Shown here: piece by piece, positions 1-47,225 of the stretch
Layout: each line of letters begins with the position of its first letter
Numbering within the stretch: position 1 is the first letter of the stretch
Origin: a virus
Strand: one strand, 5' to 3'
Length of the DNA: 47,225 nt
Virus record (IMG/VR): IMGVR_UViG_3300037264_000723
Coordinates: 1 to 47,225 of that record
The notes under the pieces: model-generated
The model's database searches: none
What the model was told of the DNA's origin: nothing
The model's input: the letters and a program-made list of their open reading frames with translations, nothing else
Made by a program: the position numbers and the translations under genes

Positions 1-663
1 GAACTTGTCGGGGAATTCCTTCTTGACCTCTTTCGTGATGAGGGCGAGCTGCCGCCCAAGCGTCTCGTTGTTGAAGCCGCCATCGTTGGATTCGACCAGT
101 TCCTGCCAGACGCCTTCGGCGAACTTGTTCATCCGCTTGGAGGTCTTGAACCACTGATTGTCCTTCACCCATTCGGTGAATTCCTCGGGTATTTCAACCT
201 TCGCTGGCTCCTCGGTTTTGCCGTTGGGCTTGGCTTCCTTCGCCTTGTCGATCTGATCGGAGATGGCCTCGACCTTGGCGTCGTCGCCCTCCTTCGCCGC
301 CTCCTTGCGTTCGGCTTTCAGTTTGGCGATGGCCTGCTCGACCGCGCGGTCCTGCTGCTGCTTGTTGGAATCGACGAGCCGCCTAACGAGCGCTTGCAGT
401 TGCACCGTCTCCCGCTCGAACTTCTTGAGCGCCGAGCGCATGATCGGCATTTCAGTGTGCGCCCGCTCCATATATTGTTCGGCCGTGAGCCAGTTCGCTG
501 GGTCGCCCTTGAAATACTTCTTGGGCGTCCACCCGGCCCTTGTCGCCATGGCCTTGACCTCGGCCTCGGAGAATTGCTCCTCCGCTTCGGCTTCCGGCTT
601 GGTCTCGGGCTCTTTCGTGTCCGCAGGCTTTTCGGCGGCGGTGATGTCGGCAACAATGCCCAT
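1..663 (-). CDS. Capsid scaffolding protein (3' end cut by window)
   Basis: An open frame of 221 codons runs off the left edge, so the C-terminus is missing. The product is very acidic at the N-terminus, then has a short W/Y-rich segment (about residues 45-70), then a long charged helix with many Q, K, E and R from about residue 75 to 145, as expected for a coiled-coil scaffold. It lies directly after the GroES-like gene and before the edge. In podovirus gene order the scaffold precedes the major capsid gene, and a capsid gene is cut at the other edge. Scaffold proteins direct procapsid assembly and leave before packaging. The call rests on position and composition, not on a diagnostic motif. 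Confidence 0.7.
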   Translation of the reverse strand, partial: MGIVADITAAEKPADTKEPETKPEAEAEEQFSEAEVKAMATRAGWTPKKYFKGDPANWLTAEQYMERAHTEMPIMRSALKKFERETVQLQALVRRLVDSNKQQQDRAVEQAIAKLKAERKEAAKEGDDAKVEAISDQIDKAKEAKPNGKTEEPAKVEIPEEFTEWVKDNQWFKTSKRMNKFAEGVWQELVESNDGGFNNETLGRQLALITKEVKKEFPDKF

Positions 664-664
664 G

Positions 665-1057
665 CTAGACCTCCATGCCGGCGATGTCGGTGTCTTGGAG
701 CAGGCGATAGCGCTTACCGTCCTTGCCCTCGATCACGACGCCAGCGTATTTGGCGATGAATACGCGGTTGCCCGCTTCGGGCGATGTTCCGGGCCACTTC
801 CGGTCGGAATGAGGCCAATCGGTGAACGAGCACGCCCCGATGGCAACGAGAACGCCCGTGCAGACCGCGAAATCGTTGGTTTCCTTCGTCGATTCCGGCA
901 GGAACACTCCGCCTACGGACTTTTCGGACACTTCATCAGGGAGAACGAGAACTTTCGTCCCTACGGGGACCATTCCGCTCGTGTTTTTGGCCGCCTTGGC
1001 CTGGATCGTGACGATTCTGTTCGCATTGGCGGGCGAGGCGAGGCGGTCAGGGTTCAT
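665..1057 (-). CDS. GroES-like co-chaperonin
   Basis: A 130-aa protein with the chaperonin-10 fold signature: a P-V-G-T-K-V-L-V-L-P-D strand near residues 29-39, a glycine-containing segment ending in VFLPEST, a central VCTGVLVAIG strand, and the C-terminal run AGVVIEGKDGKRYRLL found in Cpn10 proteins. It should bind host GroEL through the segment after the first strands and alter the folding cage. The gene sits between the portal block and the scaffold/capsid genes, so its likely client is the capsid protein, as for T4 gp31. The frame is open 13 codons further upstream; the inner ATG is chosen because it gives a short 11-nt overlap with the preceding gene. Confidence 0.85.
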   Translation of the reverse strand: MNPDRLASPANANRIVTIQAKAAKNTSGMVPVGTKVLVLPDEVSEKSVGGVFLPESTKETNDFAVCTGVLVAIGACSFTDWPHSDRKWPGTSPEAGNRVFIAKYAGVVIEGKDGKRYRLLQDTDIAGMEV

Positions 1058-1286
1058 TGTGGTTCTCTGTTGTCTCGGTTCCGTAGAACTTTTCAATGTC
1101 GGCGAAGGAAATTCTGCTGAGATCGTCGTAATTCTGGCAGCGGATGATCGCTTCCTGAAGTTTCTCGCCGCTGAACTTTCCCTGAGCGAGACCTTCGGCG
1201 ATTTGCGCGCGATGGTCGCGAAGATACTGCTTCAGCTTAGGCCAGCCGGGTGAGGAGACGAGCGATTCCCAGTCTTCTTTGTTCAT
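1047..1286 (-). CDS. Small conserved phage head-module protein
   Basis: 79 aa, hydrophilic, with an SPGW-containing start and a C-terminal DLSRISFADIEKFYG segment. I know similar proteins between portal and scaffold genes in related podoviruses, but not their function. The start is fixed by an ATGA overlap with the preceding 66-aa gene and a GGGAAG ribosome site. The frame could extend 25 codons upstream, but that would run through the neighbouring gene. Confidence 0.7.
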   Translation of the reverse strand: MNKEDWESLVSSPGWPKLKQYLRDHRAQIAEGLAQGKFSGEKLQEAIIRCQNYDDLSRISFADIEKFYGTETTENHNEP

Positions 1287-1483
1287 TGGCGTGCTTCCCG
1301 CGCTAAATGTGCGCAATACCTTTCGTACCAAAAGAGGTCTAAGACAGGAGCTGTGAGCCATACCGATGCGGCAAGCGACGAAATTCCCGTTCTCACTTGT
1401 ATTTCGCTGGCTTCGCGAGACAGCCTGTCAAAAGTGTCGGCCCTTGCCTGACGCATGGTCTCGAAAAATTCGCCGTCGCTCAT
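1283..1483 (-). CDS. Hypothetical protein, 66 aa
   Basis: Starts one base inside the portal stop (TAATG) and ends in an ATGA overlap with the next gene, so it is translationally coupled on both sides. The N-terminal half is a charged helix; a more hydrophobic stretch (AASVWLTAPVLDLFWY) follows. No recognised family. Confidence 0.65.
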   Translation of the reverse strand: MSDGEFFETMRQARADTFDRLSREASEIQVRTGISSLAASVWLTAPVLDLFWYERYCAHLAREARQ

Positions 1484-3450
1484 TACGGCTGCGCTCCATT
1501 GGGCTGGATTGGCGGCCCGCCGAGTTGCGGCGGCGGTTGCGGCATCGGGCCTGCTGGTTTACCGCCTTCGCCTTGCGGCTTCCGCATGTCGGCCATGGCC
1601 TTGAAGAATATCTTGTACGCTTCGAGTTGCTGTCCCGGCTCTTCCGCTTCGGCGCGCGCAATCGATTCGATAACGCGCGCCTTGTTGAGGTCGATCTTGG
1701 AATACGTTTCCTCGATTTCCGCTGTGAGTCTCGCAAGCGCAGCCAATGCTTCGGGCGGGGCCGCCTTCTGCTGCTCGAACAATTCCTCGATGTTCTCGAC
1801 GCCGACCGATTCCAACTGCCTGCGGGTAATCGCCATGGTGTTCATGCCCGGCTGGCCCTTGTAGCGTTCGAGATATTCGGCCCGCGCAATGCGCTGCATA
1901 TCCGCGACCATCGACGGATCGGAGACCGGCACGATGTCCATGGGATCGCCCTGGTAGTCCTCAGCCGAAAGCTGGGGCGCGTCCTGGAACATCTCATATT
2001 CTTCCTGGTCGAAGTATTTGCGGTTGATCGCGTAGAGCTTTTGGTACTCCTCCCCGAGCCCGCGATGGATGCGCTTGAAAATCGAGGTGAAGACCTTCAG
2101 CCCCTGCTCGATCAGCGCAAGTGCAGTCCCCGGCTGCATCGTCTGGGCACTGACTTCTCCGGTGAGAACGTCCTTGACGCTTGCGACTTCGCGCGCCGCG
2201 TCGATCAGCAATCCGAGCAACTGAAACAGCACGGGCGACGGGCCGGGAAATGTAAGCGGCACGACGTTGTCGCGAGCAGTAGAACCGGAAACATCGACCT
2301 CCTTGTATTCGCCAGGTGAAAACCGGAGTGTCCCGCCTTTGAGACGAAGCCCAGAGCCGATGAAGCCGCCGCCCGTATTTGCAAGCGTGCCAGCATCGAG
2401 AAGCTGATTGATGACCGTATTGATGGATTCGTTCAGTGGGCTGAGCAACCAGCCGAACCCGATATCGTAGAATCCTCCATCGGGATTGGGCACGAACGGT
2501 ATCTTGGTGAAATACTCAACCGGGTCGATGCCGACGATCTTTCCGGGAAACATGCGGATCGTGTCCGCATCCCAATTCGCTCTTACGCGGCAGACTTGCT
2601 GCGTCTGTTTGTGGACGGTGATGATGTACGGCTCTGTGTATCCGTCGCCGTCCAAATCCCACCGGCGATGCTGTTCGAGGAACTTATGCGGCGCGTCTTC
2701 ATCATCCCCCCCGCCTTCGGCTATGCCGTAATCGAACGAGCGGAACGTGCCGGATAAAATCCGCTCGGCGATTTCGTGCGGGTACAGTTCAAAACAGTGC
2801 GTTACTCTTGGGGCGGTCGCCAGCGACTTCGCGGAATGATTGACGATAAGGTCGAACGCCGAAACGTAATCGGAGCGCGGCCTTCCGAGATCCGGAGAGA
2901 AGAACGTCTTCTTGAACCCGCAGCCGATGATCGGGATGGCGTGCATCATCCGGTCTACGTCGGATTCCCATTCCTTCATGCGCTTCAGGAGCTGCCAGCT
3001 CATGTGCGCGCAAATGCGCTCGCCGCGTGCTTTCTTGGTTCCTCCGGGGTCTGCCCCCATGATTTCGCAGCGCACGACCTTCGCGCCCATGATGATCGCC
3101 GGATAGGCGCGGGCAGCGAATTGTATCGCCGCGCTCGTCATGATCGGGAAGCGCACATTGGCCGCGCCCGGCCACGGGAAGGTCTTGGGCTTCGCATTTT
3201 GCAGCGCTAAGTCCATGCCGGCGCGGACGCGCTTTTCCCACTCAGCTCTGGAACTCTCGTCGATGCGGGTCTCGCGGCAAACCTTCTGGCCCATGGCCGT
3301 GAGCTTGTCGGGAGTGAGTTGGAAGATATCGTTGTCGATGGCGAGGTTGGGGACTTTGGCGAGCTGCTGAAGGCGGGTCAGCGGGTCGGCTTGCGGCTGC
3401 TGTTGCTGCGATTCATCCGTGTAGTCGTCGGCAACGTCGGTGTAGGCCAT
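1483..3450 (-). CDS. Portal protein
   Basis: 655 aa, within the usual range for podovirus portals. It follows the large terminase and precedes the scaffold. The N-terminal quarter has the pattern seen in P22-like and related portals: a long helix with EWEKRVRAGMDLALQ, then FPWPGAANVRFPIMTSAA, a motif I associate with this family. The middle holds alternating strands, and residues about 400-480 hold helical wing/stem segments (SVKDVLTGE). The C-terminus is proline- and glutamine-rich. The dodecameric ring forms the DNA entry vertex and docks the terminase. The start overlaps the stop of the 44-aa ORF (TGATG). Confidence 0.9.
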   Translation of the reverse strand: MAYTDVADDYTDESQQQQPQADPLTRLQQLAKVPNLAIDNDIFQLTPDKLTAMGQKVCRETRIDESSRAEWEKRVRAGMDLALQNAKPKTFPWPGAANVRFPIMTSAAIQFAARAYPAIIMGAKVVRCEIMGADPGGTKKARGERICAHMSWQLLKRMKEWESDVDRMMHAIPIIGCGFKKTFFSPDLGRPRSDYVSAFDLIVNHSAKSLATAPRVTHCFELYPHEIAERILSGTFRSFDYGIAEGGGDDEDAPHKFLEQHRRWDLDGDGYTEPYIITVHKQTQQVCRVRANWDADTIRMFPGKIVGIDPVEYFTKIPFVPNPDGGFYDIGFGWLLSPLNESINTVINQLLDAGTLANTGGGFIGSGLRLKGGTLRFSPGEYKEVDVSGSTARDNVVPLTFPGPSPVLFQLLGLLIDAAREVASVKDVLTGEVSAQTMQPGTALALIEQGLKVFTSIFKRIHRGLGEEYQKLYAINRKYFDQEEYEMFQDAPQLSAEDYQGDPMDIVPVSDPSMVADMQRIARAEYLERYKGQPGMNTMAITRRQLESVGVENIEELFEQQKAAPPEALAALARLTAEIEETYSKIDLNKARVIESIARAEAEEPGQQLEAYKIFFKAMADMRKPQGEGGKPAGPMPQPPPQLGGPPIQPNGAQP

Positions 3451-3584
3451 CAGCCCATTTCCTTCAGGTTCCAGGGCAATAGCAGGTTTAGATAGTTCCG
3501 ATATTCCCGGTTCGCGATGCCCTGGCCGAATTTCGTCAGGGCCTTCGCCGCGTTGCGTTTCTTGCGTTTGCTTTTTTTCGCCAT
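3450..3584 (-). CDS. 44-aa ORF carrying a fragment of the ejection-protein motif
   Basis: Begins 2 nt after the terminase stop and ends in a TGATG overlap with portal, which supports translation. The N-terminus is strongly basic (MAKKSKRKKR). Residues 15-33 (ALTKFGQGIANREYRNYLN) closely match residues in the gp7-like ejection protein encoded at 33747-34865. The similarity extends to the DNA: 3485-3546 matches 34079-34140 at about 54 of 62 positions, with a 24-nt perfect core. It looks like a duplicated piece of the ejection gene domesticated as a micro-ORF. Function unknown. Confidence 0.55.
   Translation of the reverse strand: MAKKSKRKKRNAAKALTKFGQGIANREYRNYLNLLLPWNLKEMG
3485..3546. repeat. 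Dispersed repeat, copy 1 (partner 34079-34140)
   Basis: Aligned by eye without gaps to 34079-34140, with 8 mismatches in 62 nt. The core 3509-3532 is identical to 34103-34126. Both copies lie on the same strand in coding sequence and in a corresponding reading frame, so this is a duplicated coding segment rather than a regulatory repeat. Confidence 0.85.
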
Positions 3585-3585
3585 C

Positions 3586-4983
3586 CTAGTACCCAGTTGT
3601 GGCGTTCCTTTCGCTTTCGGCGGCACGCTTCGCGTGCTCGTGGTCTTCCGACTGATCGACCCGGCCCGGAACGGTCATGGTGTCGAACAGATCGGCCAGG
3701 AGCCACACCAGCGCATCGACGCGGTCGAGGAGTTCCCCGGTAACGCGCGTTGCCGCGCGCTCGGGCGTGAAGCCCACCATCTGGTCTTCGAGGTCTGGGA
3801 ACGTGCCAACGTGGCTCACTCGGTTCTGCTCGTACAGCGCGCTTGCCGGTTCGGCGCGAACATACTTGCCTCTTGTGGCTCTTACTAGTCCCACCGGCAC
3901 ATCGGTTGCAACCGCCTTGATGCAGCGCTCGACCATCTCGCCGCCTTGGTTGGCTTCAGCGACGATACGATCAGCCTCGAACTTCCGGTACATGGCGACG
4001 GCCCTACGCGCCCATTGATCGGGAGACCCGCGCATGGAAGCATCTTCGAGAACGAACCCGTGCTGTGCCGCGCTTACACCCCCAACGATGATCCCCGTCT
4101 CGGCCGATGAATCGCCGGAGGTGATTGCCGGGTCTACAGCTACCGTCAATCTTACCAAGTCTGGCACGTCGGCCATGCGGACGACGCGGTTCTCATCCAG
4201 GTTCTTGCGGCTCCACAGGGCGCCTGGGATGTCCTCCAGAATCTCGGCCTCGATCTCCTGCCGGCCAAGGCGGGTCCCAAAGTAGCGGTCGATGACGTTG
4301 TGCTTGAAGGACGGAGCCAGCCAGTTCAGATTTTCATGGCTGGAAAAGCGCGTCACCACCACGCGCGGGTCCTTCACGAGCTTGAAAATCAGGGGGATCG
4401 GTCTCGGCGTCGAAGTCGCGCACCACTGGGGATGTTTCCCCAGCCGGAGCCCGAGCAGCATCTGGTCATAGACTTCGGCCGCATAGCGCATCTTGAACAG
4501 TTCGTCGATCCAGACCCGGTCATACTGAGGCCCGCGCAACTGCTCGGGCTCTCTCGCGTCAAAGAGGGTCGCGACCGCCCCGTGCTTGTCCCAGGTCAGA
4601 CGGCGCTTCGATGGTTCATACCGGGGCTTATCCCAAGGCGGGCTGATCGCCAGTATCCCGGACTCACCCTCGACCAGCACATCCCGCCCGTCCGCGCTGG
4701 TCTCGGCAATCAGGCCTATCCGCTTGCACCCATGCTTTTCCACCCCATCGCGTATCCATTCCGCCCCGGCCCTGGTCTTCCCTCCCCCTCGACCACCGAG
4801 CATCAACCACCCGTCCCAATCCCCTTCCGGGGCCATCTGCTTCGGCCGCGCCCATTTGGGCCAGTCGAAGTTCAGATACATCAGCTCCTCAGGGGTGAGC
4901 TTCTTGGTCAGCTCCCGCAGGGTCTTGGGAGACTGGCGCTCGGTCCAGCTTCGAGGGTCTTTGGGCTCAGGAGCGGCGACCAT
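3586..4983 (-). CDS. terL: Terminase large subunit (TerL)
   Basis: 465 aa. The ATPase domain shows a Walker A of the form GGRGGGKTRAGAEW near residues 63-76 and a Walker B VWIDE near 157, followed by an ATSTPRP motor-coupling motif. The C-terminal RNase-H-like nuclease begins at VDPAITSGDSSAETG, with the first catalytic aspartate in VDP and a further acidic site in RVDALVW near the end. The enzyme cuts concatemers and pumps DNA into the procapsid. It starts in a TAATG overlap with the upstream gene. The small subunit is not adjacent: it lies about 1.5 kb upstream, separated by several small ORFs. Confidence 0.95.
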   Translation of the reverse strand: MVAAPEPKDPRSWTERQSPKTLRELTKKLTPEELMYLNFDWPKWARPKQMAPEGDWDGWLMLGGRGGGKTRAGAEWIRDGVEKHGCKRIGLIAETSADGRDVLVEGESGILAISPPWDKPRYEPSKRRLTWDKHGAVATLFDAREPEQLRGPQYDRVWIDELFKMRYAAEVYDQMLLGLRLGKHPQWCATSTPRPIPLIFKLVKDPRVVVTRFSSHENLNWLAPSFKHNVIDRYFGTRLGRQEIEAEILEDIPGALWSRKNLDENRVVRMADVPDLVRLTVAVDPAITSGDSSAETGIIVGGVSAAQHGFVLEDASMRGSPDQWARRAVAMYRKFEADRIVAEANQGGEMVERCIKAVATDVPVGLVRATRGKYVRAEPASALYEQNRVSHVGTFPDLEDQMVGFTPERAATRVTGELLDRVDALVWLLADLFDTMTVPGRVDQSEDHEHAKRAAESERNATTGY

Positions 4984-5315
4984 TAGGAGCCAGAGGCCGT
5001 TCGAAGCCTAAAAATGCCGCCAAGGTAAACATGCGTGCATTGGCTGTTCGGGTTCGCCACCGCTTCTTCCCAGGTTGCGCCGCAGGCGGAACAGACATTC
5101 CACGGGCGCTCCGGGTGAGGGTCGGCGGCGTACACCTTCAGCGCCGCCGCCACTGTCGCGCGCCAGTTCTCGCGGGTCGCCTCGGACAAGTTCTCCCACC
5201 TGTCTATCACCCGAAGCGGCGAATCAACCGGCTCGTCAGGAAACTCCCGCCACGCCCTGCCGATCATCTCCTCATAGGCCGCCCTGGCCGCTCGCTCTAG
5301 CATCGCTTTCTCCAT
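4983..5315 (-). CDS. Small Cys-containing protein upstream of TerL
   Basis: 110 aa from the ATG at 5315, chosen because it overlaps the preceding stop (TGATG). The N-terminal half is helical (LERAARAAYEEMIGRAWREF). The C-terminal part has a CSAC knuckle near residue 75 and one further cysteine, so a full zinc site is not certain. The frame stays open to 5657, but that extension runs through the repeat-encoded hairpins and is unlikely to be used. No known function. Confidence 0.65.
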   Translation of the reverse strand: MEKAMLERAARAAYEEMIGRAWREFPDEPVDSPLRVIDRWENLSEATRENWRATVAAALKVYAADPHPERPWNVCSACGATWEEAVANPNSQCTHVYLGGIFRLRTASGS

Positions 5316-5518
5316 CAGTGCAGCGTATCCTGACCGACCCTTACAGGAACTTGCGCTTGGCGAAGCACATGTAGGAGTTCGGGCTTGTGTTCGCGAACAA
5401 CATGCACCCAGCGATGGACCGCCTCGCTTCTCCCCTTTGCCCTTATGTTGCCAGTGGGGGAGATTGCCAGCGAGACGCCATCGGCCGCCGCGCCACGGAT
5501 GATCGACTCCGGCGTCAT
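5315..5518 (-). CDS. 67-aa protein resembling a TubC-N docking domain
   Basis: The pattern AAADGVSLAISPTGNIRAKG followed by VHRWVHVVREHKPELLHVL resembles the small alpha-beta TubC N-terminal docking fold, common as a short ORF in phages. The ATG is inside an ATGA overlap with the upstream 58-aa ORF and the stop is inside a TGATG overlap with the downstream gene. The role in phage is not established. Confidence 0.65.
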   Translation of the reverse strand: MTPESIIRGAAADGVSLAISPTGNIRAKGRSEAVHRWVHVVREHKPELLHVLRQAQVPVRVGQDTLH

Positions 5519-5691
5519 ATCTCGACCTCGACCTCGGCGTCCCGAACGGTGCCATCCTTCTCGAAGGGTGCCACACCGTTTGCGTGGCACTCTTCGGCAA
5601 AACCGCCCGTTTTCCCGAAGGGTGCCACCGATCTTGTGTGGCACCCTTCGGTGGCACTCTTCGGCAGCTCCCATGACCAGCCGCTTCCCAT
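5515..5691 (-). CDS. 58-aa ORF encoded across the hairpin repeats
   Basis: Supported by coupling: its stop overlaps the next start as ATGA, and an AAGAG site precedes its ATG. Two internal peptide repeats are encoded by the DNA repeats, EGCHTRSVAPFGK and EECHANGVAPFEK, each with a Cys-His pair. The C-terminus is acidic (DAEVEVEI). The protein could be a small metal- or nucleic-acid-binding peptide, or merely a frame tolerated across a structured element. I do not recognise it. Confidence 0.5.
   Translation of the reverse strand: MGSGWSWELPKSATEGCHTRSVAPFGKTGGFAEECHANGVAPFEKDGTVRDAEVEVEI
5543..5664. repeat. Cluster of inverted and direct repeats forming hairpins
   Basis: The 13-mer CGAAGGGTGCCAC occurs at 5562-5574 and 5616-5628, and its complement, exact or with one change, at 5584-5596, 5638-5650 and 5652-5664 (approximate ends). 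A degenerate copy lies near 5543-5555. The pair at 5614-5651 makes a perfect 13-bp stem with an 11-nt loop. The first pair makes a similar stem with one G-T. Several reading frames on both strands stay open through it. It could be an RNA-processing or attenuation element, or a mobile REP-like palindrome. Confidence 0.8.
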
Positions 5692-5698
5692 CGCGCTC

Positions 5699-5842
5699 TT
5701 AACCGACCTGATCCGAAGGCAACCCTTCGCCCTCCCGCCTGACCACCGCCACCAGCGGGATACCCCCTACCGCCTGGATCGCCTCAACCCGGCGCTGGTA
5801 GGCCCGCAAAATCTTCGTCACGTCCGACGCCCTCAACCGCAA
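5699..5842 (-). CDS. Small hypothetical protein, 47 aa
   Basis: A TTG at 5842 follows a GGGAG site by 8 nt and opens a frame with a convincing helix (SDVTKILRAYQRRVEAIQAV) and a hydrophobic strand (GGIPLVAVV). The frame is open to a TTG at 5941, but that segment is low in complexity. The stop lies 7 nt before the 58-aa ORF. No family recognised. Confidence 0.45.
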   Translation of the reverse strand: MRLRASDVTKILRAYQRRVEAIQAVGGIPLVAVVRREGEGLPSDQVG

Positions 5843-5951
5843 AATTTTGCTCCCAAAATTTCCCGCCCGACTACTCGCCCAAAGACCGGGGGGGCCTTCC
5901 TGCCAGACCACCCCTACCCCTTCAGTAACCCCCAAAAACAACCTTGCCTAC

Positions 5952-5988
5952 CGTAATGTTTATGACTACGTTATTCTGTCACATTACG
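5952..5988. promoter_or_regulatory. AT-rich inverted repeat, candidate operator
   Basis: CGTAATGT at 5952-5959 and ACATTACG at 5981-5988 form a perfect 8-bp inverted repeat around an AT-rich core, a marked contrast to the GC-rich surroundings. It lies just upstream of a plus-strand small ORF (6001) and of minus-strand ORFs (from 5842), so it could bind a regulator or hold divergent promoters. A TATTCT at 5972-5977 could be a -10 for the plus-strand gene, but no good -35 is seen. Confidence 0.45.
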
Positions 5989-6000
5989 ATGAGCGTTACA

Positions 6001-6195
6001 ATGGCCCTGGTCCGCTGCCGATCCTGCGACGAACTCATCAACCCAATGGCCCGCCATGCCTGCCGCCCACGCCCCGAACCAACCACAGGCCCCACCGAAC
6101 AAGCCATGGCCGAACGCCTCGAACATCTCAAACGCCTCAACCGAGAACGCCAGCAGCGCTTCCGCGCCCGCCGCCAAAATACAGCCCACTCGTAA
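6001..6195 (+). CDS. Small CxxC protein with basic C-terminus
   Basis: 64 aa. Begins with MALVRCRSCDELI, a cysteine knuckle, with one more cysteine and a histidine soon after (RHAC), so a compact zinc site is possible. The C-terminal half is a strongly basic helix (LEHLKRLNRERQQRFRARR) suited to binding nucleic acid. An in-frame ATG lies 12 nt upstream; neither has a good ribosome site. It runs opposite to the packaging operon. Confidence 0.5.
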   Translation: MALVRCRSCDELINPMARHACRPRPEPTTGPTEQAMAERLEHLKRLNRERQQRFRARRQNTAHS

Positions 6196-6472
6196 GCCAC
6201 TGATACGGCTACAGTCCTAGTATTGTTTCACGTGGTGGCCCCCCAAGACACCCACACGGAGACATAACCGTCTTCGTCTCGACCGGGGGGTACGAGCCCC
6301 CTGCCGGCCCCGTCTGATCGTCAGTAACACCCTGGATTTATGGGCTGATCGGCTCGATCATGGGCCTGCGTCCTACTAGATGTAGGGTCAAGGGCCTCCA
6401 TGCACATGCACCATGCACACATAGTCGTGCAGTATCAATGGCTTAGCGTCCGATTTCCCATAATGGGTCTTA
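6196..6472. other. Gene-free interval between small ORF and terS
   Basis: 277 bp without a convincing ORF. It contains a GGGGG/CCCCC hairpin near 6285-6302, a perfect 6-bp inverted repeat TGATCG/CGATCA at 6346-6360, and three direct copies of CATGCAC near 6400-6417. Because it is next to the small terminase gene, these could be recognition sites for packaging initiation (pac or cos), but nothing here proves that. Confidence 0.4.
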
Positions 6473-7048
6473 TCATACACTCTCTGGCGGGCCTTCGATG
6501 CGCTCGGCCAGGCCGGCTAGCTTCTGGCTAACGGCCGCGCTGATCCCGACCACGTTGACCGTGACCGATGCCTGCCCTGGTCCGACGTGGTCTCCATACT
6601 TGGCCGGATGCAGTTTGGCGATAAACCATTTGCGTGTGTCAACCCGGAGCCTAGACCGTTGAATATGTTCATGATTTGCGAGCCAGCCAGGATTGGTCGG
6701 ATCGTTCTTCTCCATCCAATCGTTGCGGCCGTCGTCGGCAATATCAAGCGTTTCCTCGAAGATCGCATCCGCGCGATCTTCGCGCGCTCGGGCGTAGCGT
6801 TTAGCGAAATAAGACTGCAAATCCATCCAGTCATAGATTGTATTCGCCGCAGGCATGTCTGGCAGTGCGCAGATTGATCTGAGGCTTTTGCCTTGGGAGA
6901 TGAGGGATATGATGATTGAGGCTGTGGCTTCGCTGTAGGCTGTGGGACAGCCCCGGTCTGATGCTTGATAGTGGATTGCCGACAATGGCGATGCGGTTTC
7001 AGCGTGGCTGAATGCGGCCTGTGGCTCGAGATCGGCAAAGTCTGACAT
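6473..7048 (-). CDS. terS: Terminase small subunit (TerS)
   Basis: 191 aa. An N-terminal helix-turn-helix region (IIISLISQGKSLRSICALP, then ANTIYDWM) is followed by AKRYARAREDRADAIFEETLDIADD and a late RLRVDTRKWFIAKLHPAKYGD segment, both familiar from phage small-terminase proteins. TerS selects viral DNA and stimulates TerL. It is the first gene of the leftward packaging operon, with its start facing the divergent control region before the ArdC cassette. Confidence 0.9.
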   Translation of the reverse strand: MSDFADLEPQAAFSHAETASPLSAIHYQASDRGCPTAYSEATASIIISLISQGKSLRSICALPDMPAANTIYDWMDLQSYFAKRYARAREDRADAIFEETLDIADDGRNDWMEKNDPTNPGWLANHEHIQRSRLRVDTRKWFIAKLHPAKYGDHVGPGQASVTVNVVGISAAVSQKLAGLAERIEGPPESV

Positions 7049-7065
7049 GAGGTTTACCCTACCAC

Positions 7066-7136
7066 AGGTGCGGCGGAATGTCGCACCTTAAATCGCAATC
7101 GATCGCTTGCCATCGTAGGTCGCAATGACCTATTGT
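7066..7136 (+). promoter_or_regulatory. Inverted repeat and candidate promoter before the ArdC cassette
   Basis: AGGTGCG (7066-7072) and CGCACCT (7082-7088) form a 7-bp stem around CGGAATGT. Downstream, TTGCCA (7107-7112) and TATTGT (7131-7136) are spaced by 18 nt, a reasonable sigma-70 promoter. The 13-mer CGGAATGTCGCAC here recurs at 8241-8253 next to a second promoter, suggesting a shared operator. Confidence 0.55.
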
Positions 7137-7163
7137 CCGCTCATTGAAACGGGAGGACATGAC

Positions 7164-7376
7164 ATGTCTAGGTTCAAGTCGGGACGCGACCCTTACTGGC
7201 TTACCTCGCGCTTTGCGGGAAAGACTGCCGATGGCACGGCTTACCCAGCAGGCACATTGATCTTTTGGTACCCGAATAGTCGCACTGCGCTTGTTGGCGC
7301 TAAGGCTGAACAAGCCGCCCGCGACTTTGAGGCCGCACGGGCGGATGAAGCCTTTACGACAGGGGAATGGTCATGA
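7164..7376 (+). CDS. Small protein coupled to ArdC
   Basis: 70 aa, start chosen for the GGAGG site 7 nt before the ATG. It begins MSRFKSGRDPYWLTSRFAGK and has a YPAGTLIFWYPNSR stretch. From memory, related plasmid and phage proteins beside ArdC carry cysteine pairs in a zinc ribbon; here those positions hold no cysteine, so this would be a metal-free version. The stop overlaps the ArdC start (ATGA), so the two are made together. Confidence 0.65.
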   Translation: MSRFKSGRDPYWLTSRFAGKTADGTAYPAGTLIFWYPNSRTALVGAKAEQAARDFEAARADEAFTTGEWS

Positions 7377-8233
7377 CACGCGACGTTTACCAGGAAGTTA
7401 CTGACCGGATTATCTCCGCTCTTGAGACTGGCACGGCCCCATGGCTCCGGCCCTGGCGCGATAACAACGCGGGTTCCGGCCTTGAGCCCTACAATGCAGC
7501 GACCGGCCGGCCGTACAATGGAATTAATCTCCTTGTTCTCGGCACGGCGGCTTATGCCGATCTTGGATGGCTCACGTTCAAGCAAGCGCTCGACCTGGGA
7601 GGCAACGTCAGGAAAGGCGAACACGGGACGATGGTCGTGTTTTGGAAGTTCGATGCCGTGAAGGATAAAGAGACCGGCGAGACCAAGACCGTCCCGTTTG
7701 CCAGAGGCTATACGGTTTTCAACGTCGAGCAATGCGAAAACCTTGCCGTTTCCAAGCTGAAGCGTCCCACCATGCCGGAAGCCGGCTCGACTGATATGAA
7801 CGCACTCGCGACGAGAGTCGGAGCCATCGTCCGGCACGGTGGAAACAAGGCATTCTATACCACGGTCGGCGATTTTGTCCAAATGCCATCGGCCGATAGC
7901 TTCAGGAATTCGGAGCACTATCAGGCCACGCTCGCCCATGAGCTTACCCATTGGACGGGAAACGAAAAGCGCTGCAATCGGCAATTCGGCAAGCGCTTCG
8001 GCGACGCCGCTTATGCCTTCGAGGAATTGGTGGCCGAGATCGGCTCGGCCTTCCTATGCGCGCGCACTGGCGTGGCGCTCGATGGCTTGCAGCATCCGTC
8101 CTACATCAAAGGATGGCTCGAAATCCTGAAGGCCGACAAGCGGGCGGTCTTTACCGCAAGCTCCAAGGCGCGCGAGGCGGCCGGCTTCCTGCTCGCCGAT
8201 CGCGAGGAAGAGGAGGCGGCCCTTGCCGCGTAG
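7373..8233 (+). CDS. ardC: ArdC-type antirestriction protein
   Basis: 286 aa. The N-terminal DUF1738-like ssDNA-binding domain begins with VYQEVTDRIISALETGTAPW and continues with RPYNGINLLVLG and GNVRKGEHGTMVVFWK. The C-terminal domain is a zincin-like protease with HELTHW near residues 189-194 and the third metal ligand region AFEELVAEIGSAFL. Known ArdC proteins protect entering DNA from type I restriction. The ATG at 7373 is preferred to the one 6 nt upstream because it sits in an ATGA overlap. Confidence 0.9.
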   Translation: MTRDVYQEVTDRIISALETGTAPWLRPWRDNNAGSGLEPYNAATGRPYNGINLLVLGTAAYADLGWLTFKQALDLGGNVRKGEHGTMVVFWKFDAVKDKETGETKTVPFARGYTVFNVEQCENLAVSKLKRPTMPEAGSTDMNALATRVGAIVRHGGNKAFYTTVGDFVQMPSADSFRNSEHYQATLAHELTHWTGNEKRCNRQFGKRFGDAAYAFEELVAEIGSAFLCARTGVALDGLQHPSYIKGWLEILKADKRAVFTASSKAREAAGFLLADREEEEAALAA

Positions 8234-8240
8234 CCTGCGA

Positions 8241-8292
8241 CGGAATGTCGCACATAGGACGTATTGACCTATAGGCCAGCTTGCCTCATATT
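8241..8292 (+). promoter_or_regulatory. Candidate promoter with repeated operator-like element
   Basis: TTGACC (8264-8269) and CATATT (8287-8292) are separated by 17 nt. Just upstream TGCGAC/GTCGCA forms a 6-bp stem around GGAAT and contains the 13-mer CGGAATGTCGCAC (8241-8253) also present at 7074-7086. The hairpin could also end ArdC transcripts. Confidence 0.6.
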
Positions 8293-8294
8293 GT

Positions 8295-8317
8295 CCGCAC
8301 ACAAGAGGAGACGGGAC
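8295..8317 (+). repeat. Leader repeat carrying the ribosome site, copy 1
   Basis: A 23-nt sequence containing CACACAAGAGGAGACGGGAC directly precedes the ATG at 8318. The same 23 nt occur at 8663-8685 one base before the next gene. The GAGGAGA core is the ribosome site; the exact repeat beyond it suggests a duplicated translation leader. Confidence 0.8.
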
Positions 8318-8656
8318 ATGCAAAAGCTCAAGACCATCCGCTCACATGTCGGTCACGGCCGGTGGCTCGCAGAATGTGAACTTGAGGCGCATTCCGATCT
8401 CGCGGCAATCGTTGGCTACTTACCACGCCACAGACTACCAGCAGAGTCGCGCTATTTCTACTCGCCGGCACATGCAGTGTATTCCTGGCGCGGACTGTAC
8501 GCAATGAGCCTCGAGGTCGCGCATAAAGTGTATGAAATCTGGGAAATTGACGCCTCGGAAATCTATGAGACCGAGGAGCGCGCGACGGACGAATATCTGG
8601 CCTCCCTTCGTGCCCTGCCAGTGTCCGGCCGTATCCGCCATCTTGGCCAAGCCTAA
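8318..8656 (+). CDS. Hypothetical protein, 112 aa
   Basis: The start is set by the GAGGAGA leader; the open frame extends upstream over the promoter and is not used. The product is acidic, rich in Tyr, Trp and Glu toward the C-terminus (EIWEIDASEIYETEERATDE). No signal peptide or membrane segment. Function unknown; its place after ArdC suggests early host takeover. Confidence 0.7.
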   Translation: MQKLKTIRSHVGHGRWLAECELEAHSDLAAIVGYLPRHRLPAESRYFYSPAHAVYSWRGLYAMSLEVAHKVYEIWEIDASEIYETEERATDEYLASLRALPVSGRIRHLGQA

Positions 8657-8662
8657 CCCTTA

Positions 8663-8685
8663 CCGCACACAAGAGGAGACGGGAC
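8663..8685 (+). repeat. Leader repeat carrying the ribosome site, copy 2
   Basis: Identical over 23 nt to 8295-8317. A shorter relative (CCTAACCCTACCGCACAC) follows the next gene at about 8854-8870, so the intergenic module recurs along this cassette. Confidence 0.8.
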
Positions 8686-8686
8686 G

Positions 8687-8857
8687 ATGAACATGCAAGT
8701 CACTTGGTACAAAACCAAAATGGTTCCCACCGACTACGCGCGGACCATGAAGCGGCAGGACGCGGCAAGGGCGAAGTGGAAAGCGCGGAACAGGGCAGAC
8801 CAAGCCAAATGGGCAGCGCAAAAGGCGGTTGCCGTTGCCGCCATGGCGAAGTCCTAA
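8687..8857 (+). CDS. Small basic protein, 56 aa
   Basis: Starts at an ATG directly after the second leader repeat. Highly basic and alanine-rich, with a long amphipathic helix (TMKRQDAARAKWKARNRADQ) that could contact nucleic acid or membrane. Expression is supported by the ribosome site; identity unknown. Confidence 0.6.
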   Translation: MNMQVTWYKTKMVPTDYARTMKRQDAARAKWKARNRADQAKWAAQKAVAVAAMAKS

Positions 8858-8906
8858 CCCTACCGCACACGCCTTCTAACCCTACACCAACCCGGAGGGA
8901 ATGGAA

Positions 8907-9146
8907 ATGAAACCCGCTGAAATCGCTTACATTTTTCGCAATATCGTGGCCGCTGGCGTCGGCCTTGCCATGCGCGCCGGATCGTTCCGGTTCTCGAAGG
9001 CGTACCGCCACGGCGAGACGCGCCGGCACCGCATCGTCTACGCAATCGTTAACACGGTCGCTGCAAATTATGTCGCCGATGGTTACGACCCGCGCGGGGC
9101 GATCTTTTGGGGATACGCTCGCCAGTCCAGGTACGCGAAGGATTGA
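8907..9146 (+). CDS. Hypothetical basic protein, 79 aa
   Basis: A GGAGGG site lies 7 nt before the chosen ATG; an in-frame ATG 6 nt upstream is too close to it. Basic, with helical segments (FRNIVAAGVGLAMRAG, RRHRIVYAIVNTVAAN). Not recognised. Confidence 0.6.
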   Translation: MKPAEIAYIFRNIVAAGVGLAMRAGSFRFSKAYRHGETRRHRIVYAIVNTVAANYVADGYDPRGAIFWGYARQSRYAKD

Positions 9147-9149
9147 GCC

Positions 9150-9383
9150 ATGCACCCGATCTTCAAACGCGCCCTCGCCCCATTTGCGCCGCCCGAGCTC
9201 CGCATCGTCACGAAAAACGTCTACCCGCCGATCCCTAATCGGTGCTTCGACTGGTGCGCCTATCGCGATGGCGACGAGGAAAGCTCAACCCGCTACGGCT
9301 GGGGACCGACCGAGGCCGAGGCGGTTGCCGACCTGAAGCAGCTTGAGGAAAGCGGGTACATTCAAGCCCCGCTTCGTCCTTGA
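9150..9383 (+). CDS. Small conserved phage protein, 77 aa
   Basis: The pattern PIPNRCFDWCAYRDGDE, then GWGPTEAEAVADLKQLEE, matches a common small phage and plasmid protein type in which FDW plus GWG-TEAEA are conserved. Function unknown. The stop overlaps the next start (TTGA). Confidence 0.65.
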   Translation: MHPIFKRALAPFAPPELRIVTKNVYPPIPNRCFDWCAYRDGDEESSTRYGWGPTEAEAVADLKQLEESGYIQAPLRP

Positions 9384-9613
9384 GCCCGTCTGATCTGCGC
9401 GCCTCCCTAGCCGCGCTCCAATTGACGCAGGCGGCGTTCGCTGGGCTGGTAGGGGTGGAGCCACGCCAAGTCAGAAGGTGGCTAGCCGGGCACGCCGGCG
9501 TCCCTAGAAGCGTGGAAATCATCGTCAGGCTTTTGGAGCGGGGGATCGTCACGGCGCAAGGCCTCGCCGATCATGGCCGCAAAAAGCACCTCCCCGGCAA
9601 TGCTCTGCCATAG
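9380..9613 (+). CDS. Helix-turn-helix DNA-binding protein
   Basis: 77 aa from a TTG coupled to the previous stop. Residues 5-45 form an XRE-type HTH (LRASLAALQLTQAAFAGLVG, then RQVRRWLAG), followed by a helix (SVEIIVRLLERG). Likely a regulator of this cassette. Its last third overlaps tail-to-tail, by 132 bp, a gene on the other strand. Confidence 0.75.
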   Translation: MSPSDLRASLAALQLTQAAFAGLVGVEPRQVRRWLAGHAGVPRSVEIIVRLLERGIVTAQGLADHGRKKHLPGNALP

Positions 9614-9697
9614 TTCGCGACCGCCGATAGCCTTCATTCCGGCGTTAACCATTTCCGCAGTCGGCGCCCTCGCCACTCGCTCAACCATCTCGCTCAT
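9482..9697 (-). CDS. Small hypothetical protein ending the leftward early operon
   Basis: 71 aa. The arrangement MSEMVERVARA, then PTAEMVNAGMKAI, then a LWQSIAGEVLFAAMIGEAL helix resembles a very common small phage protein type of unknown role. It is the last clear gene of the leftward operon and overlaps the 3' end of the convergent HTH gene. Confidence 0.6.
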   Translation of the reverse strand: MSEMVERVARAPTAEMVNAGMKAIGGRELWQSIAGEVLFAAMIGEALRRDDPPLQKPDDDFHASRDAGVPG

Positions 9698-9753
9698 GCT
9701 TGTTCCCCTTCCCGGTTTCTGAGCGCCCGCAGCAATTCGTCACGGCGGGTCAC
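9694..9753 (-). CDS. Possible 19-aa micro-ORF
   Basis: A GTG overlaps the upstream stop (GTGA) and the frame ends in an ATGA overlap with the next gene. It contains a GGGAAGGGG site for that gene. The peptide (VTRRDELLRALRNREGEQA) is plausible as a helix, but the main role of this stretch may be translational coupling. Confidence 0.3.
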   Translation of the reverse strand: MTRRDELLRALRNREGEQA

Positions 9754-10391
9754 GATGGCAGCTCTGTGCCAAGGCTTGGCTGGGTCCGAAACTCTGGGTA
9801 CAGTTCGCGCGTCCGCTCGACCATGATCTTGCGTCGTGCGGCTTCCCAATCCCAGCCGTGGTCGCGGACCAATTCCTGCGTCATCAGGAAGCGCTGGTGC
9901 AGCTCGTCATCGTTCAGTCGGGACGGCGTAATCTGCTTCAGGGTCCAAGCGTTTAGCTCGGCCCGCGTGGCTTCATCGCGCGCATAGTCCGAAAGCGGAG
10001 CCTTAAAAAATCCTTCGCGCGGGGTTTTGCTAACGCATTTGGCGCACCGGCAGCCGCCCCCGAATATCTCCCGGTGCTTGTTTGGCGGATCGGCATAGGG
10101 ATTTTTCATCAGCTCAAGCAGTTGGCCGGAACTCGGGAAGTAGGCCTTGGTCCCCGTCCGCCATCGTTTGCAGGCATGGGCGATTTCAGGTTCGCTTCGG
10201 CCCGCTAAGTCTTCGCACATCTGGCGCAGCAGGACTTTGCGCTGTCCCTCGGTCATCTCCTTCGCGAAGAACCACGTGCCCAGAGCCGTTAGGTGGGCCG
10301 TGATTTCTTGCGGCGTCGCGCGCGTCGTATTCTGCAATGAGTTCGGCGGCGACCCTGGCGGTTTGTTCGAGGGGGGATTCTCGTCTTCCAT
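9750..10391 (-). CDS. Replication-associated hypothetical protein, 213 aa
   Basis: Proline/asparagine-rich start, then a helical domain (EITAHLTALGTWFFAKEMTEGQRKVLLRQM and SEPEIAHACKRWRTG, each shown in part), then a CRCAKC cysteine cluster. The arrangement resembles proteins next to DUF1376 replication proteins that may load helicase, but I cannot assign that. With the start at 10391 it overlaps the upstream gene by 206 nt; an in-frame ATG in AKEMTEG would reduce this but remove the helical start. Confidence 0.6.
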   Translation of the reverse strand: MEDENPPSNKPPGSPPNSLQNTTRATPQEITAHLTALGTWFFAKEMTEGQRKVLLRQMCEDLAGRSEPEIAHACKRWRTGTKAYFPSSGQLLELMKNPYADPPNKHREIFGGGCRCAKCVSKTPREGFFKAPLSDYARDEATRAELNAWTLKQITPSRLNDDELHQRFLMTQELVRDHGWDWEAARRKIMVERTRELYPEFRTQPSLGTELPS

Positions 10392-11064
10392 GTCCGTTAG
10401 CCTTTTGTGAGCGGTTGAATTTCAGAGCGTTGCGATACCAAGTCCGCCATGCGGCGTCCCAGTTCGCCATGAGCGAGCCGTGCTTCAGATGGTGGTCGCG
10501 GAATTGCGCAATTTCATCATCGAGACGGTCGGCAATATCGAAACAGGCGTGGACATTCCAGAACTGGATGGCGTCGTTTTGGAGTTCTACGGTTGGAAAG
10601 TCGGGGGGGAGAGCTGTTCGCTTGGACGCGCGCTTTTCGGCGCGCGGACTTCTAGTTACTGGTTTTTGTATTTCTTCTTGTGAAGGTGAAGGTGAAGGTG
10701 TATGGCGATCGGATGCGATCGCCATTGCGGTCGCATTGCGTTTGCCCCAGCGGGCGGATGCGCCAGCTACGCCAGCACGTGACCGTTTCTGAAGGTTTTC
10801 AACAGCTTGGTCTAACTCAAGCTCTACCCGCTTGTGACGCCAGCCAGCCTCGAAAAAAGCTCTAAGCTGAGGTGTGATTTTACGCCACAGCTCTACCCTC
10901 ATCCGCACTATTCGCGCGAGTGCGTGGTCATCGGTCGGGAGCGAGCCTGTCTGCCAGTAGTGCATGATGAGGAGGAGGTAGGCCCCGTGTTCCAACGTGC
11001 TGAGGTGGCCCGTATCGGCGAGGTAGTCGGCGACATAGAGGGGCATCCATGGGGGGGCGCTCAA
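10186..11064 (-). CDS. DUF1376 (YdaU-like) replication protein
   Basis: 292 aa from the TTG at 11064, which has an AAGGAG site 9 nt upstream; a longer frame to 11130 lacks one. The domain near the N-terminus reads PWMPLYVADYLADTGHLSTLEHGAYLLLIMHYW, cited here as the start of a DUF1376 domain, a winged-helix type found in phage replication initiators. The C-terminus has a second helical part with WDAAWRTWYRNAL, typical of replisome organisers. It probably acts with the downstream 213-aa protein at the phage origin. Confidence 0.75.
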   Translation of the reverse strand: MSAPPWMPLYVADYLADTGHLSTLEHGAYLLLIMHYWQTGSLPTDDHALARIVRMRVELWRKITPQLRAFFEAGWRHKRVELELDQAVENLQKRSRAGVAGASARWGKRNATAMAIASDRHTPSPSPSQEEIQKPVTRSPRAEKRASKRTALPPDFPTVELQNDAIQFWNVHACFDIADRLDDEIAQFRDHHLKHGSLMANWDAAWRTWYRNALKFNRSQKANGHGRRESPLEQTARVAAELIAEYDARDAARNHGPPNGSGHVVLREGDDRGTAQSPAAPDVRRLSGPKRT

Positions 11065-11171
11065 TAGGTGAATCTCCTTCCGAAAGGTGCCGGCCGGGCC
11101 AGGTTCGGAAGGACGGCTGAACCCGGCCAAGTCACCCCAACGCGCCCGGGAGCTACCCGAGCGGGGAAAGA

Positions 11172-12206
11172 TTACGCCTGCGGCGGCAAAAGAGCAAGCT
11201 GTGGCTGGTCCTTTGGTGTGTGACCTTTAGCGTTTACGTCGTAATGCTCGAAGGGAATGAACATATACGCCCTGCGAACTGTCCACCGCTGGAATTCGGC
11301 CAAGGTCCGGCTTTTTATGTCGGCGTTGTATCCACCCAACTCAAGACGGCGGGCGCGATCTCCATACACCATGGGATATGGTTTGATCCCACGCGACACC
11401 ATGCGATTGAAGCGGTGGAAGATGCGCGCCCATGTTTCGTGCTTGTCATAGCCGACGAGCATGTAGACGAGAAGTGCAGTGGGCGGAATACCAGCATCTT
11501 GTAGCAAATCTACGCCAGCAAAAAACCTCTGCTCGTCGCCAAGGTTATCCCACGCAGTATACAATCGCCGTGTCTTGAATTGGTCATCGCACAGCCGAAT
11601 TGATGCGAGTGCCGTTGCGGCTTCAGGCGTAACCATGCGAATGTTGATGCCTTGGTTGAAACAAATCTTGAAATCACCATCTCTGAATTCTGCGATTCTA
11701 GCTTCCCATTGTTCGCGCGGTTGACCAAAAAAATCGTTATCAAGCAAGTGGAGATGCTTCGGGTACGGATCGCCGCGCCAGATGTCGCCAACCGAATTGA
11801 CTGAACGCGGAGCACCCTCTTTTTTCGGCACGACGCAGAATCCGCACTTGAGCCGACACCCACGCTGGGTGAACCCAATGCTCGCCTCGAAATCTGGATA
11901 AATGGTGTAGTCGTAGCGTTCCGGCCCGGAAAGGTTGAGCTGCTGTTCCACGGTGATCGGCTCGTCACGATCCCAAGTCCCACCCACAATCGCTTGGGGG
12001 AAGTTCGCCTTGAATCGGGCTACACGCGGCCCGCTGTATGAAAAGATCGCCGAGCCGTAGACAGAGTCATAATCCGGCTCAAGCATGTCCGCTTCGACAT
12101 GCTTTGAGAATATGACATCGCCGCCGCGCTCCCGGATTGCTTGGGCGATCCGCATAAGCGCGAGATTAGGAAGCTTACCGTCAATGTGAGTGAGTCTGAC
12201 GATCAT
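11172..12206 (-). CDS. Radical SAM protein with B12-binding-like N-terminus
   Basis: 344 aa. CxxxCxxC is present as CRLKCGFC at residues 117-124, which binds the 4Fe-4S cluster that cleaves S-adenosylmethionine. The N-terminal region (LTHIDGKLPNLALMRIAQAI and YGSAIFSYS) has the shape of a cobalamin-binding-like domain without an obvious DxHxxG. Several phages carry a similar protein of unknown function. Its place beside a DNA methyltransferase and helicase suggests nucleic-acid or nucleotide modification; that is inference. Confidence 0.85.
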   Translation of the reverse strand: MIVRLTHIDGKLPNLALMRIAQAIRERGGDVIFSKHVEADMLEPDYDSVYGSAIFSYSGPRVARFKANFPQAIVGGTWDRDEPITVEQQLNLSGPERYDYTIYPDFEASIGFTQRGCRLKCGFCVVPKKEGAPRSVNSVGDIWRGDPYPKHLHLLDNDFFGQPREQWEARIAEFRDGDFKICFNQGINIRMVTPEAATALASIRLCDDQFKTRRLYTAWDNLGDEQRFFAGVDLLQDAGIPPTALLVYMLVGYDKHETWARIFHRFNRMVSRGIKPYPMVYGDRARRLELGGYNADIKSRTLAEFQRWTVRRAYMFIPFEHYDVNAKGHTPKDQPQLALLPPQA

Positions 12207-12247
12207 CTCTCGTCACCACTGCGCGACCGTCGAGCGGGGAAAGTGTA

Positions 12248-13135
12248 TCACGCTACGTCTTTGGCGAATAGGTCATCCTGAGCGTCTTGGGCGGCTAAAT
12301 AGCGCCCGGCCTGCTTCCAGTACGCCTCTTTCAATTCGACGCCCAGGAACCTTCTCTGCAGCTTGAGCGAGACCACGCCCTCGGAACCAATGCCGCTGAA
12401 CGGCGATAGCACCGTGTCCCCGATGTTGCTCCACATTATGAGCGCGCGCTCGATCACGTCGAGCTGCAGGGGACACAGATGGCGCTCGTCGTTTACTTGG
12501 CGGGCGACAGCCACGTTCAGCACATTCGATTGCTGCACGGTCATCCAGACAGGCGAGGCCCATTCTTGCCACTGATCGAGCGGGAATTCTGCCGGCGTGT
12601 GCGATATCGGGTCCGCGTTCTCGCCCGGCTTCACGAAGGTCAGGAGGTAATCTGGCATCCCGCCACGCGATTTCACGCTGTCTTTCTGAAGCTGCTTGTA
12701 GAGCAAGCCGACATGCTTCGTGCGGGTCATTTCGACCACGGGGCATTTCCAGATCGTTCGCCGCGAGTGGAATATCCAGCCTTCTGCATCATGGGCGCGG
12801 ATGATATCGCCTGAAAAATCCTTGATGCCGACCGCGCCGTCTTTCCACTTGGTCATCGGCAGGTCAGAGCAGTGTACGGCGGTTAAGCGACCCGGCTTGG
12901 TCAGTCTGAACTTTTCCCGAACCAGGAATTGATAATGCTCGGCAAATTCTTCGTCCGTTGAGTTTCCCATGTCGGCGGCAGATTCCGAATAGACAAACAG
13001 GCTCCCGAACGGTGGCGAGTAGACCGAGAAATCAATGCATGCGCTCGGCATCTGGCGCAGCACATCAACGCAGTCGCCATGATAGAGCGTGTAATTTTTG
13101 CCGTGCGCTTCGTTCAGGCAGCGGATTTTAGCCAC
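12248..13135 (-). CDS. Beta-class DNA methyltransferase (N4-C or N6-A)
   Basis: 295 aa from a GTG with a GGAGAG site. The catalytic motif SPPF is at residues 40-43 and the SAM-binding motif FSGIGSEG near residues 246-253. Motif IV before motif I is the beta-class order used also by CcrM. SPP motifs are most common in N4-cytosine enzymes, so the target base is uncertain. No endonuclease gene is adjacent, so it is an orphan enzyme. It overlaps the helicase gene by 22 nt. Confidence 0.9.
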   Translation of the reverse strand: MAKIRCLNEAHGKNYTLYHGDCVDVLRQMPSACIDFSVYSPPFGSLFVYSESAADMGNSTDEEFAEHYQFLVREKFRLTKPGRLTAVHCSDLPMTKWKDGAVGIKDFSGDIIRAHDAEGWIFHSRRTIWKCPVVEMTRTKHVGLLYKQLQKDSVKSRGGMPDYLLTFVKPGENADPISHTPAEFPLDQWQEWASPVWMTVQQSNVLNVAVARQVNDERHLCPLQLDVIERALIMWSNIGDTVLSPFSGIGSEGVVSLKLQRRFLGVELKEAYWKQAGRYLAAQDAQDDLFAKDVA

Positions 13136-14499
13136 GTCGGAACTCTCCCTGTGTGCGTCGGATTGTATGGCGTTTTCACTGCGGCGTGCTGGTCTCGAGC
13201 GCGCACCATGGCGTCCCGAAAGGCTTGCTTCATCGTCGCGTGGTCATCGGCCTTGCGGTCGATGACGCGGCCAATCTCAGTCTCGCCTTCAGCCACGATG
13301 ATATCCACAGTGACTTGCCGCTTCTGCCCGTAGCGCCAGCACCGTCGCACGGCCTGATACCAAGTCTCGTATGAATAGGACCGCCCAACGAAGGCCATGC
13401 GATTGCAGAATGACCAATCGAGCCCGAACCCGCACATGGACGGCTTGGCGATCAGGTCCGTAAATTCCCCGTTCTCAAATGCGGCGAGACGTTCCTCCTT
13501 CATGTCGATGGTCATGGAGCCGCGAACCTCAACCGCCTTCGGTATCGCCGATTTCACGGCGTCAGCCTCGTAGTCGGTATCCACCCAGAGAATGATCGGG
13601 CCTTTGTTCTCGCTTGCGCACGCTGCCGCTACTTCAGCCCGCGCTGCGCTCGTTTGCCGCTTCACGTCATGGATATTCGTGGCCGACATGTTGACTTCAG
13701 AGAATAGGCCGTCGTTCATGCCTTTGATGCGTGTCTCGCGCGCCCGGTGCCGGCGGATGGTAAACGGCGAAAGCACAAATCCGTCGTCTTTATCGCCAAG
13801 GTCTGAAGGCTTTTCCGCCATGCGCGACCATGACGCCATCCAATCCCAGAAGTCGGATTCCGCGTGGCCCTTCAAGCGCCACTCTTGCGAGGCCGTCGAT
13901 GCGTCGTTAATAAACCAGCGGGACAGCATCTCGTTCGCCGCCATGATTTCCAGAAACTCGGCATAGTTCCCGAGTTCCATGTGGTCATTTGGAGCGGGCG
14001 TGGCCGTCGCCGCGAGTTTGAACCGGCATCCTCGGAACGCTTCGATCAATGCTCGCGTCGTCTTGCCGGTGAACGATTTTAGGATGCTGGCTTCGTCGAG
14101 CGATACCGACCCGAACGCTTCTGGCGATAGATTATGGAGCCTATCGTAATTGCAGATGTTGATGCCTTCGCGCGCTTCCGTTTGTTCGCGGATGACGTGC
14201 GCCTCGTATCCCCAACGCTCCGCACGGCGTCGTGTCTGTCGCGCGACCGCAAGCGGTGTTAGGATAAGCGCCATGCCGTTTGTTGCTTCGAGTGCGTGTT
14301 GCGACCATTCAAGCTGGCACTCGGTTTTGCCGAGGCCGGTATCGAGGAATAATCCGCCGCATCCGGCATGGAGATTGTGCGCCACGCTATGAGCCTGAAA
14401 CGGGTACAGGTGCTCGCGTAGGGCGGGGATGGTTTTCAATCCGCGTGCCGGCGCGCGCACGGCCTTCCGCGCGAGGAATTCAGCGTAAGGGTCGCTCAC
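13114..14499 (-). CDS. SNF2/DEAD-like helicase
   Basis: 461 aa from a GTG in a GTGA overlap. Walker A is DTGLGKT at residues 53-59, the Walker B box is DEAS at 135-138, motif III is TATPAPND, and the C-terminal helicase half includes ILWVDTDYEAD, a PSMCGFGLDW segment and YETWYQAVRRCWRYGQ, the last an arginine-finger region. Such SNF2-type ATPases often accompany phage methyltransferases and act in replication or DNA remodelling. Confidence 0.9.
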   Translation of the reverse strand: MSDPYAEFLARKAVRAPARGLKTIPALREHLYPFQAHSVAHNLHAGCGGLFLDTGLGKTECQLEWSQHALEATNGMALILTPLAVARQTRRRAERWGYEAHVIREQTEAREGINICNYDRLHNLSPEAFGSVSLDEASILKSFTGKTTRALIEAFRGCRFKLAATATPAPNDHMELGNYAEFLEIMAANEMLSRWFINDASTASQEWRLKGHAESDFWDWMASWSRMAEKPSDLGDKDDGFVLSPFTIRRHRARETRIKGMNDGLFSEVNMSATNIHDVKRQTSAARAEVAAACASENKGPIILWVDTDYEADAVKSAIPKAVEVRGSMTIDMKEERLAAFENGEFTDLIAKPSMCGFGLDWSFCNRMAFVGRSYSYETWYQAVRRCWRYGQKRQVTVDIIVAEGETEIGRVIDRKADDHATMKQAFRDAMVRARDQHAAVKTPYNPTHTGRVPTWLKSAA

Positions 14500-14753
14500 T
14501 TCCGCTTTTTCCTCATGTGGATTTTGCGCATGATTGGCGGATGCTTCTTGGCCTTGCGCTTCGGCTTGGCGGGGTAGGTGGAACCGGCGAATTCAACTCT
14601 GTCCGCCGTCTGCGTCAATGCGCTGGCCGCTAGGGCGCGAATGTCCGCCCAGGCGACGTATCCAGGGGCAAGGTACACGGCTATTGCAGGGCGTTTGGAC
14701 CGCAAAATCCTCGACGCAATCGCCGCGACCTTCTTCGATGTTCTCTCTGTCAT
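14496..14753 (-). CDS. Small basic protein, 85 aa
   Basis: Starts MTERTSKKVAAIASRILRSK at an ATGA overlap with GcrA and ends in KRKAKKHPPIMRKIHMRKKRK, cited as a basic tail. The SKKVAAIASRIL helix with ALAASALTQ later is seen in other small phage proteins of unknown function. Very basic, so nucleic-acid binding is likely. Confidence 0.65.
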   Translation of the reverse strand: MTERTSKKVAAIASRILRSKRPAIAVYLAPGYVAWADIRALAASALTQTADRVEFAGSTYPAKPKRKAKKHPPIMRKIHMRKKRK

Positions 14754-15160
14754 GCTGCGTCCTTTCGGGTGCGTTTGTCTGCCTTCTGAAACGCCACGGC
14801 GCAATGCGCCTCGCAGTACGGGCGGCCCGGCTTCCGCTTCGCCCCGCAATGGCGGAAGGATTCTTCGCACGGATCGCCGAGCGGGAACTTGCATTGCGTG
14901 TGCGACAGATCGAGCGTGGTTACGGGCTCGCTCGCAATCTCGACGGACTCAGGGGGCGGCGGCGGCTTCGGTGGGGGCGCTTCGGTCATCGGCTTTGCCT
15001 TCGTGATTTTGGTTACGACGCGAATGCCAATCCTTCCGGCCCGGCCGATGCAGGCGTTGCGGGATACGCCGCATCCGATCGCCCGCGCTATCTCGCCGAA
15101 CGAAAGTCCGCGCGCCCGGAGTTCGGCAAGCTGGCGGTCCATGTCGGGGGTCCAGGTCAT
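14750..15160 (-). CDS. gcrA: GcrA-family cell-cycle regulator
   Basis: 136 aa, start in an ATGA overlap. The N-terminal HTH (TWTPDMDRQLAELRARGLSF, then GEIARAIG and SRNACIGRAGRIG) and the C-terminal cysteine/histidine segment (CKFPLGDP, FRHCGAK, PYCEAHCAVAF) match the GcrA family. In Caulobacter, GcrA binds sigma-70 RNA polymerase and activates promoters with methylated GANTC. The phage copy could redirect host transcription or work with the methyltransferase two genes downstream. The proline-rich linker is short. Confidence 0.9.
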   Translation of the reverse strand: MTWTPDMDRQLAELRARGLSFGEIARAIGCGVSRNACIGRAGRIGIRVVTKITKAKPMTEAPPPKPPPPPESVEIASEPVTTLDLSHTQCKFPLGDPCEESFRHCGAKRKPGRPYCEAHCAVAFQKADKRTRKDAA

Positions 15161-15579
15161 GCCATTGCCTCGACCGTAACCCGCACGCGCTCGGGCGTGG
15201 CATCGTCATAGCCGCGAACGATTGTAGCGCACGCAATCTGTGCATCGTCACGATACGCTATGCCGTTCATGGCGTCGGCCACCAATTTCAGCACGTTGTC
15301 CGCATCGGGGCGGCCAGTGATCCACTTCGTTGCCCCGCGCTTCTTCTCAGTCCATGAGCGCGGCGTGTGCTGGTAAATCTCGACGCGAAGATGCGCCGGT
15401 CCAGAGATGACTTCGTGTCCGTTCATCGCCTGCCGCGCCATGACGCCAATCATATCCTCTGCACGCCGCATTTTCTGCGTGCTGACCAAGCGCATCTTGG
15501 TCCCCCATCGCGTTTGAACCATGCGAACACGGGGGCGATCCTTACCGCGCAAGCGACCGGGGATGACGAAGGAAATCAC
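15157..15579 (-). CDS. rusA: RusA-like Holliday junction resolvase
   Basis: 140 aa from a GTG in a GTGA overlap with an AAGGAG site. ISFVIPGRLRGKDRPR at the N-terminus and PDADNVLKLVADAMNGIAYRDD near residues 100-121 (first and last parts quoted) carry the conserved metal-binding aspartates of RusA. It would resolve recombination or replication junctions before packaging. A 53-codon upstream extension of the frame is not used. Confidence 0.9.
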   Translation of the reverse strand: MISFVIPGRLRGKDRPRVRMVQTRWGTKMRLVSTQKMRRAEDMIGVMARQAMNGHEVISGPAHLRVEIYQHTPRSWTEKKRGATKWITGRPDADNVLKLVADAMNGIAYRDDAQIACATIVRGYDDATPERVRVTVEAMA

Positions 15580-15923
15580 GGCGGCGCTCCTTGCTGCGCT
15601 TTGTACGTCAGAAGCGTGAGGCGGAAATTCTCGATGTCCTCGGCCACGCGAACGCTCTTGCGGGATAATGTGCGGACACGCTTCTTTGCCGATATCACTG
15701 TGGTATGATCGCGCCCACCGAAATGGAACCCGACGCAAGGGTACGATTGGCCGGTCATTTCATGCGCGAGCGCCATCGCAATCATTCGAGGCACGGCGAT
15801 TTTGTGAATGCGGCGCTCGCTCAACATGGCTTCCTTCCGAACGCCGTAGTACGTCCCGACCACGCGGCGGCAATCGGCAATCTTGATCCGGCCTGCATCC
15901 GTCCAGGGGCGGGGGGCGGTCAT
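15576..15923 (-). CDS. DnaA domain IV-like DNA-binding protein
   Basis: 115 aa from an ATG in an ATGA overlap. Residues about 40-85 read VPRMIAMALAHEMTGQSYPC then FHFGGRDHTTVISAKKRV. GGRDHTTV is the signature of the DnaA-box-binding helix-turn-helix of DnaA. The AAA+ domains are absent, so this is only the DNA-binding part. It could mark the phage origin, or occupy host DnaA boxes and block host replication. Confidence 0.85.
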   Translation of the reverse strand: MTAPRPWTDAGRIKIADCRRVVGTYYGVRKEAMLSERRIHKIAVPRMIAMALAHEMTGQSYPCVGFHFGGRDHTTVISAKKRVRTLSRKSVRVAEDIENFRLTLLTYKAQQGAPP

Positions 15924-16120
15924 TTGGGAGGCTCGGGAAGCGGCATCCAATGAGTGCAATCACCATTTGGGGAGCCTGTCCAACATACATAAAATCCTGG
16001 GCCGCAATCGCCGTCAGCGTCGTGCCATTCGATCGGAATACAGGCTTCGCCTATAGGGTCCCATCCGAGGATTTTCGTTTCATCCTTCGGCGCTGTCTCG
16101 ATCGGCCGCCAGTCGGTCAT
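15920..16120 (-). CDS. Small DUF551-like protein
   Basis: 66 aa. WRPIETAPKDETKILGWDP, then VCWTG and a terminal THWMPLPEPP, match the small phage family in which W-PI-TAP and HWMPLPEPP are conserved. Function unknown. The start at 16120 is in an ATGA overlap. Confidence 0.75.
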   Translation of the reverse strand: MTDWRPIETAPKDETKILGWDPIGEACIPIEWHDADGDCGPGFYVCWTGSPNGDCTHWMPLPEPPK

Positions 16121-16413
16121 TTTGCCCTCCATATGATCGTCGCCCGCCCTGCCTTTGTCTTTCCGCGCTGGCCGGAATCTTCAACGAGGCCCATTGCAAC
16201 AAGCTCGGCGCGGCGAGTTCGTGCGCCAGAGGGGGAGATTAGAGAACCAAGCCACTCGTACATCCATGACGAAATCTGCTCGTCCGTCATTGGTTCTCTA
16301 TTGAGGGCCATCATTACATGCCGCTGCGCCTTGCTAATATCCTTCACACTCCTCGCCGCGTCGTGGCTGGTTTGGGGGTCGGAACTGCGGGCGTGGGCGG
16401 CGGGGATGGTCAT
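16117..16413 (-). CDS. Winged-helix protein
   Basis: 98 aa. [15 protein letters not shown] is a phage motif found before a winged-helix domain, and [20 protein letters not shown] with [18 protein letters not shown] fits the recognition helix and wing. Likely a DNA-binding regulator. Start in an ATGA overlap. Confidence 0.7.
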
Positions 16414-16577
16414 GGTTGGGGCTCGACGGGCGGTTTCTCTGCCGCGCGCTTTTCGGCAATCATGGTCGCGCACCGGCCAACACACTCATCGCAGATGAAG
16501 ACCGTAGGCCCCGCGATCAGCACGAACACCTCACCCTTCTCCTTCCCGCAAAAAGAGCAAAAGAGCGCCCTTGCCAT
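16410..16577 (-). CDS. Stand-alone ClpX-type zinc-finger protein
   Basis: 55 aa from the ATG at 16577. [19 protein letters not shown] followed by [13 protein letters not shown] has the four cysteines and spacing of the ClpX N-terminal zinc-binding domain. No ATPase follows. In ClpX this domain binds substrates and adaptors. A free copy could act as an adaptor mimic or decoy for host ClpXP, or simply be a small zinc protein. Confidence 0.8.
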
Positions 16578-16581
16578 CGCT

Positions 16582-16689
16582 TCACCTGTCGAAGATAACG
16601 AAGAAAATGTACGCAAGCCCCGCTGTCGGAATCAGCGAGGCAAAGAGAACGGTAAGGGCGAATTCGGAGAAGATGAGAATGTCGGTCAT
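16582..16689 (-). CDS. Micro-membrane protein, 35 aa
   Basis: [21 protein letters not shown] followed by [14 protein letters not shown] is almost entirely hydrophobic and would form one long or two short membrane helices. It is coupled to the HTH gene by ATGA. A role in membrane signalling or superinfection exclusion is possible but not shown. Confidence 0.55.
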
Positions 16690-16865
16690 TTGCGCTTCTT
16701 CAGCTTTCCGGCCAACTCCTTCAGCCGCTCGTGGATGATTGGATGAGGGGATGTCCCGCTCTCCCATCGCCATACGGTCACAGGGTCAACGGGCACAAGG
16801 GCCGCGAACTCCTCACGGGTCAGGCCCATCGCCTCGCGGATTGCTTTCACGTCGATCTGCTCCAT
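16686..16865 (-). CDS. Cro/CI-like HTH regulator
   Basis: 59 aa, first gene of the leftward operon. IREAMGLTREEFAALVPVDP then VTVWRWESG is an XRE-type HTH, followed by a short helix and a basic tail. It faces a palindromic operator across 30 bp and is the natural ligand for it. The predicted -10 lies so close to the ATG that the mRNA would be leaderless or nearly so, as for lambda cI from PRM. Confidence 0.8.
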   Translation of the reverse strand: MEQIDVKAIREAMGLTREEFAALVPVDPVTVWRWESGTSPHPIIHERLKELAGKLKKRK

Positions 16866-16873
16866 GGACTAAA

Positions 16874-16921
16874 TTTCTAGCACACAAAAAAACCGCTTGC
16901 AAGTGCAATTTGCATGTGCAA
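16874..16921. promoter_or_regulatory. Bidirectional control region with palindromic operator
   Basis: 16897-16921 is a 25-bp imperfect palindrome built as two copies of TTGCAnnTGCAA around a central T, giving four TTGCA-type half-sites. On the minus strand TTGCAA and TAGAAA (16879-16874) are separated by 17 nt and would start the regulator mRNA within about 2-10 nt of its ATG. Repressor bound to the palindrome would cover this -35. No equally good promoter is seen for the rightward operon, but it must start near here. Confidence 0.75.
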
Positions 16922-16952
16922 GGGTGGCCGTCATCCAGCGAGGAGAGCGAAA

Positions 16953-17213
16953 ATGGATGCCGTGAAAGAGCGTGATACCCGCGAACGCGAAGCGCGCGAA
17001 CGGGCGCAAGACGAAGAGTCCTTCAAATCCTTTCTTGAACATCCAATGACGAAGTTATCGCTTGGGATGATCCCGGCGGCCGAAAATCCTGACGTGATGC
17101 GCCTGCTTTTGCGGGCAGCGTTTGACGCCGGGAAGGGGCGCGGGAGCGCGGTTATTATGGGCGTGGTCATGGAAGGGCTGCTGAAGGACCGCACGAAACC
17201 GCAAGGGCCATAA
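16953..17213 (+). CDS. First gene of the rightward operon, 86 aa
   Basis: The ATG at 16953 has a GAGGAGA site. A highly charged N-terminal helix (KERDTREREARERAQDEESF) leads to MTKLSLGMIPAAENPDVMRL, then a small glycine-alanine segment. Immediate-early by position. Function unknown. Confidence 0.65.
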   Translation: MDAVKERDTREREARERAQDEESFKSFLEHPMTKLSLGMIPAAENPDVMRLLLRAAFDAGKGRGSAVIMGVVMEGLLKDRTKPQGP

Positions 17214-17256
17214 CCAGCACCGTGCATAATGGCCCCTGACAGAACGGGAGATGGGA

Positions 17257-17442
17257 ATGGCGATCTACTTGGTGACTGTGAAAGCGGCGGAGCCTGGCAT
17301 CCATCTTGTGCGGGCGAAGAGCAGGGCGGCCGCGCTCGCATATGTCGCGGGCGCGATTATGAAGGTCGCGGTACCGGAAGCCGAAGAACTCCTCGATCTT
17401 GGCGCGAAGGGCGTCAAGGTGGAGGATGCCGATGCCAGCTAA
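17257..17442 (+). CDS. Hypothetical protein, 61 aa
   Basis: Compact alpha-beta protein: MAIYLVTVKAA strand, LVRAKSRAAALAYVAG helix, a KVAVPEAEELLDL segment. An ATG 6 nt upstream is possible. The stop lies inside the next gene, 11 nt past its start. Unknown function. Confidence 0.6.
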   Translation: MAIYLVTVKAAEPGIHLVRAKSRAAALAYVAGAIMKVAVPEAEELLDLGAKGVKVEDADAS

Positions 17443-17785
17443 ATTCCGCTTTGGCCCCGTCCAGCGCCGTTGGCTTCATGCGCTGGAACATGGGCGGAGG
17501 AAACAGGCGCGCGGCGTGCTCTATAATGGCGAGGGCTATTGCTGCCTCGGGATTGCGGTTGTGGCGGCGCTTGGCGGCAAGGCGCGTCTTGACGACCATA
17601 ACCGCTGTAGCCTTGACGAATATGAAGTGAGCGCGCTGGGCCTCCGCCACCGCTGTGGAGAACCACGGAACGGTAGCCCGCTTAACTCACTTGTGGGGCT
17701 GAATGACGACGCAAAACTGACATTCACCGCCATCGCCGCCGAACTCCGCAAGCATCCTCGCGCTTATTTCAAGGCATCGCGCTGA
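17432..17785 (+). CDS. Conserved small phage protein, 117 aa
   Basis: FGPVQRRWLHALEHGRRKQARG then GYCCLGIAVV and a C-terminal SLVGLNDDAKLTFTAIA resemble a family frequent in phage early regions (quoted in parts). No catalytic motif identified. The ATG at 17432 has a GGAGG site 7 nt upstream. It ends in a TGATG overlap. Confidence 0.65.
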   Translation: MPAKFRFGPVQRRWLHALEHGRRKQARGVLYNGEGYCCLGIAVVAALGGKARLDDHNRCSLDEYEVSALGLRHRCGEPRNGSPLNSLVGLNDDAKLTFTAIAAELRKHPRAYFKASR

Positions 17786-18144
17786 TGCCCCGCGATTCCG
17801 CCCTTGCCGATTTATTCGACGCCATCGCCAATCGGTGCGAGGAGGATGCGTCACCAAGCATGTGCCCGCGCAAAATGATCCGCCCGCTCTATGACGTGCG
17901 GGACTTCTACCGCGCCCACGCTGCCGCTCTGCGGAAGATATTGAGGGAGAAGGATGATGGCTGGACGGAAAGCGAAGCCCGCGCCGAACTGCTCGAACGC
18001 AAGCGCGAACTTCTGCACAATCTCGATAATCAAGTGACAGCCGCGCGCCGGCACAACAACCACGCGACGGCGGATTTCATCGACGCGCAGGCGGATTTGC
18101 TGCGGGCGGAAATTGCGCTGGCGGGGGTGCGGGAGGGGAAGTGA
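17785..18144 (+). CDS. Hypothetical helical protein, 119 aa
   Basis: Almost all helical: FDAIANRCEEDA, a FYRAHAAALRKILRE helix, a long ARAELLERKRELLHNLDNQV helix and a final ADFIDAQADLLRAEIAL helix. Possible coiled coil. Coupled on both sides. Not recognised. Confidence 0.6.
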   Translation: MPRDSALADLFDAIANRCEEDASPSMCPRKMIRPLYDVRDFYRAHAAALRKILREKDDGWTESEARAELLERKRELLHNLDNQVTAARRHNNHATADFIDAQADLLRAEIALAGVREGK

Positions 18145-18419
18145 GCGAGGTTGATATTCCGTTCACGCAATATCTTCGGCCCAACGGGCGCAAGGTAGGC
18201 GTCACAATCGCCCGGCCAGTCGAAATTGCAACGCTGGCCCAAAAATTCATAGCGACTGGCGGATGGTTTGAATGCGAACATCTGCAAACGGGGCACGTGA
18301 GCCTAACGGCCTGCATGATTGTCGATGGCGAGCCGCAAGATGTGTTGTGCGAGCTAGTCGAAAACGGCCCCGATGTGCCGCCAGCCGTTGATCGGCTCGT
18401 ACGAGCCACCCGCCGTTGA
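18141..18419 (+). CDS. Small conserved phage protein, 92 aa
   Basis: Begins at a GTG in a GTGA overlap. DIPFTQYLRPNGRK, then ARPVEIATLAQKFIATGGWFEC, is a pattern seen in other phage small proteins of unknown role (quoted in parts). The 3' end is altered by a 28-bp tandem duplication: the stop codon lies in the second copy, because 28 is not a multiple of three. Confidence 0.65.
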   Translation: MSEVDIPFTQYLRPNGRKVGVTIARPVEIATLAQKFIATGGWFECEHLQTGHVSLTACMIVDGEPQDVLCELVENGPDVPPAVDRLVRATRR

Positions 18420-18440
18420 TCGGCTCGTACGAGCCACCCG
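18385..18440. repeat. Two tandem 28-bp repeats, each with a 14-bp palindrome
   Basis: 18385-18412 and 18413-18440 are identical. Each contains the perfect palindrome GGCTCGTACGAGCC (18394-18407 and 18422-18435). The first copy is coding, the second contains the stop. Could be a pair of protein-binding sites or a recent slippage duplication. Confidence 0.9.
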
Positions 18441-18490
18441 CGACACTTTGCCGCATTCCGGGGAATGAGCGGAGGGGGTAGGGTGAGTAC

Positions 18491-18700
18491 ATGAACCCTT
18501 TACCAATTCGTTGCTGCGGGCGCTGTAAAAACTGGGCTCGCAAACAGCCGGACGATCTGACGGCCCCTGAAGGGACATGCGGGCTCACGAAGTACCCAGG
18601 CCATTGGCCTCTTGGTTATTGGCCTCACACATTGCAGCGAGATGTTTGCCGCAAGTTCAAACCAAAACCGGAGATGGCAGATGCAGTTCAAAATTCTTGA
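18491..18700 (+). CDS. Small four-cysteine protein, 69 aa
   Basis: CCGRCKNW near the start and CGL then VCRKF later place cysteines as in a zinc knuckle or a disulfide-free metal site. The ILAR-free body is rich in Trp and Pro. From memory similar CGRCKxW proteins are common phage ORFs. Function unknown. Confidence 0.6.
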   Translation: MNPLPIRCCGRCKNWARKQPDDLTAPEGTCGLTKYPGHWPLGYWPHTLQRDVCRKFKPKPEMADAVQNS

Positions 18701-19073
18701 GATCAGGGACGAGGGCACGCACATTCCGGTGCTCGCCATGCGGATGCTCGCTGAGAGCGACGTGCAGCGATATTACGTCCACGGTCGCTGCGGATATCCG
18801 AAGGACGGGAGCGGCATCGTCGTCATGCACTTGGACAATCAGAAGGCGACTGTCGATCCATACGCTTGGCCCGACATGGGGTTCGGAACGCGCACGATGG
18901 GAAATGCGCACCACTTCATCACCGAGCACTTCGATGAATTGAAGGACGGCGACGTGGTGGACGTGCGCGTGATCCTCGGCGAAGCGAAGGAGCCGGTTGC
19001 GTCAGACCGCTTTTGGAACACGGCAACCCGGCGACATGAAGTCCCGGCAGCGCGCGAGGACTTAGGAGGGTAA
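18681..19073 (+). CDS. Hypothetical protein, 130 aa
   Basis: The ATG at 18681 has a GGAG site and overlaps the previous gene by 20 nt. It begins with QFKILEIRDEGTHIPVLAMR, alternating strands, and has MGNAHHFITEHFDELKDGDV then a VRVILGEAKEPVASDRFW strand, fitting a compact beta-rich fold. I know similar phage proteins only as hypothetical. Confidence 0.6.
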   Translation: MQFKILEIRDEGTHIPVLAMRMLAESDVQRYYVHGRCGYPKDGSGIVVMHLDNQKATVDPYAWPDMGFGTRTMGNAHHFITEHFDELKDGDVVDVRVILGEAKEPVASDRFWNTATRRHEVPAAREDLGG

Positions 19074-19077
19074 GGCG

Positions 19078-19257
19078 ATGGCTGAACTTGACGCACTGAA
19101 CGAAGAATGGCGGGCTCGCCTTGCGTATCGGAAGACGCCGCAAGGCATCGCCGAGCGGAAGCGCTGGCGGACGTTTCTCGCCATGGGGCGGGAGGTTGTC
19201 AAATCGGGCGAGCCGATGGCTGTGGTCTACAGACAGGAGACGGGAAATGAACTTTGA
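19078..19257 (+). CDS. Small basic protein, 59 aa
   Basis: Short ORF with a TAAGG-type site and a helical basic core (EWRARLAYRKTPQGIAERKR). It overlaps the next gene by 11 nt. Function unknown. Confidence 0.5.
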   Translation: MAELDALNEEWRARLAYRKTPQGIAERKRWRTFLAMGREVVKSGEPMAVVYRQETGNEL

Positions 19258-19522
19258 GGCTCTGTTGGTTCAGACTGTGCGTGATCTTCGGGAGCGGCTT
19301 GCGTCTGAGGACATTTCGTCGATGCGCTTGGACATCGAGGTTACAGGTCGCGTCCATGATGGCGATGTTCTAATCGTCTTCAAATTGGGCGAGCAATATG
19401 ACGGCGGTAATGCTTCCGGCGATTCCATAGAGGCAGTAACGGCGGAATTCTTGCGCCGCAAGGCCTGGAAAGCGCGCCATGAGAATTTGCGGATTTCGCA
19501 CTCTGGCGAGCCGGAATTATGA
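19247..19522 (+). CDS. Hypothetical protein, 91 aa
   Basis: The start at 19247 follows an AGGAGACGGGA site like that of the 8318 gene. Has an N-terminal helix (LLVQTVRDLRERLA), three strands (RLDIEVTGRV, GDVLIVFKLG) and a C-terminal helix. The frame extends far upstream but in antisense-like low-quality sequence. Unknown. Confidence 0.6.
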   Translation: MNFEALLVQTVRDLRERLASEDISSMRLDIEVTGRVHDGDVLIVFKLGEQYDGGNASGDSIEAVTAEFLRRKAWKARHENLRISHSGEPEL

Positions 19523-19614
19523 GCGAAGACATCCTCGCCTTTATCGGGCTGGCGCTGATTATCGTGCTGGCACTCTATTCGCCAATCTGGCTCGCGCCTT
19601 TGGTGGGGCAATGA
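19519..19614 (+). CDS. Micro-membrane protein, 31 aa
   Basis: ILAFIGLALIIVLALYSPIW is a single membrane helix. Start and stop both overlap neighbours (ATGA), which supports real translation. Function unknown. Confidence 0.5.
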   Translation: MSEDILAFIGLALIIVLALYSPIWLAPLVGQ

Positions 19615-19952
19615 TTTTGCGCCGGCCGCCGACGCTGCGTCAGAAGCAAGATATTCTTGCCGCGCAGGACCATCGCTGCAATTTGCACGATTGCCGCCGC
19701 CCGCTGGTTTCCGGCCTCTATCAGTGGGATCATATCCAAGATCGGCAATTTGACGGCGACAACGCATTGGACAACTGGCAGGCGATCTGCACCAAGCCAT
19801 GCCACGCAAATAAGACGAAACGAGCGAGTAAAGCACGAGCGCACGCGGACCGCCTTGCTTCCGGCGGACGGCAACGGAAATCAAGACCGATGGCCGGGGG
19901 CAAGAGTTCTGCGTTCAAGCGGGGCGTTGATGGAAGGGTGACGAGGCGATGA
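19611..19952 (+). CDS. HNH endonuclease
   Basis: 113 aa from the ATG overlapping the previous stop. CNLHDC, then YQWDHIQDRQFDGDN, ALDNWQAIC and CHANKTKRASKA form an HNH (beta-beta-alpha metal) site with zinc-binding cysteines. The residue before H in WDHI is Asp as in canonical HNH. It could be a homing nuclease or assist packaging, but it is not near the terminase genes. Confidence 0.85.
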   Translation: MILRRPPTLRQKQDILAAQDHRCNLHDCRRPLVSGLYQWDHIQDRQFDGDNALDNWQAICTKPCHANKTKRASKARAHADRLASGGRQRKSRPMAGGKSSAFKRGVDGRVTRR

Positions 19953-20158
19953 AAGTCGAGAAAGGTATCCCCTACAGTCAGGCGACCGTCAGCAGCTCTA
20001 AAATAATCATGGAAGAGGGCGATAGCGTATTTTTTACAGACGCCAGAGAGGCCGGGCTGTTTTACCAACGATTGGGTGCAAGTTTGCGTGGGGGGGAATT
20101 TCGCCCCAGGAAGAAGCGCGTGGACGGGGGAATTCGCATCTGGAAACTTCGGCGATGA
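19949..20158 (+). CDS. Hypothetical protein, 69 aa
   Basis: MKVEKGIPYSQATVSS, a beta-rich start, then FFTDAREAGLFYQRLG and a basic end. Sequence pattern (KVEKGIPY) is known to me only from other phage hypotheticals. Coupled by ATGA on both sides. Confidence 0.55.
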   Translation: MKVEKGIPYSQATVSSSKIIMEEGDSVFFTDAREAGLFYQRLGASLRGGEFRPRKKRVDGGIRIWKLRR

Positions 20159-20271
20159 CTTCGCGGGAAAGCATCGGAGCCTTCGGGCCGCGCATCCCGT
20201 GGAGCGCGGGGCGGTGGGAAACTACGCCGCCCCGCGTCTTTCCCCTGCGACACTGTGTCACATCGGAATAG
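20155..20271 (+). CDS. Possible 38-aa ORF overlapping a hairpin
   Basis: Coupled to the upstream gene by ATGA. Rich in Pro, Arg and Trp, no recognised motif. The same DNA holds a strong hairpin at 20205-20236, so the stretch may instead be regulatory. Confidence 0.35.
   Translation: MTSRESIGAFGPRIPWSAGRWETTPPRVFPLRHCVTSE
20205..20236 (+). terminator. GC-rich hairpin, possible attenuator
   Basis: CGCGGGGCGG and CCGCCCCGCG form a perfect 10-bp stem with a 12-nt loop. Only a short T run follows (GTCTTTC), so it is a weak intrinsic terminator or a structural RNA element within the rightward operon. Confidence 0.5.
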
Positions 20272-20282
20272 GCGGGTAACAG

Positions 20283-20480
20283 ATGGATGATGTTCGCGAC
20301 CACTTAATGCGGATCGCCGAGGCGAACGAATACATCATGGAAACGGTCCACCAAGCCTATGACGCGAAGAAGCGACTTACCCGCGATGAGATGTTCGCGA
20401 TCATTTCGTGGCTCGCATCATCTGGTGACGCCACGCGGAAGCTAGCGATGACGCTGTTCCCGCCACGGGGCGAAGCATGA
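20283..20480 (+). CDS. Hypothetical protein, 65 aa
   Basis: All-helical: MDDVRDHLMRIAEANEYIME, then LTRDEMFAIISWLAS and a terminal ATRKLAMTLF helix. Its stop overlaps the next start. Unknown function. Confidence 0.55.
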   Translation: MDDVRDHLMRIAEANEYIMETVHQAYDAKKRLTRDEMFAIISWLASSGDATRKLAMTLFPPRGEA

Positions 20481-20797
20481 GAACGCCGACGCCTCACGAT
20501 CAAGCCTACGCTTGGCACTCTCGCGCGATACGCGGGGAGAAGGTCTCTATCCATGAAGGCGATCCACAGTGCGGTTTTTTCTTGGCGAAGTCAGACACCC
20601 GGCTGCGGTACGTGCCAGCGTCGATTTACTTGGAACAATCCATTGACCCGGACACGGGAGAGCTGATGGCCGACGAAGTAATCCGGGCGGAGGTCATGGG
20701 CGAGGTTCAGGAAGATGCGGGCGATGCGTGGCTGCATTTGGCAAGGCGTCCGATCTGCCGGCTTTTCTACCAACAAAAACTAGCGGAGTCATTCTGA
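20477..20797 (+). CDS. Hypothetical protein, 106 aa
   Basis: Begins at an ATGA overlap and ends in a TGATG overlap with the ERF gene, so it is produced with it. Mixed alpha-beta, with HEGDPQCGFFLAKSD and a YVPASIYLEQSIDPDTGELM middle. Related to small proteins preceding recombinases in other phages, function unknown. Confidence 0.55.
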   Translation: MRTPTPHDQAYAWHSRAIRGEKVSIHEGDPQCGFFLAKSDTRLRYVPASIYLEQSIDPDTGELMADEVIRAEVMGEVQEDAGDAWLHLARRPICRLFYQQKLAESF

Positions 20798-21453
20798 TGG
20801 ATCGAAGCGAACAATTCAACGAGCTTGTTGCCGCTCTTGCCAAAGCGCAGGGGGAAATCTCCGGTGCTGCGAAGGGGAAGGAAAATCCATTTTTCAAATC
20901 CAAATATGCCGACCTCGCGTGCGTCATGGATGCCTGCCGCGTGCCGCTCGCGAAGAACGGCCTCGCCATCATCCAATCGGCGCAGGGCAGCAACGGCGAG
21001 AAATGGGTCGAGACGGTTCTAGCTCATGCTTCCGGCCAGTGGGTTTCGTCCCGGTATCCGATCAAGCTCGCGAAAGACGATTCCCAAGGCATGGGCTCGG
21101 CGGTGACATACGCCCGGCGCTATTCACTCATGGCGATGGTGGGGATTGTCGCGGAGGATGAGGACGACGATGGGGAGGCCGCAGTGGGCCGCGCGCCGGA
21201 GAAGCCTGGGATTAACCCAGCCCCCGGTCGTCCGAAGGGCGATACGGACGCCAAGACGAAGGCCATCCAATGGGCGAAGACTGCCAAGGAAACGCTGGAA
21301 GGCTTCAAGCGGATCGAAGACGTGCGCGCGTGGGACGACAAGAACCAAGATGCGCTCGAACGCCTGAAACTCATCGACCGCGATACCCACGTCAATCTGA
21401 CGGAGGTCATCGGCGAGGCATACAGGCGGCTTAATACGGTGGGGGCGGGGTGA
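20797..21453 (+). CDS. erf: ERF-family single-strand annealing protein
   Basis: 218 aa. The ERF core is clear: FNELVAALAKAQGEI, then ENPFFKSKYADLACVMDACR, LAIIQSAQ, GSAVTYARRYSLMAMVGIVA and EDEDDDGEAA. These proteins anneal single strands during phage recombination. The C-terminal third is helical and could bind partners. It forms a recombination set with RusA from the other early operon. Confidence 0.92.
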   Translation: MDRSEQFNELVAALAKAQGEISGAAKGKENPFFKSKYADLACVMDACRVPLAKNGLAIIQSAQGSNGEKWVETVLAHASGQWVSSRYPIKLAKDDSQGMGSAVTYARRYSLMAMVGIVAEDEDDDGEAAVGRAPEKPGINPAPGRPKGDTDAKTKAIQWAKTAKETLEGFKRIEDVRAWDDKNQDALERLKLIDRDTHVNLTEVIGEAYRRLNTVGAG

Positions 21454-21740
21454 TGAAACCGATTTGCGTTCCGTGCCAGCGATTTTACCGTCCGAAGAAA
21501 AACGGATTCCCGTTCATTGAGGCGGCCCCATATCGTGGCTTCCACGTCCTGCCGGGAACCGAAGAGGCGGGCGACTGGCGGCCGGACAAGCTCTGGGTGG
21601 GCGACCTTTGGGAGTGCAAAGGGTGCGGTGCGCAGATTGTTGTCGGCACAGGCCGTTCGCCAATCGTTGAGCATTTTCAAGATAACTTTAAGTGGACGGT
21701 CGAGCAATACAAACCGACGCTGCAAGTGAACGATTGCTGA
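21453..21740 (+). CDS. Zinc-ribbon-like small protein, 95 aa
   Basis: CVPC at the N-terminus and CKGCGAQI near residue 60 are two CxxC pairs suited to one zinc site. It resembles small single-strand-binding accessory proteins only by position. The ATG overlaps the ERF stop (TGATG). Confidence 0.6.
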   Translation: MKPICVPCQRFYRPKKNGFPFIEAAPYRGFHVLPGTEEAGDWRPDKLWVGDLWECKGCGAQIVVGTGRSPIVEHFQDNFKWTVEQYKPTLQVNDC

Positions 21741-21750
21741 GGACAAAGCG

Positions 21751-21978
21751 ATGCCGCTCCCCTACGCCAACTCCGCGACGAAGGGCCATGAAGACGAGCC
21801 CGATGGCGAGGACGAGCCCCGGTGCGTTAATTGCCGGGTCATGTCCGGTGGTCTGTTACGCGCCAGGATCGCGCTCGACCGTGTGCGCTCGCTCATTCAC
21901 AACTTGCCGCGCTCGCACACGGCGAATGAGATTGACAATATCTGCGCCGACGCCCTTGGGGAGCCTCGCACGCCATGA
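21751..21978 (+). CDS. Hypothetical protein, 75 aa
   Basis: Has an acidic start (GHEDEPDGEDEP), a CVNC knuckle, and a helix (RIALDRVRSLIHNLP). Ends in an ATGA overlap. Not recognised. Confidence 0.55.
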   Translation: MPLPYANSATKGHEDEPDGEDEPRCVNCRVMSGGLLRARIALDRVRSLIHNLPRSHTANEIDNICADALGEPRTP

Positions 21979-22388
21979 CCGCCTTTTTCGTCGAGCGCGC
22001 CGGCAACACTCTCCGTCCTGTAGACGAGGCGAGCTATGACATCCTCACGTCTCTCCCGGTGGGAAAGACGCTGCATGTTACGGTGAGACAGCCGAGAAAC
22101 CCAGGGCATCATCGGCTGTTCTTCGCGCTCTGTCATCGCATCGCCGAGGCGAAGGGGCTGCCGCTCGAAAATGTTTTAGGACTTCTGAAAATCGCTACGG
22201 GGCATTGTACTATCATTCAGACAGAGACATACGGCGAAATGCGATGGCCGAAGTCAATCAGCTTCCGAGAAATGGATCAGACCGCGTTCCGCGAATTCTT
22301 CGAGCGCTGCGTCCAGGTAATTTATGAGGAATGGCGCATAGACCCGGCGCTTGTCGCCGATCTTCTCGTCCCGCAGGAGGCGACATGA
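21975..22388 (+). CDS. DUF1367-like phage protein
   Basis: 137 aa. RPVDEASYDILTSLPVGKTL, then VRQPRNPGHHRLFFALCHRIAE, closely follows the DUF1367 pattern in which a V-x-KPRNxxxHRKFFALL segment is conserved (quoted in parts). Function in phages is not established. It ends in an ATGA overlap. Confidence 0.7.
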   Translation: MTAFFVERAGNTLRPVDEASYDILTSLPVGKTLHVTVRQPRNPGHHRLFFALCHRIAEAKGLPLENVLGLLKIATGHCTIIQTETYGEMRWPKSISFREMDQTAFREFFERCVQVIYEEWRIDPALVADLLVPQEAT

Positions 22389-22490
22389 CCCTAGACGATT
22401 ATCAGCAAGTTCGGGACCAGAGCGGAGGCCGAGGCACATGCCAGCGCAGCCATCGCCGCGCGGGCGATGAAGAAAGCGAGGATGGGATGA
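22385..22490 (+). other. Micro-ORF with signs of a frameshift
   Basis: The ATG at 22385 opens MTLDDYQQ, but the frame that follows is low in quality and rich in Cys, His and Arg. In the +1-shifted frame the same DNA reads RAEAEAHASAAIAARAMKKA, a clean helix, ending at a TGA that overlaps the next start (ATGA). A one-base deletion after CAA would restore one ORF. Either a frameshift, a sequencing error, or chance. Confidence 0.3.
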
Positions 22491-22585
22491 GCGACCTATC
22501 AAAGGCCTTGCTGTTTGCCATTGTGCTGTTTGCCATTGTGGCGGCTTGGGGGGCCTTTATCTTGGTCATGGTGGGGATGGTATGA
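22487..22585 (+). CDS. Micro-membrane protein, 32 aa
   Basis: After MSDLSKA comes LLFAIVLFAIVAAWGAFILV, one membrane helix. The start lies in an ATGA overlap with the shifted frame upstream; an in-frame ATG at 22385 would add a soluble 34-aa start. Confidence 0.5.
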   Translation: MSDLSKALLFAIVLFAIVAAWGAFILVMVGMV

Positions 22586-22656
22586 TGACGCCCGAACAGG
22601 CGAAAGAATTAGTTGCTCTTCTCGACACTGCTCAGATCGGAAAGCGCGAGCCATGA
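22585..22656 (+). CDS. Possible 23-aa micro-ORF
   Basis: MTPEQAKELVALLDTAQIGK is a plausible helix; start overlaps the upstream stop and end overlaps the next start (ATGA). Could be a coupling leader only. Confidence 0.3.
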   Translation: MTPEQAKELVALLDTAQIGKREP

Positions 22657-22913
22657 TCACGCAAGACGACGAGGCGGTGGAGGCGATGGCGCGGGCGATG
22701 GCTGGTCTTACGGAGCAGGCTCCGTCGCGAAGCATCCCTGCCTTTTCACGTCAGCAAGCCCGCGCTGCGCTCGCCGCTCTCCGCAAATTGGGGTGGCGCG
22801 GGCCGCTGGTCGAGCGCCAGTGGACCCGCAACCGCTGCGATTGGAGAGACGCCGCCTGCGATCGAGGATGCCAGAACTTCTGCCGAGCGGAGGCCGATCA
22901 TGCAGCCAGATAA
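22653..22913 (+). CDS. Cysteine-containing small protein, 86 aa
   Basis: The N-terminal part (DDEAVEAMARAMAGL and SRQQARAALAALRKLGW) is a common helical pattern in small phage proteins. The C-terminus has CDWRDAACDRGCQNFC, five cysteines that could hold zinc. Function unknown. Confidence 0.55.
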   Translation: MITQDDEAVEAMARAMAGLTEQAPSRSIPAFSRQQARAALAALRKLGWRGPLVERQWTRNRCDWRDAACDRGCQNFCRAEADHAAR

Positions 22914-23322
22914 ATCAGCCCTCACAGACCTGATCGCGAGAGTCGAGAAGGCGAGCGGGCCGGATAGGGAGTTAGACGCAGACATCGACGTTGCGTTGTT
23001 CGGTGGCGAGACGGTCTGGAAACAGGCCAACTATATAATGGAACAGTACCCTGTATCTCGTCGCCCGAGCAGAGGTCACGTCGGCGGCTTCGCGAACGAG
23101 GCTATTCCACTCTACACCCAATCCCTCGACGCCGTCGAGGCGCTGGTGGAGCGGGAGCTGCCGAACCATGATTGGCAAGTGTTCCGCACGGTCGGAGCTG
23201 GTTGGTACGCAATCATTGATAAAGGCCATGCTGAACAGCATGGAAGAAGCGAGGCAAATGCCGCCATCGCGCTCTTGCTCGCGCTGCTGAAAGCGATGGA
23301 GGCGCGTGGCGCAAATGAGTGA
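22900..23322 (+). CDS. Conserved phage protein, 140 aa
   Basis: LIARVEKASGPDRELDADID, then YTQSLDAVEALVERELP, then HGRSEANAAIALLLALLKA, is a widespread phage pattern of unknown function. Overlaps the previous gene by 14 nt and the next by 8 nt. Confidence 0.7.
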   Translation: MQPDKSALTDLIARVEKASGPDRELDADIDVALFGGETVWKQANYIMEQYPVSRRPSRGHVGGFANEAIPLYTQSLDAVEALVERELPNHDWQVFRTVGAGWYAIIDKGHAEQHGRSEANAAIALLLALLKAMEARGANE

Positions 23323-23467
23323 TTACGATGTTTGTCGATGCGGCGACTACCGCTGTCAGCATGTTGATGGGACTGGCGCTTGCCCCCATATGCGAAAATG
23401 CCGCGAGCCTCTTTCGAGGCCCGCGCGGCTGGCGACAGCTTTCGCTGCCGGGATGCGATGGGGTTGA
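23315..23467 (+). CDS. Cys/His-rich micro-protein, 50 aa
   Basis: CRCGDYRCQH, then CPHMRKC, places six cysteines and two histidines in 28 residues, likely one or two zinc sites. Coupled to the upstream gene. Another frame over this DNA is also open (23319 on) but gives a less protein-like product. Confidence 0.55.
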   Translation: MSDYDVCRCGDYRCQHVDGTGACPHMRKCREPLSRPARLATAFAAGMRWG

Positions 23468-23715
23468 TTTAAGAATCCCTGGGGTTGAAGTCAAGTTAAC
23501 GATTTGCGACTCAGACGTATAAACAGCCAACCCCTTGATCTGGCTTGTATTTTCTGTCCGCAGGGTCCGTCCGTGTACGACTGAAGGCTACCTTGAGCGT
23601 GACCAAATTTAGCGAATCTCCCCTCACCCGACCCCGCCGTCTATTGAGCGCGGCGTCAACCAATTCGCCAATGGTCCAGAGTATCGCCAGAAACTTTTAG
23701 AGACAGAGCCAGGTC
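23468..23715. other. Intergenic region before the HTH-Lar gene
   Basis: No convincing ORF. GGGGTTG (23481-23487) and CAACCCC (23527-23533) form a 7-bp inverted repeat with a long loop, followed by a short AGCCA/TGGCT stem and a T-rich stretch (TGTATTTTCTG), which may stop transcripts of the long rightward operon. A new promoter for the next gene probably lies here, but no clear -35/-10 pair is seen. Confidence 0.4.
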
Positions 23716-24774
23716 ATGTCAGACGACACCGCTACAATCAGAGCTGAGTTGTGGAGCAAGATGCGAAACAAACCATATCGCGACAAATTCGTCGCGGCGC
23801 ATCTATCGATCAACATAGTCGCACAAATGCAGACTCTGCGAGAGGCGCGCGGCTGGAGCCAGAAGGAGCTTGCCGACAGAGCGAAAATGTCTCCATCGCG
23901 TATATCTGTCATGGAAGACCCATCATATGACAAGTTCACGCTGAGTACGCTTAAACGCTTGGCGTCCGCGCTTGATGTGGCATTGGTCACCCGCTTCACG
24001 ACGTTTAGTGATCTCGTGAATTGGGTGAGCAATCTCTCGCCAGAAAAGCTCGAAGTTTTGAGCTTTGGCGATGACAAAATTGCGGACGCAGCCATGGTCG
24101 TAGAGCGCGCCCCAGAAATAGCGCGTAAAGCAAGGATTCACAGTTCAGGGCCGGGCAATCCCGCTTCATCCGGTTTCCCGGACGATAACGCACAGCCCCA
24201 GGCCGAGCCGAGCGCAACGCCTGGGGCTCTTTTGCCGTGCCCGTTTTGCGGCAACGTCACGCCGACGATTCGCTCAAACAACATCGGTGACTACTACGTG
24301 CTCTGCGAGACCGAGCACGAGGGCGAAATGGCTTGCGGCTTACAATGGCGCGATGCACTCGCTACAGAACAGACGATGCACGCTGCATGGCGAAAGCGTG
24401 CGGAACAAGCTGAAGCCGAACTCGGCCGCCTCACGCGCGAACTCGCCGAGGCGAAGGCCGTGATTACGCGGCTTGTTAGGGTCGGGAACGACCAAGATAT
24501 TCGCACTCGCCGATATGAAGATGTTGCAGCAAACGCGATTGCCGACCGCGATAACGCCATCACCCGCGCCGAAGCGGCGGAGGCAAAGTGCGCGGGGATG
24601 GCGGAGGCGCTGAAGGAAATGGTTTACGAGACGACACACCTATCGCCGCCGGAGGACGACGGGGCTCATAAGTGCCGTATCAGTGCAGCCGCGTTAAGCC
24701 GCGCCCGAGAAGCCCTCAAGCAGTGGGGGGAAGTGATTACCCGCAGCTCCGCATCGGATAAGGCTGAGAGCTGA
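23716..24774 (+). CDS. HTH regulator fused to a Lar-like zinc domain and coiled coil
   Basis: 352 aa in one frame with three parts. Residues about 1-120: an XRE HTH of the HigA type (MQTLREARGWSQKELADRAK, MSPSRISVMEDP, TLKRLASALDVAL). Residues about 135-175: a low-complexity linker. Residues about 174-230: a Lar-type zinc domain (LLPCPFCGN, then C near the glutamate-rich segment, ALATEQTMHAAWRKRA). The rest is a coiled coil (AEAELGRLTRELAEAKAV). Lar proteins relieve type I restriction. The linker DNA contains a terminator-like hairpin. The 3' end overlaps a convergent gene by 38 bp. Confidence 0.8.
   Translation: MSDDTATIRAELWSKMRNKPYRDKFVAAHLSINIVAQMQTLREARGWSQKELADRAKMSPSRISVMEDPSYDKFTLSTLKRLASALDVALVTRFTTFSDLVNWVSNLSPEKLEVLSFGDDKIADAAMVVERAPEIARKARIHSSGPGNPASSGFPDDNAQPQAEPSATPGALLPCPFCGNVTPTIRSNNIGDYYVLCETEHEGEMACGLQWRDALATEQTMHAAWRKRAEQAEAELGRLTRELAEAKAVITRLVRVGNDQDIRTRRYEDVAANAIADRDNAITRAEAAEAKCAGMAEALKEMVYETTHLSPPEDDGAHKCRISAAALSRAREALKQWGEVITRSSASDKAES
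24194..24233 (+). terminator. Intrinsic-terminator-like hairpin inside the HTH-Lar gene
   Basis: AGCCCCAGGC (24194-24203) and GCCTGGGGCT (24219-24228) form a perfect 10-bp stem with a 15-nt loop, followed by CTTTTG. It falls exactly in the linker between the HTH and Lar parts, as if two genes had fused across the terminator of the first. Confidence 0.7.
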
Positions 24775-25171
24775 TCCGGTTGTATTCGAGCCGAAGTGCT
24801 GTGAATTGCCGTTCCCACTGAATAAATTCGTCACGTCGGTTCCCACGTTGCGCGCCGCACATGGCATCGAACACTTGATTGAGCTGAGCTTGGAGAAGGA
24901 GAGCCTTCAGCTCAATCTTATCCCGCTCCATCTGTTGCGATTGGGCTGTGATGGACTTCTGGACGTTGTTCAGGTCGATTGCCTGAGCCTCTTGGCTCGC
25001 AAACGTGGCGAACCCTGAGAACAGGATGGGGACTAAGCCCCATGTAAGCGCGACATTTGCCACGGTCAGCCCCCCGACAAGAATGAGCGCGAAAGCCATA
25101 GCCCTCTGCCACCGAAACTGCTCTTGGTCAGCCTGCGGCGGCGGGAATAAATTTGTGATAAAGTCCAGCAT
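24737..25171 (-). CDS. Membrane protein with C-terminal helix
   Basis: 144 aa from the ATG at 25171. A short soluble start (MLDFITNLFPPPQADQ) is followed by about 40 hydrophobic residues (AMAFALILVGGLTVANVALT and GLVPILFSGFATF), two membrane helices, then a charged helix (QSQQMERDKIELKALLLQAQ). I know this type as a hypothetical beside phage lysis genes. Last gene of the leftward lysis operon. Confidence 0.65.
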   Translation of the reverse strand: MLDFITNLFPPPQADQEQFRWQRAMAFALILVGGLTVANVALTWGLVPILFSGFATFASQEAQAIDLNNVQKSITAQSQQMERDKIELKALLLQAQLNQVFDAMCGAQRGNRRDEFIQWERQFTALRLEYNRISSQPYPMRSCG

Positions 25172-25208
25172 CTCATGTCGGCCCTCATTGCGCCGTCCCC
25201 CGGCTTGG

Positions 25209-25541
25209 TTAGTCCTTCGGCCACATCTCAATGTACGATTTGAGGTAGTCAACCCGGCTGCGACATTCGGCTCCGGCTTCGCGCACCGCCTGAGCCCAGA
25301 GGGCGAGCGCCACGTCCGTCTCGATGTTCTCCGGCACGATGGGCTCGCGGGCGCACACAAGCTGATCGGCGGGGACGGTCGGGTAGGTCAGCTTCTCCAC
25401 CGTCACGGGCGGAAGGCGGATGATGACCGGATCGGGGGGCGGGGGGGTTGGGGCCGTGCCGCACGCGGCGAGTGTGGCCACAATCGACCCACAGAACATG
25501 AGCCGGAGCGCCCGTGTGGCCCTGTTGTGCCCACACGTCAT
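25209..25541 (-). CDS. Lipoprotein, candidate outer-membrane spanin (Rz1-like)
   Basis: 110 aa with a signal peptide and a lipobox LAAC (Cys27), then a proline-rich stretch (TAPTPPPPDPV) as in o-spanins. The C-terminal half has AREPIVPENIETDVALALWA and a conserved tryptophan pair. Larger than lambda Rz1, and not nested in the i-spanin gene: it is separated from it by the Mom-like gene. Start in an ATGA overlap. Confidence 0.65.
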   Translation of the reverse strand: MTCGHNRATRALRLMFCGSIVATLAACGTAPTPPPPDPVIIRLPPVTVEKLTYPTVPADQLVCAREPIVPENIETDVALALWAQAVREAGAECRSRVDYLKSYIEMWPKD

Positions 25542-26131
25542 TTCATCGCCTCCATTTGCTGGGCTGGCGCAGCCAATCTATAGACAAAGCGATGCTTTGA
25601 GACCCGAGCAACGCGCCTTATCTCGACGCCATCGGGCACATGGCCGCGCCTGCTATATCGTTTCCCACTCACCGCGTCGGCATAGTCGAAGCGCGGTGTT
25701 TTGCGTTCATCGTCGGTGCGACCATCAGCCTGCCAGTTTGCGGCCTTGTAGATCGTCCCCGCATGGCCCGCAGACGGGTCTGCGTAGGAAACGAGCATCT
25801 TGATGGCGGGGTGGAATTGTTTGATGTAGCGGACGGCGCGCGCGATCAGGAAGGTCTCGCCGTTCTGTGGCACGCTGTCATCGAGCCATAGCCGAGCCAG
25901 CTCCCACGTTTCCCCGCCGTACCGCTTCGAGGTTTCACGCGGTGGCAAGGCGAACACGATGACGCCGAGTAAATCAGCCCCGCGCTTCAGCGCCAGTGTG
26001 AGGACGCAAACGCCGGGCCATCTCCCGATGTAGTGGCGGCGGATCATAGCGTCCGCATCTTTGCGGCTCACGGGCGCTATCGTGCAGGTCGCGCGCCAGG
26101 ACTTGTCGAAGGTCGGGCCGTCAGGCTTCAT
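25538..26131 (-). CDS. mom: Mom-like DNA modification protein
   Basis: 197 aa with a GNAT-like core. GVIVFALPPRETSKRYGG, then TWELARLWLDDSVPQNGETF, LIARAVRYI, MLVSYADPSAGHAGTIYKA and ANWQADG match the Mu Mom family (quoted in parts). Mom adds a methylcarbamoyl group to adenine, making DNA resistant to many restriction enzymes. It sits between the two spanin genes and ends in an ATGA overlap, so it is likely made late, modifying DNA just before packaging. Confidence 0.85.
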   Translation of the reverse strand: MKPDGPTFDKSWRATCTIAPVSRKDADAMIRRHYIGRWPGVCVLTLALKRGADLLGVIVFALPPRETSKRYGGETWELARLWLDDSVPQNGETFLIARAVRYIKQFHPAIKMLVSYADPSAGHAGTIYKAANWQADGRTDDERKTPRFDYADAVSGKRYSRRGHVPDGVEIRRVARVSKHRFVYRLAAPAQQMEAMK

Positions 26132-26577
26132 GGCATCGCCATTTGCTGGGCTCGGACTTGGGCGAGGTAGGATTTCGCAGCATCGCTCAGCGGGCTTGTG
26201 TCGGCCGGCGGCACACGAACTAGGTCGGCAATCAGCATGTTGCTTGCTTCCGTCCGCCTGCGTTCGGCGAGGGCCGATACCGACCGGAGCGTGTCAATCT
26301 GCCGCTGCATTTGGTCCCGCTGCTCGGAGAGGGTTTCAGCCGCCTCAGCCCGTGCCGTGGCGGCGTCGGCAACGGCCAGCGATACCTCGGCGCGGACATT
26401 CGCCAGGGCCGTCTCGGCGGCAGATGCGCGCTGTACGGCGATGGCGACCTTGGACTGCTCCCCGGCCAAGTCGGAGCGGAGGCCGGCCACCTGTATGGAC
26501 CAGGCCAAATACATGATGACAAGCCCAATCCCGACGATGCCCGCGAGCCCGAACCTTGACGTGAGGAGCCCGATCAT
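26128..26577 (-). CDS. Inner-membrane spanin (Rz-like) candidate
   Basis: 149 aa. One N-terminal membrane helix (LAGIVGIGLVIMYLAWSIQV) is followed by a long coiled coil (ASAAETALANVRAEVSLAVA on to QRQIDTLRSVSALAE, in parts). That topology fits i-spanins. Its o-spanin partner would be the lipoprotein two genes downstream. Confidence 0.7.
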   Translation of the reverse strand: MIGLLTSRFGLAGIVGIGLVIMYLAWSIQVAGLRSDLAGEQSKVAIAVQRASAAETALANVRAEVSLAVADAATARAEAAETLSEQRDQMQRQIDTLRSVSALAERRRTEASNMLIADLVRVPPADTSPLSDAAKSYLAQVRAQQMAMP

Positions 26578-26624
26578 TTATGTATCCCCCATGTTCCGAA
26601 CGACCACAACGCTCTAGTTGGTGC

Positions 26625-26701
26625 GCCGCCGTAGCTCAGGCGGTAGAGCAGTCGCCTTGTAAGCGACAGGTCGCAGGTTCGAATCCATGCCGGTGGCACC
26701 A
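26625..26701 (+). tRNA. tRNA-Thr (anticodon TGT), bulged T-stem
   Basis: Acceptor GCCGCCG/CGGTGGC, D-arm GCTC/GAGC, anticodon stem GTCGC/GCGAC around CTTGTAA, and an encoded CCA. The T-stem reads GCAGG, loop TTCGAAT, then CCATGC: it pairs fully only if the A at 26686 is bulged, one base more than a standard tRNA. Runs opposite to the lysis genes, between the holin and i-spanin genes. May be functional, degenerate, or carry a sequencing insertion. Confidence 0.85.
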
Positions 26702-26704
26702 TCC

Positions 26705-26929
26705 TCAAGTATCCTTCTGCATCGACGAGGCCCAAAGCGCCCCGCCCGTGGTCACGATAAGCCCGCCTACTCCAATCCCGTAGGCTTGGATATCGAACGC
26801 GTTGCCCTGCCAAACGACGGTGTACACGGTCAGGATTTGGGACACGGCGAAGGCGACCAGAAACGCAATGCGCAAAGGCTCAAGAACTTGGTCCTCGCGG
26901 TCCTCGGTGACGATTGAGCGGAAGCGCAT
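26705..26929 (-). CDS. Holin candidate
   Basis: 74 aa with two predicted membrane helices (LRIAFLVAFAVSQILTVYTV and AYGIGVGGLIVTTGGALWAS) and charged ends, in the lysis cluster. Topology and size fit a class II holin that would release the signal-less endolysin. No sequence family recognised. Start in a TAATG overlap. Confidence 0.65.
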   Translation of the reverse strand: MRFRSIVTEDREDQVLEPLRIAFLVAFAVSQILTVYTVVWQGNAFDIQAYGIGVGGLIVTTGGALWASSMQKDT

Positions 26930-27216
26930 TATTTGTGCCGCCTGACTTGGGCCGTGGACCGTTCATTCCGGCGAACGCGAAATTGAAGGCTGAAGCCCTT
27001 CGGCGCGTAGCCAACCATTCGCGTGCCGCCGTTCTTGGTTTTGGTGGTCTTCACGATGATGAACTCAAAATCATGCGCGAGCCCGCAATCACAACAGATG
27101 AGCCGGTGCTGAAGATGTACTTGGCGCGGTCCCCGCCATAGCCTGACGCGCGGGTTCGGGAAAATCACGTCGCAGAATTTGCCGCGCTCAGCCTTTGCGT
27201 GCGTTACCGCTGGCAT
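26929..27216 (-). CDS. Small CxxC protein in lysis cluster
   Basis: 95 aa. LICCDCGLAHDFEF holds a cysteine knuckle familiar from phage hypotheticals, followed by an FIIVKTTKTKNGG strand. Basic overall. Coupled by TAATG at both ends. Function unknown. Confidence 0.6.
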   Translation of the reverse strand: MPAVTHAKAERGKFCDVIFPNPRVRLWRGPRQVHLQHRLICCDCGLAHDFEFIIVKTTKTKNGGTRMVGYAPKGFSLQFRVRRNERSTAQVRRHK

Positions 27217-27305
27217 TAGTTCACCGCCTCCCAGATATACGCCAGCGCCGCAAGGGCGAGAACCAGCGTAGCTATCATGCCCATGATGCGCGCGAACGTG
27301 CTCAC
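27216..27305 (-). CDS. Micro-membrane protein, 29 aa
   Basis: Starts at a GTG overlapping the upstream stop; IMGMIATLVLALAALAYIW is one membrane helix. Could be a holin accessory or antiholin. Supported by tight coupling only. Confidence 0.5.
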   Translation of the reverse strand: MSTFARIMGMIATLVLALAALAYIWEAVN

Positions 27306-27439
27306 AGGTAAATCGCCGTCAGCACGAGCAGCACGACGAAAATCGCCAGCGCCCGCTTCGGATGCGCGGATACTCTACGCGAGAGCCAGCCAAAAGTCCT
27401 GTCCGCAGCGGCTGCAAATTGCTTCGCTCTGTCGGTCAT
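27302..27439 (-). CDS. Small membrane protein, 45 aa
   Basis: A charged N-terminus (MTDRAKQFAAAADRTFGWL) and a C-terminal membrane helix (ALAIFVVLLVLTAIYL). Starts in an ATGA overlap with the endolysin. Perhaps part of the holin set. Confidence 0.55.
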   Translation of the reverse strand: MTDRAKQFAAAADRTFGWLSRRVSAHPKRALAIFVVLLVLTAIYL

Positions 27440-27861
27440 TTCAGGTACAGCGCCGCCTCCTCCAGTCTTCGACGCAGAAGGCCCTTCACCTTCTGGTTAT
27501 TGTCGTTGTGCCACTTTACGATTTCCAGCGCCGCGCCGGTATGGTCGGATGCGTTTATTTTCGTGAGAAGCTGCGATTTTGCAAACTGTGTCTCGCCGAG
27601 ATTGAAGACGAAGGATGTAAGCGCGGCAACCTGATTTGCGGTCAGCGTCTTGACCTTCACATGCTTGAGCATCGCCAGTTCGGCAACCTTCAGGTCTCGC
27701 TCAAGCGCCGCGTCGGCCTGCTCTTGCGTCCACAGAATTGCGGGCGATACGTCGGGGCCGGTGTGGCCTACGCCAATCGTCCACACGCCGCCGCCGTCCT
27801 GATAGGCTTGCAGCTTGCAGCCCTCCCATTTCTTGACGAACTCGCAGGCGAGCGTGGTCAT
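27436..27861 (-). CDS. Endolysin, GH24 lysozyme
   Basis: 141 aa from the ATG at 27861. E13, D22 and T28 have exactly the spacing of the T4 lysozyme triad E11, D20, T26, within KKWEGCKLQAYQDGGGVWTI then GVGHTG. It cleaves N-acetylmuramyl linkages in peptidoglycan. No signal or SAR helix, so a holin is needed. The upstream extension of the frame overlaps the tail protein gene and is not used. Confidence 0.93.
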   Translation of the reverse strand: MTTLACEFVKKWEGCKLQAYQDGGGVWTIGVGHTGPDVSPAILWTQEQADAALERDLKVAELAMLKHVKVKTLTANQVAALTSFVFNLGETQFAKSQLLTKINASDHTGAALEIVKWHNDNNQKVKGLLRRRLEEAALYLK

Positions 27862-29132
27862 CCGAATATCTGCCCGTAGGTTCTGACTGTTCCGCCTGCC
27901 GCTACTGATGCGCCTGGGATAATCATAGCGAGATATTGGATGCGAAGCGACCCCGTTCCGCCGCCGGTCATCCGCCAATCCCACAGGTCCGTCGAGTTAC
28001 CGGCGACTGAATTTACAGCATCAACCACCTCACTAGACACCCCCGCCGTCACTATAAATGTGACGGCGGTCGCAATGCCGTTTTTCATCAGCACAAACGT
28101 CTGGTCCGCAGAGCATGTGTTGGTGGTGACTTTGGCGCGAAACATCCGGCCGCCGGATGTCATTCCGATAGAGGACTGGACAAGGCTTTCTACCGAGGCG
28201 GTATCGTAGGTCCCTCCGCCGCCGCAAATCCTGATATAGAGGGGTGAGCCGCTTGCACCATAAACCGTGGTCGCCTCGCCAGCCAAGTAGACTTCCTGAT
28301 CCCCATTAACAGTGTCGGGGACAAAATCGCACTGCATGATAGTGGCGGTGGCCGGGCCATCAGAGTTGGCAGTGCATGAAAAATTATATTCGTCATCGAC
28401 GGCGACATGATCACTGTTTACGAGATCGGTATGCGCACCACCCGTTCCACCAGTGCTGGCCGGCACGTTGATAACGCAAGTTCCATCAGTACCGTTCTTT
28501 CGGCTCTTAATGGTGAATGCGCCATAATCGTAGAAGGAGCTTGGATAGCGGAACATATATATCCGAAAATTGCGGAACGTCCCGGCGATCTTGACTTTGA
28601 TCTTGACGTTGCTTTCTGTGGTCGATGCAAATAAGTGCCCGACGAATGGGATGTATCGTGTGAGAGAATCTGCATCGGACACCGTATTCTTTGAGACGAA
28701 TACCGTCGCTGCCGTAAACAGCGATGTTTGGGTGTTGTCCGCTGTGGGGAGAAAGAGAAACCGCGCCCAACGATAGTTGGTATTGCTTGTGGTGTGCCTC
28801 AAACTCAGTTTGTCGCCATTGACCACGGCCAACGTGTCTGTATTGTTGGTGACAATGCCGTCCGCAGCCGACACAATCTTGAAGGCGGTGTTGCCGGAAT
28901 TTTGCCTGACTATGAATTCATCAGTCGATGTCGTGCCGCCTTGGCGCAACCCAGCAAGATTGGACAGAGTGCCGTTTTGGTATATCGCTCGCTGGCGACG
29001 ATTTTCAGCGTTGATAGCATCGCCGACGTTCGTGGTTCCCCCGCCGCAATGTCCCGGCGAGCCGTACCAATTCGTAGAAGAGCTGAACTCCCAATGCGGC
29101 CCGCTGAAGGCTACGGTTTGAAAGGATGACAC
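27858..29132 (-). CDS. Tail fibre or appendage protein
   Basis: 424 aa from a GTG two bases after the previous stop region. Beta-rich and rich in Ser, Thr, Gly and Asn throughout, as in tail appendages, with repeated short strands and a glycine-rich end (TGGGTGSLRIQYLAMIIPG). Last structural gene before the endolysin. A host-recognition role is likely from position, not from a family match. Confidence 0.6.
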   Translation of the reverse strand: MSSFQTVAFSGPHWEFSSSTNWYGSPGHCGGGTTNVGDAINAENRRQRAIYQNGTLSNLAGLRQGGTTSTDEFIVRQNSGNTAFKIVSAADGIVTNNTDTLAVVNGDKLSLRHTTSNTNYRWARFLFLPTADNTQTSLFTAATVFVSKNTVSDADSLTRYIPFVGHLFASTTESNVKIKVKIAGTFRNFRIYMFRYPSSFYDYGAFTIKSRKNGTDGTCVINVPASTGGTGGAHTDLVNSDHVAVDDEYNFSCTANSDGPATATIMQCDFVPDTVNGDQEVYLAGEATTVYGASGSPLYIRICGGGGTYDTASVESLVQSSIGMTSGGRMFRAKVTTNTCSADQTFVLMKNGIATAVTFIVTAGVSSEVVDAVNSVAGNSTDLWDWRMTGGGTGSLRIQYLAMIIPGASVAAGGTVRTYGQIFG

Positions 29133-29133
29133 G

Positions 29134-29808
29134 TTACGCCGCCGTTACCGATATGGTGCGCGTGACAGCAAGGACCAATGTTATCCGCGTCGTGGTGGTA
29201 CACGAATCCACATTGATGCGGAGATGGTCGTTCGCCGATATCGCTGTGGTCCAGCCCGTCAGCGTCGTGCTCGAAGCATTGAGTGCCCCTGCCACAGTCG
29301 GCTTTGCCGCTGCCGTGATTGTGTTGGCGACCGTGGGAACGGTATTCGCCACAAACGCTTTCTTCCAGATGTCGAGCACGAAGGAACCCGACTGGTCCCC
29401 AAGCGAGTGATGGCCCGTGATCGTGCAGGCAAAGGGAATGACCAGATCGCGCTTTACCCCCGTCGTGACAGCCACGCCGCCGCCATCGATCGTGAACTCG
29501 ATGCCTGTCGTATATGTCGATGTTCCGAGGAAAACGCCGATTGTGTTGAGCGGGTCGGCGGACCAGATTTGCACGTCGTTCTGATCCTTCAGGACGACTT
29601 TGTAATCCAACACACCGAGCCAGATATCGCCCCATGTGCCGGTCGAATCCGCGACAACTGGATTGGCATTTGCTACCGACAGCGCCTCAGTCGTGTAGGT
29701 ATCCTGCGGCGTGGTCGTGCCCGTCGCGTAGAAATAGAGTTTGCCGCCCGTGAGCGGATCGCCGTTGGAGTCGATCCATTGGACTTTGGGGTGTGTGTAG
29801 CGGCCCAT
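29134..29808 (-). CDS. Tail fibre/spike N-terminal-domain protein
   Basis: 224 aa. GGKLYFYATGTTTPQDTYTT, then NPVVADSTGTWGDIWLG and DYKVVLKD, is the attachment-domain pattern of many phage tail spikes and fibres. The C-terminal half is beta-rich without an enzymatic motif. It would fix the next protein, or itself, to the tail. Confidence 0.75.
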   Translation of the reverse strand: MGRYTHPKVQWIDSNGDPLTGGKLYFYATGTTTPQDTYTTEALSVANANPVVADSTGTWGDIWLGVLDYKVVLKDQNDVQIWSADPLNTIGVFLGTSTYTTGIEFTIDGGGVAVTTGVKRDLVIPFACTITGHHSLGDQSGSFVLDIWKKAFVANTVPTVANTITAAAKPTVAGALNASSTTLTGWTTAISANDHLRINVDSCTTTTRITLVLAVTRTISVTAA

Positions 29809-32424
29809 TTATTGGGTCTCCTGCTCCGGCTCAGTGGCCACGATGCCTGCGTTGACAAGAAAGCCGTGGAGGCGGCCTTCGATAAGGGCGGCCTCGGCGG
29901 CGGTCTTCGGGCGCTTCAGCAAATCCGCCATAAGTTTGGGCTCACGCACGGCTTCTATAAGCACGTCGGTTGTGCGCGTCATTAACGCTTTCATCATTTC
30001 TTGAGCGCGCCGGGAGCCTGCCGTCGTCGGGACAAGACCGCCGCCGCCGCCGAAAAGCCGACCGATCCAGCCGCCTGCCTTTGCGCCAACGATGCGCGTC
30101 ATCGTGTCGAGCATTTTGTCGGGAACATCGACCAATTCGGGAACGGCACGAGGATCCCCCTTCGCCGCCTCCAGCCGCGCGGCGCGCAATACCAGTTGCC
30201 GTAAGCGAGCGGCAATCTCCGGCGTTGCCACGCCAGACCGCTCCATTAGGTCGAGCACATTGCGCTTACCGCTTATCAACTGATCCTTGAGGGTGGTAAA
30301 AGAAATTTCGCCATCGCGCGTCGAGCGGCCAATGACATCGCGCAAAGTCGCCGCACGTAATCCCTCGGTCGCTTCGCGTCCGCTCTGCCGCGCCATTCTC
30401 GCCATGCCGAGATAGTCGCGAGTGGGATTGCCGCCGCCCAATATGCGACCCACCGCTGCTGCGGGGTCCTCCACATTGAGTATCTTCCCCAGCGCGGTCT
30501 CGACGCTTGTACGTCCGGCCGCCACGCTTTCTCCGACTACCCCGGCGCGTGCTTGGGAAACCGATGCGCGCTGAAGTTCAGAACGCACGCCTGGAAAGGC
30601 GCGCAGCAGTTCCTCATTCTCGGACATGAATTTTTGCAAGCGGGCCGGCGCTATGGCTCCCGTCTCTGGGTCGGCGAGGCGTGAGACTTGCGCTCGCAGA
30701 AACTCCTCTTGGGAACTTCGCATTGCGGGGGCGGTAGTGCCCGCACGCGATGGCGCAAACCCAGCAGCTCCCTGCAACTCTCCAAACCGCAAAGCGCCAC
30801 CCGTCCCGCCAGCACCAAAGGCGCGTTCCAGCATAATCTCCGGCGGGATGCGCTCGCCGCCGGTCGGGGCGTCCGCCAGTGCTCGTCCTGCGAAAGTGCG
30901 GGTAAACGCATCATGTTTGGCGCGGCTGAAAGCCCTTGCGGCCTCGGCTTCAGGCAGATCAAGAGACTCCAAGTCGCGAAGCGCCCCGTCAGCGATAGCA
31001 CTCATACGGCTATTGGTGCCCCAATCGCCTTTGGATCGAGCCTCCCGCGCCAATTCCAGCGCGCGGCTTCTAAGCGTCAAAAACTCCCCAGTGGTCGGCT
31101 TACTGTTGCGCTGAGCCAAGTCAGCCACATAACCGGCAATCGGCTCTGACAGTTTTTCATTGGGGAGGAGTTGCCCCCGAGCACTCTGAACGGCAGCGTC
31201 AAAATTGCTTGTTGCTTGGAGCGTGCGATCACGCGGCACTGCTGCCCATAGTTCTCGTTCGGTTGCCGTTGCATCGCTAAGCGCGTCCTCAAGTGCTTGA
31301 TTAGCACGTTGGCTCGCCTCGGCTTGCGCCGCCCTTCCGCCCGTACCAATGGCCGATCTTGCGGTTCTCGCCTCGCCCTGAGCCTGCTGCAAGCGACGAT
31401 TGAGCAAATCCGTCAGGTAGCGTTGACGTGTAGCGGCAGCGACCCTCAATGCTCCGGGATCGCCAGTGCGCGAGAAGGCATCAATGGCCTCGCGCTGCGC
31501 CGTAAGAATTGTTTTCGTCTGCTCATCAATCGCAAAGCCGACTTCAGGGCGCTCAGCCACAACTTTAGCTTCAAGGTTTTGAAGAGCTTGGCTTTCCGCC
31601 GCTCTCGCCGAGCTAAGCGGCCCGCTGGCGTCAGCCCCTTCAAGGGCCTTGATGATTGCCTGCTCGTCCTCGCCACTCTCCGCGATGACCTTCCGGATGG
31701 TCTCGGCAGCTCGTCCCTCGGCTTGGCTGCGCGTGATAGCGGGGAGCGCTTTGCTATCGCGACCGAGCATCCGACCGACGCCTCGATAGAGACGGCCCGG
31801 TATACTGAGCGGCGACACAAATCCGCCAGCGATTTCCGCCCCAACACGGGCCGGCACATTGCCGGGAGCGAAGATTTCAGCGCCCACCCCGCCTTGTGCC
31901 GCACCGGCCGAGGCCGCCGCTTCGGCGGCTAAAAAGGCTTTGGGAGACCGCTTCGCTAGGGCCTGGGCTCCCTTGAGAAATTTGGGGACCTGTGTCGCGG
32001 TGCGCAGTCCCTGCACCGCCACACCTCCGGGAATCATGGAGCCCACAACCGTCTCAACGCCAACCGCAAGCGGTCTGTGCGTGCGCGGCAATTCTTCTAG
32101 ATCACCGTAGGTTAGGCCCAGCTCGGCAGCTTTATCCGTGAAGCCTACATCCTTGACTTCCTGACCCGTCAGTTTCCCAACCCCGTGGCGTACAACGTCC
32201 GTCGCCAACTTGATTGGATTTATCATGTTGATGAAATCCAGCGTGCCTGTAACTCCGCGCACCGCAGCCTTTCCCGCCGAACTGGCGAGGGATGGCGTCT
32301 CATCTCTTTTGGTTTTCAGGATTGCCGCAATTTGTCTTGCGTCGTTAGCCGCGTCTTCATCGCCGCCATCGGCGGCAGCATCGGCGCGTCTTAGGGCGTC
32401 GAAAAGTTGCGCCCGCGAAGCCAT
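29809..32424 (-). CDS. Large DNA-ejection (internal virion) protein
   Basis: 871 aa from the ATG overlapping the previous stop (TAATG). Alanine- and arginine-rich long helices, a hydrophobic segment near residues 130-150, and a C-terminal region with QLVLRAARLEAAKGD. Size, composition and position after two other ejection-type genes match P22 gp16/gp20-like proteins that enter the host envelope ahead of DNA. No catalytic motif recognised. Confidence 0.7.
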   Translation of the reverse strand: MASRAQLFDALRRADAAADGGDEDAANDARQIAAILKTKRDETPSLASSAGKAAVRGVTGTLDFINMINPIKLATDVVRHGVGKLTGQEVKDVGFTDKAAELGLTYGDLEELPRTHRPLAVGVETVVGSMIPGGVAVQGLRTATQVPKFLKGAQALAKRSPKAFLAAEAAASAGAAQGGVGAEIFAPGNVPARVGAEIAGGFVSPLSIPGRLYRGVGRMLGRDSKALPAITRSQAEGRAAETIRKVIAESGEDEQAIIKALEGADASGPLSSARAAESQALQNLEAKVVAERPEVGFAIDEQTKTILTAQREAIDAFSRTGDPGALRVAAATRQRYLTDLLNRRLQQAQGEARTARSAIGTGGRAAQAEASQRANQALEDALSDATATERELWAAVPRDRTLQATSNFDAAVQSARGQLLPNEKLSEPIAGYVADLAQRNSKPTTGEFLTLRSRALELAREARSKGDWGTNSRMSAIADGALRDLESLDLPEAEAARAFSRAKHDAFTRTFAGRALADAPTGGERIPPEIMLERAFGAGGTGGALRFGELQGAAGFAPSRAGTTAPAMRSSQEEFLRAQVSRLADPETGAIAPARLQKFMSENEELLRAFPGVRSELQRASVSQARAGVVGESVAAGRTSVETALGKILNVEDPAAAVGRILGGGNPTRDYLGMARMARQSGREATEGLRAATLRDVIGRSTRDGEISFTTLKDQLISGKRNVLDLMERSGVATPEIAARLRQLVLRAARLEAAKGDPRAVPELVDVPDKMLDTMTRIVGAKAGGWIGRLFGGGGGLVPTTAGSRRAQEMMKALMTRTTDVLIEAVREPKLMADLLKRPKTAAEAALIEGRLHGFLVNAGIVATEPEQETQ

Positions 32425-33740
32425 TACTTGCCCCACTTGCTCATAAGCGCGTCTTCTTCGGACGTGTCTGCCTGAGCAGCCCCCGGAGCGCCGCCAGCCG
32501 CCTCAATAAATTTGGTGTATTCTCGCTCTAGTCCCTGCAAGCGCAATATGTGGCGCTGGCGGTTATCCGCTTGGACCTTTGTTTGGGGGCGGTAACTTTG
32601 GGCCTGTGCGATCTGCCGTTTGATGAAATTCTGTGTGCCGACGAACATATTCATCATTCCTTGTGGCCCGCGACCGCCGCCGCTGCTTGCCACAATCGAA
32701 TCCAATTCTCTTAGAAGATAATTGGAAGGATTGCCTCGCACATCTTGGGCGAGCGCCGTGCGTGTCTCAATGTTGAGCTGCCGCACTTGTTGGGCGGCTC
32801 GCTGCGCTGCCGGGTCGAATGGTTCAAGCCCCAAGAAGTCCTTGATAGCGTTTATCGGCGGCGCAACAGCTCCACCGTACCAACTAGTCGCAAGACGCGG
32901 GTCCTCGGGAGTTTCTCCTGGGCCTGTTACTCCTGGAGAAATTGGCTCTGCCTCACCACCATAATCGCTTGCGGCTGTAGAAACTTCCACCGCGCCTTCC
33001 CTGAGTGCAGCATCCAATGCCGGATCGCGCCTGCGGAAAGTTTGAAGTGTGCCGTCTCGTCGCCTCACGTTGACGAGTGCGTTATCGGAAGCGGCCGGCG
33101 TGGGGAATCTCGCCCGCGCGCGCTGCTGGGCCGTTTCAATCGCTCCGGCTCTTTCTGCGGCCTCCGCGGTCGTTCCTTCCCTGGCTTCATCTGCGCGCCG
33201 GATGTTTTCGGGGTCGGCTTGCTGCGCCGCCAGTTGCTCCGAGACGGACATGACCCGCGTGAGCATCCCATCAACCATTTGCTCGTTGTAGTCTTCGGGT
33301 ATCCCGGCAAAATCCGTATCGGGAAATTGCTTCCTGTATGCGGCGAGTTGCTGCTTGTAGGTAATCCCGCGCAATTCCGGTGGAACATTTTTCACTGTGG
33401 TCAGCGCCCGGATGACATAATCCGTTTGCGCTTTCACGCGCTCGAATTGGCTTTTGCGTGTCGTTTCCGCCGCTGAAAGATTCGCCTGTCTGCTGCCCTC
33501 AACCTTAATCGCCTTCTCTGGATCGATGCCAGCGAGCGCGTTGATTGCCTCGGGGTTTCCGCTCGCAATGCCGGGGCCATATTGCTGGAAGAACTGTTGA
33601 AGCTGGCGCTGGCGCTGCTGTGCCTGCTGGTCCGCTGCCGCTTTCGCCTGCGCCTGCTGGATGTTCATCTGCATCGTGAGAATCGACAGGCGGCGGGCCT
33701 TGTGCTCGCTCGGGGTCATTACGTCGAGGGCGCTGACCAT
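32424..33740 (-). CDS. DNA-ejection protein (gp20-like), 438 aa
   Basis: The N-terminal 70 residues are a glutamine-rich coiled coil (QAQAKAAADQQAQQRQRQLQ), then QFERVKAQTDYVIRALTTVK, and a proline-rich middle. Such features are typical of internal virion proteins. An in-frame ATG seven codons in is a possible alternative start. Confidence 0.65.
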   Translation of the reverse strand: MVSALDVMTPSEHKARRLSILTMQMNIQQAQAKAAADQQAQQRQRQLQQFFQQYGPGIASGNPEAINALAGIDPEKAIKVEGSRQANLSAAETTRKSQFERVKAQTDYVIRALTTVKNVPPELRGITYKQQLAAYRKQFPDTDFAGIPEDYNEQMVDGMLTRVMSVSEQLAAQQADPENIRRADEAREGTTAEAAERAGAIETAQQRARARFPTPAASDNALVNVRRRDGTLQTFRRRDPALDAALREGAVEVSTAASDYGGEAEPISPGVTGPGETPEDPRLATSWYGGAVAPPINAIKDFLGLEPFDPAAQRAAQQVRQLNIETRTALAQDVRGNPSNYLLRELDSIVASSGGGRGPQGMMNMFVGTQNFIKRQIAQAQSYRPQTKVQADNRQRHILRLQGLEREYTKFIEAAGGAPGAAQADTSEEDALMSKWGK

Positions 33741-33746
33741 CTGAAC

Positions 33747-34865
33747 CTACCACTGAAGTCGGAAAATGTTGCCGAGACCGCCCCCGCCACCATACGCGCC
33801 ACTTTCATCAATGGAGCCATAACCATAATTTGGAAATCCCTGCGGTCCCGGCGTCCAGCCACCGCTCGCGTCCGGTGTGGCGAAACCGCCACCGCCGCCG
33901 AAGAGCGGCGCGAGATTCCCAACAGCATCGCCCCAGATATTGCCCTGCGCTACGGCGTTCGCCGCCTGAGCGTTGCCTTGCGCACCGTAAAGGCCGCTCG
34001 CCGCATTGGCATAATTCTGTCCGAATTGTCCGGTTTGTGAGGCGGCGTTCTGGCCTTGGGTGGAAAGGTTCCCGAGCTGGTTGAGGTAGTTCCAAAATTC
34101 CTGGTTCGCGATGCCCTGGCCGAATTGGGTGAGGGCCTTCAGCCGCGAACCTGACCCGAGTAGGCCCTGCGTTCCGGCGCTGGCATTGACCGCCCTTGTT
34201 CCCTGATCAAAAGCAAACTGGTATCCGGGGGAGCCCTGGAACGTGGTACCTTGCGTCATTCCCGGTGTGCCGCCAGAGCCCGCAACGGCAGGGCTGCCAG
34301 CCCAACCGGCGACCGGCGACTGAACGAGCCCAAGATTGGTCTGGCCGCCACCGAGCGCCGCCCCTCCGGGGCCGTATCCCGCCTCCGCCCATGAGGCGTC
34401 GGAAACCGTTTGCCCCGCTTGCAATGCCGCCTGGATGTCGCCAATCGCAGACCGATTGTCTTCGCCGAAGACGCTCTTGAAAAACGTATTCACCGGAGAA
34501 TTCTTGTTCAATATCCCGGCTGGATTACGCGCGAAGCTGTTGACATCTCCGAGTGTGGAGCCGGACGAACCGCCACCTGAATAGCCCATCGCCGCCTGCA
34601 TCCCAGGCGTTGGCCCGCTTGGTTGCCCCGGAGCGCCGCCAGAACTTGCAATGGGCCGGGCCACCCCAAGCGCGTCCGACAACTGATAGAGCGCGTTCAT
34701 GCCAGTGAGCGTCCACGGGCTCAAATCAGAGCGGGTCTGACTGTAAATCTGCTGTTGCAGGGCGAGTCCCTGTTGCGCCGCATCCGTTTGCGCTTCAGTC
34801 GCCTTGTTTGCCGAATAAGCGCCGATTGCGGCTGATCCTACGACGGCGGCGGCGATCCAGGGCAT
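33747..34865 (-). CDS. DNA-transfer (ejection) protein, P22 gp7-like
   Basis: 372 aa. Starts with a short hydrophobic segment (IAAAVVGSAAIGAYSAN). The middle has GYQFAFDQGTRAVNASAGTQ, then LKALTQFGQGIANQEFWNYL, a motif shared by P22 gp7-like and related ejection proteins. The rest is glycine-rich. The motif also occurs in the 44-aa ORF at 3450-3584. Confidence 0.75.
   Translation of the reverse strand: MPWIAAAVVGSAAIGAYSANKATEAQTDAAQQGLALQQQIYSQTRSDLSPWTLTGMNALYQLSDALGVARPIASSGGAPGQPSGPTPGMQAAMGYSGGGSSGSTLGDVNSFARNPAGILNKNSPVNTFFKSVFGEDNRSAIGDIQAALQAGQTVSDASWAEAGYGPGGAALGGGQTNLGLVQSPVAGWAGSPAVAGSGGTPGMTQGTTFQGSPGYQFAFDQGTRAVNASAGTQGLLGSGSRLKALTQFGQGIANQEFWNYLNQLGNLSTQGQNAASQTGQFGQNYANAASGLYGAQGNAQAANAVAQGNIWGDAVGNLAPLFGGGGGFATPDASGGWTPGPQGFPNYGYGSIDESGAYGGGGGLGNIFRLQW
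34079..34140. repeat. Dispersed repeat, copy 2 (partner 3485-3546)
   Basis: Coding part of the ejection-protein gene, with a 24-nt perfect core at 34103-34126. Likely the parent copy, because here the motif is embedded in a full-length protein. Confidence 0.85.
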
Positions 34866-34869
34866 AGTC

Positions 34870-35229
34870 CTAACTCCTCACTTGTGGTTCGCCAGCGTGA
34901 ACGCAATACCAGACAACGTCAGTAATCGCAGATAGAGCGTGCTTGACGCCCGCCGCAATCTTGACCTCTGCGGGGCCGACAAGGCGCTTTATTTCACCCG
35001 GCCCCAGCCACAGGTCCACCTCACCAGATGCAAGAATGCTCGGGTGATCGTAGACGTGACAATGTGAAATCAGAACGGTGCCCTTTGGTATTTTGAATTT
35101 GTTTATATGAACCCCGCCGAAAGCGATTTCTTCACCCCCTGGCGGGATGTCGCCAGACTTCTCGGCGCGCGATACGAGCGCATCGTAATTCACAGGCGGC
35201 CAACCTGCTGCTGCCATTACCATCGGCAT
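34870..35229 (-). CDS. Small cupin-like protein
   Basis: 119 aa. Short strands with turns: KFKIPKGTVLISHCHVYDHP, then GEVDLWLGPGEIKRLVGPAE and GVKHALSAITDVVWYCVH follow a double-stranded beta-helix pattern, and HCHVYDH plus KH could bind metal. It follows the 2-oxoglutarate oxygenase gene and overlaps its stop. Placed among virion genes; role unknown. Confidence 0.7.
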   Translation of the reverse strand: MPMVMAAAGWPPVNYDALVSRAEKSGDIPPGGEEIAFGGVHINKFKIPKGTVLISHCHVYDHPSILASGEVDLWLGPGEIKRLVGPAEVKIAAGVKHALSAITDVVWYCVHAGEPQVRS

Positions 35230-35822
35230 CACTCGCGCCTCATGCAGACAATCGCTGTAATCCGGTCACAATCGCCGTGATTGACAACCGAGTGTGTAAG
35301 AAGGTTATTGAATGTCCATGCCTCCCCCGGACGGATAACAAGGCTTTCGTCCTCGCAATAGTTCGTACACTGTTGATTGCCCTGGATGCCGACATAGATT
35401 TTGGTATTCATGAATTCCGCGTGCCACCCACCCCTATCATGATGCGGCTTGACCTCTCCCCCAGGGGGGATTTTGGTGATGAGGATGCCGCCGAGATAGA
35501 CGGCCTTCTCTCTTGCCATCAGCCCGTAGACGATAGGGTGCAGTGCCGGAAGCGCCCGCCATGCGGGATAGAACGACGCAAAATGCGGCTCGCCGAAGTG
35601 CGCAGGCTCCGTCAATTCTTCTATGGCTCGATAACGCACCCAGATGTCGGGAACGCCGTAATGGGGGGAGCCTTCATTCGTTCGGCCGGGATGGGCGTCC
35701 CACAACTCAGGCTGGGCTAGAATTTGCGATCTGAGGGCGGAAACGGGTAGGCCGCTCGCCACAAGCCTGAAATGCTTCAGGCGCGATTCGGGGCAAAGTG
35801 ACAGCGGGGAGGCGGCGACCAT
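35229..35822 (-). CDS. 2-oxoglutarate/Fe(II) oxygenase-like protein
   Basis: 197 aa from the ATG at 35822 with an AGGAA site. KIPPGGEVKPHHDRGGWHAE supplies an HxD metal pair, and WTFNNLLTHSVVNHGDCDRI the distal His and a basic residue for the co-substrate. This matches aspartyl/asparaginyl hydroxylase-like enzymes. Substrate unknown; its position among tail genes suggests a virion protein. Confidence 0.8.
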   Translation of the reverse strand: MVAASPLSLCPESRLKHFRLVASGLPVSALRSQILAQPELWDAHPGRTNEGSPHYGVPDIWVRYRAIEELTEPAHFGEPHFASFYPAWRALPALHPIVYGLMAREKAVYLGGILITKIPPGGEVKPHHDRGGWHAEFMNTKIYVGIQGNQQCTNYCEDESLVIRPGEAWTFNNLLTHSVVNHGDCDRITAIVCMRRE

Positions 35823-35897
35823 AAGCAAGTTCCTAGAGAGACGACGCTAGTCTTGCCTATGTCGATGGCCGACATTTCCAACAAATAACACAAAGCT

Positions 35898-36239
35898 CTA
35901 GCTGAAAACAACCCCGGAGATGTGCAGGGTCAGGGACGTATTGGCCGAGGCCAAGGTCTGGATTGTCCCGCCCGCCTCGATGACCTTGCCTATGAGCCCA
36001 TCCAGTACGAGAGGATCGGCACTGACGGGGATGGATTTGACGTAGTAGATCGTCGTGGTGTCGTTTGCAGTTCCCCCTGTTGGAACCAGATAGATTCTCA
36101 GCGTGACCGCGCCTGCCGTTGTATTCGTGACCGTCGCTGCAATGATGACCGCACGTTCACTCGTTCCCGCCGTGTATTTCGTATCGGTCGAGGTTGAGCA
36201 CTGCTGAGGCGCAACAAGGTCTTTATAGGTTACAGCCAT
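35898..36239 (-). CDS. Small beta-rich structural protein, 113 aa
   Basis: Strands alternate with turns (AVIIAATVTNTTAGAVTLRI and IPVSADPLVLDGLIGKVI). Threonine- and valine-rich, as in phage decoration and tail proteins. Function by position. Confidence 0.55.
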   Translation of the reverse strand: MAVTYKDLVAPQQCSTSTDTKYTAGTSERAVIIAATVTNTTAGAVTLRIYLVPTGGTANDTTTIYYVKSIPVSADPLVLDGLIGKVIEAGGTIQTLASANTSLTLHISGVVFS

Positions 36240-36276
36240 GGGCGCGTCATCCTTGCTGATAATCCATCACACTGCA

Positions 36277-37413
36277 TCAGGCCATTACCGAGGCGCTAAA
36301 GATGCCGTTGATCGTAAGACCCGTGAACGTGCCATTGGCTCCGTTGTCGCCGTTCCATGTGGTAGTCCCCGTGGCCGCCGAAAATTCAAGCGGGGCCACA
36401 TAGTTGAAGCCGAGCGGGGCCCGTTTCATGAAGGTTGCGCAATGAGAGGCCGTCCGTCCAGCCGCTTCTTCTCTATAATCAACCCCAGTGTTCAGACCGG
36501 CATACGCTGCGGTGGAATTCAGTCCTATTGAGATAGCGCGCCCAATGCCAGCGCTGCTGTTACTTGCGCCCACCAAATTCGTAGCCGTAAGGTCATCTTC
36601 GGAGAGCCCAATGACGAAAGTGATGCGGTTTGCGGTCGCACTTGCGCCAGCGTTCTTCAAGCGCCAAGTCGCGGTGGTATAGGTCCAGGTGTCGGTGCTG
36701 TCGTAATTTAGGAGCGTCGTTTGGACGCGGTTATAGGCGTTCCACACGCCAAGGTTTGTACTCTCCCCACCCGCCACGCCTGCACCACCCAAGATCATAT
36801 CCACGGACGCGGTGCCGTTAGACCGAATAGTCCCGAGATACGTCCCGCGCGAGGCGGCGGGGCCATTGGTAATGGATACCGCATTAAGCCATATCCCGAG
36901 AACGCGCGTTAGTTCCGTCGTCCCCGCGCCTGATCCGCGCCCGGTGTCAGATGTCCAAGCCGGGCCTCGCGTTGCTCTAATGGTCCCGCCATCCGTCCAA
37001 CCGAAGATGTCGTAGTTGGAATTGTTCGCCACCGCTGCCGGTGACTTGGTGGCGTCAGTCGTTGCTTGGGACAGCTCGGTGAAAGTCGTATTGATGAAAC
37101 TGACCCCGTCGTACAGTGGTATTTGATTGCCGTTGTAGAGTGCGTAGTAGATTGTAGTAGCGGCGAGGACATCGGCGCTGAGAACGGGGACCGCTGTCGT
37201 GGGGGTAAGCCGACCACGCGGCATCGCCACGGCATGGGACTGCCCACCAACTATTACATCCTGCCACGCTGCATCATTCCAATCATAGAACGATAGTGTT
37301 TCCGTATCCGTCGCGAAGTAGAACGACAGCGTATTCGTTGCCGCCGACGGCGCGGCGGGCCGTGATGCCGCTGCGCCTTGTCGCAGATAGTCGATCTGTG
37401 TTGTGCCGGCCAT
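36277..37413 (-). CDS. Structural (tail) protein, 378 aa
   Basis: N-terminus MAGTTQIDYLRQGAAASRPA then beta-rich with LSFYFATDTETLSFYDWNDA. FYFATDTxxLSFYD-W resembles phage tail or fibre-associated proteins. Rich in Thr, Asn and Gly. TAG of the upstream gene overlaps its ATG region. Confidence 0.6.
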   Translation of the reverse strand: MAGTTQIDYLRQGAAASRPAAPSAATNTLSFYFATDTETLSFYDWNDAAWQDVIVGGQSHAVAMPRGRLTPTTAVPVLSADVLAATTIYYALYNGNQIPLYDGVSFINTTFTELSQATTDATKSPAAVANNSNYDIFGWTDGGTIRATRGPAWTSDTGRGSGAGTTELTRVLGIWLNAVSITNGPAASRGTYLGTIRSNGTASVDMILGGAGVAGGESTNLGVWNAYNRVQTTLLNYDSTDTWTYTTATWRLKNAGASATANRITFVIGLSEDDLTATNLVGASNSSAGIGRAISIGLNSTAAYAGLNTGVDYREEAAGRTASHCATFMKRAPLGFNYVAPLEFSAATGTTTWNGDNGANGTFTGLTINGIFSASVMA

Positions 37414-38157
37414 CTACGGTAACTCCACCATGATGCACTCGCCCGCAGGATTGGCGATCAATTCAGGTCCCGGCGTCACGCCATTAACAAGCGGTGCCCA
37501 GATGCCCTTGCCGGTCGGAACGGTTGCGGCACGGCGCACATACAGAAGAACACGCGCTATATCGGAGCCTTCAGACGCGACCAGCGCACAATCTCCGGCC
37601 GCTGTCACGATACTTGTGCTTCCTGGCAGGATCAGCGTCGAGGCATCGTAGGTCAGCGTCAGGATGCCATCGAACACGAGCCAACACTTGCGGCCTGATT
37701 TGTCCGTGCCCCAGTCTATATCCGTGATCGCCGTTGTGCCGATGACATGGAAGAACCCGCCTTCGCCGATTGATAGTGTGGCGGCACTTGCAATGTCCGA
37801 GCCCTTTTCCCATAGAGCGGCCACGCTATCAGGCGTAGACGATTTGTTGGCCGTCGTGCCGGTTAGCTGCTCCGTCGTAGAGGCAAAGCTGCTACCCTGA
37901 CGCAACAATGCAGCCGGAATCAGCGCCTCAAGCTGGCCGATGCGCTGCGAGAAAGCTTCGAGCCGCCCAGTCGCAATTGCATTGGCAAGCGATGTATCCT
38001 GCACATAGGTCGTGGAATTGCCGAGCGCTTCAACAATCAGGCTCAGATACTTGTACCACTCGCGCGTGATGAGAAGGTCTTCGCCGTGCGGATTTTCTGC
38101 GCTCGGCGGCGTTCGCGTGATCGGCCCTTGTGGGATCGGGATGGTGATGATCGTCAT
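37414..38157 (-). CDS. Structural (tail) protein, 247 aa
   Basis: A proline-rich start (TIPIPQGPITRTPPSAENPH), a helical stretch (ATGRLEAFSQRIGQLEALIP) and a beta domain with DKSGRKCWLVFDGILTLTYD. Likely a tail or fibre component. ATGA overlap with the gp10-like gene. Confidence 0.6.
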   Translation of the reverse strand: MTIITIPIPQGPITRTPPSAENPHGEDLLITREWYKYLSLIVEALGNSTTYVQDTSLANAIATGRLEAFSQRIGQLEALIPAALLRQGSSFASTTEQLTGTTANKSSTPDSVAALWEKGSDIASAATLSIGEGGFFHVIGTTAITDIDWGTDKSGRKCWLVFDGILTLTYDASTLILPGSTSIVTAAGDCALVASEGSDIARVLLYVRRAATVPTGKGIWAPLVNGVTPGPELIANPAGECIMVELP

Positions 38158-39578
38158 GGAGGAAGCACCTCCACGTCCGCATAGGCCCCGAGGATGACGG
38201 GCTTGATCGGATCGGTGACGGCGATATGAAACGTCCGGTCATGAAACCGTCCCAGCCTTCGCCAGATGGCGCGGTAGCGGTAGCGCCCGATAGGCCCCAT
38301 GCCACGCCAATGTTCGTTCGACCACGTTCTGCCCCCATCATCGGACCACCGGAGCATGATCTGCGGATCATTGCCCTGTCCGGTCGTGAGCCCCGTACCG
38401 GCCTCGATATCGACCTGGAACCGTGGCATCCCCATCCGTGCTGTCGAACGAAAGAACGGGGCTGCGTAGGCGTCGAACCGGATCGTTGAACTATCATCCG
38501 TATAGACAGAGTGGGTCAGCTTGAACATGCCGCCATTGCGGTCGCCAACAATCCAAAACCCATAAATGTTGACGGCAGAGAACGCATTCCACCAGCTCGT
38601 ATCCATGGCGTTCGTGCGCTTGCCGAAACTATCGCGCTCATGCCACAGACCCGTAGTGATGTCATAAGTCCAGCTCCACTCATCCTCAACCGATGTCATC
38701 GTGTAAAATTCATGCCCATCCTCGACGTGCGTAAACGCGCGGACGTTCTCCACGTCGGTTGCGTCGTTCAGCACCTTCGCGACTGCATCGCTTGATATGG
38801 GCCGGGGCGTATAGCCAGCGGCGATGTAAACTACGCGATCATTGCCAATCCAGATCAGCGTGTTGGCAATTTTCACGATAGAGTGTCGCGCAATGCACCC
38901 GCGCTCGATGGAAACCGTCTGGATGCGTTCAAAGGCCGATTCTGCGTTGCCTGTCGTGTGCCAAATTTCGATGGAGCGCTCGCCGAAGGCCCATAGTTCC
39001 TGGTGATTTTCAATCACTCTCTGAAGCGGGTCGCTTTCGCTTTCGGCGGTCGCGAAGTCGAGGGCATCATAATCCGCAGCGTCTCCCACTTCCGACCATT
39101 GAAACTGCCCCGTCTCGTCTGGAACGCTATGAGTGAAATACCCATCTAGAAATGCAACCGACGATGAGCCAAGAAAGTCCGCGTCGTTGATTTCCGCGTA
39201 AGACGCAACGCTCACCGTATAGATGTACGCTTGAGGATTCGCGGAAATGACGATTTGCTCGCCGTTATCCGCCCATATCACTGGGTCCTCGCCGGCCACA
39301 ATTCCAATTTCAGTTTCAGTCCCGTCCGATGCAACGCTGTAGAGCTTGTTGTCGAAGACGGTATAGAGAATGTCCCCTACACGATGACTCCCTCGGCAAA
39401 TGCCGGAATTGGTGGACCATCGCACCATGCCGAAGCGCGGCGAAAGCACGATAGGCCCCTTGGTCATTCCAACCGGGGGGGCTGTCTGAGCATACCAGTT
39501 CACAAGCCGCTGCGAACTCCACGGCGGGGACCGGGAGTTGAACGAGTGCAGCCCGAATGGGATCGCCAGCGTTTCCAT
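38154..39578 (-). CDS. Tail accessory factor, P22 gp10-like (DNA stabilisation)
   Basis: 474 aa of blade-like beta repeats. SQRLVNWYAQTAPP at the start, VISANPQAYIYTV, and AAYDALDFATAESESDPLQR then ELWAFGERSIEIWHTTG are the signature of P22 gp10-like head-completion/tail hub proteins (quoted in parts). It seals the portal after packaging. Beside the gp4-like gene, as in P22-like phages. Confidence 0.85.
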   Translation of the reverse strand: METLAIPFGLHSFNSRSPPWSSQRLVNWYAQTAPPVGMTKGPIVLSPRFGMVRWSTNSGICRGSHRVGDILYTVFDNKLYSVASDGTETEIGIVAGEDPVIWADNGEQIVISANPQAYIYTVSVASYAEINDADFLGSSSVAFLDGYFTHSVPDETGQFQWSEVGDAADYDALDFATAESESDPLQRVIENHQELWAFGERSIEIWHTTGNAESAFERIQTVSIERGCIARHSIVKIANTLIWIGNDRVVYIAAGYTPRPISSDAVAKVLNDATDVENVRAFTHVEDGHEFYTMTSVEDEWSWTYDITTGLWHERDSFGKRTNAMDTSWWNAFSAVNIYGFWIVGDRNGGMFKLTHSVYTDDSSTIRFDAYAAPFFRSTARMGMPRFQVDIEAGTGLTTGQGNDPQIMLRWSDDGGRTWSNEHWRGMGPIGRYRYRAIWRRLGRFHDRTFHIAVTDPIKPVILGAYADVEVLPP

Positions 39579-40525
39579 TATGGTCCCATGTTCGGCTGGA
39601 AGAAGACTGAGCCGTATTCCCGGTCAAACCCAAGGAGCTTTTCCTTCATCCCGAGCGCATCCATGCGAAGCTGGACACGCTCTTGAAGTGGGAACGAGTG
39701 GCGATAGGACAGCCGATAGGCGAGATTGAACGCCAGCGGCTCAAGCCATTCGACCGGAAAATCCGCATTGTTCGTCAGCGTGTCGAAATCCTCGATTAGC
39801 CTCTCGCCCGTGAAGCGCAGCGTATCCGTTGAATTGTCCGACGTGGGCCAGACGTAGAGATAGCCGTTATCTCTCTGCGGGTCGTAGTAGATGTTCGTCA
39901 CGGGGCCGTCCGAATCCTTGTTGGGAAGCCTAAAATAATCCGGCCGCTCCAGAATTTGTGCCTCCGTCTCGATCCCATCCTCATCGCGTCTCATGCAATG
40001 CAGGATGCGATTGGGGCGGTTGAGTTTGGTTGTATAGCCGTAGACCGTGTTCCCCGACGCCGCCGCCGCTGTGAGGGCCACGGCGATTGTCGCTGTCCCG
40101 CCAGCCGGAGCCCCACTGATCGTGGTCCATTGCACGGTGCCGTCGTCAAGCTCGATGCCAATTCTGTCGGATGCTGCAAGCCCTGTGATGCTTGTAAGCG
40201 AGATGACCGTTTGGCCCGCCGCCTCGTCCGCTGAAATCGTGGTCTGCACGATATCGGTCACAAGCGCATGATGGTCCGTGCTTGTTGAGGCTATGTCGTA
40301 TTTCTGCGTCCCCTCGACCAGAAACAGCCCGCACTCGGTCTTGCTCCATAGATGCAGGCCATCTGCCATCCAGGCTTTGGTCATCGTGTTGAGAACGGAA
40401 CGGCCTTCCTGGGCCTGCTGATTGGTCAACGCTTCTTCTTCAACGCCGACGCGAATGATTGCGTACGCATCCGTGATGATCTGGAGGCACGTTTGGTTGA
40501 AATTGACACTGCCGCTCGTCGTCAT
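39578..40525 (-). CDS. Head-completion protein, P22 gp4-like
   Basis: 315 aa. NQTCLQIITDAYAIIRVGVE and GRSVLNTMTKAWMADGLHLW form the helical start typical of gp4-like adaptors. A beta insert (ISADEAAGQTVISLTSITGL) follows, and the end has PVEWLEPLAFNLAYRLSYRH. Together with the gp10-like protein it connects portal and tail. Confidence 0.8.
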   Translation of the reverse strand: MTTSGSVNFNQTCLQIITDAYAIIRVGVEEEALTNQQAQEGRSVLNTMTKAWMADGLHLWSKTECGLFLVEGTQKYDIASTSTDHHALVTDIVQTTISADEAAGQTVISLTSITGLAASDRIGIELDDGTVQWTTISGAPAGGTATIAVALTAAAASGNTVYGYTTKLNRPNRILHCMRRDEDGIETEAQILERPDYFRLPNKDSDGPVTNIYYDPQRDNGYLYVWPTSDNSTDTLRFTGERLIEDFDTLTNNADFPVEWLEPLAFNLAYRLSYRHSFPLQERVQLRMDALGMKEKLLGFDREYGSVFFQPNMGP

Positions 40526-40768
40526 CTACAGATCGTCCGCCGTGATTTCGTTGTCGCCCAGAAACACATTCTCCGGCTTTGGATTGCCGAAGGGGATGGA
40601 TTGATCGTCAGTCACGCCCCGGACAAAATCCTGTGGGTGACGGGGCTCATAGACGCGGTTCCAGACCAAGAGCCCGTTCCACTCGCGCATGATTTCAGAT
40701 GCCGGAACCTTGAAACCAGTGCGCTGGCACCAAACGAAATAATCTCCGGGTTTCAGCTTCGTCCGCAT
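40526..40768 (-). CDS. Conserved small phage structural protein, 80 aa
   Basis: PGDYFVWCQRTGFKVPASEI, then EWNGLLVWNRVYEPRHPQDF, follows a strongly conserved family of podovirus proteins between tail hub and fibre genes. The WEPRHPQD-type motif is diagnostic in my memory; function not known. Confidence 0.75.
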   Translation of the reverse strand: MRTKLKPGDYFVWCQRTGFKVPASEIMREWNGLLVWNRVYEPRHPQDFVRGVTDDQSIPFGNPKPENVFLGDNEITADDL

Positions 40769-40769
40769 G

Positions 40770-41012
40770 TCACCGGCCTCTACTGTTGGTTCGGCCTGAC
40801 CGATAATGCCTCAATTGCATGGCGCGGTAAAACATGGAACTTTCAATTCTTGTGGCATCTGCGGCTGGCGGGGCCGCCACGAACCCAGAGTACAGCCACA
40901 GCAAATGGTACATGTCGCCCACGTCGATTGTTCCGTCCGGCGATGGCACGGCTGGCATAGTACCATCGTCCATGTCCATAATCGAGAAGCGCTTTGACAC
41001 CGTGTCGATCAT
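40770..41012 (-). CDS. Conserved small phage protein, 80 aa
   Basis: RFSIMDMDDGTMPAVPSPDG, then YHLLWLYSGF, resembles a small protein common next to the preceding one in alphaproteobacterial phages. Function unknown. Confidence 0.65.
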   Translation of the reverse strand: MIDTVSKRFSIMDMDDGTMPAVPSPDGTIDVGDMYHLLWLYSGFVAAPPAADATRIESSMFYRAMQLRHYRSGRTNSRGR

Positions 41013-43043
41013 TTACGGTCCACTCGCAAGTTCGCCGCGCACTGCTGTCACCCCGTCATCGCTGACGGTAGATTTCTGGTCCACTGTCACTGCATCATCG
41101 GCATAAAGGCTAAACGTCGTAGCCGTCTGCGTCCGCCGGTTGCGGAATTGCTTGTAGAGGTAGTCGATCTTCGTCATCGCATCAGGATTGACCGGGGGCG
41201 CTCCTTGGGCCGGTTCTCCGCGTGCATCGTCCAAGAGCGCGAGAATTGCCGCAACCTCGGTATCCACCGCCGCCAGGATCGCGGCAATTTCCGTGTCGAG
41301 GAAGTCATCTATCGTATTGACCGACGTTTGCGATGCGCGGCTTGATGTAGTCGCGTCGAGGTTTGCGAGGCGCACGTCCCCGAGTGCTGTTAAGCCAGCG
41401 CCGGCCGCGCCGATATCATCCGTCTGCGCTTCGATGGCGGCGATGTCTGCCGATACGGTCGCGCCAGCAGGTGCCCCCAAGCGGGCGAAACTATCGCCGG
41501 TCTGCACGGTGTTCCCGGTGTAGGTCGTGAGCGTGGATAGAGTGCCGATTATGTCGCCCGTGATGCTCCCCCGGATCGGCACACCGCCGCCGGCTGCCGC
41601 TTCAATGCCATCGCCGCCCGCACCACCGCCGCCTGTCGCAAGCAATCCGTTGCCCGTGCCTGTACCTGTAACCACAAACCCGCTGCCATTGGTCGAAGCC
41701 GCGACCGCGTTGATTGCGTTGCCCGTGGCTCCTGCCCCCGACGCTGCATTAATGCCGTGCCCTACGCCCCCACCCGTGGCTCGAATACCATCGCTGGTCG
41801 TGGCCCCGCCTGTGGCGTTGACGCCGTGTTTGGTAGTGCCCGTGCCGGCGAATGTCGCGCCGTGTCCCGAGGTTGCGACCACCGTCAAAATCGCATCGCC
41901 GGAAACGGAATCGACCTTGATGCCGTTACCCGATCCAGTACCCGTGGCTTGCAGGCCCGTTCCGTTCGTCGAGGCCGCGACTGCCCTGAGACCGTCGCCA
42001 GTCGCGCCCGAGCCGGATGTTGCAAGGATACCGTGGCCGACGCCACCGCCAAGCGCGTTAATGCCATGCGATGTGGTGGCCCCACCGGCTGCATGTATTC
42101 CATGCGCCGTCGTGCCTGTTGCGACCGCACTGATCGCATGGCCCGAAGTCGTGGTGATGTTGATGCCATTGCCGCTTGCGGAGCCGCCCGTGACTTGGAT
42201 TCCATGCGCCGCCGCACCGCCACCACCAACGGCGCGGATACCCATGCCCACACCGCCACCCGTCGCAATGATGCCGTCCGATGTTGTCGCGCCGCCTGTG
42301 GCAACAATGCCGTGCATCGTTGTTCCGGTCGCTACGGCATGAATGGCGTGCCCGCTTGTCGTCGTGATTCTAAATCCAGCCCCGGACGTTGAGCCGCCAA
42401 GAACATACAATCCTTCCCCAGTCGTCGGACTACCGACAAGCCGCGCACCGTTGAAGCTCGTTCCGGTGGCTGTTGCGATAATTCCATGCCCGCTGGTCGC
42501 GCCTGCACTGATCGTAACGCCATTGCCTGTCGCACCTCCGGTAATCAGTTCCCCAGAGCCCGTCCCGTTGCCGGTGATCGTCAGCGCCGCCGTGTTGGAA
42601 CTCTGGCTCACTACAGATAGGCGCGAGAGTGCGAGCGTGGCCGTACTGGAACCGAGCGTTCCGCCATGAGACACGGCATCGGCCAGCGTCACGCCGCCGC
42701 TTGTCACGGTCGCAGTTTGGCCGCTTGTCGTGTCGCGGCGGTATAGCTCAATCGTGCGCGTGACCGGAGCCATCGCCGCTTGCGTGATGTGGACGCAGTA
42801 TTCTTCGCTATCGGAGCCCGCCGCAATCGTCGTGTCTTCGTCAATCGTGAGCGAATAAACGCCAGGCATGTTCGCCGCGCTCAATTCAGCGACGGTCGGT
42901 GTCGTATAGATCGTCGCCGCACCGCCATTGCGGGAACGATACACCGTGAACGTGGTAAGCCCTGTCTCGCGCGTTTTCAGGTCGGTGCTGTCAACAGCAA
43001 CGAAATAGATGAGTTGGTCCAACTTGCCGCTCGGTATTCTCAT
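41013..43043 (-). CDS. Glycine-rich repeat (beta-helix) fibre/appendage protein
   Basis: 676 aa. Residues about 130-490 consist of imperfect repeats such as ATGGATTSDGIIATGGG and GVGHGILATSGSGATGDG, a pattern that builds glycine-rich beta helices. The N-terminal part is a beta domain; the C-terminal part has heptad-like helices (TEIAAILAAVDTEVAAILAL). Likely a trimeric tail appendage. The ATG is set by an ATGA overlap. Confidence 0.7.
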   Translation of the reverse strand: MRIPSGKLDQLIYFVAVDSTDLKTRETGLTTFTVYRSRNGGAATIYTTPTVAELSAANMPGVYSLTIDEDTTIAAGSDSEEYCVHITQAAMAPVTRTIELYRRDTTSGQTATVTSGGVTLADAVSHGGTLGSSTATLALSRLSVVSQSSNTAALTITGNGTGSGELITGGATGNGVTISAGATSGHGIIATATGTSFNGARLVGSPTTGEGLYVLGGSTSGAGFRITTTSGHAIHAVATGTTMHGIVATGGATTSDGIIATGGGVGMGIRAVGGGGAAAHGIQVTGGSASGNGINITTTSGHAISAVATGTTAHGIHAAGGATTSHGINALGGGVGHGILATSGSGATGDGLRAVAASTNGTGLQATGTGSGNGIKVDSVSGDAILTVVATSGHGATFAGTGTTKHGVNATGGATTSDGIRATGGGVGHGINAASGAGATGNAINAVAASTNGSGFVVTGTGTGNGLLATGGGGAGGDGIEAAAGGGVPIRGSITGDIIGTLSTLTTYTGNTVQTGDSFARLGAPAGATVSADIAAIEAQTDDIGAAGAGLTALGDVRLANLDATTSSRASQTSVNTIDDFLDTEIAAILAAVDTEVAAILALLDDARGEPAQGAPPVNPDAMTKIDYLYKQFRNRRTQTATTFSLYADDAVTVDQKSTVSDDGVTAVRGELASGP
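41580..42560. repeat. Degenerate tandem coding repeats
   Basis: About 1 kb of short GC-rich repeats of 36-45 nt encoding the glycine-rich beta-helix units. Many near-identical segments (for example encoding ATGGATTSDG and GGGVGHGI) can recombine, so copy number may vary. Confidence 0.75.
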
Positions 43044-43882
43044 GCGGCCTCTCTCCAATCATCGCGACACGTTACGCCGCGCTCGATGGTGTGGAGGGTC
43101 TGCGGAACCCGCGCGCCCTCGCCTGTGTCGCCCATGCCCTCGCCAATATGATGCAGGCCGCCAGGACCTGTTACTGGCGTTGTCGCCACTGACCGCAGAA
43201 CCAGATACGTCCGCGCGCTGTCTCTGCCGCTCGCCGTCGTGCAGGCCCAAGCTTGGTTGGCCGTTGCCGTGACGGTCTTATACTGCGACACGCACGACAT
43301 GGTGGACGCATCGGCACCGCCATCCGCAAGTCTCGTGATAATCAATGACCAACTACCGCTATCCGTATCGGAATCGGCGATCACTATATCGTCGGTCTCA
43401 ATTGCAGCAGCGCCAAAGATGATATCGCCGCTTGTGACCGAGACTGTTGGCGCACTGTGCGTTTGCGTGTTGCCGGTCGATCCTGTCGTTTCTGCGGCGA
43501 TGAAAGAGATAGTCTCGCCTGCGCCCGGCCGAACCCTGTAGACCTGAATAGCTTTCTGGCTTGTGTCTACAAGAAATTTAGTAGCTACAGCCTCATTGCG
43601 AGTATCGGTTATCGGGATTGTACAAAAGTTGCACGTCGCGCCAGCCCCGGCGGCACCGGGATCATAGGTTACGTCCGCCCGTTGCACCCCATTTATTACA
43701 GGCGTACCATTTTGCTGCGCTGCTGGATTGTCAAATGGAGTTGTACCTGCCCCGGCGTCGTTCGACCCAGCAAGGATGGCAACAAGCCAATCGCCGCTTT
43801 GAACGCTAATAGCCGCAGTGCTAAGCGTTTGGTCGGAAGTTATACTGGTGGCGTTACCAATATCTGTAATTGTTGCGGCCAT
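43040..43882 (-). CDS. Beta-rich structural protein, 280 aa
   Basis: Begins MAATITDIGNATSITSDQTL, then SVQSGDWLVAILAGSND, and has a cysteine pair (CNFC). The pattern resembles phage virion proteins of beta-sandwich type, with ASGRDSARTYLVLR near the end. No enzyme motif. Confidence 0.6.
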   Translation of the reverse strand: MAATITDIGNATSITSDQTLSTAAISVQSGDWLVAILAGSNDAGAGTTPFDNPAAQQNGTPVINGVQRADVTYDPGAAGAGATCNFCTIPITDTRNEAVATKFLVDTSQKAIQVYRVRPGAGETISFIAAETTGSTGNTQTHSAPTVSVTSGDIIFGAAAIETDDIVIADSDTDSGSWSLIITRLADGGADASTMSCVSQYKTVTATANQAWACTTASGRDSARTYLVLRSVATTPVTGPGGLHHIGEGMGDTGEGARVPQTLHTIERGVTCRDDWREAA

Positions 43883-43912
43883 CTTGCTTCTCTGCCGCGA
43901 CGGGCTGCGGTT

Positions 43913-44440
43913 TTAGTTCAGAACGTCAGCGATCGAGGGAGCGCCGCCACCAAGCACGACGATGTCAACGCCCATGTCGCTTTCAAACCCTGGGCCGGAG
44001 ATATCCACCACAACCATGCGGTAGTCGTTGCCGCGCGCACGCTGGAATGTGATCGTGTACTCTGACGGATCATACCAGGGGAGCCAGATTTTATCGTTGC
44101 CGGGCTCGAAATCAGCAATCGCATCCCGCGCGCCGCCCGTATTGCGGCTCGCCGACATGGAGCCGAAGTGGAACCGATCCGCGCCGGTTCCGCCATATCC
44201 GGTCTCGTGCGTGGCGGCGGAAAAACTAATCACGTCGTTTCCGTTGTCGCCGTACATTTCGTCGCCCTGATCCAACCCGCCGTAGATCAAGTCGTCGCCG
44301 TCCAGGCCGTGAATGATATCTCGCCCGCGTGTTCCCTGAAGAGAGTCGTTGCCGGACGTGCCGTTGATGATCGACTGACCAGCCGCAGCCGAGAACGTCA
44401 CCGCGCAGAGAATAAGCGCAAGCCGTATTGTGTTTTTCAT
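43913..44440 (-). CDS. Secreted RTX-type calcium-binding protein
   Basis: 175 aa. An N-terminal signal peptide (MKNTIRLALILCAVTFSAAA) is followed by RTX nonapeptide repeats GGxGxDxLxG: NGTSGNDSLQGTRGRDIIHG and GLDGDDLIYGG, then YGGTGADRFHFG. Such repeats fold with calcium. Signal peptides are rare among virion proteins, so it may be exported by the infected host or anchor on the virion surface. A GGGAAGG site precedes the ATG. Confidence 0.8.
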   Translation of the reverse strand: MKNTIRLALILCAVTFSAAAGQSIINGTSGNDSLQGTRGRDIIHGLDGDDLIYGGLDQGDEMYGDNGNDVISFSAATHETGYGGTGADRFHFGSMSASRNTGGARDAIADFEPGNDKIWLPWYDPSEYTITFQRARGNDYRMVVVDISGPGFESDMGVDIVVLGGGAPSIADVLN

Positions 44441-44491
44441 TTTGGGTCCTTCCCTAGGTCAACGTAATTCGCCCCCGGCGAGAAAGTGGCA

Positions 44492-44590
44492 TCATCCGTC
44501 GATCTCCGCGCCGGCCAATTCCCCCTGCGCATCGCGCACCAATTTTACACGCCGCTTGCGTGGGGCGCTGTCCTGGGCTTGCGTCTCTCC
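44492..44590 (-). other. In-frame extension after an amber stop
   Basis: The TAG of the coiled-coil gene (44593-44591) is followed in the same frame by 32 sense codons ending in TGA. They encode APRKRRVKLVRDAQGELAGA, which looks like real coding sequence (KRRVKLVRDxxGE). Either amber readthrough makes a longer minor product, a TTG or GTG inside starts a short peptide, or a recent mutation split a longer gene. Confidence 0.5.
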
Positions 44591-45097
44591 CTATCTGGGC
44601 CGCGCCAGAACGCGAGACAGTTCGGCCTCCCGTTCGGCTTGCGCCGCCTTATCGGCAGCAGCACCCGCAGCCGTGGTTTTCGCATCGGCCGCTATCCGCT
44701 CTGCTCTGGCGAGCGCGTCGGTCGCCGCCTGTTCGCGGGTAGCAAATTCTGTCTCGCGCGCCTTGATGGACTCCGTGTCCTTCTCGATTTTGGTTTCGCG
44801 GGCGCGAACGCCTATCTCGCGCTGCTCGACTTGCTTTGCGCGTTCGTCAAGGGCCGCGTTCAAACGGGCGATTTCTGCCCGTTGGCCGTCAAAGCTGGAA
44901 TCGAGTGTTGCAAGGCCCGCCTCCCGCGCATCCTGCTCAGCGCTGCGGGCGTTGACGGCCTCAACCGCCGCATTCGCGTCATCGCGTGCCGCCTTGCACT
45001 TGACAAGGTAGTCGCGCGCTTTCGTCAGCGCATCCTTGTCCAGAGCGAGGTCGAGAAGCTGGGCGATGTTCTGTTCCGTCAGCCGGTCAAGCCGCAT
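44591..45097 (-). CDS. Coiled-coil protein, 168 aa
   Basis: Almost entirely helical: MRLDRLTEQNIAQLLDLALD, then EQREIGVRARETKIEKDTES and a long alanine-rich end. Probably a tail-fibre or head-associated filament. Ends at an amber codon followed by an in-frame extension. Its start overlaps the upstream stop (TGATG). Confidence 0.65.
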   Translation of the reverse strand: MRLDRLTEQNIAQLLDLALDKDALTKARDYLVKCKAARDDANAAVEAVNARSAEQDAREAGLATLDSSFDGQRAEIARLNAALDERAKQVEQREIGVRARETKIEKDTESIKARETEFATREQAATDALARAERIAADAKTTAAGAAADKAAQAEREAELSRVLARPR

Positions 45098-45474
45098 CAG
45101 CTTTTCTCCATCTCCAACAGGATGGTATACGAATCGCCCGCCGTGTGTCCCGTGGTTGTGAAAAGGATGTTCCCAGTCACGCCGGCCCCAGCGTTATTGT
45201 CCAGCCCTCCGAAGGGTTTGAAATCGAAGAACCCACTCCCCTGAAGCACCAGGGCGGTTACGTCGGTTGTCGCATCCCAAAGGATCGTTACCGACATGCC
45301 TACGATGTCGTACCACACGCGGGATATTCTCACCGTGGACGGAGCCCCGCTCAAACCTGAGGCCGTGACCTTCGCGACGGCGGCCTCTCCCGTCGCGTCC
45401 GACAGGTTCGTGAACTTCATCACGGCGTTGCGCGGACCATCAATGAGGGTCTGTGACGTTACGGCGTCAGCCAT
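45097..45474 (-). CDS. Conserved virion protein, 125 aa
   Basis: DGPRNAVMKFTNLSDATGEA, then TLVLQ-like strands and GDSYTILLEMEKS, belongs to a family I associate with capsid-adjacent genes in this phage group. Beta-rich; a decoration or completion protein is likely. Confidence 0.65.
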   Translation of the reverse strand: MADAVTSQTLIDGPRNAVMKFTNLSDATGEAAVAKVTASGLSGAPSTVRISRVWYDIVGMSVTILWDATTDVTALVLQGSGFFDFKPFGGLDNNAGAGVTGNILFTTTGHTAGDSYTILLEMEKS

Positions 45475-45489
45475 GCGGCGGCGCTCCTA

Positions 45490-46515
45490 TTACGTCGGGT
45501 TGACTGCTACGCCGGTTGTCGCCGCTGTCACCGTGCCGCCGTCAACGTGGATCTGCGCGCGTGTGGTGGCGTCGGTGCCCCACTCGGTAATCCCGACCAG
45601 GGACGAGTACGCGAAGATGAGCCCGCCACCAGATGACGCCGCCATTGTCGCCAGGCCCGACATGATCGTGGCCGTGGATTCCACCGCGCAGGCGAAGACG
45701 CACCGCTCAAAATACTGGAACCGGTCCATGTTGCCGGTGCCGGTCCCGATGATACCAAGCGGGGTAGCCGCGCTCGTCATAAAGGGGAACAGGCACTCAA
45801 TGAACCGGTTACGGGGGGTGGCCCCCGCGAACTCCAGCGAAGCATTCGCCGCCGTGCGGGTAACGGTATCCAGCCCGATCGTGCAGCGAACAAACAGGTT
45901 CTCGCCGCTGCCGCCCGAGCCGATCTTGAGTGACCGGCTGCCGGCGTCCTGTGCCGAGCCATCGTCGCCCATGCCGCCAAAATGCACGTTCTCGTAGACG
46001 TTGCGCGAGCCCGTATCAGTCCAGCAAATCTGCGCAGCGCCACCGGTGGAGAAGCCGTTGAAGGTCGAAATGTTGGCGAAGTAGCAGCCAGAGCCGGAAA
46101 CCGTAATGAAGTTGGCCGAACCGAACGTGGTGACGGTGTAGGTGCCGGTCGGAGGCGCGATGCGCGCTCGAGCCGCAAAGCTCGACGGCGCGGCGATACC
46201 AACCAGATGACAAGCGTTCTTCGACCACACCAGCGTGCCGGCCGTGACTGAAGAATCCACACCCTGCGCGAGCGCGAGAGAAAGCCGAGCCGTGCCGGAC
46301 GCGGCACCGTTGCCGATCAGGAAGCAAACGTCGTTCTTCCCGGCCGTCATCAGCGAGTGAGCTTTGTACAGCGTCGCGAGCGCCCTGTTGGGCTTGTTGC
46401 CGCGGTTCTGGTCGGACCCGCTTACCGGATCGACAAAGAAGTGCTTGCCGGTGAAGGCCATGCCGCCACCGAGCATTTCGGTGCCGTAACTAGAGACGGG
46501 AAAACGTTCGGCCAT
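45490..46515 (-). CDS. Structural protein next to capsid gene, 341 aa
   Basis: Begins MAERFPVSSYGTEMLGGGMA, then GKHFFVDPVSGSDQNRGNKP, a pattern seen in pectate-lyase-like beta-helix head or fibre proteins. Strands continue through AGATPRNRFIECLFPF. It lies directly after the major capsid gene and is likely a surface decoration or early tail protein. Not tied to a specific known function. Confidence 0.65.
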   Translation of the reverse strand: MAERFPVSSYGTEMLGGGMAFTGKHFFVDPVSGSDQNRGNKPNRALATLYKAHSLMTAGKNDVCFLIGNGAASGTARLSLALAQGVDSSVTAGTLVWSKNACHLVGIAAPSSFAARARIAPPTGTYTVTTFGSANFITVSGSGCYFANISTFNGFSTGGAAQICWTDTGSRNVYENVHFGGMGDDGSAQDAGSRSLKIGSGGSGENLFVRCTIGLDTVTRTAANASLEFAGATPRNRFIECLFPFMTSAATPLGIIGTGTGNMDRFQYFERCVFACAVESTATIMSGLATMAASSGGGLIFAYSSLVGITEWGTDATTRAQIHVDGGTVTAATTGVAVNPT

Positions 46516-46536
46516 TTTTATAATCTCCTAAAGTGC

Positions 46537-46584
46537 CGGGCGGCACAGGTGGAGAGCCCAGGCTTTACAAGCCCATGCCGCCCG
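46537..46584. terminator. Hairpin between capsid and following gene
   Basis: CGGGCGGCA (46537-46545) and TGCCGCCCG (46576-46584) form a perfect 9-bp stem with a 30-nt loop that itself contains a GGCTT/AAGCC stem. On the plus strand it is followed by ATTTTTC, a terminator signature; on the minus strand it precedes a ribosome site (AGGAGA), so it may reduce readthrough from the capsid gene or stabilise its mRNA. Confidence 0.6.
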
Positions 46585-46608
46585 ATTTTTCCTAACTAAT
46601 TCAAGAGC

Positions 46609-47225
46609 CTATGCGCCGGGCGATCCGTACAGCCCGCGCCAGTCCGCCCAGAACGCGATGTAGCGCTCATAGGCGTTGTACTTCATGTTCTTGGTATCGC
46701 CGTCGTTGTCCTCGTCGAAGATGATGTCTTCGCGCTGGAACGAGATGAGCGAATTGACGATGTTGGTGCGAATGAACCAAGCGTCCGTATCGTCGAGATA
46801 ATGGTTCATCTTGACGCCGCCGGGCAGCGCGTTGGTCGCCCGAAGGGCGTTGATCGCGTTGTTCGCCGTGTCGTTCTGAAGAACCGACTTCAGGATACGG
46901 TTGGCCTCGAACCAGTCATTGCGGTGGACGACGAGCGTCTGCGGCTTGACCGGGATTTGGAGGCCCCGGCCGTTCTTTGCCCCATACATCTTGATGATGA
47001 GGTCTTCGAGCGCTGTTTCCGAAAGATCGGCCGCTGTCGTCAGCTCGTTTTCCTGATTCCCATTGACGGTGGGATGTAGCAAGGAAAGCAACTCCACCCC
47101 GTCGCCGCCGACATAGGACGAATTGAAGGCGCGGTTGTAGACATTGGCGTGGACGATTTCCTTCGATGTCCGCATGGAGAAGGCGAGATTGCGGGTCCGC
47201 CTGAAGGCGCGCGACTGATAGAGAT
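46609..47225 (-). CDS. Major capsid protein (5' end cut by window)
   Basis: The frame is open to the right edge (to 47223 in codons); the part inside gives 204 residues. It reads SRAFRRTRNLAFSMRTSKEI, then YVGGDGVELLSLLHPTVNGN, a typical capsid segment, and ends IAFWADWRGLYGSPGA, where the DWRG/YG end is characteristic of this capsid group. The true N-terminus is missing. It is the most downstream gene of the scaffold-capsid order, followed by decoration proteins. Confidence 0.9.
   Translation of the reverse strand, partial: LYQSRAFRRTRNLAFSMRTSKEIVHANVYNRAFNSSYVGGDGVELLSLLHPTVNGNQENELTTAADLSETALEDLIIKMYGAKNGRGLQIPVKPQTLVVHRNDWFEANRILKSVLQNDTANNAINALRATNALPGGVKMNHYLDDTDAWFIRTNIVNSLISFQREDIIFDEDNDGDTKNMKYNAYERYIAFWADWRGLYGSPGA

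What the first reader, a model, noticed from the sequence alone, without database searches (positions are those of the whole stretch)
3450..3584. Piece of the ejection gene duplicated 30 kb away as a micro-ORF between TerL and portal
DNA 3485-3546 and 34079-34140 agree at about 54 of 62 positions with a 24-nt identical core; both encode the GQGIAN motif in a matching frame. The micro-ORF is translationally coupled to both neighbours and has an added basic N-terminus. It could compete with or regulate assembly of the ejection protein at the portal, where both act.
Basis: seen in the sequence. Interest (0 to 1): 0.75.

Follow-up and report, generated by a model that had tools for sequence, protein, structure and literature searches.

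The report
Phage ejection-gene fragment duplicated beside portal
In one uncultured phage, a short piece of a gene for a protein injected with the DNA has been copied into the gap between two assembly genes, where it forms a tiny 44-codon gene that looks translated; none of the several hundred related sequences examined has it, so it is probably a recent one-off whose job, if it has one, is unknown.

Summary
DNA 3485-3546 and 34079-34140 match at 54 of 62 positions with a 24-nt identical core, the strongest self-match in the window (E 5e-15). The copy lies in frame in a 44-codon ORF, 3450-3584(-), set tightly between TerL and portal. Its donor, 33747-34865(-), is a P22-gp7-like DNA-ejection protein (PHROG 598); the copied 22 residues are the family's conserved core, at the start of its long C-terminal helix.

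The insert looks lineage-specific. The nearest relative (TerL 63%, portal 59%) has only 3 nt between TerL and portal. No motif copy was found in about 195 other TerL loci. The 66 other records found with an ejection gene have no micro-ORF copy.

The ORF looks coding: even its 21 non-copied codons have phage-like usage (P 0.008). But it has 5 amino-acid against 5 silent changes versus the donor, more than ejection orthologues usually show. It also carries the portal's likely ribosome-binding site.

Best reading: a recent partial gene duplication captured as a small basic helical peptide gene in a variable cargo slot. A role in ejection-protein assembly is possible (T7 gp6.7 is a precedent) but untested. 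A neutral passenger or translational relay remains a strong rival.

The parts
3450..3584 (-). micro-ORF, 44 aa, MAKKSKRKKRNAAKALTKFGQGIANREYRNYLNLLLPWNLKEMG (12 K/R, 2 E)
   Evidence: gene-like codon usage; AlphaFold2 single helix residues 4-43, mean pLDDT 80
3481..3552 (-). duplicated segment: in-frame copy of the conserved ejection-protein core
   Evidence: blastn to 34075-34147, 86% over 73 bp, E 4.6e-15; family core model 48 bits, E 6e-14
3553..3584 (-). basic N-terminal stretch of the micro-ORF, no match elsewhere in the window
3460..3465 (-). GAAGGA, likely ribosome-binding site of the portal gene, inside the micro-ORF (9-nt spacer)
   Evidence: anti-SD pairing -5.5 kcal/mol; L003 portal -3.1
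3580..3585 (-). GATGGC, upstream copy of the 6-bp direct repeat flanking the 134-nt insert (holds the micro-ORF start)
3446..3451 (-). GATGGC, downstream copy (holds the portal start)
3586..4983 (-). terminase large subunit (TerL), upstream neighbour
   Evidence: PHROG 979 E 4e-31; Pfam Terminase_6N/6C
1483..3450 (-). portal protein, downstream neighbour
   Evidence: PHROG 1216 E 3e-13
33747..34865 (-). donor gene: P22-gp7-like DNA-ejection protein, 372 aa
   Evidence: PHROG 598 E 6e-32; family alignment to P22 gp7, hhalign probability 90%, E 1.6e-6; PF25688 in 4 of 58 members
34075..34147 (-). donor segment of the duplication
33900..34154 (-). codons of the predicted long C-terminal helix (residues 238-322), whose start holds the duplicated core
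   Evidence: AlphaFold2 on 58 sequences
32424..33740 (-). next gene of the ejection operon (gp20/gp15 position, by order only)
   Evidence: no family hit; order compared with P22
29809..32436 (-). third gene of the ejection operon (gp16 position, by order only)
   Evidence: no significant family hit; order compared with P22

Best explanation
A 134-nt stretch carrying a copy of the conserved core of the phage's own P22-gp7-like ejection gene was inserted at the portal start codon, between TerL and portal, in the recent ancestry of this phage. The insert took over the start site next to the TerL stop, so it is read as a 44-codon gene coupled to TerL, and it carries at its 3' end the ribosome-binding site now likely used by the portal. 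Most likely it makes a short, very basic, helical peptide that imitates the first part of the ejection protein's long helix. Shown by sequence: the duplication, its frame, its absence from the relatives examined, and gene-like codon usage. Inferred: translation, direction of copying (supported by the core being family-wide), and any binding to ejection protein, portal or DNA. I put about 0.85 on the duplication origin, 0.6 on real translation, and 0.2-0.25 on a selected role in ejection-protein assembly, for example as a bridge or brake like T7 gp6.7.
For: Strongest self-match of the window. The micro-ORF is closer in DNA to its own ejection gene (54/62) than to any other family member (best 46/62). 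The copied residues are the family core, and the copy still scores 48 bits against the core model. The nearest relative L003 has TAG-CGA-ATG between TerL and portal and no insert. No micro-ORF motif in about 195 other TerL loci or in the phage collection; 66 other ejection-bearing records have no short-ORF copy. Codon usage is at the 79th percentile of gene windows and above all 243 out-of-frame windows; the 21 non-copied codons alone beat a synonymous null at P 0.008. Flanking GATGGC repeat and portal Shine-Dalgarno inside the insert. Helix predictions.
Against: Only one record carries it, so conservation cannot be tested. Against the donor it has 5 amino-acid and 5 silent codon changes, where orthologue pairs of similar distance total 63 silent to 11 amino-acid (Fisher P 0.019, chosen pairs), so it is not held to the old role. 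Its own ribosome-binding site is weak. No expression, binding or structural data. The 6-bp flanking repeat is partly explained by ATG-GC being a common gene start.
Confidence: 0.55

Rival explanations
1. Neutral passenger: a chance partial duplication that happens to be open and harmless. Any peptide made has no function and the insert will be lost.
For: Single record; relaxed amino-acid changes. The chance of still being open after 10 random changes in the 22-codon core is about 0.6, so openness proves little. The TerL-portal gap is a variable slot in relatives.
Against: Codon usage of the non-copied ends is gene-like. The core keeps a family score that random change reaches only 3% of the time with 6 changes and 0.2% with 10, though 11% with 4. 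Start and stop fit tightly with both neighbours.
Confidence: 0.3
2. Translational relay: the selected feature is not the peptide but the reading frame and its internal Shine-Dalgarno, which couple portal synthesis to TerL and adjust portal dosage.
For: TerL stop, 1 nt, micro-ORF ATG; TGATG overlap with portal; GAAGGA inside the micro-ORF pairs better than the start signal in L003.
Against: Does not explain why an ejection-gene fragment with its family core was retained, nor the basic N-terminus; L003 does without it.
Confidence: 0.15
3. The fragment came from another phage's ejection gene by horizontal transfer rather than from the phage's own gene.
For: 14% DNA divergence in the core; the micro-ORF has Tyr where the family prefers Tyr and this phage's gene has Phe.
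Against: No other ejection gene found is as close (next best 46/62); the 24-mer is absent from other IMG/VR contigs.
Confidence: 0.15
4. The repeat is kept as a DNA element (packaging, recombination or regulatory site) and its coding is incidental.
For: 24-nt identical core.
Against: Both copies are in the same frame and encode a core conserved at the protein level across the family; the DNA 24-mer is found in no relative.
Confidence: 0.03
5. Assembly artefact.
For: Metagenomic contig with no end repeats.
Against: The two copies differ at 14% of positions, and TerL-portal order and frame on both sides agree with L003.
Confidence: 0.03

Closest known systems
P22 gp7 / PHROG 598 DNA-ejection proteins (Pfam PF25688)
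   Same: The copied 22 residues are the conserved core of this family; the donor protein is a member by profile.
   Different: The micro-ORF has only the core (about 22 of 372 residues), a new basic N-terminus, and lies outside the ejection operon.
T7 gp6.7 and gp7.3, small ejected virion proteins
   Same: Small proteins encoded just upstream of the portal gene (gene order from my own knowledge); gp6.7 bridges portal barrel and the small ejection protein gp14, and the N-terminus of gp7.3 is mostly positive (PMC11784390).
   Different: No sequence link was found; gp6.7 is not described there as a duplicate of gp14; virion presence of the micro-ORF product is unknown.
Lambda gpW
   Same: Small gene lying between TerL and portal (from my own knowledge).
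   Different: No PHROG or Pfam hit links the micro-ORF to gpW.
Cargo genes (morons) in the TerL-portal gap
   Same: Relatives carry assorted unrelated small ORFs in the same gap, including an Acb2/Tad1-hairpin-like one.
   Different: Those are unrelated proteins; here the cargo is a fragment of a virion gene of the same phage.

Membership tests
P22 gp7-like ejection protein (PHROG 598) | Donor gene 33747-34865 matches the family profile | tested here: met
   E 6e-32; 57 of 58 aligned members match PHROG 598; hhalign to P22 gp7 E 1.6e-6
P22 gp7-like ejection protein (PHROG 598) | Micro-ORF carries the conserved core | tested here: met
   48 bits, E 6e-14 against an 11-row core model that includes the micro-ORF itself; core alignment
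P22 gp7-like ejection protein (PHROG 598) | Micro-ORF is a full-length member with both long helical regions and a place in the ejection operon | tested here: not met
   44 aa against 372; lies between TerL and portal; PHROG 598 not hit by the micro-ORF
T7 gp6.7-like small core protein | Present in the virion and bound to portal barrel and ejection protein | not testable with these tools
   needs virion proteomics or cryo-EM
T7 gp6.7-like small core protein | Sequence or profile similarity to gp6.7 | tested here: not met
   no PHROG hit better than E 0.075 and no Pfam hit for the micro-ORF
Lambda gpW family | Profile match to gpW | tested here: not met
   no Pfam hit
Translated small gene | Gene-like codon usage beyond the copied part | tested here: met
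   P 0.008 for 21 non-copied codons
Translated small gene | Conservation of the open frame in relatives | tested here: inconclusive
   no relative carries the insert

The most novel reading that the evidence does not exclude
A phage has evolved a 'decoy' or bridge peptide from a 22-residue piece of its own ejection protein, placed it under TerL-portal coupling, and uses it to time or limit docking of ejection proteins at the portal during head assembly.
Probability: 0.12. Interest if true: 0.7.

Novelty: new variant of a known kind. Interest (0 to 1): 0.32.

Why it matters
If real and translated, it is a clear snapshot of how a new small phage gene is born: part of a virion gene copied into a spare slot, fitted with the neighbour's start signal, and given a new N-terminus. 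It would also let one ask directly whether a piece of an ejection protein can dock at the portal by itself. If it is a passenger, it still documents that the TerL-portal gap accepts fragments of the phage's own genes.

Tried and rejected
Conserved small gene at this place: rejected, none in about 195 other TerL loci. Recurrent ejection-motif micro-ORFs elsewhere in phages: rejected in the 66 ejection-bearing records found; two of them hold an extra half-motif inside the same gene and one has a weak hit in another 452-aa ORF. DNA-level element: 24-mer absent elsewhere. DNA and protein searches of the phage collection gave nothing. The basic N-terminus and the tail have no source in the window beyond 13-nt chance matches. 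Fold search of the ejection model gave no PDB match; no PDB sequence match. Paper searches found no described case of an ejection-gene fragment between TerL and portal.

Full report
What was checked. The two stretches 3485-3546 and 34079-34140 agree at 54 of 62 positions without gaps, with a 24-nt identical run. blastn extends the match to 73 bp at 86% (E 4.6e-15), the strongest self-match in the window. Elsewhere in the window the same 62-mer matches no better than 32 of 62. The copy is read in the same frame in both places. The micro-ORF runs 3450-3584 on the minus strand. TerL (3586-4983) ends one base before it, and its stop overlaps the portal start by one base.

The donor. The gene 33747-34865 is a DNA-ejection protein of PHROG 598 (E 6e-32). 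A 58-member alignment of its family matches P22 gp7 by profile comparison (probability 90%, E 1.6e-6); four members hit Pfam P22_gp7 and one T7_gp14. It is followed by two larger genes, the order seen in P22 (7-20-16) and described for ejection operons (PMC8954989). The copied 22 residues are the family's conserved core. AlphaFold2 places them near the start of an 85-residue helix (residues 238-322) with high local confidence, although the whole model is only moderate (mean pLDDT 66).

Map correction. The left contig end cuts a gene just downstream of the portal, scaffold-like by position only, and the right end cuts a major head protein. The record is linear without end repeats. If the genome is circular or permuted, donor and copy are about 16.5 kb apart (plus a short gap) in one leftward late operon, not 30 kb.

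Relatives. The nearest relative, L003 (TerL 63%, portal 59%), reads TAG-CGA-ATG between TerL and portal, with no insert; its ejection gene is present. A second one sharing the portal family, L293 (TerL 47%, portal 41%), has about 730 nt there with unrelated small ORFs. A core HMM (88 sequences, micro-ORF and donor included) run on six-frame translations of about 195 other TerL loci found nothing; the window scored 41 bits and the next 7.8. Whole-record searches found the motif in 66 other records, always within an ORF of at least 190 residues; two records have a partial second hit inside the same gene and one has a weak hit (E 0.006) in a different 452-residue ORF. The copy is therefore unique to this record as far as I could search. 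The loci are biased to what pattern scans can find, and records very near the window may have been left out.

Origin. The micro-ORF DNA is closer to its own ejection gene than to any other (next best 46 of 62), so copying from the phage's own gene, or from a close relative's, is the simplest account. The 134-nt insert is flanked by GATGGC on both sides, which would regenerate the portal start. This is suggestive only, because ATG-GC is a common gene start.

Is it a gene? Codon usage of the whole ORF exceeds all 243 out-of-frame open windows and sits at the 79th percentile of gene windows. The 21 codons that are not copied also beat a synonymous null (P 0.008). Against that, the core differs from the donor by 5 silent and 5 amino-acid codons, where ten chosen orthologue pairs of similar distance total 63 silent to 11 amino-acid (Fisher P 0.019; P 0.005 without one outlying pair). 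One orthologue pair, L208/L220, is also 5 to 5. A neutral simulation reaches the family score of the micro-ORF in 11% of cases with 4 changes, 3% with 6 and 0.2% with 10. The number of changes on this branch is not known, so constraint is hinted at, not shown.

How it may work. Its own start has a weak Shine-Dalgarno but lies next to the TerL stop; the portal's likely Shine-Dalgarno lies inside it. The product would be very basic (12 K/R, 2 E) and helical (single helix 4-43, mean pLDDT 80, no alignment). A peptide copying the start of the ejection protein's helix could pack against ejection-protein oligomers. T7 shows that a small protein can bridge portal barrel and the gp14 ejection protein (gp6.7), and that a small ejected protein can have a mostly positive N-terminus (gp7.3) (PMC11784390). 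This is analogy, not membership. A neutral passenger and a translational relay remain live rivals.

Verdict. Observation confirmed; interpretation partly supported. It is a lineage-specific partial gene duplication, probably coding, of unproved function.

Noticed in passing
L293:5030-5263 (IMGVR_UViG_3300012943_000011): A 77-aa ORF in the TerL-portal gap of a relative weakly matches the Acb2/Tad1 hairpin domain (Pfam PF24729, E 3e-5, just under the curated cut-off), a possible anti-defence gene.
   Followed up: partly
L005-L063, TerL-portal junctions: In this TerL family the gap between TerL and portal ranges from overlap to over 1 kb and holds assorted unrelated small ORFs, so it behaves as a cargo slot.
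   Followed up: partly
L218 and L234 records (G070, G077): Ejection genes with an extra half-copy of the same core motif inside the gene, suggesting this segment is prone to duplication.
   Followed up: no
5562-5650: Imperfect inverted repeat of about 90 bp (81%) upstream of TerL.
   Followed up: no
18377-18441: Two direct copies of a 37-bp stretch offset by 28 bp (95%).
   Followed up: no
10186-14499: Helicase, DNA methyltransferase, radical-SAM protein (PHROG 9298) and primosomal-type protein genes next to one another; possible DNA modification, not examined.
   Followed up: no

Follow-up and report, generated by a model that had tools for sequence, protein, structure and literature searches.

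A probable HTH–Lar gene fusion in a phage genome, with a hairpin in the coding sequence of its linker

The Lar restriction alleviation family (PF14354, TIGR03655, phrog_599) is the closest described counterpart of the zinc domain in the phage protein considered here. The two share the LLPCPFCG motif, and a C-terminal AAWRKR in the phage protein resembles the AWNRR of the family; the phage protein differs in scoring below the curated cutoffs of the family, in the spacing of its second cysteine pair and in being fused to a helix-turn-helix (HTH) domain. Its HTH part is 36–53% identical over ~105 residues to XRE-family regulators encoded beside DUF3467-type genes in Methylocystis rosea (L006) and Nitrospirota (L005), which, unlike the phage protein, stand alone without a Lar domain and are followed by a close or overlapping open reading frame (ORF). 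The DUF3467 match of that neighboring ORF lies above the cutoff in L005 only and below it in L006. Polyvalent, that is multidomain, phage proteins likewise place several domains in one polypeptide; the fusion protein is much smaller, and an HTH–Lar architecture does not appear in the portions of that work considered here (PMC5512222). At the DNA level, the linker between the two domains resembles an intrinsic (Rho-independent) terminator in possessing a GC-rich stem of 10 bp and, after it, four U, and differs from one in its 15-nt loop, its location inside an ORF and a T-run that is explained by coding.

With a probability of roughly 0.7, we consider the gene product to be a mosaic phage protein of an ordinary kind whose linker is disordered, and the hairpin to be incidental and not used as a terminator.

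Domain layout and separate relatives

The window, meaning the whole stretch of DNA analyzed, is a 47,225-base IMG/VR virus record. The gene is the final member of a plus-strand run, with convergent minus-strand genes coming next; it extends from ATG to TGA, encodes 352 residues and contains no internal stop codon. Its parts are as follows.

23716–24774, + strand: probable HTH–linker–Lar-like–coiled-coil fusion gene (ORF; Pfam HTH_3 and Lar_restr_allev)
23833–23985, + strand: XRE/Cro-C1 HTH domain, residues 40–90 (PF01381; weak Foldseek neighbors)
24082–24228, + strand: disordered Pro/Ala/Ser/Gly-rich linker, residues 123–171
24229–24402, + strand: Lar-like zinc domain, residues 172–229 (PF14354)
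24367–24774, + strand: helical/coiled-coil tail, residues 218–352, opening with the EQTMHAAWRKRAEQAEAEL module (helices in the structural model; module common to L019, L028 and L030)

The first-pass annotation had described HTH and Lar parts separated by a low-complexity linker that contains a perfect 10-bp hairpin followed by CTTTTG, and this description was borne out. The HTH_3 profile matched residues 40–90 with 37.4 bits against a cutoff of 23, which places the domain in the XRE/HTH_3 family. The Lar-like domain possesses CPFCG and AAWRKR, while its second cysteine pair, C197/C207, is oddly spaced at nine residues apart, and it missed both curated cutoffs (PF14354, 25.7 bits against a gathering score of 28.6; TIGR03655, 18.0 against 39.6). 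An AlphaFold model built from 13 sequences (mean pLDDT 64.5) was confident for the HTH, fell below a pLDDT of 50 across linker residues 110–170, modeled the Lar zinc part poorly and placed tail helices at residues 218–262, 267–307 and 324–351. The PDB chains nearest to the HTH in Foldseek were the restriction-modification controllers C.Esp1396I and C.BclI together with HipB, all at E values of at least 0.026, and PADLOC matched the HTH part only.

The first-pass annotation had also pointed to relatives with separate genes as informative, and such genes were found for both parts. The six HTH relatives, from a Thiothrix plasmid, four bacterial genomes and one viral contig, are all separate genes with ORFs of about 168–220 residues and variable tails. 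In every one of the six, the start of the next ORF falls in the interval from 19 bases upstream to 53 bases downstream of the HTH stop codon; beyond that stop no terminator-like hairpin was detected (best d-score −31 or lower), and no CPxCG (Lar-type) motif was found near the HTH gene. Nothing in these relatives, which lack a terminator and sit close against the next ORF, suggests that the HTH gene once ended in a terminator. Among the Lar relatives, L021–L025 and L027 are short separate proteins, and the segment TE(Q/R)TMHAAWRKRA (TEQTMHAAWRKRAEQAEAEL) follows different N-termini in L019, L028 and L030, which points to module shuffling. Searching for the HTH family returned one locus in IMG/VR (L009) and two matches in 398 genomes of the phylum. 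No second HTH–Lar fusion was found by whole-protein search of IMG/VR, by tblastn in phages or in 385 genomes of the Methylocystis class; the IMG/VR search matched exact 8-residue patterns, and remote relatives can escape it. As for a toxin gene beside the HTH, the two ORFs upstream, 22900–23322 and 23319–23522, gave no Pfam match, in a search that an unknown toxin family would escape.

Because the HTH and Lar parts occur in separate genes elsewhere, the gene is probably a genuine fusion, and as judged from these sequence comparisons the fusion likely represents a module swap. The protein would thus carry an XRE HTH at its N-terminus, then a disordered linker, a Lar-like zinc domain and a coiled-coil tail, and most likely originated by recombination or stop-codon loss among tightly packed small phage genes. 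The HTH probably binds DNA, and the Lar-like part may contact a protein of the host or of the phage, perhaps a restriction enzyme. With the Lar match under both curated cutoffs, an anti-restriction activity of this part is a possibility only. As it stands, the gene product is a further mosaic phage protein, and the searches made yielded no second case of its pairing of HTH and Lar-like domains.

A hairpin in linker codons

Within the linker, the DNA forms a perfect 10-bp inverted repeat around a 15-nt loop, which itself holds only a weak 2-bp inner stem, and the repeat is followed by CTTTTGCCG.

24194–24203, + strand: left hairpin arm AGCCCCAGGC, inverted-repeat match to 24219–24228
24219–24228, + strand: right hairpin arm GCCTGGGGCT, inverted-repeat match to 24194–24203
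24229–24234, + strand: CTT TTG T-run, codons for Leu172–Leu173, with which LLPCPFCG of the Lar domain opens (residue 172 is also where the TIGR03655 match begins)

How often chance yields such a structure depends on what is counted. Among 2000 synonymously shuffled versions of the ORF, 66 contained a perfect inverted repeat of at least 10 bp, and 49 of the 2000 had one inside linker codons 123–176; such repeats fall mostly in the linker because its composition favors them. A perfect inverted repeat together with a T-rich tail was obtained in none of the 2000 synonymous shuffles. When the whole window was shuffled (n = 200), 5% of the shuffles contained at least one such hairpin with a T-tail, and the real window holds two, namely the linker hairpin and one at 20205–20236. 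About 10 inverted repeats of such length occur in the window, where 1.2 would be expected; the window is therefore generally repeat-rich, and other causes make inverted repeats frequent in it. Across three comparable phages, not one gene contained a 10-bp sense-strand hairpin of similar strength with a T-tail. A hairpin plus T-run in coding DNA is unusual and above chance, though the feature was selected post hoc.

The identical stem with a CTTTT tail occurs outside likely genes, at terminator-like positions, in the two viral contigs L033 and L035, which are unrelated. The hairpin pattern matched a third time in L034, within a stretch of GCCCCAG repeats, and this match was not considered further. 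A DNA-level search of plasmids gave no match. The shuffles with a T-tail, the stems in L033 and L035 and the three phages devoid of a gene-internal case all weigh against an incidental hairpin.

The T-run is nevertheless explained by the protein, since CTT TTG encodes Leu172–Leu173 of the Lar motif. The Lar relative L026 likewise possesses LLPCPFCG, but its codons, CTGCTCCCCTGT, are without a T-run. When two Leu codons were drawn at the frequencies with which the phage itself uses them, at least four T occurred in 12% of draws and TTTT in 3%. We regard the combination of a hairpin in GC-rich linker codons with the T-run of two Leu codons as most likely incidental.

Termination and other readings of the hairpin

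The hairpin scored a d-score of −20 when the tail was taken straight after the stem, or +1.4 when the C was counted into the hairpin; its stem energy is about −23 kcal/mol, and its tail reads C, then UUUU, then G. The 15-nt loop lies outside the 3–13 nt range of TransTermHP, for which the loop limit is 13, while the median loop of real terminators is 4 (PMC12207403). A promoter/terminator scan did not list the linker hairpin because the loop exceeds the limit of 8 set in that scan; the matches that it did list were no commoner than in shuffles. Separately, the hairpin at 20205–20236, which has a TCTTTCCCC tail and lies outside likely genes, scored a d-score of 9 and is a better terminator candidate than the linker hairpin.

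Among the alternatives, the one that survives best holds that the hairpin is the relic of an intergenic terminator, either that of the HTH gene or another once upstream of Lar, that was absorbed at fusion and is now unused. The matching stems of L033 and L035 demonstrate that similar sequence can look terminator-like elsewhere and keep this reading alive, as do the rarity of hairpins with T-tails inside coding DNA and the precision with which the stem stops at the Lar boundary. Set against these are HTH relatives that lack a terminator and leave almost no intergenic space, a T-run that is native Lar coding sequence, and a weak terminator score; on balance we judge a relic to be unlikely. The first-pass annotation had proposed two genes joined by loss of the first stop codon, with the terminator of the HTH gene left behind as coding sequence: the joining agrees with the separate HTH and Lar genes elsewhere, while the same three observations speak against the leftover terminator.

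A hairpin that still acts conditionally inside the gene, whether as an intrinsic terminator or as an attenuator, and so lowers full-length mRNA when translation is slow, is quite improbable. Its stem stability and four U would suit such a role, a Caulobacter phage has annotated terminators whose tails are as poor as that of the linker hairpin, and ORF-internal 3′ ends are known in E. coli, one of them in aceK with an intrinsic-terminator score (PMC7815308). The long loop, the C ahead of the U-run and the d-scores argue otherwise, and a translating ribosome would be expected to block hairpin formation (PMC5021804). A transcript ending at the hairpin would also possess no in-frame stop codon, so that a clean short HTH protein fails as a product; the first-pass annotation had suggested that the hairpin may give a short HTH protein beside the long fusion, and two clean products are unlikely on that account. 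For such stop-less mRNA, ribosome rescue by tmRNA is predicted. If the hairpin worked, a terminator would have turned into coding sequence, and the fused genes would be partly separable at the RNA level. We hold it to be very improbable that the coding linker is a retained terminator, once intergenic, at which part of the transcripts still stop, so that it sets how much truncated message is made relative to full-length message.

It is similarly far-fetched that the Lar part is also produced alone from the in-frame TTG at 24232, the start of MPCPFCG: this codon sits right at the domain start, and Lar proteins often begin just before PCPFCG, but a clear ribosome-binding site is absent and the upstream bases sit in the hairpin stem. 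An assembly or base-calling error that joined two separate genes, which the origin of the record as an IMG/VR virus contig and the missing second copy of the fusion would permit, is scarcely credible given a single frame that runs uninterrupted across the entire linker without in-frame stops.

Phage context

Genes on both strands of the window encode, among others, a terminase, an ERF recombination protein, a lysozyme and an ArdC-type anti-restriction protein. The large terminase is at best about 50% identical to those of Brevundimonas phages. In a synteny search, the neighboring protein encoded at 25538–26131 was 63–78% identical in other phages; in L015, the one syntenic phage read through, the HTH–Lar gene is missing at the corresponding place.

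Several other features of the window were observed. Two 40-bp imperfect repeats (5558–5657), each of them an inverted repeat (CGAAGGGTGCCAC...GTGGCAC.CTTCGG), lie in the interval that separates the large terminase gene from the ORF at 6473–7048. The ArdC-type protein, encoded at 7367–8233, combines an ArdC N-terminal domain with a zincin-like metallopeptidase and belongs to an anti-restriction factor family. At 18394–18435, a perfect 14-bp palindrome, GGCTCGTACGAGCC, occurs in tandem copies 28 bp apart, which could constitute an operator or a simple duplication. A tRNA-Thr(TGT) gene at 26625–26701, the sole Rfam match, lies among the lysis-side genes.
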